From Arcicella aurantiaca (GTDB taxonomy: Bacteria > Bacteroidota > Bacteroidia > Cytophagales > Spirosomataceae), in NCBI RefSeq assembly GCF_003148625.1, contig NZ_QGGO01000006.1:62001-126000 (forward strand): 64,000 bases of DNA. The letters run 5' to 3'. Below the pieces are notes generated by a model. That model had not been told where the DNA came from, did not search any database, and was given only the letters and a program-made list of their open reading frames with translations. Positions 1 to 64,000 of the stretch are shown in pieces; position 1 is the stretch's first letter, and each line of letters begins with the position of its first letter. Both the position numbers and the translations under genes were made by a program.

Positions 1-1076
1 TTTTCTTTAATTTTCTTGATTGAAATGGGCTTTATTGTCTCCATAACTTTCATATTTTCAGTCATTTGAGCTTCATAACTCCCACCTGCTTCTTGTACCA
101 GTTGAGCTTTCAACCAGCTTTTATCGTCGTAACCAACATTATTCCAACCCTTTAACTCTTTGGTTGCATCATAATCTTCTCCGTCATATTCGTTATTGGT
201 ACGGATAGCACCATCAGCAGTTACTTTCCATGAATCATCACTTACAATCGTTGATTTTGAGCCATCTGCATATTCAATATCTAAATTGAAAAGCATTTTT
301 GGATACCCAAAAGTCTTGATTTTATAAGGTTTATAATCTTGACGCATAGCATAAAATCGTCCATTCCCTAAGATTGTCCCAATTGCATTATTCCCTGATT
401 TCAATAAAGTAGTTACGTCAAAACTATTGTACTTTACGCCCTTATTATAGTCGGTTGGTACGGGAGCAAGCACCTGATTCCCAACTTTTTGACCATTGAA
501 ATATAATTCGTACAAACCCAAGCCAATGATATTAGCAGTAGCACGTTTGATTTCTTTATTGACAACAAATTCTTTTCTGAAATAGCGGGCAGATAATTTT
601 GCAAACTGACTTTCATCGTCCCAAGCAAAGGAGCGGTCAAGCCCTATCCAACGCCCTTTCCAATCGACATAATTGCGTAAACCAATTGAAAATGAAGCGT
701 TTTCTGACCATTGACTTTCACCTTTATTTGTCCATATTTTCACCTTCCAAAAACACGCTTGGCGACTTTTCAAGGCTTTTCCTGCATAACGATTATTGAT
801 AGTTTCATCAGAAATCACTTTTCCAGAATCCCATAAATCACCTTCATTACGTGCTAACTTTTCTGAACTTGAAGCCACCAATATTTGATAAGCCGTTTGT
901 TCAACACTTCTAAAATTCGCTTTAATTTCCCAACTTAATCGAGGATTTAAAACATCTATTCCGACAGGATTAACCAAAAATTCACAACGTAAATGCGTTA
1001 AAGTAATGGCTTTTTCGTCTTGCTTAAAAGACAAAAAGAGTAAGGCAATCAGAAAATATGAAAGTTTTTTTATCAT
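1..1076 (-). CDS. alpha-L-rhamnosidase, GH78-like, N-terminal part (runs off left edge)
   Basis: Reading in from 1076, the frame stays open to the window edge, giving about 358 residues of a protein whose catalytic domain lies outside. It begins MIKKLSYFLIALLFLS, a Sec-type signal peptide, then shows NPVGIDVLNPRLSWEI and further on EYDGEDYDA, both characteristic of the N-terminal beta-sandwich domains of bacterial GH78 rhamnosidases. These enzymes remove alpha-L-rhamnose from pectin side chains or rhamnosylated glycosides, normally in the periplasm or on the cell surface. The ATG overlaps the TGA of the upstream oxidoreductase by four bases (ATGA), so the two are almost certainly translationally coupled. 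It is the last visible gene of the minus-strand pectin operon. The family call rests on N-terminal motifs only; the catalytic acid/base residues cannot be inspected. Confidence 0.8.
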   Translation of the reverse strand, partial: MIKKLSYFLIALLFLSFKQDEKAITLTHLRCEFLVNPVGIDVLNPRLSWEIKANFRSVEQTAYQILVASSSEKLARNEGDLWDSGKVISDETINNRYAGKALKSRQACFWKVKIWTNKGESQWSENASFSIGLRNYVDWKGRWIGLDRSFAWDDESQFAKLSARYFRKEFVVNKEIKRATANIIGLGLYELYFNGQKVGNQVLAPVPTDYNKGVKYNSFDVTTLLKSGNNAIGTILGNGRFYAMRQDYKPYKIKTFGYPKMLFNLDIEYADGSKSTIVSDDSWKVTADGAIRTNNEYDGEDYDATKELKGWNNVGYDDKSWLKAQLVQEAGGSYEAQMTENMKVMETIKPISIKKIKE

Positions 1077-2158
1077 GAATTTGTATCTTGAAAACTTAGT
1101 CCATATTCATTTAAAATATCAGCGACTTTTACGGGCAAACCCGTTGTTAGTGAAATATCCATCGCTTGTAAAAGTGCTACCGTGCCAATGCCTTCTTGAA
1201 TATCTGGATAAGCAGTTTTATCATTTTCAATGCAATCGACAAAATATTCCAAATAATTTTGATATTCGCCTGCATGATGGCTTTGCCCCTCAAAACGGAA
1301 ATAATGTTTAAGATATTTATCGCCAAATGCTACGACACGTTCTTCGCCTGTTTTATCGGTAATGGCGTATCTGAGTTCGTGATAATCTGCTTGCGAAGCC
1401 CCTTCTGTTCCTCTCAAAATACAGCTCATGCCACTATCACGCATAGTTGGTTGTGTTGGTCCAGTATAACAACCACTTACCCGAGCAATTTTCCCATCGG
1501 TTGATTTGAATATAAAGTGCATCGTATCTGCATTTTTCAAACCATTTTTTACCCCATTGGCACTTAACATTCCGTAACCCATCACCTCTTGAATATTGGG
1601 CATATACCAACGAATAAAATCAACAGGGTGACTTAAACCACCATACAACCATTTAAAGGCATTTTCTAATGACCAACTTTTTTCTAAAAACCAACGGTGG
1701 TCGGCGTGATAATGTCCTTCAATGGTAATCAAATCGCCTATTAATCCATTTTCAAAGTCAGCTCGTTGTCGCATAGCGGGTTCAAAAAAACGAGAACTCT
1801 GCCCTACAAAAACCTTTTTGCCCGATTGTACACATAGTTGAATAATCTCTTTGGCATCTGCCAAATTATCAATCAACGGCTTCGTACAAACTACGTGTTT
1901 GCCGTGAAGCAAAGCTTGTTTTATGTGTGTTGCATGAAATTTATCAGGTGTATAAATCGCAATTATATCAATTCTGGAATCGTCCAAAAGGTCTTGATAT
2001 TCGGTAGTATAATGATGAAAATCAAATTCTTTCGCCCGTTTTTGGCATAATTCAGCACTCAAATCACAAACGCTGATTAATTCAAGTTTTGAGCTATTCA
2101 ACGCTGCGGACATCGTACTTCTGCCTTCGCCTAATCCTAAAATGGCAATCTTTAACAT
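1073..2158 (-). CDS. Gfo/Idh/MocA family oxidoreductase
   Basis: The 361-residue protein opens with a Rossmann nucleotide-binding motif (ILGLGEGRS, residues 5-13). It has CTKPL near residue 92 in the place of the usual EKP, and GGLSHPVDFIRW near residue 173, which matches the family's active-site G-G-x-x-H-x-x-D motif in the C-terminal alpha/beta domain. Members are NAD(P)-dependent dehydrogenases or, less often, glycosidases acting through a transient oxidation of sugars. No signal peptide is seen, so it should be cytosolic. It lies 23 bp after the GH141-like gene and overlaps the GH78 gene by 4 bp. That placement suggests it handles a sugar released by the neighbouring enzymes, such as a rhamnose, fucose or uronic acid derivative. 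The substrate is not deducible from the sequence. Confidence 0.85.
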   Translation of the reverse strand: MLKIAILGLGEGRSTMSAALNSSKLELISVCDLSAELCQKRAKEFDFHHYTTEYQDLLDDSRIDIIAIYTPDKFHATHIKQALLHGKHVVCTKPLIDNLADAKEIIQLCVQSGKKVFVGQSSRFFEPAMRQRADFENGLIGDLITIEGHYHADHRWFLEKSWSLENAFKWLYGGLSHPVDFIRWYMPNIQEVMGYGMLSANGVKNGLKNADTMHFIFKSTDGKIARVSGCYTGPTQPTMRDSGMSCILRGTEGASQADYHELRYAITDKTGEERVVAFGDKYLKHYFRFEGQSHHAGEYQNYLEYFVDCIENDKTAYPDIQEGIGTVALLQAMDISLTTGLPVKVADILNEYGLSFQDTNS

Positions 2159-2181
2159 ATAATTTTATCAGTTATTTCGGT

Positions 2182-4707
2182 TTATATTTCCTTCAAAAAC
2201 ACCCAAGTTTCGCCTTTTTTTGTGCCTTCAATCCCTTCTTGATATTTTTGCATTAAGGTATTCCAATCGTTTACTCGTGGATTATTTTCGGTGGTTTTAG
2301 GATTGAGTTTATCTAAACTTTCGCCCTTTGGAATGCTGATAATTAACATCAATTGGCGACCATTTTTATAAATCAATAATTGTTGAAAATCGGCATTACA
2401 AAATCCTTTTGACACTTCTTTCCAATCTTTAAATTGATTGGCGTGATAGTTTAAATATTCTCTTTGAAGCGTTGTATCCGCCACCAAATTAGCGGTTAAC
2501 AAAATATGTGTTTGTTCTTTTTTAGAAGGTTTTTCGCCACAATTTTCACGATTAAATTCATAGAAATAATCATCGTAAGTTTTGATTTTAGCTGTTGGGA
2601 AAGCTGTTTTCAAGCGTTCACGAAGGAGAAATAAATCTTGAACTTTATCGAAAATAATGTAGTGATTTTGCCACTGAAATAAGGCTTCTTTCCTTACTTT
2701 ACTTTTTAGCATAATTGCTCTTAAAGTCTGTAAATCAATCGGTTGCTTAGCATCAACTATCAATTCCAAAACGACAGGTTTCTCTTTGTTGATAAGCCAA
2801 TTTTTATCCGCCGAAACATTCGATTTTTGTAATTGTTGAAATGACTTCTGTAATCCTGCCTTGTGTTTAACAGAATCAGCTACTGACGAACCGTTATTTT
2901 CCCAAGTATTTCCTGGTCCATTGGCGTTTTGAAGATATTTTTCCGATGGCGTCCAATTATTTTTTATCGTCATAAACGAAGAACCTTCGTCGGTGTATAA
3001 ATAAAACCAATGATTAGGAATATGTGCATAAGGAGCTTTATAAATACTGTCAATGTAGTTTTCTGAAATGAGGGAATTTGGTTGAGCAGACAAAGTATAA
3101 ATTCCTGCACAATCATAATTATGTTTTCCGTAATGATGAATTTTATTCGCAATCACCCGATTATTTTTCATCACATTTACTGTTGGAGTCCAGCCCCACC
3201 CCATGCTGATTCCAGAATAGGAAACATTGTTGATTTCGTTGTGTTCAATGTTAAGTCCACGCACAAAACCTGCTCCAATGCCCACACAACCCCAATCTTC
3301 ATTACTTACATCGGTAATTAAGTTATTACTAATGTGAATATTTGAAGTAATTTCTCTTGAATCGCTCGGGTTGTACGGTAAATGTATTTCGGTAGCTTCG
3401 TCTGAAAAAACGCCTACTTGGATTCCTGTTCCGCCAATATCTTTGAATAAATTTCCTTTGACCGAATTTTCAGAAACGCCTTTATGGAAATCTAAACCCG
3501 TAGAAGCAAGATGCTCAAAACTACAATTCTCGAAACTAATATGATTTGAAAAAGACGATTGCAGTGCCGCCGCTGGGCGACCAACCCACGCTTGATTTTC
3601 GAGTGTTTTTTTATCAGGAGTTCCCGCAATTTTTAGCTTGTAAGCATCTAACATATACATTCCTGCTTGATGCGGAACGTGTCCATAAGTAGAAGGTCGC
3701 AACCAAGTTGAATGCTGAAATGACAGATTTTGGAAGAAAATATTAGAAATAGGATTATCGATTGTACCCTCAATTTTCAGGAGTGTTTCTAATGCAGGAG
3801 CAATGGCGGTTGCTTCTTGCATATTTTCATGAGGCAGAGGTAAATAATAAATTTTATTGGCTTTTCTGTCTAAAAACCATTCGCCAGCTTCATTCAAAAA
3901 GCCTATTGAATTGGTTAAATAGTAGGCAGAATTACCAGTTTCGGCAGAAATCCAAGGAGCAGGCCAAGGGTGTTCCGACTGAATACGACTTTCGGGTTGA
4001 TGAAATGTCAATTTTGTGCTATCTCCATGAATTTCAATGTTTTTTATTCTCAAATTAGCAACTTCCCACCATTGATGAATAAACAATTCAACTTCAAATT
4101 CCTTTTCAATTCCCTCAAATTTTGGCGTTGGAATCCAGCAATATTCTTCTTTTCTATTCCAAGATAATATTCTATTCATCTTGCTATTGGGTGTATCTTT
4201 TGCACGAATGGCTTTTTGATTATTTACCCATAATTGTCGGAATTCAAAACTCCTGCCTGCCAAAGTCGGCACGTCGGCAATCCAAACTTTGCCGACAGCC
4301 TCCTTGGGTAACCCAATTACCTTTTCTGTGAGTTTTCTCCAATGTTTTATAGCAATGCCACCGCTTAAAATAGCTTTTTCATCTGGTGCAGATGAAATTA
4401 TCGTCGGACTCGTTGATGTACCTGAATCTTCGGGTCTAACAAATACCGTTTCGTTTAGTGAGTGAATACCTGATTTAAGATAAATATGTACACCCTGTTC
4501 AATAGACCTATCTGATAAACGACGTAATTCTCTTACCTTTCGCAATGCCATATTTAGACTTGCAAGAGGTTTCTCTTTTGTACCATCGTTTAGTTCAGAA
4601 CCTGTTGGAGAAACCCAAATTTCAGCCCTTTGTCCAAAACTAACAAAACAGAATACAAAAAAAACGCTACAAAAAGCAACGAGTATTTTGATAAAAGGAA
4701 TTTTCAT
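2182..4707 (-). CDS. GH141-like right-handed beta-helix protein fused to an L-rhamnose/L-fucose mutarotase domain
   Basis: This 841-residue protein has a signal peptide (MKIPFIKILVAFCSVFFVF). A pectate-lyase-like parallel beta-helix follows, beginning AEIWVSPTGSELNDGTKEKP, to about residue 640. That start and its RPEDSG and LSGG motifs resemble GH141, the family containing the alpha-L-fucosidase of RG-II breakdown. Residues about 734-841 look like the RhaM/DUF718 mutarotase fold (EYLNYHANQFKDW, ENNPRVNDWNTLMQKYQE). Residues about 644-733 are an unassigned linker domain that may be a degenerate copy of the same fold. RhaM proteins interconvert anomers of rhamnose or fucose and are normally small and cytosolic, so a secreted fusion is unusual. 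The architecture would couple release of a 6-deoxyhexose to its anomerisation. The GH141 call is by resemblance; the mutarotase domain is more secure. Confidence 0.75.
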   Translation of the reverse strand: MKIPFIKILVAFCSVFFVFCFVSFGQRAEIWVSPTGSELNDGTKEKPLASLNMALRKVRELRRLSDRSIEQGVHIYLKSGIHSLNETVFVRPEDSGTSTSPTIISSAPDEKAILSGGIAIKHWRKLTEKVIGLPKEAVGKVWIADVPTLAGRSFEFRQLWVNNQKAIRAKDTPNSKMNRILSWNRKEEYCWIPTPKFEGIEKEFEVELFIHQWWEVANLRIKNIEIHGDSTKLTFHQPESRIQSEHPWPAPWISAETGNSAYYLTNSIGFLNEAGEWFLDRKANKIYYLPLPHENMQEATAIAPALETLLKIEGTIDNPISNIFFQNLSFQHSTWLRPSTYGHVPHQAGMYMLDAYKLKIAGTPDKKTLENQAWVGRPAAALQSSFSNHISFENCSFEHLASTGLDFHKGVSENSVKGNLFKDIGGTGIQVGVFSDEATEIHLPYNPSDSREITSNIHISNNLITDVSNEDWGCVGIGAGFVRGLNIEHNEINNVSYSGISMGWGWTPTVNVMKNNRVIANKIHHYGKHNYDCAGIYTLSAQPNSLISENYIDSIYKAPYAHIPNHWFYLYTDEGSSFMTIKNNWTPSEKYLQNANGPGNTWENNGSSVADSVKHKAGLQKSFQQLQKSNVSADKNWLINKEKPVVLELIVDAKQPIDLQTLRAIMLKSKVRKEALFQWQNHYIIFDKVQDLFLLRERLKTAFPTAKIKTYDDYFYEFNRENCGEKPSKKEQTHILLTANLVADTTLQREYLNYHANQFKDWKEVSKGFCNADFQQLLIYKNGRQLMLIISIPKGESLDKLNPKTTENNPRVNDWNTLMQKYQEGIEGTKKGETWVFLKEI

Positions 4708-4756
4708 CGAAATTTATTAACCGAATATTATACTTAAAAAAGCATAATTTGAAACA

Positions 4757-4764
4757 CAAAGATA
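4757..4764 (-). promoter_or_regulatory. candidate Bacteroidota -7 box for the GH141-like gene
   Basis: On the minus strand this reads TATCTTTG, a perfect match to the TAnnTTTG -7 consensus of Bacteroidota housekeeping promoters. It would start transcription about 40 bp upstream of the GH141-like ATG. No convincing TTTG -33 element sits at the usual distance. The 374-bp gap before this gene fits an internal operon promoter. Confidence 0.35.
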
Positions 4765-4939
4765 GGTGACGACCCCAACCTTTGTTTGTACCATTTTCTC
4801 AATGTATTATACAATATTGTCTTTGAAGAATTGGGGCGTTTATGGGAAAAATTAGTAAAAGAAAATGGTTTTGGAGGGCTTCTATTTAAAATTACGTCAG
4901 TCATCCTTTTTAAGGTTATGACTATATCTTGGTAACTTA

Positions 4940-5050
4940 AAAGAGCCATAGGCTCGAACAATCTTGTAGCAACGGATTTTAATCCGTTGAAAAATTACAT
5001 CAACGGATTGAAATCCGTTGCTACAAAATCGGTCGAGCCTATGGCTCTTT
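4940..5050. repeat. nested palindromic repeat (REP/MITE-like)
   Basis: The outer arms (4940-4957 and 5033-5050) are an 18-bp perfect inverted repeat containing GAGCCATAGGCTC. The inner arms (4965-4990 and 5000-5025) match over 26 bp with one mismatch and are themselves palindromic (CAACGGATT facing AATCCGTTG). The whole can fold into a long cruciform or hairpin. It fills most of the 374-bp gap 4708-5081 between the GH43-like and GH141-like genes. Apart from this repeat and the promoter box, the gap holds only a short ORF without a start codon. Confidence 0.85.
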
Positions 5051-5081
5051 AAACCCATACGCATCAAAAAACAATATTTAC

Positions 5082-6179
5082 CTATTTCACAAAATCTTTA
5101 TTACTTTTTCCTAAATCTTTGGAAGTAGCAACGGCAATACCACGTTGGTCGCCTTTATTTACGGCACAATAAAAATGATAAACAACGCCTTTATGCTTTA
5201 CAACATAAGATTTATGAGCATATAAATTATCATAATTTTCAGAAGATTCTACTAAATTATCCCCGTTCCAGTCTGTCCAATCTGTTAAATTGTAAGATGC
5301 CGCAAAGCGATTAAAAGCACCTTTTCTGTCTTTCCAAAATGCACCAAAGTAAAACATCACATAAATATCTCCGATTTTTTGAATGATTGGGTCGCCCGTA
5401 ATGCCAACAGGATGATGTACAATTGGCTCACTTGTGGGGCGTTGCCAAGTGGTCATATTATCTGAAACCGCCATACCGATACGCTCAAACCAGCGAGTTT
5501 TTTTGTTATTTACTGCCGAATCACCGTTGGCATTATAGTACATTACAAATTGATGACCAGTTAAACGTTCTTTGTCTTCAATGACTGTACTTTTAAATAA
5601 CTTCCGATTTTCCCACCAACCTACATTTTTATCATCAGATGCCAAAACAGGGGATTTTAGCCGTTTCCATTCATGTACTTTACTTGGGTTTTGGGAAGTA
5701 TGAGCGATTCCGATTGATAAATTTCCTGCTTCATAACCAGCAGATTTACCACCAAAATACGACATCCAATAATCTCCATTGTACTTTCTTAGCTTATACG
5801 AACCTTCCCAATTAATATCTTGCAAAGCCAAATAACCTGCTTTTTGGTTTCCGTCCCACTCCGTAGAATCTGTAAAAGACATGATTCGACCAAGCATTTT
5901 CCAATTCAGTAAATCATTGCTTTGAGCCAGCCAAGTTTCGTAACCTCTACCACCAAAAGTCAGGTAGGTCATATACCATTTTTTGCCTTTTCTAAAAACC
6001 GTCGGGCAGTCCATTTTCAATGAATTATCGGCAGGAGTAAGCACTAAACCATATTTATAAGGCGTTTTAATTTCCTGATAAAGTTCATTCATTTTCTCTT
6101 GCGAGACCGTTTTGGAAGGTTGTGCAAAGGTGTTGAAACTCAGAAAAAAACTGAGTAGCAATAATAATATTTCTTTCAT
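5082..6179 (-). CDS. GH43/GH117-type beta-propeller glycosidase-like protein
   Basis: The 365-residue protein has a clear signal peptide (MKEILLLLLSFFLSFNTFAQ). The body shows repeated blades typical of five-bladed beta-propeller hydrolases: DCPTVFRKGKKWYMTYLTF near residue 57, WLAQSNDLLNWKMLGRI, WEGSYKLRKYNGDYWMSYFG and GDPIIQKIGDIYVMFYFGAF. Acidic residues opening these blades (the D of DCPTVF, the D of GDPII) are where GH43-clan enzymes place catalytic groups, but the precise family is not certain. It is probably a periplasmic exo-acting glycosidase on pectin side chains (arabinose, galactose or similar). It lies 10 bp after the GH140-like gene in the same operon. A related non-GH43 family in the same fold superfamily is the main alternative. 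Confidence 0.7.
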   Translation of the reverse strand: MKEILLLLLSFFLSFNTFAQPSKTVSQEKMNELYQEIKTPYKYGLVLTPADNSLKMDCPTVFRKGKKWYMTYLTFGGRGYETWLAQSNDLLNWKMLGRIMSFTDSTEWDGNQKAGYLALQDINWEGSYKLRKYNGDYWMSYFGGKSAGYEAGNLSIGIAHTSQNPSKVHEWKRLKSPVLASDDKNVGWWENRKLFKSTVIEDKERLTGHQFVMYYNANGDSAVNNKKTRWFERIGMAVSDNMTTWQRPTSEPIVHHPVGITGDPIIQKIGDIYVMFYFGAFWKDRKGAFNRFAASYNLTDWTDWNGDNLVESSENYDNLYAHKSYVVKHKGVVYHFYCAVNKGDQRGIAVATSKDLGKSNKDFVK

Positions 6180-6189
6180 ATTTAATAGA

Positions 6190-7584
6190 TTATTGATTAG
6201 AACTTAGGATTAATACCCAATCATTGCCGTCTTTGGGTTCAGCAGGAGGATTAAATTCTTTCGTCCCCTTATTAGGAAAACTTCCTATTATTGTTTTTTC
6301 TCCATTTCTTGGATTATACCAAGTTGCTTTCAAAACATTTCCTTCTATTTTTCCTAAATTTACCGTAAAATTTCGCCCTGTATAAGTGTATAAAAAGGCA
6401 TATTTTTTACCACGAGTAGCCAAAATGTAATTATACTTTTCTCCTTGCTTTGCTACTAAACTTTGGTCGGGGATTCGCTCAAAAAATGGTTTAGATAAAA
6501 GTAAACTTTTCATGAATTGCATTTGTCCAGAACCTTCCGCTTTCATGCCTTCCGACCAAATTTCCAAAGGTCCAAAAGAAGTATCTTCATTAGTAAGAGT
6601 TCTAAACATTTGCATCACCGAATTTTGTCCGTAAGTATAACCAAATGCTCCTGCAAAAACCGACCAATATCCGTATCTTCTAACTTCGGCAGCCGTCCAA
6701 CGTGGTTGAGTTACATCGTGTAAACCATGCGGTATGCCTTCGTAAGAGGGTTCTCCGTCAATTGTGGGCAATACGGGACGAAGTTTATAATCTCGATTTA
6801 TATACTTCCAATTGTCTTCGCCATAATGTAATTTTTCATTGGCTGAGGTATCCTGAGCATACGTTCTATGCCCTGATTGCACCATATTAAAGTCCATCCA
6901 TTTTTCGTTATGAAACCATTCAGACGACGAAGAACGCCCTCTTGGATGAAAGGTAATTAAATGTTTTTTGTCAATTTCACGAAGCGTATTTCCAATAACA
7001 TTCCAAATATTTATTGACTCACTTCCTTTTATATCACCACCATTCAACCAAATGATATTACTATGTTTGGCAAATCTTTTGGCTAAAAATTCAGCATAAA
7101 TTCTTGCTTGACTTTCTGAAACTCTACCAGATTTTACATTACCACCCCAAATTGGTACAAAACCAATATAGATACCTCTTTTTTCAGCTTGTTCTATCAC
7201 AAAATCAACGTGATTCCAAAAGTCATATTGGGCTTCGTCGGTAAAAGAATCACCATCTGTAATTTTTGGTTTTGCGATATTTTTTCCAACTAAGGCAGAA
7301 TCACCGTACATATTTACGACGTTCAGTGTATGTAATCCCATCGCTTGAATCACATTAAAACCTTTGGCTTTTCGGTCGTCTAAATATTGAATTGCTTCTT
7401 CTCTGGTGAGTTTTGAAAACAAAAGCCAACCTGTATCTCCTAACCAAAAAAACGGTTTTCCATCAGCAGTTTGAAGGAATCTTTTATTGGCAGAAACTTT
7501 TAAATCGGGTAAAGTTTGAGCGTATGTATTTTTCGATAAAATGAGCATCCCCAAAAGGAAAATCGTAATTATTTTATTGGTCAT
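6190..7584 (-). CDS. GH140-like apiosidase (DUF4038 catalytic domain plus C-terminal collagen-binding-like domain)
   Basis: From the ATG at 7584 the protein is 464 residues with signal peptide MTNKIITIFLLGMLILSKN. An upstream in-frame ATG at 7635 would add 17 residues encoded by a palindromic repeat and is rejected. The TIM-barrel domain has KPFFWLGDTGWLLF, WLNGGDIKG (Asp at about 184) and TIDGEPSYEG (Glu at about 278). The Asp/Glu pair and spacing agree with the catalytic pair known in GH140 apiosidase BT1012. The C-terminal 90 residues (NYILATRGKKYAFLYTYTGR onward) match the domain usually following DUF4038. GH140 enzymes release apiose-linked side chains A and B from the homogalacturonan backbone of RG-II. 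This gene is the strongest single pointer to an RG-II-like substrate for the locus. Confidence 0.85.
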   Translation of the reverse strand: MTNKIITIFLLGMLILSKNTYAQTLPDLKVSANKRFLQTADGKPFFWLGDTGWLLFSKLTREEAIQYLDDRKAKGFNVIQAMGLHTLNVVNMYGDSALVGKNIAKPKITDGDSFTDEAQYDFWNHVDFVIEQAEKRGIYIGFVPIWGGNVKSGRVSESQARIYAEFLAKRFAKHSNIIWLNGGDIKGSESINIWNVIGNTLREIDKKHLITFHPRGRSSSSEWFHNEKWMDFNMVQSGHRTYAQDTSANEKLHYGEDNWKYINRDYKLRPVLPTIDGEPSYEGIPHGLHDVTQPRWTAAEVRRYGYWSVFAGAFGYTYGQNSVMQMFRTLTNEDTSFGPLEIWSEGMKAEGSGQMQFMKSLLLSKPFFERIPDQSLVAKQGEKYNYILATRGKKYAFLYTYTGRNFTVNLGKIEGNVLKATWYNPRNGEKTIIGSFPNKGTKEFNPPAEPKDGNDWVLILSSNQ

Positions 7585-7600
7585 GTTGAAAGTTTTTTTT

Positions 7601-7659
7601 AGTAACACAGACTTTAATCTGTACTCAATTTTCATTTACAGACTAAAGTCTGTGTTACT
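7601..7659. repeat. palindromic repeat, GTAACACAGACT family, copy 1
   Basis: Arms 7601-7622 and 7638-7659 pair over 22 bp with one mismatch around a 15-bp loop. The right arm contains the TAA stop (7655-7657) of the DUF6298 gene, and the element reaches nearly to the start of the GH140-like gene. It could act as an intra-operon hairpin that attenuates or stabilises mRNA. The same family occurs at the other end of the DUF6298 gene. Confidence 0.85.
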
Positions 7660-10600
7660 TTTTTGTAATCCATATTACTGTGGCAGATGCGTTTTTACTA
7701 TTTATTTGAAGCACTTTTCTACCTTGAACAATCTCTGAATCAGCGATTATTTTCCCATCTTTTGGATTGATATAATTTACGGTAAAATCACCTGAGAAAT
7801 TTGTCAAGTCTAAATTTACATTTTCGTTGGTTTCAGTATAGATGATGTAATTTTTGCCTAAATACCCTAATGCCCATTGATTTTTAGGCTTGCCTGATAA
7901 TTCAATTACATTCATTTGGGTGGTATTTTTCAAAAAATCAGGAGGTAAATTTTGGGGTAAATTAGCCAAGGAACCACCTGCCATAAACACTGCCCAACCA
8001 TTCGCATCGAAACTATCTCCCGAATAAACCACTGCTTTGTCAGGAAAATTTTGACGGTATTCTCGCACTGCTTTATAAATCTGTTCAAAAGATGAGCGTT
8101 TAGGGTTCAATAAGCGTGCGTGTTGGCGTGGAGCAAGATTTTGTCCTCCTTTGGGTTCGTAAATTGTACCGTTAAATTGATTGTGCCAATACCGAATATC
8201 AATCAAATCAATCGTTTTTGAACGATTTTTATCTGCTAAAATGGCATCTTGAACGTCTTTTGTAGTGCTTAATCCGATAGTAACATTTTTGCCTGTTTCT
8301 TTTTCCCATTCCTTAATGACATCAATCCAAAATTCTACAAAATGCAAAGGACCTGTATATTCAGCTCCAATCAGTTGAATTACTCCCGAATTTTCTGCAA
8401 AATTTGATAAACATTTTCGGATATAATCACGATGAATTTTACGACGAATTGGGTGCGAAATGTCATAAAATTGCTCCGCCATAAAAATTCGTTTGTCACC
8501 TGCATACGGCACAGGCTCTGGGAAACCCGTATTGTTAATATTATTGGCAGGTCGCCAAGGGAAATCGGCATAATGAGCCCCTGCTTCGATAATATTGTGC
8601 TGAAAGTAATTTTGATGAATTAGTACCAAATTTTTCTGGTCTGCCAAATCAGCAAATTGTTTTAATCTTCCCCAATACCATTTATTGTATTTTGTCAAAT
8701 CATATTTACTTAAACCGTCCCAAGCGGTTTCTTTTCCACTTCTGGCAAAAGGCAATTCATAAAAAGGCGTCCAAACTTCACCATCCATTCTACGGATTCG
8801 CTCGTGGTCGTCTCTTCGTCTATCGTACCAAAGTCCGTAATTATGGTCTAAAACCGTAACATTATTTTGTTGCATCCAATCGGTTAATTCTTCCAAATCA
8901 TCGGTTAAACCCAATCCTGATTGCCCTGGTACAAAACGAGTAATATGTGGTTTTGCATTTGCTAATCCATGTGGACGAGCAACGCCCGACCACCAAGGAA
9001 CTTCTTGTTTTCTACCTGTTAAAATCTCATCGTCACGTACCAACCAACCATTTTTGATTTGCATGGTTGGAGTTTTGATTACCGTTGTCTGTGTCTCCAC
9101 AGACGACAGTTGTCCAATCGTCTGTGGAGACACAGACAATTGCGGTAAAGCTTGTGATGACATTCGCCCAACTATAAACTCTTGCAAGGTAAACGCCTGA
9201 CTAACAGCATTTTTAGTCAATTCCATCGCTACTTCTACTTTCGGGCTACTGGATGCTTCTATTAAAGTTGACATCAAAAAAGTACGATTTTCGACTTCAT
9301 TTCCTAAACGGTCTTTTAATTGTGCATAAAATAAACTTCGAGGTTTTATGTGTTCGTTTGACATCTCCCAATGTCCGTCTCCTGCAAATTGAGCCCAAGT
9401 ACCAAACGCCCAATTTTGAGCCGTTGGGGGTTTTGCACATTCAACCATAGACGCTGAACATTGCCAAAAAACACTGTTGGCTGCCGACCAACCTGCACCT
9501 TGTCCGTCTTGTCCACGATTGGCAAAACGTAGGGCATTGCCATCAACATTTACAATATCAAACAATACGCCAGATGCCCAACTGTCAATTGTTCCACTAA
9601 AACTAAAAGGCGTTTTTGACTCGCATTGTACAAAGGCATTTGGACCTGTTGCACAATAACCAACCGCAAAATCGTGGTAGCCATTTTCAGCATAAATACG
9701 TTGAAAAAGTGTTTGTTGACCCGAAGTAAAAAAAGTGTATCGTCGCTGACCACCAATTTCAGAAATGGGTTCGGTTGAAATACAATCTTCGACAGTAATG
9801 CGTTTGGCAGAAGCTAAAATATTTACTGCCGAACCTGCAAAGTGTTTGAACGTTGTTTGTCTGACCCAGCCATCACTCACATTTTCAAAAGAAATTGCCA
9901 TCCAACGGTGGTCTTCGTCTTTCAAATTTGCTTTATCATAAGTAGAAATTAATTGTAGATTTTCTATGCCAATGTTTGAAATACGCCCATTCCATTGATA
10001 CGTTGCGATTTTGCCACCACCAAAAGTAGAATCTAAGGCAGTTGTTAAAGGCACGTCCAACGTAATTTCATTGGCATTAATAGCCGTAATTGTTCTATCC
10101 CAAAATAAATCTCGTTGATTTGGTTTCCAACCCAAAGCAGTAACTCCACCGCCAAAATGGTCAGTTTTTAATAATTCAATCCATTCTTTGGTTGATGGTC
10201 TGTGAATTTGAACTTTATCACCAACTTTGAAATCAGTTGATGATGAAACACTAATTTTTTGAGCATTTACAGGAATATATGGATTGATGATTTCATGCGT
10301 TTTACCAAAAGTTCGGTCATTTTTTCCTTTGATACGAATCAAGGTTTCACGAGAATCTCCTGCTCCAATAATGACTGTTCCTTTTTCGCCAATGCCCGCA
10401 CCACGTAGTACAACTCCCGATGTTTTAATGATTAAATTTCCTTTTACTTCAAATTGCCCTTTGTCTAATTGAACTGCCCCACGAAATCCGTTTTTATCTA
10501 AAGGTAAATTTGATACAAAATCTATGGCTGATTGTATTTTTTGAGTTGCATCTCCTTTCTGACTTTTCACAAAAACCTTTGTTTCAATCGTTGGAATTGG

Positions 10601-10792
10601 TTGTTCACTTGCCTTATATCCACAGTAAGAAAAATCAGGAATACGATTACCTTGTGTATCTGGGGTATAAGCTAAATTTCCTTTATCGCTCTGATAAACA
10701 GGCGATAAAGGAATAGTTTCTTTCTTTTTTTGTGAAAAAGAAATGTTAGAGGTAAGTATGAAAAATGTAATTAAACAAAAGTATTTATTCAT
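7655..10792 (-). CDS. secreted beta-helix protein with C-terminal DUF6298 domain
   Basis: Using the ATG at 10792 (an upstream GTG at 10804 lies in a repeat) the protein is 1045 residues with signal peptide MNKYFCLITFFILTSNISFS. Residues 30-530 look like a pectate-lyase superfamily beta-helix (GDATQKIQSAIDFVSNLP, GVVLRGAGIGEKGTVIIG, ITVEDCISTEPISE). Residues about 570-1045 match DUF6298 (VPWWSGVARPHGLANAKPH, HQNYFQHNIIEAGAHYADF, LIGAEYTGPLHFVEFW), apparently a TIM-barrel-like hydrolase domain with conserved acidic residues such as the E of IGAEYTGP. No activity is established for DUF6298 that I know of. Position between PL1 and the GH140-like gene argues for a role in pectin side-chain cleavage. 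A palindromic repeat encodes the linker between the two domains. Confidence 0.8.
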   Translation of the reverse strand: MNKYFCLITFFILTSNISFSQKKKETIPLSPVYQSDKGNLAYTPDTQGNRIPDFSYCGYKASEQPIPTIETKVFVKSQKGDATQKIQSAIDFVSNLPLDKNGFRGAVQLDKGQFEVKGNLIIKTSGVVLRGAGIGEKGTVIIGAGDSRETLIRIKGKNDRTFGKTHEIINPYIPVNAQKISVSSSTDFKVGDKVQIHRPSTKEWIELLKTDHFGGGVTALGWKPNQRDLFWDRTITAINANEITLDVPLTTALDSTFGGGKIATYQWNGRISNIGIENLQLISTYDKANLKDEDHRWMAISFENVSDGWVRQTTFKHFAGSAVNILASAKRITVEDCISTEPISEIGGQRRYTFFTSGQQTLFQRIYAENGYHDFAVGYCATGPNAFVQCESKTPFSFSGTIDSWASGVLFDIVNVDGNALRFANRGQDGQGAGWSAANSVFWQCSASMVECAKPPTAQNWAFGTWAQFAGDGHWEMSNEHIKPRSLFYAQLKDRLGNEVENRTFLMSTLIEASSSPKVEVAMELTKNAVSQAFTLQEFIVGRMSSQALPQLSVSPQTIGQLSSVETQTTVIKTPTMQIKNGWLVRDDEILTGRKQEVPWWSGVARPHGLANAKPHITRFVPGQSGLGLTDDLEELTDWMQQNNVTVLDHNYGLWYDRRRDDHERIRRMDGEVWTPFYELPFARSGKETAWDGLSKYDLTKYNKWYWGRLKQFADLADQKNLVLIHQNYFQHNIIEAGAHYADFPWRPANNINNTGFPEPVPYAGDKRIFMAEQFYDISHPIRRKIHRDYIRKCLSNFAENSGVIQLIGAEYTGPLHFVEFWIDVIKEWEKETGKNVTIGLSTTKDVQDAILADKNRSKTIDLIDIRYWHNQFNGTIYEPKGGQNLAPRQHARLLNPKRSSFEQIYKAVREYRQNFPDKAVVYSGDSFDANGWAVFMAGGSLANLPQNLPPDFLKNTTQMNVIELSGKPKNQWALGYLGKNYIIYTETNENVNLDLTNFSGDFTVNYINPKDGKIIADSEIVQGRKVLQINSKNASATVIWITKK
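9085..9139. repeat. perfect palindrome inside the DUF6298 coding sequence
   Basis: Arms 9085-9106 and 9118-9139 are a perfect 22-bp inverted repeat (core GTCTGTGTCTCCACAGACGA) around an 11-bp loop. It is translated in frame as part of the linker between the beta-helix and DUF6298 domains (LSVSPQTIGQLSSVETQTT on the coding strand). Sequence and symmetry resemble the intergenic repeats flanking the same gene, so it looks like a repeat copy captured as coding DNA. Confidence 0.85.
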
Positions 10793-10797
10793 AGAAG

Positions 10798-10885
10798 GTA
10801 ACACAGACTTCAGTCTGTATTTGAATCATAGCCGTCAGGCTAAAGAAAACAAGTTCAAATTCTAACAGACTAAAGTCTGTGTTAC
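10798..10885. repeat. palindromic repeat, GTAACACAGACT family, copy 2
   Basis: Arms 10798-10818 and 10865-10885 pair over 21 bp with one mismatch. The element fills the gap between the PL1 stop (10887) and the DUF6298 ATG. The arm sequence is nearly the same as that of the repeat at 7601-7659, so the DUF6298 gene is bracketed by two copies of one family. Confidence 0.85.
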
Positions 10886-10886
10886 A

Positions 10887-12521
10887 TTAAGGTTTTACCG
10901 TTTTTACAGAAACCACACTATTCAAATAGTCTTCAATGTTGGTATAACCATTATTGTCTTTATCTTTTGAAGCGTCGTTTGCATCTTTCGGATTCAGTCC
11001 ATTTTTAATTTCCCAAGCGTCTGGCATTCCGTCATTGTCACTGTCTTTATATGGCGTACCTTGATAAACAGGATAACCACCAACTTGAGCAATTTCGGTA
11101 ATAATTCCATTTTTATAAGAATCAATTGGCAAACGACGGTGCTTGAATTGTGAAGTTGGCAAAACAACGCCTTCAGTTATCTTGATTTTTCCTGTTTTCA
11201 CTTGTTCAATAACTCTTGTATCAACAGCATCACGTCTTGGAAGGGTTGCCCCTGCATTTGCTAACACATAATCATGAGCAACTTTTGTAGGCAAAATCGT
11301 AATATTTGGCATTGGTAATGGCTTATTCCAACGAATAGAATCTTTGTATTTTCCTGCGTTTGCCAAGTCTTCTACTTGTACGCCACCATTCCAATTATCT
11401 TTGGTTACTCGCTCATTTCCTTCCACAATATTACCCGAAACATAAGCACGACCAAATGTCAAATATTTCAATTTACTACGTCCAGATTCTGGCTTCAAAA
11501 TGCGGTATGCAATGGGTGATTCTTTTGGTGTTTGTGGACCGGGTTTAAAATAATTATTGATAATATTGTACATAGCTCGGTAGTCTCCACCATCAATTGA
11601 ACGGTGTACCCAGTTAAACATTACGTTATTGGTAAAATTGAAAATTCCGAACCAACCAATTGACGGATTACGCCCTGCATTATCTGCCCAAAGATTACGC
11701 ATAAATGTACAATTTTCGCCTCCAAGTGTACTACCAAAAGCATGATTCCAAGTATCCAAAGCTTCTGAGAAAATTGAGTTTTGAATCGTAATATTTACCG
11801 TTGGCAATTTGTCTTCAATTTTGCCCGTACTGTCATTATACATGTGGCGATACATCGACATATTTTCATCTAAACCCCAACTTGCCGAGACGTGGTCAAT
11901 CATAATATTACCAATTGGATTTCCGCCAATTGAATCGTCTCTACGTCCTACATTTGTTTCTCCTCTACGGAAACGCATAAAACGAACCACCACATCATGT
12001 GTATTAATCCAAACCGACTCGCCTGCTACGCAAACGCCGTCACCTGGTGCAGTTTGTCCTGCAATTGTGATGTAAGGAGCTCTAATAATTAAGGGTCTTT
12101 TTAAACGAATAATGCCCGAAACATTGAATACAACCACTCTTGCACCACCTTGTTCACACGCCCAACGAAGACTTCCTTCGCCGTCATCATTCAAGTTAGT
12201 TACGACAAATACTTTTCCACCACGACCACCAAACGAGTATGCTCCGCCACCTTCTGCTCCGGGGAAAGCAGGAATTTCGGCTTGTGGTAAATCAATTGGA
12301 CGAGCCGCCCAAGGGATATATGGTTTTCCATTTTTGGCATCATATTGAATAGTCTTCCAAGCTTTTTGCCAAGCAATATCCGACAAACGCCAAGTTTCTT
12401 TTAGTAAAGCATCGCTAACTTTTTGTACCGAGTCTGGAATCGTTGGGTATTGAGCGAATGATAAATTTTCACTACCTAATAGCGTTATAAGGATTAGAAA
12501 AATTAAGCTAAGTTTTTTCAT
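10887..12521 (-). CDS. secreted pectate lyase, PL1 family
   Basis: The 544-residue protein has signal peptide MKKLSLIFLILITLLGSENL and a right-handed beta-helix starting IPAFPGAEGGGAYSFGGRGG near residue 84, the hallmark opening of Bacteroidota PL1 lyases. Other family motifs are FVVTNLNDDGEGSLRWA, FNVSGIIRLKRPLIIRAPYI, DHVSASWGLDENM and AGRNPS. PL1 enzymes cut polygalacturonate by beta-elimination with a calcium cofactor. The tail (DSDNDGMPDAWEIKNGLNP) is a calcium-binding dockerin/thrombospondin-3-like segment common on these proteins. It is the first gene of the minus-strand operon and diverges from the GH2 gene. It probably opens the homogalacturonan backbone for the side-chain glycosidases encoded downstream. 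Confidence 0.9.
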   Translation of the reverse strand: MKKLSLIFLILITLLGSENLSFAQYPTIPDSVQKVSDALLKETWRLSDIAWQKAWKTIQYDAKNGKPYIPWAARPIDLPQAEIPAFPGAEGGGAYSFGGRGGKVFVVTNLNDDGEGSLRWACEQGGARVVVFNVSGIIRLKRPLIIRAPYITIAGQTAPGDGVCVAGESVWINTHDVVVRFMRFRRGETNVGRRDDSIGGNPIGNIMIDHVSASWGLDENMSMYRHMYNDSTGKIEDKLPTVNITIQNSIFSEALDTWNHAFGSTLGGENCTFMRNLWADNAGRNPSIGWFGIFNFTNNVMFNWVHRSIDGGDYRAMYNIINNYFKPGPQTPKESPIAYRILKPESGRSKLKYLTFGRAYVSGNIVEGNERVTKDNWNGGVQVEDLANAGKYKDSIRWNKPLPMPNITILPTKVAHDYVLANAGATLPRRDAVDTRVIEQVKTGKIKITEGVVLPTSQFKHRRLPIDSYKNGIITEIAQVGGYPVYQGTPYKDSDNDGMPDAWEIKNGLNPKDANDASKDKDNNGYTNIEDYLNSVVSVKTVKP

Positions 12522-12985
12522 TGTTCTATTAATAAAATCAATTGTTGTATGGATAATTTAACCTATCTGTTGATGCAATGATTTGATAAGTTTATATATT
12601 GATTCAAAATTACTATGAATAAAAAGCTACATGATATACAATTTTCTCTATAAATTATATTATTTTATCTTTGTACTATTTCAAGAATCATTTTTACATT
12701 TCAAACCTTATCTATCCTGTCTTACCATTGACTAATTTTAACTCACTTAAAAATATCTGTAATATCTTATCTCATAGCTATTTAGACAATTATTTTTCCT
12801 TCCACATCTCTTCCAAATTTCAAATTTTACTTTTACCCACAATTTTTCAGCTCGAAATCTCACTTTAGTATTTAGACAACAAGGTATAATACTAAGAAAA
12901 AATAATACAAAAAAGCACTTTGCAACAGAAGTACCTTTGTAAGGTAATTTACTCTTTTAGTACCCATCATCTAACATTATTTAGT
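12522..12985. promoter_or_regulatory. divergent promoter region between PL1 and GH2 genes
   Basis: This 464-bp AT-rich gap holds no credible gene. On the minus strand TAATTTTG (12605-12612) fits the TAnnTTTG -7 box and would drive the PL1 operon. On the plus strand TATCTTTG (12666-12673) and TACCTTTG (12932-12939) both fit, the latter about 45 bp before the GH2 ATG. Matching -33 elements are weak, so these are candidates only. Confidence 0.4.
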
Positions 12986-15406
12986 ATGTACAAAGCACAG
13001 TATTTGCTCCTGTTTTGTCTCTTTTTTTGCTTCAAAATTTCAGCTCAACAAGAAACCCGAACAATCATCAATTTTAATAAAGACTGGAAGTTTTATTTAG
13101 GAGATGAACCTAAAGCAAAAGACCAATTGTATCATGACGAATCTTGGCGAAAACTAAATTTACCCCACGATTGGAGTATCGAAGGGCAATTTGCCGAAAA
13201 TCATCTTGCAACTTCACAAGGTGGAGCTTTGCCAACGGGAATTGGTTGGTATCGAAAGAAATTTAAAGTTTCCCAATCATTCAAAAATAAGATTAGCTAT
13301 GTTGAATTTGATGGTGTTTATCGTAATGCTGAAGTCTGGATTAATGGACATTATTTAGGTAAACGCCCCTACGGATATAGCTCTTTTCGGTATGAAATAA
13401 GTAAATATTTGAAATATTCGAATGAGGAAAATCAACTCGTCGTTCGAGTTGACAATAGCGAACAACCTAATTCTCGGTGGTACACAGGCTCGGGTATTTA
13501 TCGAAATGTTCGCTTAGTGCATACTTCCAACCTTGCGATTGACCATTGGGGAACATTTATTTCTACCCCAAAAGTTACTAATCAAGAAGCTACTGTAAAG
13601 GTTGAAACGACTGTCAAAAACACTACCCAAAATTCGCAAAAAATTCGTTTGGTAAGTTCCATTATAGATGCTTCTGGCAAGGAAATCACAAGCACTTCTC
13701 AGGAATATGTTGTCAAAGACTCTTCTGCCACTTTTCAACAAAATATTGTTCTCCAAAATCCAACATTATGGAATATTAAAAAACCTTATTTGTACAAAAT
13801 AGTGAGTAAAATTTATGTACAGAATCGTCAATTAGATAGTTACGAAACGCCTTTGGGAATTCGTTTTTTTGATTTTCAATCTGCCACAGGTTTTAGCTTA
13901 AATGGCGTACCAACCAAAATATTAGGGGTTTGTAATCATCACGACTTGGGAGCATTAGGGGCAGCTATCAACGTGCGAGCCATGGAAAGACAATTAGAAA
14001 TTTTGAAAGAAATGGGCTGTAATGGCATTAGAATTTCTCATAATCCTCCTGCTCCAGAATTGCTTGATTTATGCGACAAAATGGGCTTTATCGTCATGGA
14101 TGAGGCTTTTGATATGTGGAAAAAGAGGAAAAATAAGAAAGATTACGCTCAAAATTGGGACGATTGGCATAAAAAGGATTTAGAAGATATGGTAAAACGT
14201 GACCGTAATCATCCTTCTATTTTTGTATGGAGTATTGGCAATGAAATCCGTGAGCAGTTTGATAGTACAGGCACAACCATTGCCAAAGAATTATCTGCCA
14301 TTGTAAAAACATTAGATAAAACTCGTCCAGTTACTTCTGCTTTGACGGAAACAAATCCTGATAAAAATTTTATTTTCAAATCTGGGGCATTAGATGTTTT
14401 AGGATTCAATTATAAACACGAAGGTTACGCCGATTTATTGAAAAATTTTCCAAATCAAAAATTTATTGCTACCGAAACTGCTTCCGCTTTGGAAACTCGT
14501 GGGCGTTATGATTTACCCAAAGATTCTGTGGTTTTTATGCCCAAAGATGGCAAATCTAAACTCACCAATGGCAATGCAGATTTTACGGTTTCTGCCTTTG
14601 ATAATGTGGCTGCTTATTGGGGAACAACGCACGAAATTTCATGGAATGCCGTCAAAAAATATCCACATATCGCAGGTTTATATGTGTGGAGTGGTTTTGA
14701 TTATTTGGGCGAACCGCACCCTTACCCCTACCCTGCCCGTAGTTCGTATTATGGGATTATCGACTTGGCTGGTTTTCCGAAAGATGTCTATTATATGTAC
14801 CAAAGCGAATGGACAAGCAAGCCTGTTTTACATATTCTACCCCATTGGAATTGGTCGGTAGGTCAAACCGTTGATGTTTGGGCATATTTCAATCAAGCAG
14901 ATGAAGTTGAGCTATTTCTAAATGATAAATCGCTGGGAATCAGAAAGAAAGAAAATGATAACATTCATGTTTCGTGGAAAGTGAAATATGAATCTGGGGT
15001 TTTAAAAGCTATTTCTCGCAAGAATGGAAAGACCGTTTTAACCAAACAAATACAAACGGCAGGCAAAGCAACAAAAATAAATTTGAGCGTTGACCGACCT
15101 ATTTTAAAAGCCAATGGTGAAGATTTAGCTTTTGTAAAGGTGAGTGTGACCGATGAAAATGGAAATATTGTGCCAAATGCAGGACATTTAATCAATTTCA
15201 ATGTATCGGGTGTTGGCGAGTTAGTGGGCGTGGATAATGGCTATCAAGCAAGTCTTGAACCTTTCAAAACCAATTACCGAAAAGCCTATAATGGTTTATG
15301 TTTGGCAATTATCCAGACCAAAGAAACCGCAGGGAAAATCATTTTAAAAGCAACGAGTGAAGGATTGGAAAGTAATGAAATTGTTATGGAGAGTTTGGTG
15401 GAATGA
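12986..15406 (+). CDS. GH2 family glycoside hydrolase with DUF4982
   Basis: The ATG at 12986 is preferred over an upstream TTG because it starts a signal peptide (MYKAQYLLLFCLFFCFKISA) and gives 806 residues. Domain order is a GH2 sugar-binding jelly-roll (LPHDWSIEG, GWYRKKFKV, WYTGSGIYRNV), an Ig-like domain, a TIM barrel with ISHNPPAPELLDLCDKMGF, the acid/base SIGNE (Glu about 420) and nucleophile ATETAS (Glu about 497), then DUF4982 and a final Ig-like domain. GH2 includes beta-galactosidases, beta-glucuronidases and beta-mannosidases, and the substrate cannot be fixed here. In RG-II-degrading loci a GH2 beta-glucuronidase acts on chain A, which would fit the neighbours. It heads the plus-strand block leading to the sigma/anti-sigma pair. 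Confidence 0.88.
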   Translation: MYKAQYLLLFCLFFCFKISAQQETRTIINFNKDWKFYLGDEPKAKDQLYHDESWRKLNLPHDWSIEGQFAENHLATSQGGALPTGIGWYRKKFKVSQSFKNKISYVEFDGVYRNAEVWINGHYLGKRPYGYSSFRYEISKYLKYSNEENQLVVRVDNSEQPNSRWYTGSGIYRNVRLVHTSNLAIDHWGTFISTPKVTNQEATVKVETTVKNTTQNSQKIRLVSSIIDASGKEITSTSQEYVVKDSSATFQQNIVLQNPTLWNIKKPYLYKIVSKIYVQNRQLDSYETPLGIRFFDFQSATGFSLNGVPTKILGVCNHHDLGALGAAINVRAMERQLEILKEMGCNGIRISHNPPAPELLDLCDKMGFIVMDEAFDMWKKRKNKKDYAQNWDDWHKKDLEDMVKRDRNHPSIFVWSIGNEIREQFDSTGTTIAKELSAIVKTLDKTRPVTSALTETNPDKNFIFKSGALDVLGFNYKHEGYADLLKNFPNQKFIATETASALETRGRYDLPKDSVVFMPKDGKSKLTNGNADFTVSAFDNVAAYWGTTHEISWNAVKKYPHIAGLYVWSGFDYLGEPHPYPYPARSSYYGIIDLAGFPKDVYYMYQSEWTSKPVLHILPHWNWSVGQTVDVWAYFNQADEVELFLNDKSLGIRKKENDNIHVSWKVKYESGVLKAISRKNGKTVLTKQIQTAGKATKINLSVDRPILKANGEDLAFVKVSVTDENGNIVPNAGHLINFNVSGVGELVGVDNGYQASLEPFKTNYRKAYNGLCLAIIQTKETAGKIILKATSEGLESNEIVMESLVE

Positions 15407-15411
15407 AAAAA

Positions 15412-15498
15412 GTAGGGGCGTATCGCATACGCCCTCAGACAAAATGGCCGTATGCGATACGCACTCGGACAAAATGGGCGTATGTGATACGCCCCTAC
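15412..15498. repeat. triple palindromic repeat (GGGGCGTATCGCATACGCC family)
   Basis: Arms 15412-15434 and 15476-15498 pair over 23 bp with one mismatch. A third partial copy lies between them at 15446-15466. The spacers CTCAGACAAAATGG and CTCGGACAAAATGG are near-identical direct repeats. It is locally GC-rich against AT-rich surroundings. It sits 6 bp after the GH2 stop and could serve as its terminator. Confidence 0.85.
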
Positions 15499-15615
15499 CG
15501 TAAAACTGACAAAAAAATAATTCAAAATCCATTAAGGGTATTTTTTACAGATTGTGTCTATTAAACAACAATTGAATAATTCAAAGAATAAATTGATTAA
15601 ATCATAGCTAACAAA

Positions 15616-16296
15616 ATGGTCTTAAAACACACAATTATCTCAGAAAATACCGACCAGTCAGATGATTTTATCAAATTGATAAATGAAGATGAAACACTCA
15701 ATGGAAAATTAATTTTCTATGATGCAGAACAAATCATTAGAGACGCATTTGTTGAAAATCCGCAAAGAGGATGTGAATTATTATTCAAGAAATACCATAA
15801 AGTTTTGTGTAGCCATGCCGTTCGATTTGTGTATTCAAAAGCCATAGCTGAAGATTTAGTAAGCGAAGTTTTTTGTCGGTTCTGGAAAAACAAAACCTAT
15901 TTATCTGTAACAACTTCGTACAGAATGTATCTTTTTCGGTGTGTTCGCAATGAAGCCCTCAATTATATACGTTCAGAATTTAAGGGTTTGGAAGGAATTG
16001 ATGCAGCTTATGCCAAAGAAATTTCGGTCGGACAAAGACCCGATGATATTACACAATTTGAAGAAATTTTACAGCAAGTTGAAGATTTGGTAGAATCATT
16101 AACGCCACAATGTAGAAAGGTCTTTTTGATGAATCGTTTTGAAGGGAAAAAATACCATGAAATTGCTGAGGAACTTCAACTTTCACAAAAAACAGTCGAA
16201 GCTCACATAGGAAAAGCATTATCACTTGTGCGGAAAGGTTTACAAAAACACTGGCTCGCAACAGCTCTAATCATGATGATGAGTAAGATGGATTAA
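15616..16296 (+). CDS. ECF-type RNA polymerase sigma-70 factor of a SusC-linked system
   Basis: The 226-residue protein carries sigma region 2 (FKKYHKVLCSHAVRFVYSKA, AEDLVSEVFCRFWKNK) at about residues 55-125. Region 4, with a helix-turn-helix, is at about 155-215 (CRKVFLMNRFEGKKYHEIAE, LQLSQKTVEAHIGKALSLV). An N-terminal extension of about 45 residues precedes region 2. In Bacteroidota such factors are held by a FecR-type anti-sigma and released when an STN-bearing SusC binds its substrate. The next two genes are exactly that anti-sigma and receptor, so it should activate this locus when the polysaccharide is sensed. It is located in the cytoplasm. Confidence 0.92.
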   Translation: MVLKHTIISENTDQSDDFIKLINEDETLNGKLIFYDAEQIIRDAFVENPQRGCELLFKKYHKVLCSHAVRFVYSKAIAEDLVSEVFCRFWKNKTYLSVTTSYRMYLFRCVRNEALNYIRSEFKGLEGIDAAYAKEISVGQRPDDITQFEEILQQVEDLVESLTPQCRKVFLMNRFEGKKYHEIAEELQLSQKTVEAHIGKALSLVRKGLQKHWLATALIMMMSKMD

Positions 16297-16351
16297 ACCA
16301 CATGACTCACTAAACAAACCTATTTAAAAACACTTTATCAAAGATTTTCCG

Positions 16352-17350
16352 ATGAATACAAATATAAACAAAGAGCTTTTGTTCAATCATTTTGCTCGAA
16401 AAACGTCTCCCTTACAACGCCAACTCATTGAAGATTGGCTAAAAGAGGAAAAAAACGAAGAACTATATTATCAATTGCTTGAACAATGGGAACAACATAA
16501 TTTACAATATTTACCAGAGACAAATCAGGCATTGACACACTTCATTGATTATATGGAAGCGGGTCAATCCTCAATTACCTCGACCTTAACCAATGCTGAG
16601 GAGAACCGCTATTCTCCTCGCTGGTTTAAATGGGCAATTGCTGCTTCTGTCATTTTTTGCTTAGGAATTTTGTCATTTTACTTTAAAAATCAACTCTATT
16701 ATCAAACTTATAAAACTCAAATTGGCGAGAATAAAACTATCAATTTACCCGATGGAAGTAAAGCCATTTTAAATGAAAATTCATCTTTAAAATTAGTTCG
16801 TTGGGGATTTGGCTCAGAAAATAGAGAAGTTTTTTTAACAGGTGAAGCCAGCTTTTCTGTAAAACACACCCTTGATAATCAGCAATTTATTGTAAAATCA
16901 GACAATCATTTTGAGGTAGTTGTTTTGGGAACAGAGTTCTCAGTTTATGCTCGTCAACAAGGTTCAAAAGTCGTCTTGAAAAAAGGGAAAGTCAGAATAG
17001 AATACACCGAGAACAATACCAAAAAACAGCTCATCATGAAACCCGGTGAATTAGTGAGTTTAGATACACAAAATCATATTCAAAAGAAAGTGGCGGTCAT
17101 AAAACCACAAAGTGTTGAAGCCAAAGGAAATCGTTTTGTTTTTGAAGAAACAAGCCTGCAAGAAGTTGGCTATTTATTGGAAGAAAACTATGGACTTTCC
17201 GTTGAAATAAAAGGAGAAGAATTATCTCAAAGAGTGCTAATGGGGTCATTCAGAGCTGAAAATGTTGATGAATTATTAAAAACTATTTCAGAATTATTAA
17301 ATATCAATGTGGTCAGACAGGGCAATCAAGTCATTTTGTCTGAATATTAA
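16352..17350 (+). CDS. FecR-family anti-sigma factor
   Basis: The 332-residue protein has a cytoplasmic N-terminal segment of about 90 residues that would bind the sigma factor. One membrane helix follows at about 92-108 (FKWAIAASVIFCLGILSFYF). The periplasmic FecR domain (IGENKTINLPDGSKAILNEN, GEASFSVKH, VLGTEFSVYARQQGSKVVL) comes next, and the C-terminal DUF4974 domain (FEETSLQEVGYLLEENYGLS, RVLMGSFRAENVDELLKTIS) contacts the STN domain of the transducing SusC. It starts 55 bp after the sigma gene and ends one base before a GC-rich palindrome that separates it from susC. Its order between sigma and SusC is the canonical arrangement, which makes the role secure. Confidence 0.93.
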   Translation: MNTNINKELLFNHFARKTSPLQRQLIEDWLKEEKNEELYYQLLEQWEQHNLQYLPETNQALTHFIDYMEAGQSSITSTLTNAEENRYSPRWFKWAIAASVIFCLGILSFYFKNQLYYQTYKTQIGENKTINLPDGSKAILNENSSLKLVRWGFGSENREVFLTGEASFSVKHTLDNQQFIVKSDNHFEVVVLGTEFSVYARQQGSKVVLKKGKVRIEYTENNTKKQLIMKPGELVSLDTQNHIQKKVAVIKPQSVEAKGNRFVFEETSLQEVGYLLEENYGLSVEIKGEELSQRVLMGSFRAENVDELLKTISELLNINVVRQGNQVILSEY

Positions 17351-17443
17351 TAACCTCACCCCCGCCCCCTCTCCAAAAGAGAGGGGAGAAAAATGGAGTC
17401 GAATGCTCCCCTCTCTTTTGGAGAGGGGCTGGGGGTGAGGTTA
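17351..17443. repeat. GC-rich palindrome between fecR and susC
   Basis: Arms 17351-17388 and 17406-17443 pair over 38 bp with two mismatches. They contain CTCCCCTCTCTTTTGGAGAG and GGGGGTGAGGTT, a type of repeat seen widely in Bacteroidota intergenic DNA. It begins directly after the FecR TAA and ends 33 bp before the SusC ATG. An in-frame ATG at 17393 in the loop would wrongly extend SusC. Confidence 0.9.
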
Positions 17444-17476
17444 AAACGTCAAACAATCTTTCAAATAAAATATACT

Positions 17477-20400
17477 ATGAAAAAACGAATACTCAAGACT
17501 GCTCAGGTAAGTCTGGTAGTGACGCTTTTGCTTTTGGCAAAATATCCGTGTTGGTCACAAGCGTATGCTTCGAGCAAGCAAATTCGCACCCAAAGCGAAG
17601 CTCAATCAGAGTCGAACATCAAATTAAAAGATGCTATCCAACAATTGAAAAATCACTACGGGGTTGAAATTATGTACGAATTGAAGACCGTAGAACGATT
17701 TAGTGTAAAACCAAGTGTGTATTCTACTGAAAAAAACCTTCAACAGAATTTAGAACGTTTATTATCACCGTTCGGACTGACCTACAAAAAAATCAATAAG
17801 ACCTCTTATATGATTTTGGAAGAAAAATCAGGCAAAGAGAGGGCTGAATCTAACGCTCGATTTCCAGAAAACGGAATCACCTCCAACACCAAAACTACTA
17901 ATGCCGATTTACAAACTGTGGAGAAAACTACTGTCTTTGCTATAAATGAGCAGTCGGTTTCGGGAAAAATCACCGATGACAAAGGCAATGTTTTGGCAGG
18001 CGTAAATATCACCATTAAAGGAACAAGCAGAGGGACAAATTCGGACGAAAATGGATTGTTTAAAATCGCTGTACCCGACGAAAATGCCGTTTTAGTTTTT
18101 AGTTACGTTGGCTATGGAAAACAAGAAATCACCGTTGGAAAACGTACATCTTTTACCGTTTCGATGATAATCGACCAAAAATCATTGGACGAAGTTATCG
18201 TTGTGGGTTACGGAACTCAAAGCAAAAGAGCCGTTTCAGGGGCGGTGTCTTCGGTAAACTTCAAACAATTTCAAGACCGTTCATTTAGCAATGTAACACA
18301 AGCCTTATCTGGACAAATTGCAGGGGTAAATATTTCGCAAGCACAAGGAGCTCCAGGGGTTTCGCCCATTATTCGTATTCGTGGGGTAAGTTCAATTACG
18401 GCAGGAACAAATCCGCTTTTTGTGGTTGATGGTGTACCACTCGAAAACTTCAACCTCAATATGGTCAATCCACAAGATATTGAATCGGTGGAAGTGTTGA
18501 AAGATGCTTCTTCGGCAGCAATTTATGGTTCTCGTGGTGCAAACGGTGTTATTTTAGTCACTACCAAATTAGGAAAAGTAGGCAAAACGACGTTCAACAT
18601 TGGTTATGAATCGGGTATTCAGAGCGTAGAAAGAAGAGTGAAAATGATGGACGCTCAACAATGGATTGATTATTACATTGATGCTCACAATAACGCTTGG
18701 GTAGATTTGAATCCAACAAAAAACAAAGCTTCTGACCCAAATAGTATTCGTACTTCAACATACCGTATTCCCGATGATTTCTTGACAAATCCACAACAAT
18801 TTGGCAAAGGAACAGACTGGCAAGATGTGATGTTTAGAGTTGCCCCTTCACAAAATTTTCAATTATCAGCTTCGGGTGGTTCTGAAAAAACGCAATTTAT
18901 GTTTTCGGCATCATACCTTAATCAACAAGCGGTTTTAGACGAAAATTATTACAAAAGATTATCCATTCGTTCCAATATTAAACACCAATTGAGTGAGCAA
19001 TTTACGATTGGTTTAAACTTGGGTGTAACCAGTATTTTTGACCGTACAGATGGTACACAAGGAAAAAGTGATGTGGTAAGTTTAGGTTTGCAAAGCGACC
19101 CAATTTTCCCGATTTATAACGAAAATGGAAATATTGGCTACCGTGACCCTAATTCTGTTTGGAATAAATACGTGGCTTACAACGACTTAAACTTATGGCA
19201 TCCCTATTCTTTGACAAGATATATTCACAAAGAAAATAAGACCTTCAATACGTTAGGAACTGCTTTTTTAGAGTATAGAATTTTGGACGGATTGAAATTG
19301 AGAACAAGCATAAATGCCAATTTATACAATACACGTTACAATTCTTATCGTGTAAATAAACAAGGATATGGTTATTCTGGCGTGTTGGCAGCAGAAGGAT
19401 ATTCTACGAGTGGATACACTTTTAACTGGCTGAATGAGAACACCTTAAACTACGAAAAATCTTTTGGCGACCATAATTTAAGTATTTTATTAGGATATTC
19501 AGCACAAAGTCAACGCAATGAATTTGCGACTTTAACTTCTGGAAATTTCCCGAATGATTTAGTTGAAACGCTAAATGCAGGGGTAGTTTCAAGCGGTTTT
19601 ACGAATGCTTCGGAGTGGTCGATGCTTTCATATTTAGGAAGAACGCAATACAACTTCAAGAACAAATATTTCTTGACTGCCGCCATTCGTCGTGATGGAA
19701 GTTCACGTTTTGGGTCAAATACTCGTTGGGGATATTTCCCTTCTGTATCAGGAGCTTGGATGATTTCAGACGAAAATTTCATGCAAAATGTAAAACCTGT
19801 AAACAGTCTTAAATTCAGAGTAAGTTATGGGATGGCAGGGAATAATCAGATTCCAAACTATGGCTCTAAGAGTTTGCTAAACTCTTCAAATTATGCAACA
19901 GGAACAACTTTAGCTCCCGGTTTAACAATTGCCAACATTGCCAATACCGATTTGAAATGGGAACGTACAACTCAATTTAACGTTGGAATTGACCTAAAAG
20001 CATTGGATAATCGTATCGGACTTTCGGCAGAATACTATAATTCAACGACAAATGATATGCTTTTAAACGTTCCTGTGCCAGATATTACAGGTTTTGCTAC
20101 GCAATTAACCAATATCGGTAAAATGGAAAATACAGGTATTGAATTGAACCTAAATACCCAAAATGTTAGAGGAAAATTCAATTGGTCAACTGATTTTAAT
20201 TTTAGTATGAACCGCAACAAAGTGTTGCAATTAGGACAAAGTAACGCTCCAATTACTTATACAGATTTTGTGGTGACAGTTAAAACAGAAGTTGGTCAAC
20301 CAATCTCAAATTTTTACGGATATGTGGTTGATGGTGTTTTCAAAAATCAAGCTGCAGTTGATGCTTATCCACATTATACTACAACCAAAGCAGGCGACCC

Positions 20401-21043
20401 AATTATAAGAGATGTAAATGGTGATGGCAAAATCACGGTTGATGACCGTACAACTTTAGGGAATTATCAGCCTGATTTTATGGCAGGTTTAACCAATACA
20501 TTTTCTTACAAAGGAATCGACCTGTCTTTCATGCTACAAGGAACTTTTGGAGGCGAAATTGTTAATCAAAACTTCCGTTACTCAGGTTTTTGGAACAACG
20601 GACGTAATATGTATGCAGGTGTGGCAAACCGTTGGCGTTCGGAAGCAAATCCGGGAGACGGTCAGCATTTTAGAGCAACTTTGGGTTTAACGGGTTTTCA
20701 AGACCAATTTACAAGTTTATGGGTTGAAGATGCCTCGTTTGTTCGTTTAAAAAACATTAGAATTTCTTATGCACTTCCTGCCTCTATCATGAGACATTTA
20801 CCGATTAAAACTGCTCGTTTTTACGTAAATGCGGAGAATGTTTTCTTGTGGAGTAATTACACCAATTATGACCCAGAAAATACAACTTATAGTGCATCAA
20901 GTTTTTCGGGAGAAGCGAACGGAAATACTTCTAACGGTCTAAATGCCTCTGGAAATGCTCCAAATGGTGCATTTGTGGGTGTTGATTATGGCTCGTATCC
21001 AATTCCAAGAGTAATAACGATTGGTGCGAAATTCGATTTTTAG
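17477..21043 (+). CDS. susC: SusC-family TonB-dependent transporter with STN signalling domain
   Basis: From the ATG at 17477 (MKKRILKTAQVSLVVTLLLL) the protein is 1188 residues. It has an STN domain at about 45-115 (DAIQQLKNHYGVEIMYELK, LERLLSPFGLTYKKINK), a carboxypeptidase-D-like domain at about 165-240 (VSGKITDDKGNVLAGVNITI), a TonB box region (DEVIVVGYGTQSKRAVSGAV), the plug (IRIRGVSSITAGTNPLFVVD, SAAIYGSRGANGVILVTTK) and a long beta-barrel ending in FDF. It should import oligosaccharides across the outer membrane with the SusD partner and signal to the FecR/sigma pair through STN. It is the only one of the three SusC proteins in the window with STN, so it is the sensing receptor of the locus. 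The extension from 17393 is encoded by a repeat and is rejected. Confidence 0.93.
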   Translation: MKKRILKTAQVSLVVTLLLLAKYPCWSQAYASSKQIRTQSEAQSESNIKLKDAIQQLKNHYGVEIMYELKTVERFSVKPSVYSTEKNLQQNLERLLSPFGLTYKKINKTSYMILEEKSGKERAESNARFPENGITSNTKTTNADLQTVEKTTVFAINEQSVSGKITDDKGNVLAGVNITIKGTSRGTNSDENGLFKIAVPDENAVLVFSYVGYGKQEITVGKRTSFTVSMIIDQKSLDEVIVVGYGTQSKRAVSGAVSSVNFKQFQDRSFSNVTQALSGQIAGVNISQAQGAPGVSPIIRIRGVSSITAGTNPLFVVDGVPLENFNLNMVNPQDIESVEVLKDASSAAIYGSRGANGVILVTTKLGKVGKTTFNIGYESGIQSVERRVKMMDAQQWIDYYIDAHNNAWVDLNPTKNKASDPNSIRTSTYRIPDDFLTNPQQFGKGTDWQDVMFRVAPSQNFQLSASGGSEKTQFMFSASYLNQQAVLDENYYKRLSIRSNIKHQLSEQFTIGLNLGVTSIFDRTDGTQGKSDVVSLGLQSDPIFPIYNENGNIGYRDPNSVWNKYVAYNDLNLWHPYSLTRYIHKENKTFNTLGTAFLEYRILDGLKLRTSINANLYNTRYNSYRVNKQGYGYSGVLAAEGYSTSGYTFNWLNENTLNYEKSFGDHNLSILLGYSAQSQRNEFATLTSGNFPNDLVETLNAGVVSSGFTNASEWSMLSYLGRTQYNFKNKYFLTAAIRRDGSSRFGSNTRWGYFPSVSGAWMISDENFMQNVKPVNSLKFRVSYGMAGNNQIPNYGSKSLLNSSNYATGTTLAPGLTIANIANTDLKWERTTQFNVGIDLKALDNRIGLSAEYYNSTTNDMLLNVPVPDITGFATQLTNIGKMENTGIELNLNTQNVRGKFNWSTDFNFSMNRNKVLQLGQSNAPITYTDFVVTVKTEVGQPISNFYGYVVDGVFKNQAAVDAYPHYTTTKAGDPIIRDVNGDGKITVDDRTTLGNYQPDFMAGLTNTFSYKGIDLSFMLQGTFGGEIVNQNFRYSGFWNNGRNMYAGVANRWRSEANPGDGQHFRATLGLTGFQDQFTSLWVEDASFVRLKNIRISYALPASIMRHLPIKTARFYVNAENVFLWSNYTNYDPENTTYSASSFSGEANGNTSNGLNASGNAPNGAFVGVDYGSYPIPRVITIGAKFDF

Positions 21044-21091
21044 GGAATCTTTTGGCTTATTATTGAGAATGAGATAACATCTTGGAATTGG

Positions 21092-21136
21092 AACTTCCCG
21101 AAATAACTCCGTTAGGGGTTAAACTTTCGGGAAGTT
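21092..21136. repeat. CTTCCCGAAAG-type palindrome, copy 1
   Basis: A 12-bp perfect inverted repeat, AACTTCCCGAAA (21092-21103) and TTTCGGGAAGTT (21125-21136), surrounds a 21-bp loop. It lies in the 166-bp gap between susC and susD. This is the first of eight copies in the window. It may lower read-through from susC to susD. Confidence 0.85.
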
Positions 21137-21209
21137 GAACCAAATTATTAAATTTTAAATCCAAGAATTTATATCAGACTCTACAAACCATTTCAAACAT
21201 TAAAGAAAA

Positions 21210-22631
21210 ATGAAAAAAATTAAACAACTATATATCTTGCTCGCCTTCTGTTTGACGGCGACAAGTTGCAGTGATTCCTTTTTGGAATTAGCTCCTATTT
21301 CAAATGCAACGGCTGATAATTTTAAAACAACCGATGATTTTGAATTAGCCGTAAATTCTGCTTACGCAACACTCTATACCGTTTATCACCCCGAAGGTCC
21401 AATTTCGTATGTCAACGAACAAATGAGTGATAATGCCATTATGTTCAATATTTCGGGGATTCAAGCAGATAAATGGCAATTCAAAGATTATTCTTTAATG
21501 ACCACCAACACCATGCTTTATCAGTTTTGGCAAGACTATTACAAAGCGGTATTTAGTACAAATATTGTGTTGAATAAAATTGAAGGTGCAAATTTAAGTG
21601 CTACCTATAAAGATGAAGTAAAAGCTCAAATGATGTTTTTGAGAGCATTATATTATTTTAACATGGTGCAAACTTGGGGTGATATTCCGTTAGTAACCAC
21701 ACCACTCACAGGCGACGAAGCTTATGCAGTTGTACGTTCTCCTCAAACGGCTATTTACGACCAAATTAAAAAGGATTTACTTTTTGCGATTGATAAATTA
21801 CCACTTTCGTCAGCAGTTCCAGCTACAAAAATTGGTCGTGCTTCAAAGGGTGCTGCTCAAACTTTATTGGGGAAAGTATATTTGACCATTGGAGATAAAA
21901 CAAATGCAGCAACTGTACTTAAAGACGTTGTTAATAGCAATCAATATGCTCTTTTATCAACGTATGCAAGTCTTTGGGGAGCAACTGTTAAAAATACAAA
22001 GGAATCGATTTTTGAAATTCAATTTATCGGCGGTTCGGTTTCAGCTCCATATAGTAGATATTATCAAACATTTTATCCAAATAACAACTTCTTAGGATTT
22101 TACGGCTCAGGCATGAATCAAGTTACAGATGATTTGTATAATGAATACGAAAGCAAAGACCCCCGCAGAGATTTATCCATTGCTTTGGGATATAATAATG
22201 GAAATACCTTTATTGCTCAAAAATATCCAATTAAATGGACACACAGCAATGCTGTTTTAGGTAGCGGAAATCCACTTTCTAACAACAATTTTATGGTGTT
22301 GCGTTATGCAGATGTATTGCTAATGTTGTCGGAAGCAACTGGCGACCCAAGCTATTTAAATTTAGTAAGAAGTCGTGCAGGATTACCAAAATTTGGAGAA
22401 GCAGGTTACCCAAATACTTATGGAACGGTTGATTTAGCGGTTGAGCATGAACGTCGAGTTGAATTAGCCTTAGAATTTCATCGCTGGTTTGACTTGAAAC
22501 GTACTAACAGAGCCGTTTCATTATTAGCACCAAAAGGGAAAGCCATTACAAACGATAAATTATTGTTACCAATTCCACAAATTGTCCGTTCACAAAATCC
22601 TGCAATCACACAAAATGTAGGATATAATTGA
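21210..22631 (+). CDS. susD: SusD/RagB-family outer-membrane lipoprotein
   Basis: The 473-residue protein has a lipoprotein signal (MKKIKQLYILLAFCLTATSC, with the lipobox cysteine followed by SDSFLELAP). It has the SusD fold: N-terminal TPR-like helices (AQMMFLRALYYFNMVQTWGD, DIPLVTTPLTGDEAY) and the C-terminal family signature (VLRYADVLLMLSEATGD, EHERRVELALEFHRWFDLKR). It forms the lid that captures polysaccharide fragments over the SusC barrel encoded immediately upstream. The length is at the short end for SusD. It is transcribed with the sigma/anti-sigma/SusC block. No specific glycan ligand can be read from the sequence. Confidence 0.92.
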   Translation: MKKIKQLYILLAFCLTATSCSDSFLELAPISNATADNFKTTDDFELAVNSAYATLYTVYHPEGPISYVNEQMSDNAIMFNISGIQADKWQFKDYSLMTTNTMLYQFWQDYYKAVFSTNIVLNKIEGANLSATYKDEVKAQMMFLRALYYFNMVQTWGDIPLVTTPLTGDEAYAVVRSPQTAIYDQIKKDLLFAIDKLPLSSAVPATKIGRASKGAAQTLLGKVYLTIGDKTNAATVLKDVVNSNQYALLSTYASLWGATVKNTKESIFEIQFIGGSVSAPYSRYYQTFYPNNNFLGFYGSGMNQVTDDLYNEYESKDPRRDLSIALGYNNGNTFIAQKYPIKWTHSNAVLGSGNPLSNNNFMVLRYADVLLMLSEATGDPSYLNLVRSRAGLPKFGEAGYPNTYGTVDLAVEHERRVELALEFHRWFDLKRTNRAVSLLAPKGKAITNDKLLLPIPQIVRSQNPAITQNVGYN

Positions 22632-22667
22632 TACATTTACGGTATTTGTTGCAAGACAAAATTGGTA

Positions 22668-22758
22668 CACAGATGACATGATGTTCCAACACAGATTTAC
22701 ACAGACTAATATTTAAAATCTGTGTAAATCCGTGTTGGAACATCTGTGTTATCTGTGT
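22668..22758. repeat. palindromic repeat (ACACAGATTTACACAGA family)
   Basis: Arms 22681-22705 and 22719-22743 pair over 25 bp with one mismatch. They are flanked by an outer ACACAGAT/ATCTGTGT pair. It lies just after the susD stop, in the 414-bp gap 22632-23045 that also holds two CTTCCCGAAAG hairpins and no gene. It may terminate susD transcripts. Confidence 0.85.
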
Positions 22759-22915
22759 CCTAATTTTCGATAAATTTTAGTTTAATAGGCTGTTTAATAA
22801 GTTTTGGGAGAAGTTTAACCGTCAAAAATTTTAGGATAAAATTATTTTGGAAAACTTATTAAATACACTTTTAAGTAAATGGCTTTCAGTTTTCTCTAAA
22901 ATTAATGAGTGGTAC

Positions 22916-22995
22916 ACTTCCCGAAAGTTTTTTCTACTTTCGGGAAGTTGATGCTGGAAGAACTTCCCGAAAGTAGAAAGAACTTTCGGGAAGTT
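22916..22995. repeat. CTTCCCGAAAG-type palindromes, copies 2 and 3 in tandem
   Basis: Two hairpins are present: 22916-22948 (ACTTCCCGAAAG facing CTTTCGGGAAGT) and 22961-22995 (AACTTCCCGAAAG facing CTTTCGGGAAGTT). About 60 bp upstream a stretch containing AAAACTTATTAAA resembles the flank of the copy at 42339, suggesting a longer parent element. The pair ends about 50 bp before the GH106 ATG. Confidence 0.85.
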
Positions 22996-23045
22996 AAAGG
23001 GACTTAATTAACACTGTATTAAACCATGTATTTTTAATTCAAAAC

Positions 23046-26000
23046 ATGAAAACAAAATCTTCAAAATTCATTACGATATTCTTATTTTCAATTATTTACC
23101 TATCTTCATTTCATTCAAAATCTCAATCGGGACTTGAACGTATTTTGCCCTTAAACTCTCAACAAAAACAAACCGCCAAACCGTGGGTATTTTGGTATTG
23201 GATGCAAGGTGGAGTTTCAAAAGCAGGCATTACCGCCGACCTTGAAGCTATGAAAGCACAAGGCATTGGTGGGGCATATTTAATGCCCATCAAAGGAGTT
23301 AGCAATCCTCCAATTTATAGTCCTGCCGTGAACCAATTAACGCCTGAATGGTGGGAAATGGTGAAATTCTCAATGTCGGAAGCCTCACGATTAGGTTTAG
23401 AAATGGGAATGCACGTAAGCGATGGATTTGCCTTGGCGGGTGGACCTTGGATAAAACCCGAAATGTCTATGCAAAAAGTGGTGCATTCTACTATAAATAT
23501 TCAAGGAAATCAACAGTTCAGGGACAAACTTCCTTTTCCCAAAATCAATGAAAATTATTATAAAGACATTGCCATTTTTGCTTATAAAATTTCGCAGAAT
23601 TACACTTCAACAACCAACACAACTCCAATTATAACGTCCAATAAATCAGGTATTAACCCGCAGTTTTTAGTAAAAGAAGACAATAAGGAAAGTTTTAGAT
23701 TAGAAGAAAAAGGTTGGATTCAATATACCTTTGAAAAACCTTTTACCCTCCGAAATATTACAGTGAAAACGGGAGGAAATAATTATCAAGCCCAACGATT
23801 ATTGATTGAAGCAAGTAATGACGGACAAAACTTCAAAACAGTTACACGTCTCGAATCTCCACGACACGGTTGGCAAGATACTGATGCCGATGTTACGCAC
23901 GCTATTCCTTCTACAAGGGCAAAATATTTTCGATTTGTTTATGATAAAACAGGCTCAGAAGCAGGTTCAGAAGACTTGGACGCTGCCAAGTGGAAGCCTG
24001 TCTTGAAATTAATTGGTTTGACACTTTCTAACGAACCAAAAATTCATCAATACGAAGGAAAAACAGGCGAAGTTTGGCGAATAAGTAAACGAACAACTAC
24101 GGCACAAGTAGCCGATAGTCTGTGCATTCCGTTAAAAAACATCATTAATATTACTGATAAAGTTGACCAAAATGGAAACTTAAATTGGAATGTTCCCACA
24201 GGAAATTGGCAAATTATTCGCATCGGTCATACTTCCACAGGACATAAAAATGATACCGCAGGCGGTGGAAAAGGCTTAGAATGTGACAAATTTAATCCCG
24301 AAGCAGTCACTCTACAATTTGAAAAATGGTTTGGCGAAGCACAAAAACAATTAGGCGAAGAATTAAGCAAAAAGGCATTAAAAGTATTTCATGTGGACAG
24401 TTGGGAATGTGGAAGTCAAAATTGGTCAAGTAATTTTTTAACAGAATTCAAGCAAAAAAGAGGTTACGATTTATTTCCTTATTTATTAGTAATGACGGGC
24501 TTACCAATTGAAAATACCCAAACATCTGAACAAGTTTTGTTTGATATTCGCCAAACGATTTCAGAATTGGTGGTGGATAAATTTTATAAAACCTTAGCGG
24601 ATTTGGCTCATAAAAAAGGCGTAATTTTTACTGCCGAAAGTATTGCCCCAACCATGACCAGCGATGGCTTGGCACACTATAAATTAGTAGATGTGCCAAT
24701 GGGTGAATTTTGGCTAAATAGCCCAACGCACGATAAACCCAATGACATGATGGACGCCATTTCGGCGGCTCATATTTATGGCAAAAATATCATTCAAGCG
24801 GAAGGATTTACGACGGTAAGAATGGCGTGGAATGAACATCCTGCCATGTTGAAAACCTTGCAAGACAGAAATTATACTCTGGGAATCAACAAGTTAGTTT
24901 ATCATGTTTTTACGCATAATCCTTGGATGAACCAACAACCTGGAATGACTTTAGATGGCGTTGGTCTATACTTTCAGCGTGACCAAACTTGGTGGAAACC
25001 TGCCAAAGCATGGGTCGAATATGCAGAACGTTGTCAGACTTTGCTTCAAATGGGAAAACCTGTGGCAGATTTAGCCGTTTTTACGGGCGATGAAATACCA
25101 AGACGTTCTGTTTTACCCGACCGTTTGGTGAATACTTTAACGGGATTATTCAGCAAAGAAACACTTGTAAATGAGCAAAAAAGATTACTAAATGAAGGCG
25201 AACCACTCCGACAAATTCCTGCGGGAGTATCACATTCTGCAAATATGGCTGACCCCGAAAAATGGGTAAATTCGCTTCAGGGCTATCAATACGACTCTTT
25301 TAATCCTGATGCTTTGCAGAATATGGCAACGGTAAAAAATGGGAATGTTCAATTTTCAGAAGGCAACTCCTACCCTATTTTAGTTTTTCCTTCAAATCTG
25401 AAAATGAATCCCAATAGCCATGCCATTGATGCCAAAACCTTACAAAGTATGTTGCAATTAGTGAAGGCAGGAGCAACGATAATTGTAGGCGAAAAACCAA
25501 CCATCAATAGCAGTAAATTATCAAATAAGGTTTTTCAAACACAATTAAATGAACTTTGGGACGGACAATTTTTAACGCAAAAAAATGATTCTCATTCAAT
25601 TATTTATAAAAAATTGGGAAAAGGGAAAATCATCAAAGCACCATTTGAAGCCAATTCTTTTGATAAATTAGGCATTCTAAGAGATTTAATTGTGAAAAAT
25701 GACCAAGAAAATTATGCTCAAAATATCGCTTGGACGCATAGAAAAATGAATGATATGGAGTTGTATTTTATCTCAAATCAAGTAGAGAAAAATCGTCAAT
25801 TGTCATTTTCATTAAGAGCAAATCAGCCTTTTGTATATTTATACAGTGCCGTTTCTGATGAATTAACAGCGATTTCAAGTAAAGTAGAAAATGGACGAAC
25901 TCAATTAATGTTGAATCTTGAGGCAAACGAATCCATTTTTATTATTCTTAGCAAAAAAGTCTTGAATGCAAGCCAAGCTTATTCTACTACCTTATCAAAA

Positions 26001-26468
26001 ACTATTGAGGGAACTTGGAAAGTGAGTTTTGACGATAAAAATGGACAAATCAAAAACACCCAAAACTTTGAAAAGTTAAGCGATTGGTCAGTAAATCAGG
26101 ATAGTTTGATTCGTTATTTTTCAGGGACTGCAACGTATCAAAATTCGTTTCAAATTAATAAAACGCAAAAACGCTATTGGTTAGACTTAGGAGAAGTTGC
26201 CAATATTGCCAATGTAAAGGTAAACGGAGTTAATTGCGGAGTGGCGTGGACTGCTCCATATCGTGTTGAAATTACGAAAGCTATTCGAGAAGGAGAAAAT
26301 CAGTTAAATATTGAGGTTTCAAACACTTGGGCAAATCGCCTGATTGGAGACAATAAACTGCCAGAAAATCAGCGTATCACAAAAACCACTGCTCCATTTA
26401 GATTAGCTGGAAAGGCACTGGAAAAATCGGGATTGCTGGGAGAGGTTAAATTATTATTGGAGAAATAG
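23046..26468 (+). CDS. alpha-L-rhamnosidase, GH106 family
   Basis: The 1140-residue protein begins with a signal peptide ([20 protein letters not shown]). The GH106 N-terminus is [20 protein letters not shown], with [19 protein letters not shown] and [20 protein letters not shown] in the TIM barrel. Later blocks [38 protein letters not shown] and [20 protein letters not shown] (C-terminal jelly-roll) are also family-typical. An inserted beta-sandwich at about 230-330 may bind carbohydrate. GH106 enzymes are calcium-dependent inverting rhamnosidases, and the characterised BT0986 acts on RG-II. It lies downstream of susC/susD in the same orientation, so it is a likely part of the sigma-regulated block. 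Assignment to the family is firm; the exact linkage is not. Confidence 0.92.
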
Positions 26469-26702
26469 TTATTGGGGAATTGGGAATTGGGGATTGGGAA
26501 TTGGTTATTGGGAATTGGTTATTGGGGAATTGGTTTATTGGAAATTGGTTATTGGGGAATTGGTTTATTGGAAATTGGTTATTGGGAATTGGTAATTGAT
26601 AATTGGTGATTGGGGAATTGGTTATTGGAAATTGGTTTATTGGGAATTGGTTATTGGTGATTGGGGAACTGGTTATTGGAAATTGGTTTATTCATTATTG
26701 GG
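26469..26702. repeat. degenerate tandem repeat of GGGAATTGGTTATTG units
   Basis: About 230 bp immediately after the GH106 stop consist of imperfect units of roughly 15-30 bp built from GGGAATTGGTTATTG and GGAAATTGGTTTATTG, strongly skewed to T and G on the plus strand. There is no unique spacer, so it is not a CRISPR. The rest of the 304-bp gap to the FdtA-like gene shows nothing else. Confidence 0.9.
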
Positions 26703-26772
26703 GGATTAATCGTAAGGGCGAATCGTTCTTACAATCGTCACTTTAAATAAGTAGCCTCTACTTATCTAAATT

Positions 26773-27120
26773 TTACAAGTCCCCAATAGCATAATTTTCA
26801 TTAGAAGCAACTAATAAAATGGCATTATTCTTGAAATTATCTAAGATATTCCATTCTTCTGGTTTAAGCAATAAACATTGATTGGAAGAACTCAAAGTAT
26901 ATGTTTGAATTTTTCCATTTAGTTTAACCGAAACATCTACACTTCCATTAATGCAAATTAATGCTTGGTGCGACTTCTTTTTTGACTCTCTTTCTCGCAC
27001 AAACCCATCTGCATTTTTAATAAAACAAACACTTTTATAGTTGTGTGGAAATAAATTTTCAACAACAGTCAGCTCACCTCTTTCATCAATGAATTGTGGT
27101 AAAATTATTAACTTAGCCAT
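26773..27120 (-). CDS. FdtA/WxcM-like cupin protein (dTDP-sugar ketoisomerase family)
   Basis: The small 115-residue protein resembles the FdtA/QdtA/WxcM cupins: FIDERGELTVVENLFP at the start, HQALICINGSVDVSVKLNG in the middle and LLLKPEEWNILDNFKNNAIL near the end. Characterised members isomerise dTDP-4-keto-6-deoxyglucose at positions 3 and 4 for deoxyaminosugar synthesis. The usual GGHAHK histidine pair is replaced here by ESKKKSH, so one of the two histidines appears lost, and the protein is about 20 residues shorter than usual. It may therefore bind sugar without the classical reaction. It stands alone between a tandem repeat and a terminator, with no nucleotide-sugar genes nearby. Confidence 0.65.
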   Translation of the reverse strand: MAKLIILPQFIDERGELTVVENLFPHNYKSVCFIKNADGFVRERESKKKSHQALICINGSVDVSVKLNGKIQTYTLSSSNQCLLLKPEEWNILDNFKNNAILLVASNENYAIGDL

Positions 27121-27159
27121 AAATGTAAACTTTAAAAGTTAGAAAGTTAAGGTATAATA

Positions 27160-27189
27160 AAAAGTCGTCTTCAAGCAAAGACGACTTTT
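27160..27189 (-). terminator. bidirectional intrinsic terminator after susD of the second pair
   Basis: A perfect 11-bp stem (AAAAGTCGTCT with AGACGACTTTT) surrounds an 8-base loop. On the minus strand it is followed by a T-rich run (TTTTTATTAT). It lies 28 bp past the stop of the second susD. Confidence 0.8.
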
Positions 27190-27217
27190 AAGCAATATTC
27201 AATTTTACTTAATCTAT

Positions 27218-29050
27218 TTATTGCAAAGGCTCAAAAGCCCCGCCCCAAGTATTATTCTGAACAATCTTAGGATTGTTATTGATAGCTCCCGTAGGAATTG
27301 GGAAGAAATAATATGTTGGACTATATTTGATTGCTGGACGTGTCATTAAAGCATTTTCAGTAACTGTTACTGTCAAATATTTTGTATAAACATCATCCAA
27401 TGTTAGTGCATCACGAGTAGTTGCAAAATCAGCAGGCACACCTGTCGTTTTTAACGAAATCACTACTTTAGAACCTTTTTTACCGTTCAAAACAGATTCT
27501 AATAATCTCCAACGACGTAAATCCCAGAAGCGTTTACCTTCAAAAGCAAATTCAATTTGACGTTCAGTTAAAATGGCATTAAACATTTCTGCACGAGACA
27601 TATTTGCTTTCAAGCCATACATTCCATCTGTTCCAGCATCAATACCTGCTCTTGCACGCACAACCTTTAATTGCGTATAAGCTTCGTCTAATTTGCCTAT
27701 TCCTGTGGCACTTTCTGCTAAGTTTAATAATACTTCTGCAAAACGAATTTCAATCCAGTCTGTACCCGAATAAGCCGTATTTGAGAAATCAAGCGTTGAA
27801 CTTGCAACATCGGTAGTTTGCAAAGCTTTTCTACAATAAAAACCTGTATTTGAGGCATTTGCACCTGCATTTTCAATAGATTTCCCAGATACAAAATACG
27901 TCCATAATCTATTGTTTGGCACATTCGTCATATTCCAAGTACAACCATTAAATGCTATGGTTTTATCAAATCTTGGGTCACGGTTTTTATAGAAAGTTTG
28001 GTCAGAATAAGCATATTTACTTGTTGCATCTCCCGCTGCTTTACCATCTTTCATCGGATAAGCTTTTACCATATCCCATGAAGGTAAATTTCCACCACCA
28101 CCTGAAACAGTTGAATATTTTGGTCTATTACCCGATTCCCAACCACTATTTCTTCTTTGTTGGTCACCCGTTGAGGTATTGTATCCTGTTACGAAAACGG
28201 CTTCGGTGTTACTCACTTCTGTAAACCATAATTTTCCATAATCTGCAAATAATTTTGCTCCATTGGCAGTCAAAATATCATAGGCTTGCTTGTTAGCATT
28301 ATAAGATGTTTGCCATTTGCTTGTTACATCAGAAGGGTTAAATTGTGGACTTGCAGCGTATAATAAAATTCTTCCTTTCAAAGCAGCGGCAGCCCCTTTT
28401 GTGATACGTCCCCAGTTTGTAGATGGACTTGACCACGTTCCGGGTAAATATTTAATAGCCGTATCTAAGTCAGCAACCATTTGATTGTAACATTCTGTGG
28501 TAGTATTTCTGCCTACAAAAGTGGCTTCACGAGCTTCAATACCAACTGCATATTGAGGTGCTGTAATCATCGGAACACCACCATAAAGTTTCACAAGTTC
28601 AAAATATCTCCAAGAACGGAAAAATAATGCTTGAGAAATCAATCTATTTTTTGCACCAATATCCATTTTTTTATCAACACTCAAATCATAAATAAATGAG
28701 TTGATAGTTCTGATTTTCCCATAATTGTTGGTTGCACTCAAAGCTGTTCCAAAATCTCCAACATCTGTAAGTAAAAGTGTACCTTCTAAGAGTCTGTTTT
28801 CGGTACTTCCTTGGTTGTATGATTCTTCAGAATATGTACTTCCGCCAAAACCACTTATTGAACTTGCTCCACCCCAATCTGGTAAATTTTGATTATAGAT
28901 ATAACTCAAAGCAACATTTGATAACACTGAATCGCCTGCTACAACTTCGGGAGAAGCAGCTCCTAAATCTGTTTTGTCTAAAACATCAACGCAACTTGTT
29001 AGTCCAAGCACTGAACAAAAAAGCATTGATAAAATATATTTATTCTTCAT
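27218..29050 (-). CDS. susD: SusD/RagB-family outer-membrane lipoprotein, second pair
   Basis: The 610-residue protein has lipoprotein signal MKNKYILSMLFCSVLGLTSC followed by VDVLDKTDLG. Helical SusD motifs are FFRSWRYFELVKLYGGVPMI near residue 150, RITKGAAAALKGRILLYAAS, and a C-terminal block WIEIRFAEVLLNLAESATG and ERQIEFAFEGKRFWDLRRW. It is considerably longer than the first SusD, which suggests a larger glycan-binding loop region. It is 108 bp downstream of its SusC partner on the minus strand and is closed by a strong terminator. Its ligand is unknown; the position inside the pectin locus points to a pectic oligosaccharide different from that handled by the first pair. Confidence 0.92.
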   Translation of the reverse strand: MKNKYILSMLFCSVLGLTSCVDVLDKTDLGAASPEVVAGDSVLSNVALSYIYNQNLPDWGGASSISGFGGSTYSEESYNQGSTENRLLEGTLLLTDVGDFGTALSATNNYGKIRTINSFIYDLSVDKKMDIGAKNRLISQALFFRSWRYFELVKLYGGVPMITAPQYAVGIEAREATFVGRNTTTECYNQMVADLDTAIKYLPGTWSSPSTNWGRITKGAAAALKGRILLYAASPQFNPSDVTSKWQTSYNANKQAYDILTANGAKLFADYGKLWFTEVSNTEAVFVTGYNTSTGDQQRRNSGWESGNRPKYSTVSGGGGNLPSWDMVKAYPMKDGKAAGDATSKYAYSDQTFYKNRDPRFDKTIAFNGCTWNMTNVPNNRLWTYFVSGKSIENAGANASNTGFYCRKALQTTDVASSTLDFSNTAYSGTDWIEIRFAEVLLNLAESATGIGKLDEAYTQLKVVRARAGIDAGTDGMYGLKANMSRAEMFNAILTERQIEFAFEGKRFWDLRRWRLLESVLNGKKGSKVVISLKTTGVPADFATTRDALTLDDVYTKYLTVTVTENALMTRPAIKYSPTYYFFPIPTGAINNNPKIVQNNTWGGAFEPLQ

Positions 29051-29158
29051 AATTTCTGTAATATTTTAGTTGGAATTACATCCAAAATTCTTTGTATTAA
29101 GTCCTTTTATATTATGATTTAGGAATTAAAATGTTAATTCCTAAATCACTAATTCCAA

Positions 29159-32100
29159 TTATAAATTCAGGTTTAAACCGAATGAGAACGAACGTAAAAC
29201 AGGGTAAACATCATACGAACCACCATATTGTTTATAGCTGTATGGATTATATAAGTTTAGCGGGTTCGTTGACGTTAAATAAACTCTTGCACCTGCAACA
29301 CGGATTTTTTGTGCAATTGCAGAAGGCAATTCATACGACACATTAAGGGTTCTAACAGACATTTGGAATGAATTTTTAAACCAAAAATCTGAATCTATTT
29401 GGTTTTGATTTCTATAAAATGGACTTCCATAAGTAGCCCCTGTATTCTCTGGAGTCCAGTGGTCTGTCAAGAATTGTGGCAAGTTTGTTACTGCACCAGC
29501 TTGAGCCGTTGCCGTAGAAGAAGTTGTACTCCATCCTCTTGCACTTGACTCGATAAGTGCTTGTCCACCAAATGAACCGCCCACATTAAATGAAACCGAT
29601 AAACGCTTGTAAGTAGTTGAGAAATTGAATCCAAAACCGTAATGATTATCTTTTTTACTGGTCAAATAGGTACGGTCGCTATCATCAATTTTGCCGTCTG
29701 CTGCGGTATATGAATAATTTCCATCTGCGTCTGGGGTTGTTGATTTTGCCCCATACAAATCTTCATAATACAACATTCCTGGAGATGGTTTTGTACCGTA
29801 AATTGTATAGTTTGGATACTTTGCTAAAAGAGCTTCTACATCGGCTTGAGTTCTCAACATTCCTAAACAACGTAAGCCAAGAAGACCTTGGTCGGTTGAT
29901 TTGCCAGTTGGGTCATACAATGTTCCTTTTAAACCTTTATCATAATCAACGGTATTTTGCTTGTTGTCACTCCACGAGAAAAACCCTCTTACATTATAAG
30001 ACCAATCATTTGAAATTTTGCTTTTCCATCCTATCGAAAGTTCTGTACCGAATCCGTCAATTGAGGCGAAGTTTTCTGACGGTAAAGCAGCTCCAACTAC
30101 TAAAGGTACTGACGACGTGATACTTGTAAGCATATTGAAACGGTGGTCATAGAAGGCATCAAAAGTTACACTAAGTCTATTATTTAAAAATGCAGCATCA
30201 ATACCTGCGTTCAATTTAGTATCATCATCCCATCTTACACTTTCGTTTGCCATCGCATTTTTTAAACGAATAATTCCTGCACGGTCGAGGTTTCCACCAA
30301 AAACTGGTCCATTACCTGTCTGAATTAAGTTGTAGCTTTTCAACCAGTTGTAAGGTTTGGTATTATCCATCCCTGAAAGACCACCCGAAAGTCTAACTTT
30401 CAACATATCCACCCACTGATTTGATGATTTGAAGAAAGGTTCTTCTGAAATAACCCAACCCAATGATAACGCAGGGAAAGTTCCCCATCTATTGCTAAGA
30501 GCAAAGTTGGTCGAAGCGTCACGTCTTAGAGAGAATTCTAATAAATATTTGTTGGCATAACTATAATTTACACGTCCTGCAAATGATAATCTACCAGATT
30601 CTGATTCTGTCTCTGAGATTGTACCTACACCAGCACCAGCCACTGTACCACCTAAACCATAACCAATGTTGTCTTCTGCACCACTTACTAATTTCTCAAC
30701 CATAGAGGCAACACCGTCACCATAAGATTCAGATTGTTCAAATAGCGTAACAACTGAAACACTATGCTTTCCAAAAGTTTTATCATAAGTCAAATATCCG
30801 TTTAATTGATATGAATCACTATAAGAAGGATTTAGACGAACTCTATCACCGTTATTTAATGCCGCTACACTTTTTACACCACCACCATAAATATGCTTGT
30901 TTGTTCCTGACATATTGAAGGTATAAACATTATAAAATGTACCGAATTGTTTACCCCAATCATTTTCAAAGTTTTTATTGAAGTTAGCTCTTGCCTTCAA
31001 TCCTTGAATAAAAGGGAATTCATATTCAATACTTGCATTAATGTTCAGACCGTTGTTTCTTGAAGTTGTATAGTTGCTTGATTTTTGTGCTTCAAAAAAG
31101 TGGAAACTTTCATTTGTATTTGAACCCCCACCCGTGTAAATATTGACAGGATAGCCATCAACATAAGTAGGTTTGAAAGGCGATACATATAATAAACTTG
31201 AAAAGTCTTTTTCTGCATTTTCGCCACCTTGCTTCAAGAAATACATTTTCTTTTGAGATAAGTCACCCGAAACGCCTAAACTTGCCTTTAAATTTTTAGC
31301 AACTTTTACTTCTGTGCTTGCTCTAAAAGTCCATTTATTAAAGGCGATATTATCAAAGTTTGCATCTTGCTCGTTATAGGTGATACCCGCAAAGTAGGTT
31401 GCACGCTCATTACCACCACTTACATTAAGGGCATGACGTGTTACGTGTGAAGGCTTCCAAGCTAAACTTAACCAATCCTGACTATTCGTTTTAAAATAAT
31501 CTAATTCGTCTTGTGTATAAATTACCGAGTTGGCATCGGTAGCTTTTTTTCCCCCTATAAAATTGTAATCATTGGCAAAAGTTGCCAATTCATAACCATT
31601 CATCATAGAAGGTAAATTAGCGTCAGAAACCCCATAAGATGTACTGTATGAGAATCTTGGAACACCATTTTTACCTTTTTTAGTGGTTACAACAATAACC
31701 CCATAACCACCTCTTGCACCATAAATGGCAGCAGCCGCATCTTTTAGAATTGAAATATTTTCAACTTCCGATACGTCTAAAGTGTTAAAATCATCTTCCG
31801 AACGGATTACGTTGTCAATAACATATAATGGACGAAGGCTACCTCCATCTTTAGAAAGTAAACTTGGGTTACGAATTGTAATCAAGGCGGCATCACCAGG
31901 ACGGCTCGTTCCTCCCGAAACACCAACTCCCGGTTGTTGAGATACCAAAGCCGCCGATAAACTTCCAACAGGAATATCTTCAATTGCTTTCATATCAATT
32001 TGAGCAACTGCACCTGTCAAGTGGCTTTTCTTTTGCTGAGCGTAACCAACTACAATAACTTCGTCTAATGCTGCATTATTTTCTTCTAAAACAATGTTGA

Positions 32101-32464
32101 TATTACTTCTATCTCCTACCGAAACTTCTTTGGTAGAATAACCTACTAAGCTGAAAATCAAGGTTTCGTCACCTTTGGCAACCTCCAACTTAAATTCTCC
32201 TTTGGCATTAGAAGATGTTCCTGTTTTCGTTCCTTTAATTCGGATACTTACACCAGCCAAAGCTAATCCTCCCGCATCTTTGACAGTCCCCGTTACCGTT
32301 TGATTTACTTTAACAGTATTTTTGGAAATTTTTTGACCAAGATTTGAGGCTTGAACACCATTCACGAAAGGCGAACCTCCCATAAATTGTGCGACTAATA
32401 ATAAAGTACAAGTAAGTTTTGTAGCTTTACTAAAATCGGGTTGAGATTGTAAAAATAAATTCAT
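29159..32464 (-). CDS. susC: SusC-family TonB-dependent transporter, second pair
   Basis: The 1101-residue protein has an N-terminal export region up to about residue 40. A carboxypeptidase-D-like domain follows (TVTGTVKDAGGLALAGVSIR) with the TonB-box region DEVIVVGYAQQKKSHLTGAV, plug motifs (DAAAAIYGARGGYGVIVVTT) and a barrel ending LRSFSFGLNLNL. No STN domain is present, so unlike the first SusC it should not signal through a FecR protein. Control is more likely by the AraC regulator encoded divergently about 1.3 kb away. It follows DUF3826 by 98 bp and precedes susD in the same orientation. It imports an oligosaccharide across the outer membrane using TonB energy. Confidence 0.92.
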   Translation of the reverse strand: MNLFLQSQPDFSKATKLTCTLLLVAQFMGGSPFVNGVQASNLGQKISKNTVKVNQTVTGTVKDAGGLALAGVSIRIKGTKTGTSSNAKGEFKLEVAKGDETLIFSLVGYSTKEVSVGDRSNINIVLEENNAALDEVIVVGYAQQKKSHLTGAVAQIDMKAIEDIPVGSLSAALVSQQPGVGVSGGTSRPGDAALITIRNPSLLSKDGGSLRPLYVIDNVIRSEDDFNTLDVSEVENISILKDAAAAIYGARGGYGVIVVTTKKGKNGVPRFSYSTSYGVSDANLPSMMNGYELATFANDYNFIGGKKATDANSVIYTQDELDYFKTNSQDWLSLAWKPSHVTRHALNVSGGNERATYFAGITYNEQDANFDNIAFNKWTFRASTEVKVAKNLKASLGVSGDLSQKKMYFLKQGGENAEKDFSSLLYVSPFKPTYVDGYPVNIYTGGGSNTNESFHFFEAQKSSNYTTSRNNGLNINASIEYEFPFIQGLKARANFNKNFENDWGKQFGTFYNVYTFNMSGTNKHIYGGGVKSVAALNNGDRVRLNPSYSDSYQLNGYLTYDKTFGKHSVSVVTLFEQSESYGDGVASMVEKLVSGAEDNIGYGLGGTVAGAGVGTISETESESGRLSFAGRVNYSYANKYLLEFSLRRDASTNFALSNRWGTFPALSLGWVISEEPFFKSSNQWVDMLKVRLSGGLSGMDNTKPYNWLKSYNLIQTGNGPVFGGNLDRAGIIRLKNAMANESVRWDDDTKLNAGIDAAFLNNRLSVTFDAFYDHRFNMLTSITSSVPLVVGAALPSENFASIDGFGTELSIGWKSKISNDWSYNVRGFFSWSDNKQNTVDYDKGLKGTLYDPTGKSTDQGLLGLRCLGMLRTQADVEALLAKYPNYTIYGTKPSPGMLYYEDLYGAKSTTPDADGNYSYTAADGKIDDSDRTYLTSKKDNHYGFGFNFSTTYKRLSVSFNVGGSFGGQALIESSARGWSTTSSTATAQAGAVTNLPQFLTDHWTPENTGATYGSPFYRNQNQIDSDFWFKNSFQMSVRTLNVSYELPSAIAQKIRVAGARVYLTSTNPLNLYNPYSYKQYGGSYDVYPVLRSFSFGLNLNL

Positions 32465-32562
32465 CTGAAAAATGTTTAAATTTTAGACACTGATGGAACT
32501 TGCGTACTGATGGCTTGTAAATTCCGAGTTTTATAAGGTTTGATTTTCTTTAAGACTTTGAC

Positions 32563-33240
32563 TTAATGCTTTGTTTCAGCATTCTTCTTGGCTTCTTCTC
32601 TTATTTTTTTTTCCCAAGCAAGGCTAACTTCTTTCATGTTAATACCTTCATTTGATAAATAATTATTAATACGTCCTTTGTATTTTCCGAACCATGCGTG
32701 CTTTTTATCGGAAGATTCTGCATCCATTGCGTGTTCACGAGCTTCAAATAAATAATTGTAGATTTGCTTTTTTTGCTTTTTGGTCAAATCTGGCATCATT
32801 TCTTGGTAAGCTCTAAAAGTATTTGGAAATACGCCGTAAGTCATGCCATTTTTCACTCCTTCCACTTGTTCTTTTGATAACTTTTTAGACAATTGTTTCA
32901 AAAACGCTTTATGAATTTGGCTTAACTGAATTTCAGATTGGGCGGTAGCGATTTTTGAAAGTGAATCAGCAATTGTTTTTGAATTATCTTTTGCAATCGT
33001 TTTCAAGTTTAGCTTTCGTACTTCGTGAAAATCATTTAGTGTTTTGTATTGATTTGCGATAATATCTCGGATGATAATCGCTTTAGAAGAATCTGGAATG
33101 CTTAGGTTTTTAACAATTTTTGCGGCTCTTTCTGTCACTACTTTTTCATAGGAAACATCATTTTTGCTTTTGTCTTGAGCTTTGATTTGCACACAATTGC
33201 AAATCATTAAGAAGGCTAATATTTTGGTAATTTTATTCAT
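32563..33240 (-). CDS. DUF3826 protein, secreted
   Basis: The 225-residue protein has a short signal peptide (MNKITKILAFLMICNCVQIK) and is rich in lysine and charged helices. The C-terminal half carries the family signature AREHAMDAESSDKKHAWFGK followed by KGRINNYL. DUF3826 proteins recur in pectin-type Bacteroidota loci but have no established activity that I know of. The predicted helical structure with a conserved His/Trp/Lys-rich segment could be a binding or chaperone function in the periplasm. It is the first gene of the minus-strand run leading to the second SusC/SusD pair, so it is probably co-transcribed with them. I cannot assign a reaction. Confidence 0.75.
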   Translation of the reverse strand: MNKITKILAFLMICNCVQIKAQDKSKNDVSYEKVVTERAAKIVKNLSIPDSSKAIIIRDIIANQYKTLNDFHEVRKLNLKTIAKDNSKTIADSLSKIATAQSEIQLSQIHKAFLKQLSKKLSKEQVEGVKNGMTYGVFPNTFRAYQEMMPDLTKKQKKQIYNYLFEAREHAMDAESSDKKHAWFGKYKGRINNYLSNEGINMKEVSLAWEKKIREEAKKNAETKH

Positions 33241-33767
33241 TTTTTAATATGGGTAAGTCAAATTTAATGTATGCTGTCGCTTAGCTTTAAAAATCATAGT
33301 TTGATGAATATTTTAGCAATTTTTCAAGTAAAATTTATGATAGTTTTTTGCATTTTTTGCAATTTTGAATCCTTAATCGCTAAACTCTTATCTAAAAACT
33401 TCCACAAAAAACTCAAAACTTCTAAACAACAAAACACAAACCACTGACAAACAGACACTTAAATATTAAAACAAACTAAAGATTGGCAATAATCAAATAA
33501 TAATACTGAGTTAAAAATTGAATAAATATTGCTATTCTTTAAAATCTTCTAAGAGAAGTTCTATTTTCGATACAAAATTCACCATTAGAGTAGCTTTTTT
33601 TGTGCATTTTTTTACCAACTTAGTGTACAATATTGTCATAAATAAAATTAGAATCATCATATTTTGATAATATGCTCATTTTTTAGGCTTTTTAAGACTA
33701 TATAGTATGATTTTGAGACAAAGTAGAAATATATAAATAGCGTCTTTTTGAATAAAACCAGCATAAA
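33241..33767. promoter_or_regulatory. 527-bp divergent intergenic region between DUF3826 and the AraC gene
   Basis: This AT-rich region holds no credible gene. TAAATTTG on the minus strand (33259-33266) matches the -7 consensus but is very close to the DUF3826 ATG. Near 33350-33365 two TTTTGCA motifs are repeated. Near the AraC gene a small inverted repeat (CATATT..AATATG, about 33658-33674) could be an operator. All are weak signals. Confidence 0.3.
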
Positions 33768-34637
33768 ATGAAGCCTTTATTTCAAAAAGTACCCGTAAAA
33801 CTTGAGAGTTCTTTTATCATAAGACACGATGTCAGACCCAATTTTGGAGGGATTTGGCATTATCATCCCGAACTCGAACTTCACTACATTATTAAAGGTG
33901 AAGGCGTAAGATTTATTGGTGATAATATCAGCAACTTTTCTCATGGAGAAATTGTATTGGTTGGCGAGAATCTCCCACATACTTGGCGTTGTAAAGAAGA
34001 ATATTTTCAGAATGACCCCGACTTAAAAGTGGAAGCGGTGGTTATTCAATTTTTGCCCGATTGTTTAGGAAAAAGCCTATTGAGCCTTCCTGAAGCTTAT
34101 TTATTGCCCAAACTTTATGAACGTGCCAAATCTGGCTTGGTCATAACGGGTGAAACAAGAGAGAAATTAACGCATCTTTTAACGGCAATTCCGAAGGCTC
34201 AAAATTTAGAGAGATTATCGCTAATGTTATCTATTTTACATACTTTGGCTGAGAGCGACGAATACGAAAACATTGCCAATGGACAAACTTTTTATCAATC
34301 AAATGAATCCGATACCATTCGGTTGAATAAAGTTTGTAACTATACACTTTCCAATTATAAAAAGGATATTACTTTAGAGGAAATTGCGGCAATCAGTAAT
34401 TTGAGTGTCACGTCTTTTTGTCGGTATTTTAAATTGATGACCAAGAAAACGTACTATGATTTTTTGATTGAAATTAGAATTAGTCATGCGTGTAGAGCTT
34501 TGGTAAAAGACCATTTACCGACTGAAGTAATCTGTTTTGACTGTGGATTTAATAATGTTTCTAACTTTTATCGTCATTTCAAAAAGGTAACAGGAATTAC
34601 ACCTTTGGAGTATAAAAGAAAATATCATACAAAATAA
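33768..34637 (+). CDS. AraC-family transcriptional regulator with N-terminal cupin
   Basis: The 289-residue protein has a sugar-sensing cupin half (WHYHPELELHYIIKGEGVRF, residues 31-50, and GEIVLVGENLPHTWRC). A C-terminal double helix-turn-helix covers about 190-289 (DITLEEIAAISNLSVTSFCR and CGFNNVSNFYRHFKKVTGIT, the second being the AraC signature). Such regulators activate sugar-catabolic genes when the cupin binds a mono- or disaccharide in the cytoplasm. It diverges from DUF3826-susC-susD and converges on the GH95 gene, which makes those its likely targets. It ends inside a strong bidirectional terminator. The ligand is not predictable, although rhamnose or fucose would fit the locus. Confidence 0.9.
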   Translation: MKPLFQKVPVKLESSFIIRHDVRPNFGGIWHYHPELELHYIIKGEGVRFIGDNISNFSHGEIVLVGENLPHTWRCKEEYFQNDPDLKVEAVVIQFLPDCLGKSLLSLPEAYLLPKLYERAKSGLVITGETREKLTHLLTAIPKAQNLERLSLMLSILHTLAESDEYENIANGQTFYQSNESDTIRLNKVCNYTLSNYKKDITLEEIAAISNLSVTSFCRYFKLMTKKTYYDFLIEIRISHACRALVKDHLPTEVICFDCGFNNVSNFYRHFKKVTGITPLEYKRKYHTK

Positions 34638-34675
34638 GGTTCTGTCGATTTGGCTTTATTTACGACAGAACCTTA
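34635..34675. terminator. bidirectional terminator between convergent AraC and GH95 genes
   Basis: A perfect 13-bp inverted repeat (TAAGGTTCTGTCG and CGACAGAACCTTA) surrounds a 15-base loop. It begins at the AraC TAA stop and ends 10 bp before the GH95 stop. T-runs are short, so strength is uncertain. Confidence 0.75.
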
Positions 34676-34684
34676 GCTGATTTT

Positions 34685-37477
34685 TTAAAGAATTGTCAAT
34701 TTACCTTTTAAGTTCTTGACTTCTCTTATTTGATTATTATAACGTATCGTACAATTAGTTTTTGTTTCGGATTGGATTTCTAAAGCGATTATTTTACCAT
34801 TTTTCCAAGAAAAATCAAGAGAAATTCCACCTCTTGCACAAATTCCTTTAACAGAACCATCTTTCCAATCGGCGGGAATGGCGGGTAAAATTTCAATTTT
34901 ATCGCCTTGACTTTGTATTAACATTTCGGCAATGCCAGATGCTCCTCCAAAATTTCCATCAATTTGAAATGGCGGGTGTGCATCAAATAAGTTTAAATAT
35001 GAACCTCCTGCCCCACTTGCTGGACGAAGCAACATTTTTATCATTTTCAAAGCGTGTTCTCCTTCTAAAAATCTCGCCCAAAAGTTGATTTTCCAAGCTA
35101 AACTCCAACCTGTGCCTTCATCACCACGATAAATTAATGATTGACGAGCGGCTTTCATCATGGTAGAATCTGCCCAATTTATATCATTTCCCGGAAAAAC
35201 ACCCCACAAATGAGAAACATGACGGTGCTTATTTTCGGGGTCGTCTTTGTCTTCCATCCACTCTTGTAATTGCCCATGCTTACCGATTTTGTTCGGGGCA
35301 ATTTGAGCATATTTTTGTTTTAAAGTATCTCGGAGTTCCTTATCAATTCCCAATAATTCGCTGGCATTTATACAACTTTTGAACAATTCACGAATAATTT
35401 GATGATCCATCGTTGGGCCAATAACCAAACCTCCTTGCTCTGGAGAATTGGAGGGTGAACTTACTAAATAACCCGTTTTGGGGTCTTTTACCAAGAAATC
35501 TACAAAAAACAAAGCGGCACTTTTCATGATTGGATAGCCCGTTTTTTGCAAAAATTGCTCATCGTTTGTGTATAAATAATGTTGCCATAAATGCTGACTC
35601 AGCCAAGCACCACCCGTAACCCAAATACCATGATTTGAGGCATTTATCGGAGCAGTTCCACGCCAAATATCTGTGTTATGATGTACAAGCCAACCCCGTG
35701 CATGATAATATTTTTGTGCCGTTTCTTCACCACGTTTAGCCAGTTCTTTAATCATATTAATCATTGGTTGATGCAAAGCCGATAAATTCAACACTTCAGC
35801 ACCCCAATAATTCATTTGAGCATTGATGTTTGTGGTATATTTACTTCCCCAAGGTGGCGAAAGTAAATCATTCCAAATACCTTGTAAATTGGCAGGTTGC
35901 GTGTTTGGTCGTGACGATGAAATCAATAAATAGCGACTATACTGAACATAAAGTGCGGCTAAATTGGGGTCAGATTCTGTTCCAAATTTCTCTAAACGGA
36001 GATTAGTCGGTAAATTTTCATTCGGAGATTTTCCAAATTGAATGGCAAATTTATGATAATACGATTGGTATTCTGCCAGATGATTTTTGAAAACTTGAGG
36101 AAAATTTTTGCCTTTTAATTTAACAATGGTTGCTTGGCATTTAGCGAATGGATTAGCAGACACATCATGATAATTTACAAAATTGGTAGCAGCAGTTAAA
36201 TATAAAGTTGCTTCATCGGCACCTTCTACCGAGATTTTTTCGTTCGTGACTTTTACTTTTCCATTTTTGGTCTGAATCTGTAAAAATGCCTCTCCGTACA
36301 AAGCTCCATTTCTTACTTTTACCGATAAAGAAAGCGTATTTTCGTTAATTTTTTTGGCAATAAAATGTTTATGCGGACTATTCATAATAGCCTCAAAATC
36401 AATACTTTTCAACTTGTCAGCAGATAAATGAATGGCAATTACTTGCTCTGGCTGACTTGCCAAATAGGTTCTTTTGAAATGGATACCTGAAGAAGTAAAG
36501 GAAGTTTCAGAAATTGCCTTTTCTAAATTCAATGAACGTTTATAGTCTGTAAACGCTTTGATTTTGTTAAATCTCAACAATAAATCTCCAAAAGGCTGAT
36601 AATCAGCTTGATATTTACTAACTGCTGGCGGTTCATCATCTTGAATTTTATATTTCCAAAGTCCATTTAAGGTGATTTTTTTCTGTTCGTCTCCCAAAAT
36701 ATAGGCTGAAATGGGTTTGCTTGTGTCTTTATAGCCAGACACGCCCCCTTTATCGGCAAAATTGAGAACTAAAATAGCAATCAGGTTTTTCCCCACTTTT
36801 AACACATTGGCAGGAATGGTATATTTTCTTGGCTCAAAATTATTGGTTGTACCTACTAATTGCCCATTCACATAGGTAAAGTCTTGGTCACGAATTCTAT
36901 TCAAATCTAAAACAACCGATTTTCCAACAAATTCTTGTGGAATGTCAATCGTTGTTCTCAACCAAACAGCTCCGTCCAAACCTTCAAAACCAACAGCTTC
37001 CCAACCTTCATAACTTGGCACTTGCATTGTTTTCCAAGCAGAATCATCAAAATTCTCTAAAACAGGATTTCCTCCTAAATTTTTCAATTGTTGAATTTCT
37101 GACAACCATTTTTCTCTGTCACCTTCTTTGCTTTTCAGTCCTAAAAAATGTTTTTCTGCTAATGCTTCAGCTTCTTTTTGATTACCTTCTTGCAATAATT
37201 GTCGGATTTTAGGTAAATATTTTGCGGCATCGTCACGATTATAATTTCTTGGTTCGCCCGTCCAAAGGGTTTCTTCATTAAACTGTATTCGGTCTTCTTG
37301 AACCCCGCCAAAAATCATTGCACCCAACCTACCATTCCCAATTGGAAGGGCATCAGTCCATTTCTGAGCAGGTTTATCATACCATAATTGATAATTCTGG
37401 GCTTTAACATTTATTGAAAAAACGAAGAAACAAAGAATAAATGTCGAGAAAAAATAAGATGAAAATCTGGTAAGCAT
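34685..37477 (-). CDS. GH95-family alpha-L-fucosidase/alpha-L-galactosidase with inserted jelly-roll
   Basis: The ATG at 37477 is chosen over an upstream TTG, giving 930 residues with signal peptide MLTRFSSYFFSTFILCFFVF. GH95 motifs include WTDALPIGNGRLGAMIFGGV, LQGIWNDLLSPPWGSKYTTN, NAQMNYWGAEVLNL, HHNTDIWRGTAPINAS, HRHVSHLWGVFPGNDI and QIDGNFGGASGIAEML. About 170 residues (roughly 120-290) interrupt the N-terminal domain and resemble a galactose-binding jelly-roll (VWLRTTIDIPQEFVGKSVVL, DFTYVNGQLVGTTNNF). GH95 contains 1,2-alpha-L-fucosidases and the alpha-L-galactosidase of RG-II chain A, so either activity is possible. It converges on the AraC gene and diverges from the LytS kinase. Confidence 0.9.
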   Translation of the reverse strand: MLTRFSSYFFSTFILCFFVFSINVKAQNYQLWYDKPAQKWTDALPIGNGRLGAMIFGGVQEDRIQFNEETLWTGEPRNYNRDDAAKYLPKIRQLLQEGNQKEAEALAEKHFLGLKSKEGDREKWLSEIQQLKNLGGNPVLENFDDSAWKTMQVPSYEGWEAVGFEGLDGAVWLRTTIDIPQEFVGKSVVLDLNRIRDQDFTYVNGQLVGTTNNFEPRKYTIPANVLKVGKNLIAILVLNFADKGGVSGYKDTSKPISAYILGDEQKKITLNGLWKYKIQDDEPPAVSKYQADYQPFGDLLLRFNKIKAFTDYKRSLNLEKAISETSFTSSGIHFKRTYLASQPEQVIAIHLSADKLKSIDFEAIMNSPHKHFIAKKINENTLSLSVKVRNGALYGEAFLQIQTKNGKVKVTNEKISVEGADEATLYLTAATNFVNYHDVSANPFAKCQATIVKLKGKNFPQVFKNHLAEYQSYYHKFAIQFGKSPNENLPTNLRLEKFGTESDPNLAALYVQYSRYLLISSSRPNTQPANLQGIWNDLLSPPWGSKYTTNINAQMNYWGAEVLNLSALHQPMINMIKELAKRGEETAQKYYHARGWLVHHNTDIWRGTAPINASNHGIWVTGGAWLSQHLWQHYLYTNDEQFLQKTGYPIMKSAALFFVDFLVKDPKTGYLVSSPSNSPEQGGLVIGPTMDHQIIRELFKSCINASELLGIDKELRDTLKQKYAQIAPNKIGKHGQLQEWMEDKDDPENKHRHVSHLWGVFPGNDINWADSTMMKAARQSLIYRGDEGTGWSLAWKINFWARFLEGEHALKMIKMLLRPASGAGGSYLNLFDAHPPFQIDGNFGGASGIAEMLIQSQGDKIEILPAIPADWKDGSVKGICARGGISLDFSWKNGKIIALEIQSETKTNCTIRYNNQIREVKNLKGKLTIL

Positions 37478-37640
37478 ATTGTTTAGTTTTAGGTTCAATT
37501 GGTATTTTAGCTAAAAGCAATTTTCTTCAAAAATCTATTGGATAATACAATAAAACACAACACTAACTTTAGCACTTTCCTATTTTAAATTCAAACAAAA
37601 ATTACGTTTCACATCCAATTTTTGCCATATCACTTAGTTT

Positions 37641-37674
37641 TTTGTCGGATGATTCTTCAAAAAGAATACATTTG
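37641..37674 (+). promoter_or_regulatory. candidate promoter for the LytS/LytTR operon
   Basis: TTTG (37641-37644) and TACATTTG (37667-37674, a perfect TAnnTTTG) are separated by 22 bp, close to the spacing of Bacteroidota -33/-7 promoters. The start would be about 20 bp before the kinase ATG at 37698. Confidence 0.45.
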
Positions 37675-37697
37675 GGATATTTTCTCCATTTTTGCCG

Positions 37698-38687
37698 ATG
37701 TCAAAAAATCCAACTATCCGAAAATTTGTTTGGGGCGTATCATTTTTGGTCGCTCTTTTCGTCAATTTTCCAATAATCATCATTAACTTACCATTCCTAA
37801 AACAGTCATACACAACTGTATTGGACATTGTTTTTCAAGTTGTTACCTGTTTTATTTATTCCATTTTTGCTATTCATTTTACTTACAAAAATATTCGGAA
37901 TAAGGTCAATAAAACCCAACAAATTACATTTGGTTTTTTGCTCTTTGTTGCCTTTGTAACTTCGCTATCGCTAATCAATATTTTCGTTGTTGGACTGCCT
38001 CCAAAAATGATTCCCACGGTGATGATGCGAGGATTTCTCATTGCGGGAATTGCCTATTTTTTCAGTAGATTTTTAATTGAAACCGATAAGAAAAATGAAG
38101 CATTATTAGAAATTGAGCAATTGAAACACGAGAACCTACTAAATCAACTAAACTCGCTCAAAAACCAACTAAATCCGCATTTTCTATTTAATTCTTTAAA
38201 TACACTCAGTTGGCTAATTAATGAAGATAAAGAACGAAGTCAATTATACTTACAGAAATTATCTCAGGTTTTGAGGTATTCGTTGAGTATGCAAGAACAG
38301 CCGTTGGTTTTTCTCAAAGAGGAATTAACATTGATGGAAAATTATATTTTTTTGTTGGAAATGAGATTTGGGAAAAACCTCAACATTGAAAAAAAGATAT
38401 GTGAAAGTGAAAAGTTTAAAATTCCACCTCATTCGTTACAATTATTGATTGAAAATGCCATCAAGCACAATATTGTTTCTTCGGCAAAGCCTTTGACCAT
38501 ACATATTGAGGTTCGAGAAAAAGAAAAAGTTATACAAATTAGCAACACCATAAACTTGAAATTGAACTCAGACGGGACAGGTATTGGCTTGGCAAACTTG
38601 AGTGAAAGATTCAAGATTTTGGTTGGAAAAGAGATTGAAATTTCTCAAAACGAAAAATTTACCGTGATTTTACCCTTAATATCATGA
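37698..38687 (+). CDS. LytS-type sensor histidine kinase (His_kinase family)
   Basis: The ATG at 37698 gives 329 residues; an upstream TTG at 37692 is less likely. Four hydrophobic segments fill residues about 10-135 (WGVSFLVALFVNFPIIIINL, TFGFLLFVAFVTSLSLINIF, among others). A coiled linker and the His_kinase motif NPHFLFNSLNTLSW follow, whose histidine is the phosphorylation site. The ATPase domain has HSLQLLIENAIKHN and DGTGIGLANLSERF. There is no periplasmic sensor domain, so sensing must be by the membrane helices. The stop overlaps the response regulator start by 4 bp, so the two form one two-component system. The stimulus is unknown. Confidence 0.92.
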   Translation: MSKNPTIRKFVWGVSFLVALFVNFPIIIINLPFLKQSYTTVLDIVFQVVTCFIYSIFAIHFTYKNIRNKVNKTQQITFGFLLFVAFVTSLSLINIFVVGLPPKMIPTVMMRGFLIAGIAYFFSRFLIETDKKNEALLEIEQLKHENLLNQLNSLKNQLNPHFLFNSLNTLSWLINEDKERSQLYLQKLSQVLRYSLSMQEQPLVFLKEELTLMENYIFLLEMRFGKNLNIEKKICESEKFKIPPHSLQLLIENAIKHNIVSSAKPLTIHIEVREKEKVIQISNTINLKLNSDGTGIGLANLSERFKILVGKEIEISQNEKFTVILPLIS

Positions 38688-39442
38688 AAATAGTCATTGT
38701 TGAAGATGAACCAGCGGCAGCAAGCCAATTAAAGTTTTTACTAAATCAACTAAAAATTGAACATGAAATTTTAGCGACCATTGAAAGTGTTGCAGACGGC
38801 ATTTCGTGGTTTTCGGAACATGAAAATCCTGATTTAATATTTTCAGATATTCAATTGGCAGATGGCATTTCCTTTGAAATTTATGAACAAATTGAGCTAA
38901 AATCTGCCATAATCTTCACAACTGCTTTTGATGAATTTGCCATTCGTGCCTTCAAACTCAATAGCATTGATTATTTATTGAAACCGATTGATTTGGCGTC
39001 TTTGCGTTTTGCCATAGAAAAATTTAATAATCAGCAATTAATGAAGGAGGAATTATTGAATTCACTCATTAAGCAACGAGCTTTTTCTGTTAAAAACTAC
39101 CGCAAAAGTTTTTTAGTAAAGTTTAGAGATAAATTATTGCCCATTAAAAGTGAAGATTTTGCTTTTTTTTATATTGAAAACAGTTTGGTATATGGACAAG
39201 TTTTTGACGGAAGAAAGTTTATTTTAGATTTCAAACTTGATGATATAGAAACACAACTCGACCCAGTGGATTTTACCAGAGCGAATCGACAATATATCGT
39301 TTCAAGAAATAGCATTTCAGAACTTGTTTCTTACATCAATAGTCGTTTACAAGTAAAAACAAATCCTAAAGCCCCATCGGATATTATTGTTAGTAAAGAA
39401 AAAGTTACCTTGTTTAAAAAGTGGTTTGAGAATATAGTTTAA
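38684..39442 (+). CDS. LytTR-family response regulator
   Basis: The 252-residue protein has a receiver domain at 1-115 (MKIVIVEDEPAAASQLKFLL, phospho-acceptor Asp in LIFSDIQLADG at about 53, conserved Lys in DYLLKPID). A C-terminal LytTR DNA-binding domain covers about 145-250 (FLVKFRDKLLPIKSEDFAFF, FTRANRQYIVSRNSISELVS). LytTR proteins bind paired direct repeats upstream of target promoters. It is translationally coupled to the LytS-type kinase. Target genes cannot be identified; the DUF3500 and HupE-like genes downstream lie in the same direction and are reasonable candidates. Confidence 0.93.
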   Translation: MKIVIVEDEPAAASQLKFLLNQLKIEHEILATIESVADGISWFSEHENPDLIFSDIQLADGISFEIYEQIELKSAIIFTTAFDEFAIRAFKLNSIDYLLKPIDLASLRFAIEKFNNQQLMKEELLNSLIKQRAFSVKNYRKSFLVKFRDKLLPIKSEDFAFFYIENSLVYGQVFDGRKFILDFKLDDIETQLDPVDFTRANRQYIVSRNSISELVSYINSRLQVKTNPKAPSDIIVSKEKVTLFKKWFENIV

Positions 39443-39614
39443 ACAGTGTATTCATTCTCATAATCCATTAAAATGTTGTTTTTAAATTCGATTTTAGACG
39501 CTTCACTTCCTATTTTTTCCGTTTCACTTTGAAATTTGGCATTTTCAATTAACACACAATCCAATATTGGTGTATTCTCAGTAAATCATTCAAAATTTTT
39601 AAACTATCAAATAT

Positions 39615-41012
39615 ATGAATCTTAAAACTTCATTAATTAGTGCGTTAACGCTTACTTTCATTCTAATTTTCGGATGTAAGAATAATGACGTAACCACCAC
39701 AACATCATCCGCTACGGTAACTGCATTAACTTGTTCGTCGGCTACGTTTTCCGCAACTGCCACGGCTGGAACTGCTTACACAGGAACAGCATCTGTACCA
39801 TACACAGGCGGAAACGGAGGAGCATATTCAACAGGAACGGCAGTGACTTCGGCAGGTGTAACAGGATTAACGGCAACTTTATCGGCAGGAACATTGGCAA
39901 CTGGTGCAGGGTCGGCAGTTTTTGCCATTACGGGTACTCCTGCATCAAGCGGAACGGCAACTTTTGCCATTACTTTAGGCGGACAGTCTTGTACTTTATC
40001 GCTAACGGTAGTTGCTTCGGGTTCAACAGGCGGTGGAACAACATCGGGTTCGGCATGGTCGGTTGATACAGATATTGACAATATCGTAAAAATGGCAGAA
40101 GCATTTAAAACATCTTTAACTTCTACCCAAGTGACTGCCTTACAGTATTCTTACACAAAAGCCCAAGCTCAAAAATGGTCAAACTTGCCAGAAGGTTTAT
40201 ATCGTGGTCGTGTTGGTTTACAAACAAGCACATTTTCTACGACTCAATGGACGGCATTTTACAATCTAATGAAAGCCGCTACAAGTACCATTACCAATGA
40301 AGGAAATGCTGAATACGTTGGAATTTTAGCAGCAGACGATTATTTGAATACAATTGGTGGCGGTTCAGACTATGGTTCTGGCAATTATTATGTTGCTTTT
40401 ATCGGTACTCCAAGTACAACAGGCTTGTGGTGTTTACAAATTGGCGGGCATCACGGAACAATTATTCATACCTATAATGGCGGAAAAATGACAGGAGGCA
40501 CTCCTTCATTCCGTTCGACTGAACCTTTCCCTTCATTTACGTTGAAAGGGGTAAATTATAATCCAATTCAACAAGAACACGTGGCTTTAGCAGCTATGTT
40601 AACAGGATTGGGAAGTGCTGAACTTACAACGGCAAAACGTAGCTCTGCACAAAATGATTTGATTGCAGGGCCACAAAAAGACAGTAGTTTCCCAACGACA
40701 AAAACAGGGGTAAAAGTTGGTAATTTGACCCAAGCACAAAAAGATTTAGTGTTGGCTGCCATAAAAACTTATACAGACGATTTGGACGATAAAGCTGCGG
40801 CGGCAATTTATGCAAAATACAAAGCAGATATTGACAATACCTATATTTCGTATTATGGAACAACTGCTTTGGCAACATCAGGAGATTATGTGCTGATTGA
40901 TGGACCAAATGTATGGATTGAATTTTCAATGCAAGGTGGAATTATTGTCAGAAATGCAAATCATCCACACTCTGTTTGGAGAGATAGATTGGCAGATTAT
41001 GGTGCTAATTAA
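39615..41012 (+). CDS. DUF3500 lipoprotein with N-terminal Ig-like glycine/threonine-rich module
   Basis: The 465-residue protein has a lipoprotein signal ending FILIFGC (cysteine at 21). Residues 30-140 form one Gly/Thr/Ala-rich module (GTASVPYTGGNGGAYSTGTA, LTATLSAGTLATGAGSAVFA) of a type usually found as tandem copies in large Bacteroidota surface proteins; here a single copy acts as a stalk. Residues about 150-465 are DUF3500 (IGGHHGTIIHTYNGGKMTGG, HPHSVWRDRLADYG), a family without proven activity but with conserved histidines that could bind metal. The coding DNA for the stalk is visibly more GC-rich than its surroundings. It follows the two-component system by 172 bp and is ended by an intrinsic terminator. 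Confidence 0.85.
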   Translation: MNLKTSLISALTLTFILIFGCKNNDVTTTTSSATVTALTCSSATFSATATAGTAYTGTASVPYTGGNGGAYSTGTAVTSAGVTGLTATLSAGTLATGAGSAVFAITGTPASSGTATFAITLGGQSCTLSLTVVASGSTGGGTTSGSAWSVDTDIDNIVKMAEAFKTSLTSTQVTALQYSYTKAQAQKWSNLPEGLYRGRVGLQTSTFSTTQWTAFYNLMKAATSTITNEGNAEYVGILAADDYLNTIGGGSDYGSGNYYVAFIGTPSTTGLWCLQIGGHHGTIIHTYNGGKMTGGTPSFRSTEPFPSFTLKGVNYNPIQQEHVALAAMLTGLGSAELTTAKRSSAQNDLIAGPQKDSSFPTTKTGVKVGNLTQAQKDLVLAAIKTYTDDLDDKAAAAIYAKYKADIDNTYISYYGTTALATSGDYVLIDGPNVWIEFSMQGGIIVRNANHPHSVWRDRLADYGAN

Positions 41013-41046
41013 TTGTCTTTTTAACAGGTATTTTTCTCAAAATTTG

Positions 41047-41078
41047 AATATTGGCAACTTTTAGGAGTTGCCAATATT
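41047..41078 (+). terminator. intrinsic terminator after the DUF3500 gene
   Basis: A perfect 13-bp stem (AATATTGGCAACT with AGTTGCCAATATT) surrounds a 6-base loop and is followed by ATTTTCTTT. It lies 35 bp after the DUF3500 stop and separates it from the HupE-like gene. Confidence 0.8.
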
Positions 41079-41097
41079 ATTTTCTTTAAACTCAACA

Positions 41098-42303
41098 ATG
41101 AAATATATCAAACTGATTTTTGGACTATTAATCATTTTATGTTTAGCCAATAATAACGGTTTTTCGCATCCGATGCCTAATTCTGTGGTAGTGCTGAATA
41201 TTCATGAAAAAAATATTTCTGGAGAAATTCAAATACCACTTAGTGAGCTTCAAACCGCTATCGGAATGGGTGTAAATGATAATTCCCAAAACTTAATTGG
41301 AAGATTGGGTGATACTTTACGGGCGTATTTGTTAAAACATATTCGTCCAAAATCGTTTGATGGAAAGCCTTGGACTACACAACTTGGTGAAATGACGGTT
41401 TTAGAAATTAAAAGCAAATTAACAGGTGATTATAAAGAGCTTGTTGTTGAGTTTACCATGTCACCACCACAATTTTATGATTTACGAAACTTTTATTTTG
41501 ACTACGATGCCGTTTTACATCAAGTAGCGAGCCATAAAATTTTAATTTCAATCAAACAAGATTGGCAACAAGGAATTGTGAGTGAGGATTCAACCTTTCA
41601 AGATGTTGGCGTAATTTCATTAGATGTTCCAACGGGAAAAATCTTTCCTTTTCAGATTAGTTTGCAACAAGGAAGTGCTTGGAAAGGATTTAAAAATATG
41701 GTTAGTTTGGGCATTAGACACATTGTGGACGGAACAGACCACATTCTTTTTCTTTTGACTTTGCTTTTGCCAGCCATGCTTTTGGTGGAAGATAAACAAT
41801 GGGGGAGATTTAGTGGGAATAAATCAAGCCTTTTGAATTTACTAAAAATTGTAACGGCTTTTACAATTGGGCATTCGCTGACTTTATTTTTGGGGACAAT
41901 TCAATGGTTAAGTTTTCCGAGCAAACCTATCGAAATATTAATAGCAATTACCATTTTAATTTCTGCATTTCACGCCTTCCGTCCGATTTATCCCAAAAAA
42001 GAAATTCTCATTGCTGGTGGTTTTGGTTTAATTCACGGTTTGGCATTTGCTGAAACTCTTACCAATTTACAATTATCTACTAAACAAATGATTTTGAGCA
42101 TTTTTGGTTTTAATATTGGCATAGAATTGATGCAATTATTTATCATTTTATTGGTTTTTCCTATCTTAATTGTTTTGTCTAAAACCCCTTATTACAAGTT
42201 ATTCAGACAAGTGGGAGCAATTATGATGATAATTTTTGCCTTAGCATGGATGGTTGAAAGAATCCAAGAGAAACCCAATTTTATTACGCAGATGATAAAT
42301 TGA
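41098..42303 (+). CDS. HupE/UreJ-family membrane protein
   Basis: The ATG at 41098 gives 401 residues with a signal segment ending at NNNGFSHPMPNSVVVLN. Residues about 25-195 are a periplasmic domain. About six membrane helices follow, with the family's conserved histidine motifs: SLGIRHIVDGTDHILFLLTL, TIGHSLTLFLGT, AFHAFRPIYPKKE and GLIHGLAFAETL. HupE/UreJ relatives are implicated in nickel or cobalt entry, and histidine/aspartate pairs of this kind are thought to bind the metal. Whether this long variant with a periplasmic domain transports metal is not shown. It lies after the DUF3500 terminator and before a palindrome, so it is probably transcribed on its own. Confidence 0.85.
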   Translation: MKYIKLIFGLLIILCLANNNGFSHPMPNSVVVLNIHEKNISGEIQIPLSELQTAIGMGVNDNSQNLIGRLGDTLRAYLLKHIRPKSFDGKPWTTQLGEMTVLEIKSKLTGDYKELVVEFTMSPPQFYDLRNFYFDYDAVLHQVASHKILISIKQDWQQGIVSEDSTFQDVGVISLDVPTGKIFPFQISLQQGSAWKGFKNMVSLGIRHIVDGTDHILFLLTLLLPAMLLVEDKQWGRFSGNKSSLLNLLKIVTAFTIGHSLTLFLGTIQWLSFPSKPIEILIAITILISAFHAFRPIYPKKEILIAGGFGLIHGLAFAETLTNLQLSTKQMILSIFGFNIGIELMQLFIILLVFPILIVLSKTPYYKLFRQVGAIMMIIFALAWMVERIQEKPNFITQMIN

Positions 42304-42338
42304 AAAAGTATTAAGTACAGTGTTTATTAAGTTCTTTC

Positions 42339-42385
42339 AACTTCCCGAAACAATATCCATTGCGGGTTTTAACTTTCGGGAAGTT
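42339..42385. repeat. CTTCCCGAAAG-type palindrome, copy 4
   Basis: AACTTCCCGAAA (42339-42350) pairs perfectly with TTTCGGGAAGTT (42374-42385). The downstream flank GTTCCTCCAATCAAAGG and the tail AACTTATTAAACAGTGT resemble flanks of other copies. It lies between the convergent HupE-like and YjdM-like genes, where it can terminate both. Confidence 0.85.
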
Positions 42386-42467
42386 CCTCCAATCAAAGGT
42401 TTTAGGATAAAAATTATTCAGAAAACTTATTAAACAGTGTAAGTGTACTTAATACTCTCTTCTAAAA

Positions 42468-42818
42468 TTAAGCTTTTCTAACAAATTCAGATTTCAAGCC
42501 CATTGCTCCAAATCCATCAATTTTGCAATCAATATTATGGTCGCCGTCAGTTAAACGAATATTTTTCACTTTTGTTCCTGCTTTTACAGGCTTTGGAGCT
42601 CCTTTTACAGGTAAATCCTTGATTACGACCACAGTATCGCCATCTTTCAATTCATTTCCGTTTGAATCTAATACTTTCAAATCTGTGCTTTCGTTCTCTG
42701 AATCAGTTGTTACCTCATCTGGATTCCATTCGTGGAAACACTCAGGGCAAATTAATAGATTATCACTTGGATACGTATATTCACAATTACATTTAGGGCA
42801 TGGTGGAAATTCTGACAT
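42468..42818 (-). CDS. yjdM: YjdM/PhnA-type zinc-ribbon protein
   Basis: The 116-residue protein starts with a zinc ribbon of two CxxC pairs (CPKC at about 7-10, CPEC at about 24-27) and ends with the compact beta domain of the family ([35 protein letters not shown]). It is the normal full length for YjdM, a small cytosolic protein formerly called PhnA. The old link to phosphonoacetate hydrolysis is not supported by this domain and its function is unknown. A perfect TAnnTTTG box about 100 bp upstream suggests its own promoter. It is unrelated to its neighbours in any visible way. Confidence 0.92.
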
Positions 42819-42915
42819 TTTTTGGTTTTTTTAAAGACTAAATAATAGCAACTTTAAAACGGCTAAGCAGTTAAATACCGTTTTGGGAAGCAAAAATGAA
42901 ACACTCAAATTCGCA

Positions 42916-42923
42916 CAAAAGTA
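42916..42923 (-). promoter_or_regulatory. candidate -7 box for the yjdM gene
   Basis: On the minus strand it reads TACTTTTG, matching TAnnTTTG. A TTTG lies 14 bp further upstream, closer than the usual -33 spacing. The leader would be about 90 bases. Confidence 0.35.
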
Positions 42924-42975
42924 AAAAGATTTTTAGACAAAATCCTTATGGAGATTTTCAGAATTGCTTGTTTGT

Positions 42976-43878
42976 CTATTTCCTATCAAACCTCCGAAAC
43001 TCATTTGGAGACATTCCTACGTATTTCTTAAACAGTTTTGCAAAGTAATTAGGATACTCAAATTTAAGCAAAAATGATATTTCTGAAACCGAATACGAAG
43101 TATGTAAAAGGTATTTTTGAGCTTCGCTAATGAGGTTTTGATGTACCAATTCAATGGCAGATTTTCCAGAAACAGCTTTACAAATTCTATTCAAATGTAC
43201 AGGCGTGATGTTCAATTCATCAGCAAATGCTGGAATACTTTTAGGGTATTCGGCATTTTTAATATTTTGCTGAAATTTTCTAAAATGAGTCATCATCGCC
43301 GAACCGCTTTGTTCAGCTTCTTCATGTTTGGTAAGTCGATGCAAGCAGATAAAAAATTGCGTAATACACGACCGTAACATCAAAAATCTTTCAGCATAGT
43401 CATTAAACAATTCATCTTCAATATTTTTTAAAACGTTTAACAGTTTTTCAAAAGGGAATACTTCGTCAAAATGACTCAAAATTCTTATTTGCTCAAACGT
43501 TTTCCAAATCAGACTTGATGTTTTAAAAATATCCTCAATGATGCTATCTGATAATGTTAAAATACACCCATCAATATCAGGAGAATAAACAAGTCCATGT
43601 AATAAAGTAGGGGGAATCAAAATCACACAAGGAGCTTCGATTAGATGTTTTTGTATTTCATCTTGAAAAGTTAAAGAGCCTTTTTTAATGATAAATACTT
43701 GAAATAAATGAGAATGGATATGTGGTTTTATATTCCAGTCGAAGGATTGGCTTCGAGTAGCGATTAATTCTAAAAATACATATTCAGCAGAATATTTACC
43801 TTGTGTATCTCCGTAAAGCCCATCGAAATTGATTACATTTTTTGGGGATTGCATATCAAATGTTTGATTTTTATCCAT
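42976..43878 (-). CDS. AraC-family regulator divergent from the tannase cluster
   Basis: The 300-residue protein has an N-terminal cupin (FDWNIKPHIHSHLFQVFIIK, residues 39-58, and CVILIPPTLLHGLVYSP). A C-terminal AraC helix-turn-helix covers about 200-300 (ELNITPVHLNRICKAVSGKS, and the signature FEYPNYFAKLFKKYVGMSPN). Architecture and length match PobR-like activators that respond to aromatic acids such as hydroxybenzoates. It starts 87 bp from the tannase ATG on the other strand, the classic position of a pathway activator. Gallate is the natural candidate effector, but that is inference from position. It is cytosolic. Confidence 0.9.
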   Translation of the reverse strand: MDKNQTFDMQSPKNVINFDGLYGDTQGKYSAEYVFLELIATRSQSFDWNIKPHIHSHLFQVFIIKKGSLTFQDEIQKHLIEAPCVILIPPTLLHGLVYSPDIDGCILTLSDSIIEDIFKTSSLIWKTFEQIRILSHFDEVFPFEKLLNVLKNIEDELFNDYAERFLMLRSCITQFFICLHRLTKHEEAEQSGSAMMTHFRKFQQNIKNAEYPKSIPAFADELNITPVHLNRICKAVSGKSAIELVHQNLISEAQKYLLHTSYSVSEISFLLKFEYPNYFAKLFKKYVGMSPNEFRRFDRK

Positions 43879-43889
43879 AAAAGTAAAAA

Positions 43890-43918
43890 TTGTTTCCTCA
43901 ACCTCTAAATAATATTTG
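43890..43918 (+). promoter_or_regulatory. candidate promoter for the tannase/gallate operon
   Basis: TTG (43890-43892) and AATATTTG (43911-43918, seven of eight matches to TAnnTTTG) are separated by 18 bp, good Bacteroidota spacing. It would give a leader of about 40 bases before the tannase ATG. An AraC operator should overlap it. Confidence 0.4.
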
Positions 43919-43965
43919 AGAAATTTGCATTCAATATTAAAACATTATTACCTGATTTATAAGTC

Positions 43966-45426
43966 ATGAAAATCTTTTTGAAAAGTAGCATTTGTTTTTT
44001 AATGATGTCCATTTTTAATGCACAAGCACAAAATTCTCTTGTATTTGACTCCTCAAAATTTGTGGAGCTGTCTCAAGAAGTAAATGGAAAATTATTAAAG
44101 GTTAGAGCCTACGAAAATATCGTTTATGTTGCCAATCCAGTAGAAGCTAATTTTCAAAAATTAAACATTTATGTTCCAGAAGAATATTTTAATGGAGAAA
44201 AAATAAATGGTTTTACGGTTGAAACAGCACCCATATTTTTTCCAAACAAAGTTGGTGGATATATGCCTGCCATGCCCGCAACTTTTATAAATCCACCGCA
44301 AAGAGGTCCATTTGGTGGCAACAATCAATCTATACTTTTGGCATTATCAAAAGGATATATTGTAGCTTCGGCAGGTGCAAGAGGGAGAACATCTCCAACA
44401 GGAAAAGCCCCAGCAGGTCTTGTTGACCTTAAAGCCGCTATCAGATATTTGAAATTTAATGACAAACTAATGGCAGGTGATGCCCATAAAATAATCTCAA
44501 ATGGTACAAGTGCAGGCGGAGCCATGTCAACTTTGTTAGGAGCAACCGCCAATCATCCAGATTATGAACCATATTTAAAAGCGTTAGGTGCTGCCACTGC
44601 CACAGATGACATTTTTGCCGTTTCAGCATATTGCCCCATCATTAATCTTGAAAATGCCGATATGGCTTATGAATGGCAGTTTAATAAAATTCATAATTAT
44701 AAAAAGATGATTTTCTCGAATGTCAATGGTGAATTTAAGCGAGAAATGAAGGACGGAACGCTTGATGCAGAATCAATTAATGTTTCTGATAAATTAAAAA
44801 AAGCGTTTCCAGCTTATGTAAATAGCTTGAATTTGAAAGATAATGAGGGTAAAAAATTGGAATTGGACGGAAATGGAGATGGAAATTTTAAAGAGTTAGT
44901 AATGTCATACATACTTGCATCTGCTCAAAAAGCAATATCAACGGGCGTTGATTTATCAAAAGTGGATTTCATTGAAATTAAAGATGGGAAAGTTATTTCG
45001 GTTGATTTTGATAAATACATGACGTATATGGAACGCATGAAAACACCTCCTGCTTTTGATGCACTTGACAATTCTTCACCCGAAAATCAGGTTTTTGGTA
45101 CAGCTACCGTTGATAAACGTCATTTTACAAACTTTGCCATTCAACAAACAGCAAGCGACCCAAGCACTTTGGCTGAAAGTCTGCAAATAAAAATGATGAA
45201 TCCAATCAATTATATCGGAGACGCTCAGGCAAAAACTGCGAAACATTGGCGAGTAAGACACGGTGCAAAAGATAAGGATACTGGTTTTGCGGTACCCGTA
45301 ATTTTGGTAACAACGCTAAAAAACAAAGGGTTCAACATTGATTTTGCTCTGCCTTGGGACAAGCCTCACAGCGGTGATTATGACCTCGAAGAGTTATTTA
45401 TCTGGACGGATAGTATTTGTAAATAA
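43966..45426 (+). CDS. tanB: tannase, subtype B (tannin acyl hydrolase)
   Basis: The 486-residue protein has a signal peptide ending NAQAQN and closely follows the Lactobacillus-type tannase throughout. It shows NGTSAGGAMSTL with nucleophile Ser about 182, FAVSAYCPIINLENADMAYE, HWRVRHGAKDKDTGF with Asp about 436 and PWDKPHSGDYDLEELF with His about 468. The Asp-His spacing of 32 equals that of the Lactobacillus plantarum enzyme (Asp419, His451). Tannases hydrolyse galloyl esters of gallotannins and simple gallate esters to gallic acid; here the enzyme would act in the periplasm or outside. It heads an operon whose later genes form a gallate catabolic route, which strongly supports the function. 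Unlike the Lactobacillus enzyme it carries an export signal. Confidence 0.93.
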   Translation: MKIFLKSSICFLMMSIFNAQAQNSLVFDSSKFVELSQEVNGKLLKVRAYENIVYVANPVEANFQKLNIYVPEEYFNGEKINGFTVETAPIFFPNKVGGYMPAMPATFINPPQRGPFGGNNQSILLALSKGYIVASAGARGRTSPTGKAPAGLVDLKAAIRYLKFNDKLMAGDAHKIISNGTSAGGAMSTLLGATANHPDYEPYLKALGAATATDDIFAVSAYCPIINLENADMAYEWQFNKIHNYKKMIFSNVNGEFKREMKDGTLDAESINVSDKLKKAFPAYVNSLNLKDNEGKKLELDGNGDGNFKELVMSYILASAQKAISTGVDLSKVDFIEIKDGKVISVDFDKYMTYMERMKTPPAFDALDNSSPENQVFGTATVDKRHFTNFAIQQTASDPSTLAESLQIKMMNPINYIGDAQAKTAKHWRVRHGAKDKDTGFAVPVILVTTLKNKGFNIDFALPWDKPHSGDYDLEELFIWTDSICK

Positions 45427-45477
45427 TTTTCGGAATCCTTCGTAAAACTAATCAATTAAACAAAGACCACTCAAAAG

Positions 45478-46431
45478 ATGAATATCACTTGGGAGTTAGC
45501 CCATCTCGCACACGTCGAATTACTTACGCCTAAATTGGACGAAAGTATCCGTTTTTTTACCGAAATTTTAGGAATGTCCATTTCTGAAATTAATGGAGAT
45601 TCCGCCTATTTACGTGCTTATGACGATTATGAACACCATTCATTAAAACTGACAGCTCATAAACATTCTGGTATTGGGCATTTTGCTTGGCGTACTCGCA
45701 GTCAAGAATCGCTTGAAAATAGAGCAAAGGCAATAGAGCAAAAAGGTTTGGGAATTGGTTGGGAAGACCATGAATGTGGATATGGGAAAGCTTATAAATT
45801 TAGATACCCAGACGGACACATTTGTGAACTTTACTTTGAATCTAACAAATATAAAGCAGAAGGTGAGCATAAATCTGCTTTGAAAAATACAGCGAGTAAA
45901 TTTCCGGGAAGGGGAATGAATGTACGAAGAATTGACCATTTGAATCTTTTAGCAAAAGATATTGTGGCTTTCAGAGATTTTCAATTTGGCGTATTGGGCG
46001 GAAGAATGTCTGAAACTATCATTTTTGATGATGAACCAAAAGGTATTTGGGTTTCGGTAAATTCCAAGTCTTATGATTTGGCAATTACGGAAGACCATTC
46101 GGGACTTTCTGGGCGTTTTCATCACCTTACTTACGCCGTAAACAGTCGTGAAGAAGTGCTTTTGGCAGCAGATATTGCCCTTGAAAATGGCGTATTTATA
46201 GAAACAGGACCTCATAAACACGCTATTCAACAGACATTTTTCTTGTATCTCTATGAACCTGGGGGAAATCGTATTGAAATTGCCAATCCAACGGCAAGAT
46301 TAATTCTCGACCCAGATTATGAAACCGTCGTTTGGAACAGAGAAGAACGCATGAAAGGACAAGCTTGGGGATTAAAAACCGTTGAATCTTTCCACACAAG
46401 AGGTACTCCAATGCCAGAAGAATTATTGTAA
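45478..46431 (+). CDS. type I extradiol ring-cleavage dioxygenase (VOC superfamily)
   Basis: The 317-residue protein has two VOC repeats (about 7-125 and 150-275), as in catechol 2,3-dioxygenase. The metal triad is visible as RIDHLNLL (His 154), RFHHLTYAV (His 215) and PGGNRIEIAN (Glu 267). Spacings of 61 and 52 agree with His153/His214/Glu265 of XylE. His 207, His 246 and a nearby Tyr also fall where XylE has His199, His246 and Tyr255. It should be an iron(II) enzyme cleaving a catechol- or pyrogallol-type ring in the cytosol. It lies 51 bp after tannase and before GalB/GalC/GalD-type genes, so gallate is the inferred substrate. Known gallate dioxygenases are of the unrelated LigB type, which would make this a non-orthologous replacement. 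Confidence 0.88.
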   Translation: MNITWELAHLAHVELLTPKLDESIRFFTEILGMSISEINGDSAYLRAYDDYEHHSLKLTAHKHSGIGHFAWRTRSQESLENRAKAIEQKGLGIGWEDHECGYGKAYKFRYPDGHICELYFESNKYKAEGEHKSALKNTASKFPGRGMNVRRIDHLNLLAKDIVAFRDFQFGVLGGRMSETIIFDDEPKGIWVSVNSKSYDLAITEDHSGLSGRFHHLTYAVNSREEVLLAADIALENGVFIETGPHKHAIQQTFFLYLYEPGGNRIEIANPTARLILDPDYETVVWNREERMKGQAWGLKTVESFHTRGTPMPEELL

Positions 46432-46545
46432 AACTGTTTGCAAAATTAGAATTAATTATTCCGAAGGTTTTATCAAAGAACATAAAACCTAACCACTTTT
46501 AAATTTTATTAACGTCAAATATCTAAACTTTCAACTCAAAAAAAC

Positions 46546-47676
46546 ATGAAAATTACACAAGAACAATGGACACGCAGAACATTCCTTAGCACTTTAACAG
46601 GCGTTGGAACAGGAGTATTATTTAGTCCACTATGGTCGTTTGGCAATAATGAAATTGACCCAAAAGTGGCTTCAATAGTTGCCAAAACACTGTCTATTGA
46701 TACGCACAACCATATTGATATTCCATTAAATGCTGGAAAATCACCAAGTCCAGTATTTGATTTATTGGGAGATTTCAAAAAATCGGGATTGTCGGCAATA
46801 TGTTTGACATTTGCCGTTGATTATCAAAAATTAGAAAACGCTGGCGATGCTTACAATAGATTTATTACAGGTTTGGACGGAATAGATGTTTTACTGAAAG
46901 AAAATAATCTATCTCGTTCCATGAATTTAAAAGACCTAACCACTTCTTTTAAAAATAAAAAACCTGCCATTATTCAGTCTGTTGAGGGAGGACATTTTTT
47001 AGAAGGACAAATTGATAGACTCAAAATTGCGTATGACAGAGGTTTGAGAGTGCTTGGACTTTTGCATGATAATGATGCTTCTGTGCCTTTGGGAGATATT
47101 TACACCAAACCGCCACAATGGAATGGACTAACGACATTTGGGAAAGAAGTCGTGCAAGAATGTAATAAAATGGGTATCCTCATCGACCTGACTCATTGTA
47201 GCAATAAAGCCATTGATGATGCTCTGACCATTTCTACCAAACCAATGGTTATTACGCATACGAGTCTTGATACACAGTTGGGACATAATGAAAAAATGGC
47301 TCAAATGATGAAACCAAGACTTATCAGCAAAGAACAAGCCAAGATTTTTGCTAACGGAGGCGGAGTAATTGGGGCTTGGAGACATTTGACAGATACACCT
47401 TTGGAATATGTACAGAATATCAGAGCTTTGGTTGATGTTGTTGGGGTGGATAATGTTTGCATTGGCACAGATACGAAAATTAGTAGAGATGCCAACAATA
47501 AAAATCCGTTCCGACTTGGTGAAAATTCCAATCAAATTTGGCAAAATCAAGAAGCAGGATTTTTCTATACTGTCGTTGAAGCTATGTTGAAAGCTGGATT
47601 TTCAGAAAAAGAGATTATTAAAATTGCAGGAGGAAATTTTTGTAGAGTTTTTGATGCAACTACAAAAAAACACTAA
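46546..47676 (+). CDS. Tat-exported M19 (renal dipeptidase) family amidohydrolase
   Basis: The 376-residue protein starts with a twin-arginine signal (TRRTFLSTLTGVGTGVLF). It has M19 metal motifs: DTHNHID at 52-58, QSVEGGHFLEG with the bridging Glu at about 147, LIDLTHCS, VITHTS and IGTDTKI. Family members hydrolyse dipeptides, often with a C-terminal D-residue, but the fold belongs to the amidohydrolase superfamily that also contains lactonases. Inside a tannin/gallate operon a peptide substrate is not obvious. It could process another ester, lactone or amide arising from tannins. It ends 5 bp before the GalB-type gene, so it is co-transcribed. The export signal argues against a role in the cytosolic gallate pathway itself. 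Confidence 0.82.
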   Translation: MKITQEQWTRRTFLSTLTGVGTGVLFSPLWSFGNNEIDPKVASIVAKTLSIDTHNHIDIPLNAGKSPSPVFDLLGDFKKSGLSAICLTFAVDYQKLENAGDAYNRFITGLDGIDVLLKENNLSRSMNLKDLTTSFKNKKPAIIQSVEGGHFLEGQIDRLKIAYDRGLRVLGLLHDNDASVPLGDIYTKPPQWNGLTTFGKEVVQECNKMGILIDLTHCSNKAIDDALTISTKPMVITHTSLDTQLGHNEKMAQMMKPRLISKEQAKIFANGGGVIGAWRHLTDTPLEYVQNIRALVDVVGVDNVCIGTDTKISRDANNKNPFRLGENSNQIWQNQEAGFFYTVVEAMLKAGFSEKEIIKIAGGNFCRVFDATTKKH

Positions 47677-47681
47677 TCAAT

Positions 47682-48401
47682 ATGAAAAAGAAATTATTAG
47701 TATTAGGAGCCCATTCAGCCGATTTTGTTTGGCGTTCAGCGGGTACAATTGCCAAAAGTGTGGAAGAAGGTGCTGAAACGTTGGTAGTTTGTATGTCCTA
47801 CGGAGAACGTGGAGAATCTGGCGAATTATGGAAAGAAGACCCCAATCGTAGTGTAGAAAACGTAAAGGCAATTCGTCACGAGCAAGCACAAAAAGCAGCA
47901 GATATTCTTGGAACGCCAATTCAGTTTTTAAATTGGGGAGATTATCCAATGCTCATTTCAGACGAAAGAATTGAACAATTAACCAAAATAATTGGCGATT
48001 TTGAACCAACTGTTATTCTGACTCATACCGCAAAAGACCCTTTCAATCCTGACCATCCTTTGGCATATCAGGCTACGGAACGAGCAAGATTATTGTCGTG
48101 TGGAGCAGGCGTTCCGAGTGCGTTTAAAAATATTGACCCACCCATGTGGTATTCATTTGAACCGCATCAGCCAGAAATTTGCGAGTTTTTACCCGATACT
48201 TTCATTGATATTTCGTCGGTTTTTGAAAAGAAATTAGCCGCAATGGACTGTATGGGAGCTCAAAAATATTTGAGAGATTATTATGCGGAATTAGCTTCGA
48301 GAAGAGCCAATCATGCCCGTAGAATTTCGGGTAAAAAAGATATTAAATACGCAGAAGCCCACCAAAGCCATTTGCCAAGAATAACGAACAGTATTTTTTA
48401 G
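47682..48401 (+). CDS. galB: 4-oxalomesaconate hydratase, GalB-type (PIG-L/LmbE fold)
   Basis: The 239-residue protein has the PIG-L fold with metal motif GAHSADFVWRSAGTIAKS (His 11, Asp 14) in place of the usual HPDDE. The conserved YGERGESGELW segment and HPLAYQATERARLLSCGAG follow. GalB of Pseudomonas putida, which hydrates 4-oxalomesaconate to 4-carboxy-4-hydroxy-2-oxoadipate in gallate breakdown, is a zinc protein of this family with a closely similar opening. No signal peptide is present. It sits 5 bp after the M19 gene and 62 bp before the aldolase gene that would use its product. With the aldolase and GalD tautomerase in the same operon, the role is well supported by context. Confidence 0.85.
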   Translation: MKKKLLVLGAHSADFVWRSAGTIAKSVEEGAETLVVCMSYGERGESGELWKEDPNRSVENVKAIRHEQAQKAADILGTPIQFLNWGDYPMLISDERIEQLTKIIGDFEPTVILTHTAKDPFNPDHPLAYQATERARLLSCGAGVPSAFKNIDPPMWYSFEPHQPEICEFLPDTFIDISSVFEKKLAAMDCMGAQKYLRDYYAELASRRANHARRISGKKDIKYAEAHQSHLPRITNSIF

Positions 48402-48463
48402 AATTTGTGTGTTAGAAAATCCCTCATAACCAATACACTAATTTCCAGTAACCAATTCCAGAA

Positions 48464-49075
48464 ATGTATAAAGAACTCTCAAAATTCTCCGCCGCCACCA
48501 TTTGCGAAGCACTTGGCAATAAAGGATATTTACCGTCTGGCATTAAACCAATTGCGGCAAATATGAAAGTTTGTGGCCCTGCTTATACGGTTCAAACAAT
48601 GCCACGAGATAATGTTTTGTTGCATCGTGCTTATGCCTATGCACAGGCAGGAGACGTATTAATTGCCAATTGTTCTGGTTTTTATGAAGCAGGATATTGG
48701 GGAGATTTAATGAGTCTCGGAGCAAAAACCAAAGGTATCAATGGCTTAGTAATTGATGCTTGTGTCCGTGATGCAGACGATATTGAGGCAATGGGTTTTC
48801 CTGTTTTTTCAAGAGGTTTATGTATCAGAGGAACGTCAAATCATGGTGATGGCACGCTAAACGAACCCATTATGATTGGCGATGTTTTGATAAATGCAGG
48901 TGATATAATTGTTGGCGACCGTGATGGTGTAGTGGTTGTGCCTTTTGCCAAAATTGAAGAAACCATTGAAAAAGCCATTGCCAGAGAAGCAAAAGAAGAA
49001 AGAACAAGAGCAGAGTTAAGAAAAGGATTTCCTTCTATTAAAGTCTATGGTTGGGATGAGAAGTTTGGATATTAA
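48464..49075 (+). CDS. galC: 4-carboxy-4-hydroxy-2-oxoadipate aldolase, GalC/LigK-type (RraA fold)
   Basis: The 203-residue protein has the RraA/HMG aldolase fold. The class II pyruvate aldolase motif G-x20-R-D-x2-D is seen as GDLMSLGAKTKG followed by IDACVRDADDIEAMGF. Other matches are TICEALGNKGYLPSGIKP and GDIIVGDRDGVVVVPF. The family includes the aldolase that splits 4-carboxy-4-hydroxy-2-oxoadipate into pyruvate and oxaloacetate, the last step of the gallate and protocatechuate 4,5-cleavage pathways. It is not the RNase E inhibitor RraA, since the catalytic Arg-Asp pair and the operon context favour the aldolase. It is cytosolic and follows the GalB-type gene by 62 bp. Confidence 0.87.
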   Translation: MYKELSKFSAATICEALGNKGYLPSGIKPIAANMKVCGPAYTVQTMPRDNVLLHRAYAYAQAGDVLIANCSGFYEAGYWGDLMSLGAKTKGINGLVIDACVRDADDIEAMGFPVFSRGLCIRGTSNHGDGTLNEPIMIGDVLINAGDIIVGDRDGVVVVPFAKIEETIEKAIAREAKEERTRAELRKGFPSIKVYGWDEKFGY

Positions 49076-49089
49076 AATTTTCAAAAATT

Positions 49090-49878
49090 ATGAGTGGTAA
49101 ATTAAAAATAGCCGTTTTGGGTTTGGGCGAAGCAGGAAGTCATTTTGCAAATGACCTGACAAATTTAGGTGTAGTGGTTTTCGGATTTGATCCAAAACCA
49201 ATTCATCAATTAAATGCTGCAATCACAGTAAAATATAGTAATTCTGAGGCTGTTCAAGAAGCTGATATAATTTTTAGTGCCAATCTTTCTTCAGTTTCTG
49301 AAGAAATTGCAGAAGAGTTGGTGAAGGTGCTAAAACCAAATCAGTTTTTCTGTGAAATGAATACGTCTGGACCAGAGAAAAAGCAGAAAATCGCTTCAAT
49401 TTTAGAGCCGTCGGGCGTAAAAATGATTGATTTAGCAATTATGGCTCCCGTTCCACCCAAAGGAATCATGACACCTCTTTTGGCTTCTGGCGAATTTGCA
49501 ACCGAATTTTCAGAGAAAATAAAATCATTAAATCTCGACATTTCTGTACTTGAAAATAGTAAAATTGGCGATGCTGCCACTCGAAAATTATTACGCTCAA
49601 TTATTTATAAAGGCATTGCTGCCGTAGTTTGTGAAGCAATGGAAGCGGGAGAAGCCTTCGGAATGGAAACCTATATTCGTTCACAGATTGGTTCGTTGAT
49701 TGGTGGAAATGATGAACTTATTGACCGTTTTGTGGAAGGTAGTCGCACCCACGCTATTCGTAGAATGCACGAAATGGAAGCCGTTATTGAAATGTTGGAC
49801 GCAAAGGGAATTGAGTCAATCGTAACGCAAGGAACACGAAATAATTTAGAAAAATTAAGTTTGATGTCTTCGAAATGA
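49090..49878 (+). CDS. NAD(P)-binding dehydrogenase with C-terminal DUF1932
   Basis: The 262-residue protein begins with a Rossmann motif (AVLGLGEAGSHFANDLTNLG, residues 8-27) and belongs to the 6-phosphogluconate/3-hydroxyisobutyrate dehydrogenase group. It has LIFS-type strand DIIFSANLSSVSEE, FCEMNTSGPEKKQ, and the DUF1932 helical domain from about residue 180 (KGIAAVVCEAMEAGEAFGM, HAIRRMHEMEAVIEMLDAKG). Its reaction is not established. It is embedded between the aldolase and tautomerase genes with a 14-bp upstream gap, so a redox step on a carboxy- or keto-dicarboxylate in gallate metabolism is likely. It may reduce a side product or serve a related aromatic substrate. Confidence 0.8.
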   Translation: MSGKLKIAVLGLGEAGSHFANDLTNLGVVVFGFDPKPIHQLNAAITVKYSNSEAVQEADIIFSANLSSVSEEIAEELVKVLKPNQFFCEMNTSGPEKKQKIASILEPSGVKMIDLAIMAPVPPKGIMTPLLASGEFATEFSEKIKSLNLDISVLENSKIGDAATRKLLRSIIYKGIAAVVCEAMEAGEAFGMETYIRSQIGSLIGGNDELIDRFVEGSRTHAIRRMHEMEAVIEMLDAKGIESIVTQGTRNNLEKLSLMSSK

Positions 49879-49953
49879 AGATTTATAAAGAACTTCTCAA
49901 CAATAGAAATAACCTTCGAGAAGCAGATTTCCCAAAAACATTCTCCAATCAAC

Positions 49954-51039
49954 ATGAAATCTATTCCATATATGCAATTTAGAGGCGGAAGTTCAAAAGG
50001 CTTGTTTTTCAAAGCTGAAGACTTACCCGCAGACGAAAACGAAAGAAATCGGTATTTGCTTTTAGCGATGGAAGGCACAATTGAAGGTGATTTTCGACAA
50101 ATTGATGGTTTAGGTGGAGCCAATTCTCTAACAAGTAAAGTCGCAATCATTAGCAAATCCGCCAATACTGAGGCAGACTTAGATTATCTTTTTGTGCAAG
50201 TGGTGGTCGGGAAAGGCAAAGTTTCTACTGCCCAAACCTGTGGAAATATTTTAGCGGGCGTGCTTCCCTTCGCCATTGAATCAGACATGATTGAAGCGAC
50301 AGAATCAACTACGTCTGCCAAAATAAATATTGTAAATACAGGCGGTATTTGTGAAGTTGTAGTACAAACACCCAATCGTCAAATTGAATATGCAGGCAAT
50401 GCAAAAGTTGATGGCGTTGTGGGAACATCTGCCCCAATTATTTGTAATTATTTAGAAACCGTCGGTTCAACGTGTGGGGCTTTGTTGCCAACAGGAAACT
50501 CAAAAGATATTGTTGAAGGAATTGAAATAACGTGTATTGACAACGGAATGCCAATTGTAATAATGCGAGCAAAAGATTTTGGATTGATTGGAAATGAATC
50601 AAAAGAAACCTTAGAAGCTAACGAATTACTGAAAGGAAAAATTGAAAAAATACGATTACAAGCTGGTTATTTAATGAATTTAGGCGATGTCAGTCAGCAA
50701 ACAATTCCTAAAATGTGCTTAGTTTCAGAAGCTGAAAATGGTGGAATTATTAACACCAGAATGTTTATTCCACACGTAGTTCATGAAGCCATTGGCGTTT
50801 TGGCAGCGGTTTCTGTGGCAACGGCTTGCATAACGCCTAATACTGTAACCGAAGGAATTGCTAATTATTCATTTCAAAAATCTGAAAATTCAGCAATGCT
50901 AAGTATTGAACATCCTTCTGGAGAATTTACGGTAAATCTGGAATATGAAGCACAAAATTCTGATGTAGAAATAAAAAAGTCAGGCGTAATTCGTACCGCC
51001 CGACTTCTAAGTATTGGTCATGTTTTTATTCCAGCATGA
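49954..51039 (+). CDS. galD: 4-oxalomesaconate tautomerase, GalD-type (PrpF family)
   Basis: The 361-residue protein has the PrpF/diaminopimelate epimerase-like double-barrel fold: MQFRGGSSKGLFFKAEDLPA at the start, QIDGLGGANSLTSKVAIIS, AQTCGNILAGVLPFAIE (cysteine at the active site) and CGALLPTGNSKDIVEG. GalD of Pseudomonas putida, from this family, converts the keto and enol tautomers of 4-oxalomesaconate after gallate ring opening. The position at the end of the operon with GalB- and GalC-type genes fits that function better than PrpF aconitate isomerisation. It is cytosolic. It ends 4 bp before the convergent DeoR gene, with no room for a stem-loop between them. Confidence 0.88.
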   Translation: MKSIPYMQFRGGSSKGLFFKAEDLPADENERNRYLLLAMEGTIEGDFRQIDGLGGANSLTSKVAIISKSANTEADLDYLFVQVVVGKGKVSTAQTCGNILAGVLPFAIESDMIEATESTTSAKINIVNTGGICEVVVQTPNRQIEYAGNAKVDGVVGTSAPIICNYLETVGSTCGALLPTGNSKDIVEGIEITCIDNGMPIVIMRAKDFGLIGNESKETLEANELLKGKIEKIRLQAGYLMNLGDVSQQTIPKMCLVSEAENGGIINTRMFIPHVVHEAIGVLAAVSVATACITPNTVTEGIANYSFQKSENSAMLSIEHPSGEFTVNLEYEAQNSDVEIKKSGVIRTARLLSIGHVFIPA

Positions 51040-51043
51040 GGTT

Positions 51044-51802
51044 TTACAAAACTTCAATTTTAATATTTTCGTAAGCTAATAATTCAGGAGATTCGGGCGA
51101 TAATTCTGTAATTAAATAGTCAACATCTTGAATATCAGCAATTTTCATTTTCATAACGGTATTCATTTTTTCAGAAATTGCCAAAATCGCTACTTTATCA
51201 GAAGCCTTCAACATCGCTTTTTTAACCTGCACCGTTTCCCAATCAGAGTCTGTCAATCCACCATTTACGTCCAAAGCATTTGTACCTAAAATACATAAAT
51301 CTGCTTTCATTTCAGCCAATCGTTGATGCACTTCACCACCGATAGACATTTGGCTATATCGTGAAATTTGACCTCCAATTAAAATAATTTCAATATTCGG
51401 TTTATCTAACAACTCAACGGCAGTCAAGGGATTGACAGTCATAAAAGTTGCCGTTAAGTCTTCGGGAATTAGTTTGACAAACTCACGAATGGTTGTACCA
51501 CCTCCAATCAAAACCAACATTCCTTCTTTCAATAAAGTCAATGCTTTTTGAGCAATCACTAATTTTTGTGAATGAGCGTAATTTTCCTTTAGGTTTGATG
51601 AATGATGATATGACTTAGACATGGCTCCTCCCCTAATCTTAATGATTTCTCCACTTTCTGCTAATTCATTAACATCTCTCCGAATTGTGTCTTCCGATAC
51701 ACTCAATATTTCGGTTAATTCCCCTAATGATATTCTTGTATGAACGTTGATTTCTTTTAAAATCAAGTCTTTTCGTTCCTTTTTTAATAAGCTAACCGAC
51801 AT
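51044..51802 (-). CDS. DeoR/GlpR-family transcriptional regulator
   Basis: The 252-residue protein has an N-terminal helix-turn-helix (LGELTEILSVSEDTIRRDVN at about 24-43, then GEIIKIRGGAMS). A DeoR C-terminal sensor domain follows (LIGGGTTIREFVKLIP, IEIILIGGQISRYSQMSIGG, ADLCILGTNALDVNGGLTDS). These repressors bind phosphorylated sugars in the cytoplasm. It converges on galD and diverges from the third SusC gene with a 252-bp gap, so it more probably controls the SusC/SusD/GH29/GH20 genes than the gallate operon. Repeated TTGCAA motifs in that gap are plausible operators. It has the usual family length. Confidence 0.92.
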   Translation of the reverse strand: MSVSLLKKERKDLILKEINVHTRISLGELTEILSVSEDTIRRDVNELAESGEIIKIRGGAMSKSYHHSSNLKENYAHSQKLVIAQKALTLLKEGMLVLIGGGTTIREFVKLIPEDLTATFMTVNPLTAVELLDKPNIEIILIGGQISRYSQMSIGGEVHQRLAEMKADLCILGTNALDVNGGLTDSDWETVQVKKAMLKASDKVAILAISEKMNTVMKMKIADIQDVDYLITELSPESPELLAYENIKIEVL

Positions 51803-51887
51803 TGTTTATGTTAAAATATTTCACGTATGGTAAAACAAAGATATGAAAATTATGCAAGAAATGAATGTTAAACGCAAATATTTTATG

Positions 51888-52028
51888 TGCAATTTTTGCA
51901 ACAACTGAGCTTAAATACTCATTTTAAAATATTTTTAAAGTTATTTTTTATAATAATTAGTATTATTTCACGAAAATTTAATATGTTTGTTGCAAATATT
52001 GCAAATTTAATTCGCAACAATTGCAAAG
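51888..52028 (+). promoter_or_regulatory. control region of the third susC: repeated TTGCAA motifs and a -7 box
   Basis: The gap between the DeoR and SusC genes has TGCAATTTTTGCAA (51888-51901), TTGCAAATATTGCAAAT (51990-52006) and CGCAACAATTGCAAAG (52013-52028). TATGTTTG (51982-51989) fits the -7 consensus about 65 bp before the susC ATG and directly abuts the second motif. Clustered repeats over a promoter next to a DeoR gene suggest operators. Confidence 0.45.
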
Positions 52029-52054
52029 TGCCAGTTAATCCTAATTTCCCCTTT

Positions 52055-55000
52055 ATGAAAAAAAATAGACTAATTAAAAGCTCACAACGCTTATTATGGC
52101 TCGCACTTCTTGGAGGTTTGACCATAAACAATTATGCTCACGCAAATGTGAGTAAAAATGACACTCCTCATTCTAAATTGACGAAAGCCAGTAAAATCAC
52201 AGGAAATGTAATTTCTGGGAAAGACTCAAGTCCAGTCATTGGAGCATCAGTTGTTATCAAAGAAAGTCCAAATGTTGGAACAAGTACCGATGTAAACGGG
52301 AATTTTAGTTTATTCATTCCTGACAATCTTGCAACAAGAAATATTACATTAGTAGTCAGCAGTGTTGGATATGAAAAATTTGAAGTGGCAATTACCGCAG
52401 GACAAAGTTCGGTTGTGGTTACGTTAAAAGAAAGTATGCAACAACTTGGAGAAGTTGTAGTGACTGCCTTAGGTGTGAAAAAAGACAAAAGAGCTTTGGC
52501 ATATTCAGTGTCAGAAATCAATGGTTCTGATTTTACGCAAGCTCGTGAAAACAACGTTGCCAATGGCTTGACAGGTAAAATTGCAGGGGTAAACGCCACA
52601 GGTTTATCTACGGGTCCGGGTGGTTCGAGCCGTGTAGTTATTCGTGGTAATGGTTCTTTAACAGGAAACAGTCAGCCTTTATACGTAATTAACGGTATGC
52701 CAATTGACAACAGTGTTCCTGGTGGAAGTTCAACACCAAACGGATTTGGGACAAAAGGTGGTACAGACCGTGGAGACGGTATTTCTGCTATCAACCCTGA
52801 TGATATTGAATCAATGACTGTACTAAAAGGTGGTGCAGCGGCGGCTTTGTACGGTTCACGTGGGGCAAACGGTGTTATTTTGATTACTACCAAAAAAGGA
52901 AAAGGTCAAAAAGGTATTGGTGTTGAATACAATAGCACTTATACGATGGAAAACGTTTCAGTATTTCCAGACTTTCAGTACGAATACGGACAAGGCGATG
53001 GCGGTGTAAAACCAACAACTTTGGCACAAGCACAAGCAACTGGTCGTCGTTCGTTTGGTTCTAAAATTGACGGTTCAACAGATTATGTAGCGGCTGATGG
53101 TAAAAATCACCCTTATGTTGCTCAAAAAGATAATCTAAAGAATTTTTATCAAACAGGAACAACTTTTACAAACTCACTTGCATTTTCAGGAGGTAATGAG
53201 TCAATTTTATATCGTCTTTCTTTGGCTGATTTAGATGCAAAAAGTGTTCTTCCTTCAAATACGTACAATCGTAAAACTGCTAACTTAAATATTTCGGCAA
53301 AATTGAGCGACAAACTCAGAGCAGAAGCAGTGGTTCAGTACAATCTTGAGCAAGGAAATAACAGACCCGTAGCAGGTGATGCTTTGGGAAATCCAAATTG
53401 GATGGCTTACGAAGTGGCTAATACGGTGGATGTGAGATGGTTAAACCCTGGCCATGATGCTAATGGAAATGAAATTTTCTGGAATGATGCAGGTATTGTA
53501 ACTAACGGTTATTTCTTCATCAATAAATTTAAGCAAACGGATACAAAAGACCGTTTCATTGGTCAAGCGTCAATTTCTTATGATTTATTGAAAAATTTGA
53601 CCTTGAAAGCTACCACAACTCGTGACGTTTACAACTATAATTTTACGAGTATCATGCCAACAGGTGGACAGTATATTCCACAAGGACAATATGACGGAAT
53701 CAAATCGGACGTTTCTGAAACGAACAGCATGATTACCGCTGCTTATAATACCAAATTTGGTGGAGCAATCGGTTTATCAGCTTTAGCGGGAGCAAATACT
53801 CGTCAATTCAAAAACAACCAATTTGATTTTTACGGTCAAGAATATACCATTCCTTATTTTTATAGTTTCTCAAACTTGGCTACATCTTCTGCTACGCCAA
53901 GTACGAGCAACATTAAAACAAACTCAGTATTCGGTTCTGCGGATATTGATTACAAAGGAATTTGGTTCTTAACATTGACAGGTCGCCAAGACTGGTTCTC
54001 GACTTTAAGTCCTAAAAACAATAACGTATTTTATCCAAGTGTAGGAACAAGTTTAATTGTTTCAGACATCGTAACTATGCCGAGAGCATTCGACCAAGTA
54101 AAATTACGTGGTTCATGGGCTCAAGTTGGTGGCGGTGGTCCTGACCCATACACAATCAACTTAGCATACAGTAACGTACCAAGTGCAAGTAGTGTACCCT
54201 TACAAAACGTTAGTTCGGCTTCAATTACCAACGCAGAGTTAAAACCATTTACTTCTACAACATTTGAACTTGGTTTAAGTACAAGAATGTTTGGTGGTCG
54301 TTTGAACTTAGACGTGGCTTTATACGACAAAAAATCATCAAACGATATTGTTAGTGTGCCAATTTCGGGAGCATCGGGTTATACAAGTGCCATCTTGAAC
54401 TCTGGACAATTAAGCAATAAAGGAGTTGAATTATTGATTGAAGGAACACCCGTTAAAACTGCCAATTTCTCTTGGAACACAAGTTTCAACTTTGCGTATA
54501 ACAAAAGTGAAGTATTGAAATTAGCGGACGGAATCAACACTTTCTCAATTGGTAACTCTGCCAACGGTAACGCATTTATCAACAACCAAGTAGGAATGCC
54601 TTTCGGTGGAATTTACGGTTATCGTAAAAAGACAGATGCAGCAGGTAATATCATTTACGATACCAACTCGAACTTACCTTTACAAACTGATAATAACCAA
54701 TTCTTAGGAAACGGTGTGCCTCCGTACACAATGGGTTTAACTAACACATTTAAGTACAAAAACTTCTCTTTCGATATGTTAATTGATGGTAAGTTTGGAA
54801 GTAGTATTTTCTCTGTAATGGAAGTTTATGCCACTCGTTTAGGTTTATTAAAATCAACACTTCCAGGACGTGAAAACGGTTTAGCTCTTACAGGTGTAAC
54901 TGCCAAAGGAGATGCTTATTCTTATACAGTACCAGTAGCGAATTTACGTAGTGCGTATTACAATAGCTTAAACAGATACACTGAATTATTTGTACATGAT

Positions 55001-55243
55001 GCAAGTTTTGTAAAATTACGTCAAATCATTATTTCGTACCGTTTGCCAGCAGGATTCTTAAAATCATTAGGAGTTCAATCTGCGAGCGTTTCATTAGTTG
55101 GACGTAACCTTTTGATTTTATATAAACAAACTGACAATTTTGACCCAGAACAAAGTTTAACCAATGGGGCCGCACAAGGTATTGAATCTATCGGTTTGCC
55201 TCGTACACGTTCTTATGGTATAAACTTGAATCTGAAATTTTAG
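52055..55243 (+). CDS. susC: SusC-family TonB-dependent transporter, third pair
   Basis: The ATG at 52055 is chosen because it starts a signal peptide (MKKNRLIKSSQRLLWLALLG) ending at NNYAHA. Upstream in-frame starts would place promoter and operator-like DNA in the coding region. The 1062-residue protein has a carboxypeptidase-D-like domain (ITGNVISGKDSSPVIGASVV), TonB-box region (LGEVVVTALGVKKDKRALAY), plug motifs (VIRGNGSLTGNSQPLYVING, GAAAALYGSRGANGVILITT) and a barrel ending YGINLNLKF. No STN domain is present. With the SusD-like_2 partner it should import oligosaccharides or glycopeptides. Its plug lineage (VVVTALGVKK) differs from the first two SusC proteins, implying a separate origin. 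Confidence 0.92.
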   Translation: MKKNRLIKSSQRLLWLALLGGLTINNYAHANVSKNDTPHSKLTKASKITGNVISGKDSSPVIGASVVIKESPNVGTSTDVNGNFSLFIPDNLATRNITLVVSSVGYEKFEVAITAGQSSVVVTLKESMQQLGEVVVTALGVKKDKRALAYSVSEINGSDFTQARENNVANGLTGKIAGVNATGLSTGPGGSSRVVIRGNGSLTGNSQPLYVINGMPIDNSVPGGSSTPNGFGTKGGTDRGDGISAINPDDIESMTVLKGGAAAALYGSRGANGVILITTKKGKGQKGIGVEYNSTYTMENVSVFPDFQYEYGQGDGGVKPTTLAQAQATGRRSFGSKIDGSTDYVAADGKNHPYVAQKDNLKNFYQTGTTFTNSLAFSGGNESILYRLSLADLDAKSVLPSNTYNRKTANLNISAKLSDKLRAEAVVQYNLEQGNNRPVAGDALGNPNWMAYEVANTVDVRWLNPGHDANGNEIFWNDAGIVTNGYFFINKFKQTDTKDRFIGQASISYDLLKNLTLKATTTRDVYNYNFTSIMPTGGQYIPQGQYDGIKSDVSETNSMITAAYNTKFGGAIGLSALAGANTRQFKNNQFDFYGQEYTIPYFYSFSNLATSSATPSTSNIKTNSVFGSADIDYKGIWFLTLTGRQDWFSTLSPKNNNVFYPSVGTSLIVSDIVTMPRAFDQVKLRGSWAQVGGGGPDPYTINLAYSNVPSASSVPLQNVSSASITNAELKPFTSTTFELGLSTRMFGGRLNLDVALYDKKSSNDIVSVPISGASGYTSAILNSGQLSNKGVELLIEGTPVKTANFSWNTSFNFAYNKSEVLKLADGINTFSIGNSANGNAFINNQVGMPFGGIYGYRKKTDAAGNIIYDTNSNLPLQTDNNQFLGNGVPPYTMGLTNTFKYKNFSFDMLIDGKFGSSIFSVMEVYATRLGLLKSTLPGRENGLALTGVTAKGDAYSYTVPVANLRSAYYNSLNRYTELFVHDASFVKLRQIIISYRLPAGFLKSLGVQSASVSLVGRNLLILYKQTDNFDPEQSLTNGAAQGIESIGLPRTRSYGINLNLKF

Positions 55244-55289
55244 GTAGAGGTTCGTTTTTCGAGGTTCGACAAAATACTGCGTTGGTAAA

Positions 55290-55401
55290 ACTTCCCGAAA
55301 GTAAAAAAACTTTCGGGAAGTGGGAAAAACTTATTAAGGGAAATTGTAAAAATAAGAGTATCGTTTAACTTCCCGAAAGTAGAAATAACTTTCGGGAAGT
55401 T
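55290..55401. repeat. CTTCCCGAAAG-type palindromes, copies 5 and 6
   Basis: Two hairpins lie in the 302-bp gap between the third susC and susD: 55290-55321 and 55367-55401. The second is followed by TCCTCCAAGTCAAA, the same flank as copies at 42339 and 57201. AAAACTTATTAAGG between them echoes other copies. No gene or clear promoter was seen in the rest of this gap. Confidence 0.85.
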
Positions 55402-55545
55402 CCTCCAAGTCAAATATCGTACTTTTAAATTTACAACTTCCCTAAACAGTGTACAAAATACCTATAATCGACATTCTCCATAAACTACTGATTATAAGCA
55501 TTTTATAAAATTTCAATTGTCAATTATTCATTATCAATTACTTAT

Positions 55546-57087
55546 ATGAGACATATACTATCAAAATATAAATTTCCATTATTCGCAGCGTGTAGCGTTA
55601 TGCTCCTATCATCCTGCGATAAAGATTTCGCTGAAATCAATACCAATCCTAATGCCGTATCAGTACCAACAACTCCATATATTTTCAGCAAAGCTCTTTA
55701 TGACGGTGCTGCCAATAGTGGAAACAAAGGCAACCTTTTGTTTGGATTGATGCAGTACACAACCAGTTACAATGACGTAGAAGGTTTTGGTTCTAAATAC
55801 ACGGCTTCGCAAGTTAATGGTACAGGGGCAGTTTTCACGAACTCCTACCCTGCTCAAATTAATGAAATTGGCGAGGTTATTAAAGCCACCAAAGACGACC
55901 CAACGAAAGTTAATATGTACGCAACGGCTCGTATTTGGCGTGCATATTGTTTCAGCCGTCTGACCGATTTATATGGAGACATTCCATATTTTGAAGCAGG
56001 ACAAGGTTATAATCTTTCATTATTTCAGCCTAAATATGACGCACAAAGTGCAATTTATGCAGACTTATTGAAAGAATTAGAAGCAGCAGCAACCGCTTTG
56101 ACAACTTCTAATACCAATACATTTGGTAAATCTGATTTGATTTATCAAGGAAATGTAACCCAATGGAAAAAATTTGCCTACTCGCTTATGCTACGTTTGG
56201 GAATGCGTTTAACAAAAGTTGATGCTACTTCTGCACAAAGTTGGGTTAATAAAGCCATTGCTGGTGGTATCATTAGAGACTATGCAGATATTGCTAAAAT
56301 GACTTATGTTTCAGGACAAAACATCAATAAAAACCCTGTTGCTTGGCAATTTTTGAGTGATAACTATCTTCGTGCTGATGGTGTCAATAATACGGAAGGC
56401 GGTAAATATCAACAAGTATTTATCAGCTCTTTGAAAGCAAATAATGACCCACGTTTGAGCGTCCTATCGGTTGTTTATGTAAATGGAACGGCAAGTACAG
56501 ACGAAAGTATTCAAAAAGGAATGCCTGCTACTATCAACGGTACAAAACCTTCTGATTTTGTTACGTATTCAGAACCAAGACAATCGACGGTTTTAAAAGT
56601 TGATGCTCCATTATTGTTGTTCACAGTGGCAGAAGCTAACTTTTTGTTATCAGAAGCAGCTTTGCGAGGCTGGTACACAACCGAAACGGCTACCAACTTG
56701 TATGAAGCAGGAATTCGTGCTTCTATGAAACAATGGGATTTAATTAGCGGAGTAACCAATATCATTCCTCAAACACGTATTGATAGCTATGTAACGGCTC
56801 ATGCTTTGAAAACTTCTGGTTCAGTAGCAACTCAAACGGAACAAATTTATAACGAATTTTGGGTAGGTCTTTTCCCAGATGCACAAGAAGTTTACAATAA
56901 CTACCGTCGTACAGGATACCCTGCATTAGTACCAAATGTTTATCCAGGAAATGCAACAGGCGGTAAAATTTTCCGTAGATTTTTATATCCAGTTTCTGAA
57001 CAAACATTGAATAGAACATCATACAACGAAGCCCTAACTCGTCAAGGCGTTGATGATTTATTGACTCGTGTTTGGTGGGATAAATAA
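55546..57087 (+). CDS. susD: SusD/RagB-family lipoprotein, SusD-like_2 type
   Basis: The 513-residue protein has lipoprotein signal MRHILSKYKFPLFAACSVML ending LLSSC. It has the opening DKDFAEINTNPNAVSVPTTP, characteristic of the SusD-like_2 group rather than classical SusD. Later motifs are RIWRAYCFSRLTDLYGDIPY, WKKFAYSLMLRLGMRLTK, LLFTVAEANFLLSEAALRGW and the C-terminal WVGLFPDAQEVYNNYRRTGY. It caps the third SusC at the outer membrane. SusD-like_2 partners are not restricted to polysaccharides and some handle glycoprotein- or peptide-derived ligands, which fits the nearby dipeptidase and D-amino-acid genes. It is separated from susC by two palindromes. Confidence 0.92.
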   Translation: MRHILSKYKFPLFAACSVMLLSSCDKDFAEINTNPNAVSVPTTPYIFSKALYDGAANSGNKGNLLFGLMQYTTSYNDVEGFGSKYTASQVNGTGAVFTNSYPAQINEIGEVIKATKDDPTKVNMYATARIWRAYCFSRLTDLYGDIPYFEAGQGYNLSLFQPKYDAQSAIYADLLKELEAAATALTTSNTNTFGKSDLIYQGNVTQWKKFAYSLMLRLGMRLTKVDATSAQSWVNKAIAGGIIRDYADIAKMTYVSGQNINKNPVAWQFLSDNYLRADGVNNTEGGKYQQVFISSLKANNDPRLSVLSVVYVNGTASTDESIQKGMPATINGTKPSDFVTYSEPRQSTVLKVDAPLLLFTVAEANFLLSEAALRGWYTTETATNLYEAGIRASMKQWDLISGVTNIIPQTRIDSYVTAHALKTSGSVATQTEQIYNEFWVGLFPDAQEVYNNYRRTGYPALVPNVYPGNATGGKIFRRFLYPVSEQTLNRTSYNEALTRQGVDDLLTRVWWDK

Positions 57088-57200
57088 TTGTGTAAATTAG
57101 GACACAGATAATGGAACACAGACAACACCCACAATGGAATTGAGATGCTTCGCAACACAGATTTAAAAGGATTTTTTTTCTGCAAAAATTTGTGTCGTTC

Positions 57201-57233
57201 AACTTCCCGAAAGTTTAAAACTTTCGGGAAGTT
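57201..57233. repeat. CTTCCCGAAAG-type palindrome, copy 7
   Basis: AACTTCCCGAAAG and CTTTCGGGAAGTT form a 13-bp stem around a short TTTAAAA loop. It is followed by CCTCCAAGTCAAA, as at 42386 and 55402. It lies between susD and the GH29 gene. Confidence 0.87.
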
Positions 57234-57373
57234 CCTCCAAGTCAAAATGAGTAAGTTTAAATTTATAAGCTTCTTTAGCTGTGTCCACTTTTTCACACTT
57301 TCGTTAAATAGTTATTTGATAAATATTTTGCAATTTTCTAAATTGACCAAAATCAACCGTTTAGCTCAATCTT

Positions 57374-58735
57374 ATGTTTTCAAAAAAGATAATTGCCTTC
57401 TTTATTTGCTCTTGCTTTTTGTTTCAAATTAATGCACAAAAAGTTCAGATAAATAACAAACCAGAACGTATCAACTGGTTTCAGGATTTAGCATTTGGAA
57501 TGTTCATCCATTGGAATGTTGACGTTTCTTTAGGAGCAGTCATTAGTCATTCGATGGCAGGAGCATCAAACGAATACGTTGAAAAATACATCAATGAACT
57601 ACCAAAATACTTCGACCCCAAAAAGTTTAACCCAACCGAATGGGCAAAAAATGCCAAATTAGCAGGAATGAAATATGTAGTTTTTACAACAAAACACCAT
57701 TCTGGTTTTTGTATGTTTAATACCCAAACTACGCCTTTCAATGTAATGAACACGCCTTATGGCAAAGATATTACGAAAGAAATCATTGATGCTTTCAGAA
57801 AAGAAGGTATTGCCATTGGTATCTATTTTTCGCCCGAAGATTTTAATTATTTTCATAAAAACAATATTCAAATTGGTCGCTTGCAATTACCTGAACATTT
57901 TCCTGCAAACAACAAAGGTTTAATGGATTATGACAAAAAGCAATTGCATGAGTTATTGACCAATTACGGTAAAATCGACATTTTATTTATCGACGGCCCA
58001 GGTGATGGATTACGTGAATACGCATGGAGTTTGAATCCAGAATTGGTCATTACTCGTGATATTATGACAACGCCAGAGCAAAATACACCCGATGAACCAA
58101 TGGCTCGTCCGTGGGAAGCTTGCTACACAATGGGAACTGATTGGCAATATAAACCAACCAACGACCCACACAAATCTGGCACTGAAATCATCAATATGTT
58201 GATTGAAATCAGAGCAAAAGGTGGTAATTTTTTATTGAATGTTGGACCAAAACAAGACGGTGAATTACAGATTGAACAACAAGCTCTTTTACAAGAAATT
58301 GCCCTCTGGAATTTTGCCAATGCAGAAGCCATCCATGCAGTAAAACCGCTTTCTGTGGTGCGTGAAGAAAATATTTGGTACACCCAGTCCAACGATGAAA
58401 AGTACATTTATGCTTTTGTACAAAGAAGCGGATTTGAAGATTGGAAATACGGTACTCGTAAAAATTTGGTCTTAACACACATCGAAGGAAATACCAATAC
58501 AAAAGTGAGTATCTTAGGTTATAAAAGTGAATTAGTGGAATATAAAAAAGATTTCGACGCTAAAATTTACACTGCTCCCACCAGCATTGGTTTGGTAGTA
58601 AGTGCGGTAAACGGGCAACGTTTTTACACGAATAATCAGTGGAAAAATGCCGTTGTTCTAAAAATCGAAAATGCTAAATTTAGAAAACTAAATACTCCAA
58701 CCACAAGTCAAAGTAAAATAGACGGAGCAAAATAA
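57374..58735 (+). CDS. alpha-L-fucosidase, GH29 family
   Basis: The 453-residue protein has signal peptide MFSKKIIAFFICSCFLFQIN. The GH29 TIM barrel shows LAFGMFIHWNVDVSLGA, YVVFTTKHHSGFCMFNTQTT and IAIGIYFSPEDFNYF. DILFIDGPGDG follows, where Asp about 207 is the expected nucleophile. NFLLNVGPKQDGELQIEQQA closes the catalytic domain and a C-terminal beta-sandwich starts about residue 340. GH29 enzymes are retaining exo-fucosidases. It follows the third SusC/SusD pair by 286 bp and precedes RidA by 140 bp in the same direction. It probably trims fucose from an imported or surface-bound glycoconjugate in the periplasm; linkage preference is not readable. Confidence 0.92.
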   Translation: MFSKKIIAFFICSCFLFQINAQKVQINNKPERINWFQDLAFGMFIHWNVDVSLGAVISHSMAGASNEYVEKYINELPKYFDPKKFNPTEWAKNAKLAGMKYVVFTTKHHSGFCMFNTQTTPFNVMNTPYGKDITKEIIDAFRKEGIAIGIYFSPEDFNYFHKNNIQIGRLQLPEHFPANNKGLMDYDKKQLHELLTNYGKIDILFIDGPGDGLREYAWSLNPELVITRDIMTTPEQNTPDEPMARPWEACYTMGTDWQYKPTNDPHKSGTEIINMLIEIRAKGGNFLLNVGPKQDGELQIEQQALLQEIALWNFANAEAIHAVKPLSVVREENIWYTQSNDEKYIYAFVQRSGFEDWKYGTRKNLVLTHIEGNTNTKVSILGYKSELVEYKKDFDAKIYTAPTSIGLVVSAVNGQRFYTNNQWKNAVVLKIENAKFRKLNTPTTSQSKIDGAK

Positions 58736-58875
58736 TAAAATTAATATTTAAAATTAAGGTCGGGATTAAGACGGACAACATTTAATCAGATATTCGTAAC
58801 CTTGCGAAAGATGAATTGTACGAATAATTTATCTACCTTTATCAACATCCAAATTGAAACAAAAACAACATTAAA

Positions 58876-59361
58876 ATGACTACAATTGAACAACTTACCC
58901 CTGAAGCTGCCTTTGAAACTCTTGGATTATCATTACCTCCTGCCCCACTTCCATTAGGCGTTTACAAACCTTTTTTAATTGATGGGAAATACTTGTATTT
59001 ATCTGGTCATGGGCCTGTAAACGATGATAAAAGTTTAATCATTGGCAGAATTGGAAAAGATTTAGACATCGAAGAAGGTAAATTAGCGGCTCGACAAGTG
59101 GGTTTAACAATGCTTTCAACCATTAAAACACACGTTGGAAGTTTAGACAGAATTAAGCGTGTTATTAAAATTTTGGGTATGGTCAACTGTGTAACAGAAT
59201 TTGAGCGTCACCCTTATGTAATCAATGGTTGTAGCGAACTTTTTGCCCAAATTTGGGGAACAGAAAACGGAATTGGTGTAAGAAGTGCCGTAGGAATGGG
59301 AACATTACCTGATAATATTCCCGTAGAAATTGAGGCTTTATTTGAACTTCACGAAGACTAA
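58876..59361 (+). CDS. RidA/YjgF-family enamine/imine deaminase
   Basis: The 161-residue protein is a little longer than typical RidA (about 130) and belongs to the YjgF-like group with an N-terminal extension (FETLGLSLPPAPLPLGVYKP). It has LYLSGHGPVNDD, MLSTIKTHVGSLDRIKRVIK, GCSELFAQIWG and the catalytic arginine in GIGVRSAVGMGTLPDNIPVE. RidA proteins hydrolyse reactive 2-aminoacrylate and related enamines made by PLP enzymes such as serine dehydratases. The next gene encodes just such a PLP enzyme, so the pair is functionally coherent. It is cytosolic. Confidence 0.92.
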   Translation: MTTIEQLTPEAAFETLGLSLPPAPLPLGVYKPFLIDGKYLYLSGHGPVNDDKSLIIGRIGKDLDIEEGKLAARQVGLTMLSTIKTHVGSLDRIKRVIKILGMVNCVTEFERHPYVINGCSELFAQIWGTENGIGVRSAVGMGTLPDNIPVEIEALFELHED

Positions 59362-59532
59362 GGAACTCAACCGAAATAACTTATCCATCTATGAATCCAT
59401 CTTTTAACCTTACTCTTCGGTAAAAAAACTTAGTTTAGCGGTGCATACGTCTGTTTTTTTACCTTGATTAAGTCTAAAATATTAACTCCTAAATTGGATA
59501 AATATTTCAGTTGCGTTCCTATGCCATACGCT

Positions 59533-60648
59533 ATGAGTAAAACTATTGAGTACAATATAAAAAACATAAATACGCTCGACACACCCGCTTTGGTAATTTA
59601 TCAAAGCGGTGTTAAGCGTAATATCGAAAAATTAGTTGCTTCAATTGATGATGTAACTCGCTTACGTCCGCATATCAAAACGCACAAAACCAAAGAAGTA
59701 ACCAAGCTTTTACAACAAGCAGGCATCCAAAAATTCAAATGTGCTACCATTGCCGAAACTGAATTATTAGCTTCTTGCCAAGCACAAGATGTACTTTTAG
59801 CCTATCAACCTGTGGCTAAAAAACTGCTACGATTCATTGAAATTATTAAGACTTTTCCAGATACAAAGCTTTCTTGTTTGGTAGATGCTTTGCCTGTTGC
59901 AGAAGAAATGTCAAAAATTGCTTCTGAAAATGATATAACGCTTTCTGTTTATATTGACCTAAACGTAGGAATGAATCGAACAGGAATTAGCCCCGAAAAT
60001 GCTTTTGATTTAATTCTTTCGCTTCAAAAAACACCTTCTTTAAAAATTGAAGGATTACATATTTACGATGGTCATATTCACGATGCTGATATTGAAATTC
60101 GTAAACAAAAATGTAATGAGTATTATCCAAAAGTTGAATTGCTTGTAGCTAAACTTGAAAACGAAGGAATCCAAAACCTCAATATTGTAGCAGGAGGAAC
60201 GCCAACGTATCCAATTCATTCGCAAAGAGAAACCATAGAATGTAGCCCAGGAACTTTTGTTTATTGGGATAAGGGTTATCAAAATTTATTTCAAGAACAA
60301 GATTTTGAGCCTTCTGCTTTGGTGATAAGTCGGGTCATTTCTCTGCCTGATAAAGATAAAATTTGTTTGGATTTAGGTCATAAATCTATTGCGGCAGAAA
60401 ACCCGTTAGAGAGAAGAGTTTTTTTCTTGAATGCCCCCAATGCAACGTTTATCGGACAAAGTGAGGAGCATTTAATTTTAGGGGTTTCAGAAAATCATTC
60501 TTACAAAATTGGTGATATTTTCTATGGTCTGCCCATTCATATTTGCCCCACTTGTGCCTTGTACGAACGAGCTTATATTGTTGAACATGAAAATCTTACG
60601 GGTGAAGAATGGAAAATTATTGCCCGAGATAGAAAAATTAGTATTTAA
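59533..60648 (+). CDS. D-serine dehydratase-like / D-threonine aldolase-like PLP enzyme with zinc site
   Basis: The ATG at 59533 (MSKTIEYNIKNINTLDTPAL) gives 371 residues; ATG 59521 or TTG 59464 would add up to 23 residues with no homology value. The N-terminal alanine-racemase-like barrel has the PLP lysine in RLRPHIKTHKT, then YIDLNVGMNRTGI and NIVAGGTPTYPIHSQ. The C-terminal domain has PIHICPTCALYE, a His-x-Cys pair (about 336 and 338) equal to the zinc ligands of eukaryotic-type D-serine dehydratase. D-threonine aldolases have His-x-Asp there. It probably converts D-serine or another D-3-hydroxyamino acid through an aminoacrylate intermediate. It lies between RidA and an M19 dipeptidase. 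Confidence 0.85.
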   Translation: MSKTIEYNIKNINTLDTPALVIYQSGVKRNIEKLVASIDDVTRLRPHIKTHKTKEVTKLLQQAGIQKFKCATIAETELLASCQAQDVLLAYQPVAKKLLRFIEIIKTFPDTKLSCLVDALPVAEEMSKIASENDITLSVYIDLNVGMNRTGISPENAFDLILSLQKTPSLKIEGLHIYDGHIHDADIEIRKQKCNEYYPKVELLVAKLENEGIQNLNIVAGGTPTYPIHSQRETIECSPGTFVYWDKGYQNLFQEQDFEPSALVISRVISLPDKDKICLDLGHKSIAAENPLERRVFFLNAPNATFIGQSEEHLILGVSENHSYKIGDIFYGLPIHICPTCALYERAYIVEHENLTGEEWKIIARDRKISI

Positions 60649-60671
60649 CAGCACAACAAGTTTTTGGTACA

Positions 60672-60704
60672 AACTTCCCGAAAGTTTAAAACTTTCGGGA
60701 AGTT
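60672..60704. repeat. CTTCCCGAAAG-type palindrome, copy 8
   Basis: It is the same 33-bp sequence as the copy at 57201-57233 (13-bp arms, TTTAAAA loop). It lies 23 bp after the D-serine dehydratase-like gene and before the M19 dipeptidase gene. The flank here is GTTAATCCCC rather than CCTCCAAG. Confidence 0.87.
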
Positions 60705-60779
60705 AATCCCCTTAACTAAACGAAATTGGGTTTTAACCATCATCTTTATTTGACGGGGTAGAAACCCGTCCTACATATT

Positions 60780-61853
60780 ATGTTTACAATTGACGCACAT
60801 CTTGACCTTAGCATGAATGCAATGGAATGGAATCGAGATTTAAGATTATCGGTTTCAGAAATTCGTGAGCGTGAAAAAGGTATGACTGATAAACCCGACC
60901 GTGCCAAAGGAACAGTTACTTTTCCAGCATTAAGACAAGGAAATATTGGCTTAGTGGTCGCCACTCAAATCGCTCGTTTTGTAAAACCAGATAGCACTTT
61001 ACCGGGTTGGGCGTCTCCAGAACAGGCTTGGGCTCAAACTCAGGGGCAAATTGCTTGGTACAAAAGCATGGAAGAATGTGGCGAAATGGTTCAAATCAAC
61101 AATCTGGAATCATTAGAAAAGCATTTGCTACTCTGGAACGACGGAACGCCCAATGACAATAAACCAATCGGTTATATTTTAAGTTTGGAAGGTGCTGACT
61201 CAATTGTGACGATTAATCACGTTGAAAAAGCCTATCAATATGGTTTAAGAGCCATTGGTCCCGCTCATTATGGAGCAGGTCGATATGCACAAGGAACTGA
61301 TGCAACGGGTTTTATGGGTAAAGCTGGGCAAGATTTATTGAAAGAAATGGAAAGGCTCAACATCATTTTAGATGCTACCCATTTATGTGATGACAGTTTT
61401 TGGGAAGCCATGAATCACTTTAACGGTGCTGTTTGGGCGAGCCATAATTTATGCAGAAGTTTAGTAAATCATAATCGTCAATTTAGCGATGAGCAAATCA
61501 AAGAATTAATCAGCCGAGATGCTGTAATTGGTGGAGCTTTAGATGCTTGGATGATGGTGCCAAATTGGGTAAGAGGCAAATCAACTCCCGAAGGCATGAA
61601 TTGCAACTTAGCCGTAATGGTTGACCACCTCGACCATATTTGTCAATTAGCAGGCAATGCTCTTCATGTGGGTATTGGCTCAGATTTGGACGGTGCTTTT
61701 GGTCGTGAACAAAGTCCTTATGATTTAGATACCATTGCAGATTTACAGACCCTTCCTTCCATTCTTGAAAAAAGAGGATATACCCAAACCGACATCGAAA
61801 ATATTATGCACGGGAACTGGCTTAGATTTTTAAGAAAAAACTGGAGTAAATAG
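60780..61853 (+). CDS. M19 (renal dipeptidase) family dipeptidase, cytosolic
   Basis: The 357-residue protein lacks a signal peptide. It shows the full M19 metal set: TIDAHLDLS (His 7, Asp 9), YILSLEGADS (bridging Glu at about 138), ILDATHLCDD, AVWASHNLCRSL and VGIGSDLDGAFG. Family dipeptidases are zinc enzymes that tolerate D-residues at the C-terminal position. Next to a D-hydroxyamino-acid lyase and RidA, it plausibly releases that D-amino acid from an imported dipeptide. It differs clearly from the Tat-exported M19 protein at 46546, which shares the family but not the sequence detail. It is followed by a strong terminator, which ends this operon. Confidence 0.9.
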   Translation: MFTIDAHLDLSMNAMEWNRDLRLSVSEIREREKGMTDKPDRAKGTVTFPALRQGNIGLVVATQIARFVKPDSTLPGWASPEQAWAQTQGQIAWYKSMEECGEMVQINNLESLEKHLLLWNDGTPNDNKPIGYILSLEGADSIVTINHVEKAYQYGLRAIGPAHYGAGRYAQGTDATGFMGKAGQDLLKEMERLNIILDATHLCDDSFWEAMNHFNGAVWASHNLCRSLVNHNRQFSDEQIKELISRDAVIGGALDAWMMVPNWVRGKSTPEGMNCNLAVMVDHLDHICQLAGNALHVGIGSDLDGAFGREQSPYDLDTIADLQTLPSILEKRGYTQTDIENIMHGNWLRFLRKNWSK

Positions 61854-61870
61854 AAATTATGTTATTATGA

Positions 61871-61926
61871 AAAATTGTATTTGAGAACCTTACAAAAGAT
61901 TTTCTCAAATACAATTTTCGTTTTTC
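61871..61926 (+). terminator. intrinsic terminator after the M19 dipeptidase gene
   Basis: A perfect 16-bp stem (AAAATTGTATTTGAGA with TCTCAAATACAATTTT) surrounds a 16-base loop and is followed by CGTTTTTCCCC. It ends 12 bp before the GH20 ATG, so the GH20 gene needs read-through or a promoter inside the hairpin. Confidence 0.85.
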
Positions 61927-61937
61927 CCCTCTCCCCC

Positions 61938-64000
61938 ATGTCAAAATCAACTATTTTTTTTTGTAAACTTATCACGTTGATGTTCATTTTGGTAACAAGT
62001 GTTTCTGTTGCTCAAGAAGTTGCAATCATTCCCAAACCCGTATCTATTACTTTAAATCAGGAGAAATTTAGCTTAAACTCATCTACCACAATTCAACAAA
62101 CTTCAATTCATTTAAAGGGAAATGCACAATTTTTAAAAGAAGCTCTCAACGGAATAACTAAATTTAATTTTGCGGTTTCTACCAATTCGACGCACAATTT
62201 CATTGTCTTAAAAATTGACTCTACAAAAGTTTCGCCCAAAGAAGGCTATCAATTAAATATTACAAAAAAATCAATTGAGGTCATTGGACATGATGAAGCA
62301 GGTGTTTTTTACGGAATACAATCGTTAATTCAACTTGTTTATGATGCTCAAAGTAATCATTATCAATTACTTGGTTGTCAGATAAATGATTATCCAAGAT
62401 TCTCCTACCGAGGTTTACATTTGGATGTAGGTCGAAATTTCTTTCCAATTTCATTTCTCAAAAAATACATTGATTTACTCTCATTTTATAAAATCAATAC
62501 TTTTCATTGGCATTTAACTGACGACCAAGGCTGGCGAATTGAAATCAAAAAATATCCCCTTCTTCAAAGTATTTCTGCATACAGAGACGAAACCATTATT
62601 GGGCATAAAAAAGATTCTCCGCACCGTTTTGATGGCAAGAAATATGGTGGATTTTATACACAAGAAGAGGTAAAGGATTTAGTAAAATATGCTTCAAAAA
62701 AGTATGTAACCATCATTCCAGAAATTGAAATGCCGGGTCATGCACAAGCAGCATTAGCGGCGTATCCACATTTGGGATGCGTTGGAGCTACGTATAAATC
62801 TGCCACATTTTGGGGCGTTTTTGAAGACGTTTTTTGTGCAGGAAACGACAGTACCTTTACTTTTTTGCAGGGAGTTTTAGATGAAGTTGTTCAACTTTTT
62901 CCTTCCAAATACATTCATATTGGTGGAGATGAATGTCCGAAAACTCGTTGGAAAGTTTGTCCGAAATGCCAAAAACGCATGAAAGATGAACATTTAGCGG
63001 ACGAACACGAATTACAAAGTTATTTTATCCAAAAAATGGAGAAATATTTAAACAGTAAAAATCGTGAAATTATTGGTTGGGACGAAATTTTGGAAGGCGG
63101 TTTGAGTCCAAAAGCAACTGTAATGAGTTGGCGAGGAGAAGCGGGTGGCATTGCAGCCGCCAAACAAAAACATGATGTAATTATGACGCCCGAAAGTCAC
63201 CTGTATTTAGATTATTATCAATCTCTTCGGGGTGATGAACCGACGGCTGCGGCAAGTTTTACGCCACTCTCAAAAGTTTACGGTTATGAACCCATCTCAG
63301 CGGAGTTACAATCGCAAAACGAAAAATATATAAAGGGAGTTCAAGCAAACGTCTGGACGGAATATATGCCAAATCCAAAACAAGTTGAATACATGGTTTT
63401 TCCTCGTGGAATCGCCTTATCAGAAATAGCATGGTCGCCAAAAAGTAGTCGTAATTATGATGATTTTTTGAGTCGATTACGTAATCATAGAAGCATTTTA
63501 CAAGATAAAAAAGTAAATTTCTTTGACCGATTTGAAGAATTAACTTACGATTTTTCAATGCAAAAAACGGGAGAAACCATTGTTCATTTTGCTACCACTT
63601 TACCAAATTCAAAAATTCATTACACCCTAAATGGACAAAATCCGACGATTCACGATAAAGTTTATGAAAAGCAAATTCGTATTTCAGAAAGTACAGTTTT
63701 AAAGGCACAAATTTTTCAGCAAAATAAACCTTATGGAAAAGTTTTTGAGCAAGCTTTTGAATATCACAAAGCAATAACCAAAAATGTTACCTTGAAAAAT
63801 CAAGCCAAAGCAGGGTACAATCCTACAACTCCTTTTGTTTTGGTGAACGGAATTACAGGAAATAGTCGCTACAATAATACGCAGTGGGTAGGTTTTAGCG
63901 GAGAAAATTTAGAAGCAATTATTGATTTGGAAAGTATTCAATCCGTTTCAGAAGTTGGCTTAAATATCTTGAAATATCATTGGCAAAGAATGTGGGAACC
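61938..64000 (+). CDS. beta-N-acetylhexosaminidase, GH20 family (runs off right edge)
   Basis: The frame from ATG 61938 stays open to the window end, about 687 residues. It has a signal peptide (MSKSTIFFCKLITLMFILVT) and a GH20b N-terminal domain (IIPKPVSITLNQEKFSL, GYQLNITKKSIEVIGHDEAG). The TIM barrel has YRGLHLDVGRNFFP, FHWHLTDDQGWRIEI and IIPEIEMPGHAQAALAAYP. The catalytic Asp331-Glu332 pair lies in HIGGDECPKTRW. After about residue 530 a chitobiase C-terminal-like domain (FATTLPNSKIHYTLNGQNPT) and the start of a discoidin-like domain follow. GH20 enzymes release terminal GlcNAc or GalNAc using the substrate acetamido group. Together with GH29 this points to fucosylated HexNAc glycans for the third SusC/SusD locus. 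Confidence 0.92.
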   Translation, partial: MSKSTIFFCKLITLMFILVTSVSVAQEVAIIPKPVSITLNQEKFSLNSSTTIQQTSIHLKGNAQFLKEALNGITKFNFAVSTNSTHNFIVLKIDSTKVSPKEGYQLNITKKSIEVIGHDEAGVFYGIQSLIQLVYDAQSNHYQLLGCQINDYPRFSYRGLHLDVGRNFFPISFLKKYIDLLSFYKINTFHWHLTDDQGWRIEIKKYPLLQSISAYRDETIIGHKKDSPHRFDGKKYGGFYTQEEVKDLVKYASKKYVTIIPEIEMPGHAQAALAAYPHLGCVGATYKSATFWGVFEDVFCAGNDSTFTFLQGVLDEVVQLFPSKYIHIGGDECPKTRWKVCPKCQKRMKDEHLADEHELQSYFIQKMEKYLNSKNREIIGWDEILEGGLSPKATVMSWRGEAGGIAAAKQKHDVIMTPESHLYLDYYQSLRGDEPTAAASFTPLSKVYGYEPISAELQSQNEKYIKGVQANVWTEYMPNPKQVEYMVFPRGIALSEIAWSPKSSRNYDDFLSRLRNHRSILQDKKVNFFDRFEELTYDFSMQKTGETIVHFATTLPNSKIHYTLNGQNPTIHDKVYEKQIRISESTVLKAQIFQQNKPYGKVFEQAFEYHKAITKNVTLKNQAKAGYNPTTPFVLVNGITGNSRYNNTQWVGFSGENLEAIIDLESIQSVSEVGLNILKYHWQRMWE

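Follow-up and report, generated by a model that had tools for sequence, protein, structure and literature searches.

Which enzyme opens the ring of gallate in a bacterium that carries the genes for the later steps of the pathway but no galA beside them? This question is raised by a locus of Arcicella aurantiaca, located in a stretch of 64,000 nucleotides that we analyzed (termed the window). A sequence-only reading of the window had put forward a VOC-type extradiol dioxygenase for this step. From the genome context, we consider it highly probable that the VOC protein is a non-orthologous, type I gallate dioxygenase that forms 4-oxalomesaconate (OMA) and replaces the LigB-type enzymes GalA and DesB.

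A gal operon without galA

The gal operon of Pseudomonas putida consists of galA, -B, -C, and -D together with the transport genes galT and galP (PMC9942251). Compared with it, the operon in the window has no galA, and a VOC protein is the sole ring-cleavage candidate encoded there, as the sequence-only reading had claimed. The order of the encoded proteins is subtype B tannase, VOC protein, M19 hydrolase, GalB, GalC, DUF1932 dehydrogenase, and GalD, all on the + strand and with intergenic gaps of 5 to 114 bases from the tannase through the tautomerase. The tannase (43966 to 45426), which would release gallate from tannins, reached 650 bits with NF041556 (cutoff, 300) and matched the solved tannases 6yq4 and 4j0c at 444 to 456 bits. 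GalB (47682 to 48401) is a 4-oxalomesaconate hydratase of the PIG-L fold (PF02585), whose best solved relative is the 4-oxalmesaconate hydratase 5cgz (217 bits). GalC (48464 to 49075), a 4-carboxy-4-hydroxy-2-oxoadipate (CHA) aldolase, scored 188.4 bits with NF006731 (cutoff, 179; solved relative, 3noj), and GalD (49954 to 51039), a 4-oxalomesaconate tautomerase, scored 479.4 bits with NF033377 (cutoff, 440) and 339 bits with the oxalomesaconate isomerase 6p3j. The locus thus unites the genes for an OMA tautomerase, an OMA hydratase, and a CHA aldolase, as expected of a gal pathway operon, with the VOC gene as the candidate for the conversion of gallate to OMA. The DUF1932 protein (49090 to 49878; PF09130 and PF03446) is an oxidoreductase resembling 6-phosphogluconate dehydrogenase.

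On the − strand, an AraC-family regulator (42976 to 43878) diverges from the operon and is nearest to HpaA-type regulators of aromatic catabolism (TIGR02297, 137 bits, below the cutoff of 274.65); it is retained next to the cluster in most loci of the family. Past GalD lies the gene for a DeoR-family regulator (51044 to 51802, − strand; PF00455 and PF08220), which relatives do not retain next to the cluster. The accessory M19 dipeptidase-like hydrolase (46546 to 47676, + strand; PF01244, 149 bits), which has a twin-arginine-like start, occurs in few relatives (L046, L050, and partly L039); it may be exported and hydrolyze a gallate conjugate. Upstream of the operon lies a gene pair for a DUF3500 lipoprotein and a HupE/UreJ-type membrane protein (39615 to 42303), which is found near the cluster in about 10 relatives.

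GalA and DesB have about 420 aa. A search of the whole A. aurantiaca genome (a 99.9% complete draft of 5.93 Mb in 70 contigs) with PF02900 yielded no GalA-like gene; the lone match was a 296-aa protein nearest to E. coli YgiD and 4,5-DOPA dioxygenases. The lack of a LigB-like gene in the operon, claimed earlier, was confirmed, and no LigB-type gallate dioxygenase was found elsewhere in the draft genome. Nor did PF02900 reveal a GalA-like LigB protein among 222 genomes of the family, where the matching open frames had at most 345 aa, and such matches were not associated with the VOC gene (22/32 genomes with it versus 100/190 others; Fisher P = 0.12). PF07746 (LigA) matched nothing in the 222 genomes, controls included, and was not counted; PF02900 was used in its place.

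Iron site and position 199 of the VOC protein

We confirmed the 317-aa open reading frame of the VOC protein at 45478 to 46431 (+ strand). Pfam matched PF00903 (VOC/Glyoxalase) in two stretches of the protein and gave no match to the LigB domain (PF02900), which places it outside the LigB-type family of GalA and DesB. Its top NCBIfam model was TIGR03211 (catechol 2,3-dioxygenase) at 308.8 bits, short of the cutoff of 320.2 for that equivalog. The AlphaFold model of the protein (pLDDT, 82.7; pTM, 0.87) superposed on 3lm4 and 7q2a (AphC) with a TM score of 0.91 and 40% identity. Alignment to homoprotocatechuate 2,3-dioxygenase (HPCD) of Brevibacterium fuscum (H155, H214, and E267) identified the Fe ligands as H154, H216, and E267, which are invariant in 109/109 clade members. 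In the triad proposed earlier, His154 and Glu267 were therefore right, and His215 was off by one. The two-domain VOC fold and the His-His-Glu iron site are those of a type I extradiol dioxygenase.

A point missed by the sequence-only reading is that Tyr199 (codon at 46072 to 46074, + strand) occupies the position of the acid-base His of other type I extradiol enzymes, His200 in HPCD. The VOC protein does not have this second-sphere His, and neither do the clade members first checked, 109/109 of which have Tyr. The VOC protein is a variant of the type I family, in which the fold and the iron site are retained and the acid-base His is replaced. In our alignment, the solved structure 9wgj and all plasmid members with OMA-linked genes had Tyr at position 199, and His was found in HPCD, in 3lm4, in the genome's own paralog on contig C32, and in the catechol meta-pathway members of T. 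thermophilus (L174) and Rhodococcus (L176). The choice between Tyr and His thus tracks an OMA-linked versus a catechol-linked gene context. On the tree, the Tyr sequences formed a single group (support, 89/94), with one change.

HPCD shares with the VOC protein the type I fold, the three Fe ligands, and the equivalents of Asn157, Trp192, His248, and Tyr257 but differs in having His200 for Tyr199 and Arg243 for Thr243, at 24 to 26% identity in the structure alignment. AphC and 3lm4, catechol-type 2,3-dioxygenases of Rhodococcus RHA1, share the Fe ligands and the equivalents of Trp191, His248, and Tyr257 but have His at 199, Ala at 243, and a catechol or alkylphenol context. The best match among solved structures, PDB 9wgj (340 bits, ∼49% identical), was deposited as a “catechol 1,2-dioxygenase”; it shares Tyr199 and clusters with the Tyr clade, on a long branch that makes its placement unsure. 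Our literature search did not find a paper for 9wgj.

In HPCD, the proton of catechol is passed to O2 by His200, in whose absence the rate has been called vanishingly small (PMC10760822). The equivalent His has been called essential in DesB and BphC, and in DesB the third hydroxyl is held by Glu377′ (PMC3962378). Tyr199 may hold the third hydroxyl of gallate, or it may serve as the acid-base residue. The loss of the acid-base His could also mean another chemistry. We see an even chance that the Tyr clade represents a second, independently evolved gallate dioxygenase present across several phyla, with a new type I catalytic arrangement in which Tyr, not His, governs both the transfer of protons and the way the third hydroxyl is recognized. 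If confirmed, this naturally occurring replacement of His by Tyr, in an active site that has been studied in depth, would allow a direct test of what the acid-base residue does.

Distribution of the gene set

We evaluated the co-occurrence of the VOC protein and GalD in the 222 genomes of the family. The VOC protein (at least 67% identity) was found in 32 genomes and GalD (at least 62% identity) in 29, all 29 of which also had the VOC protein. In the three remaining VOC genomes, the gene was located on a short contig (G436 and G598) or near a contig end (G560). The hypergeometric value for this co-occurrence, 3e−33, is overstated, as genomes of the same family are not independent. Given a long enough contig, the family clusters kept the VOC protein, GalB, GalC, and GalD. 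DUF1932 was missing from four clusters (L046, L047, L050, and L088) that keep the other four genes, the tannase was present in no more than about one-third of the loci in the family, a point against the gallate reading, and several loci contained an MFS transporter of the aromatic acid type (TIGR00895, below cutoff).

The same gene set was found in distant bacteria. On an annotated plasmid of an Agrobacterium from walnut, the order GalB-VOC-GalC-GalD is followed by a tannase of an unrelated family (PF07519, 438 bits). The VOC protein, GalB, GalC, and GalD are annotated together on plasmids of Rhizobium sp. Q54, Thioclava, and Roseibium, and homology searches located the four in R. etli, Nonomuraea, and a plasmid from Hyphomicrobiales. 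In Pantoea piersonii, they lie within 10 kb. A set made up of the VOC protein, GalB, GalC, and DUF1932 occurs in Thermus, Meiothermus, Trueperaceae, and one Chloroflexi genome. Bradyrhizobium and Roseomonas relatives do not have the full gal set next to the VOC gene, which counts against the gallate reading; a GalD search of five Bradyrhizobium genomes found it in two, at loci away from the VOC gene.

Two of these lineages show gene neighborhoods of another kind. Tyr-type VOC proteins (60%) are widespread in Bradyrhizobium (L106 and L110 to L128), where they lie by molybdenum hydroxylase-like genes without adjoining gal genes. On plasmid pTHEOS01 of Thermus oshimai (L158), the genes for a Tyr-type VOC protein, GalB, GalC, and DUF1932 adjoin those for a 4-hydroxybenzoate 3-monooxygenase, a Rieske oxygenase, and an aldehyde dehydrogenase; this cluster may be a protocatechuate-cleaving branch of the same Tyr clade.

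DUF1932 widely accompanies GalB, GalC, and GalD (in the window and in L158 to L161, L163, L164, and L173), and in Pantoea sp. At-9b and Klebsiella it adjoins GalC and GalD, in neighborhoods for which the annotation shows no ring-cleavage gene. We know of no role for it in gallate catabolism, none of whose steps needs it. DUF1932 may bring a different substrate to the 4-oxalomesaconate branch.

Gallate and alternative substrates

By family assignment, and by inference for the VOC protein, the operon would degrade gallate derived from tannins. The tannase would free gallate, which the VOC protein would bind to Fe(II) through His154, His216, and Glu267 and cleave with O2 at the C4-C5 bond to yield 4-oxalomesaconate. 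GalD is predicted to tautomerize this compound, GalB to hydrate the product of GalD, and GalC to split the hydrated product into pyruvate and oxaloacetate. Whether C4-C5 cleavage of gallate is regarded as extradiol (with respect to the 3,4-diol) or as intradiol (with respect to the 4,5-diol), the product is the same. Gallate as the substrate is best supported by the recurrence of one gene set beside two unrelated tannases.

We weighed this reading against other substrates. As a protocatechuate 4,5-dioxygenase, the VOC protein would yield an aldehyde, which DUF1932 would oxidize as an analogue of LigC and which would then enter the GalD, GalB, and GalC steps; DUF1932 often adjoins the VOC gene, and the 4-hydroxybenzoate 3-monooxygenase and aldehyde dehydrogenase of the T. 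oshimai cluster fit such a route. We nevertheless consider it unlikely. Another contig of the A. aurantiaca genome (C29) encodes a PobA-like hydroxylase, PcaG, PcaH, PcaB, a fused PcaD-PcaC, a CoA transferase, a thiolase, and an AraC regulator, and this separate ortho pathway makes the opening of protocatechuate by the VOC protein less likely in this organism. Moreover, neither LigC-like genes nor genes for a LigI-like lactonase are conserved in the family clusters, the four clusters without DUF1932 keep the other four genes, and the tannases point to gallate. Cleavage of another galloyl-type compound, such as 3-O-methylgallate, would also lead to 4-oxalomesaconate, and Rieske oxygenases resembling VanA/VanB are encoded close to the VOC gene of Roseomonas and close to the gal cluster of Pantoea piersonii. 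This is quite improbable, since genes for O-demethylation or methyl-group handling are absent from the operon in the window and not conserved in relatives and since the product of tannase is free gallate.

More improbable still is an ordinary 2,3-dioxygenase for catechol or alkylcatechol that is present in the operon by chance: TIGR03211 is the best profile of the VOC protein and AphC and 3lm4 are its nearest folds, but the score with that profile stays below the cutoff, the operon has no catechol meta-pathway genes, the relatives inside such pathways have His instead of Tyr, and the VOC protein strictly co-occurs with GalD. The replacement of GalA by the VOC protein, as the sequence-only reading had suggested, is supported at the level of genome context by the tannase, GalB, GalC, and GalD genes of the operon, by the lack of a GalA-like gene in the draft genome, by the separate protocatechuate pathway, and by the recurrence of the gene set in distant bacteria.

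The closest functional counterparts are GalA of P. putida and DesB of Sphingobium SYK-6, which carry out the reaction proposed here, gallate to 4-oxalomesaconate, beside GalB, GalC, and GalD (PMC9942251, PMC3962378). They belong to the LigB superfamily (type II), unrelated to the VOC fold, and a confirmed role of the VOC protein would mean that two unrelated enzymes exist for one reaction. We found no VOC-type gallate dioxygenase in the open literature; a prior description may exist, as 9wgj, the ∼49% identical relative, has already been crystallized. Candidate ring-cleavage enzymes of Aspergillus niger are not needed for gallate use and so provide no fungal precedent. Annotation pipelines label the proteins described here “catechol 2,3-dioxygenase” or “VOC family protein,” and gallate catabolism has therefore probably gone unnoticed in Bacteroidota, rhizobia, agrobacteria, and others. 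Gallate derived from tannins and syringyl lignin is a feedstock for bioprocesses.

The A. aurantiaca genome also encodes paralogs of two of the operon's proteins. A second PrpF/oxalomesaconate tautomerase-like protein (42%; L166, 9197 to 10372, on contig C3) has a lipoprotein-like signal at its start, and its gene adjoins those for a FAD-dependent dehydrogenase and transporters, with no dioxygenase next to it. The second VOC protein (36% identical, contig C32) was set aside as a candidate, as it has the His, its relatives lie among other neighbor genes, and it does not follow GalD; its Fe-ligand Glu only seemed to be lost, owing to a one-column shift in the alignment. It belongs to a second VOC family (L004, 1706 to 2596, on C32; L068 to L077) that is 33 to 39% identical and has His. 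In relatives, genes of this second family adjoin those for FAD monooxygenase, FAH-like, histidinol dehydrogenase-like, SDR, and cyclase proteins, which points to an aromatic pathway.
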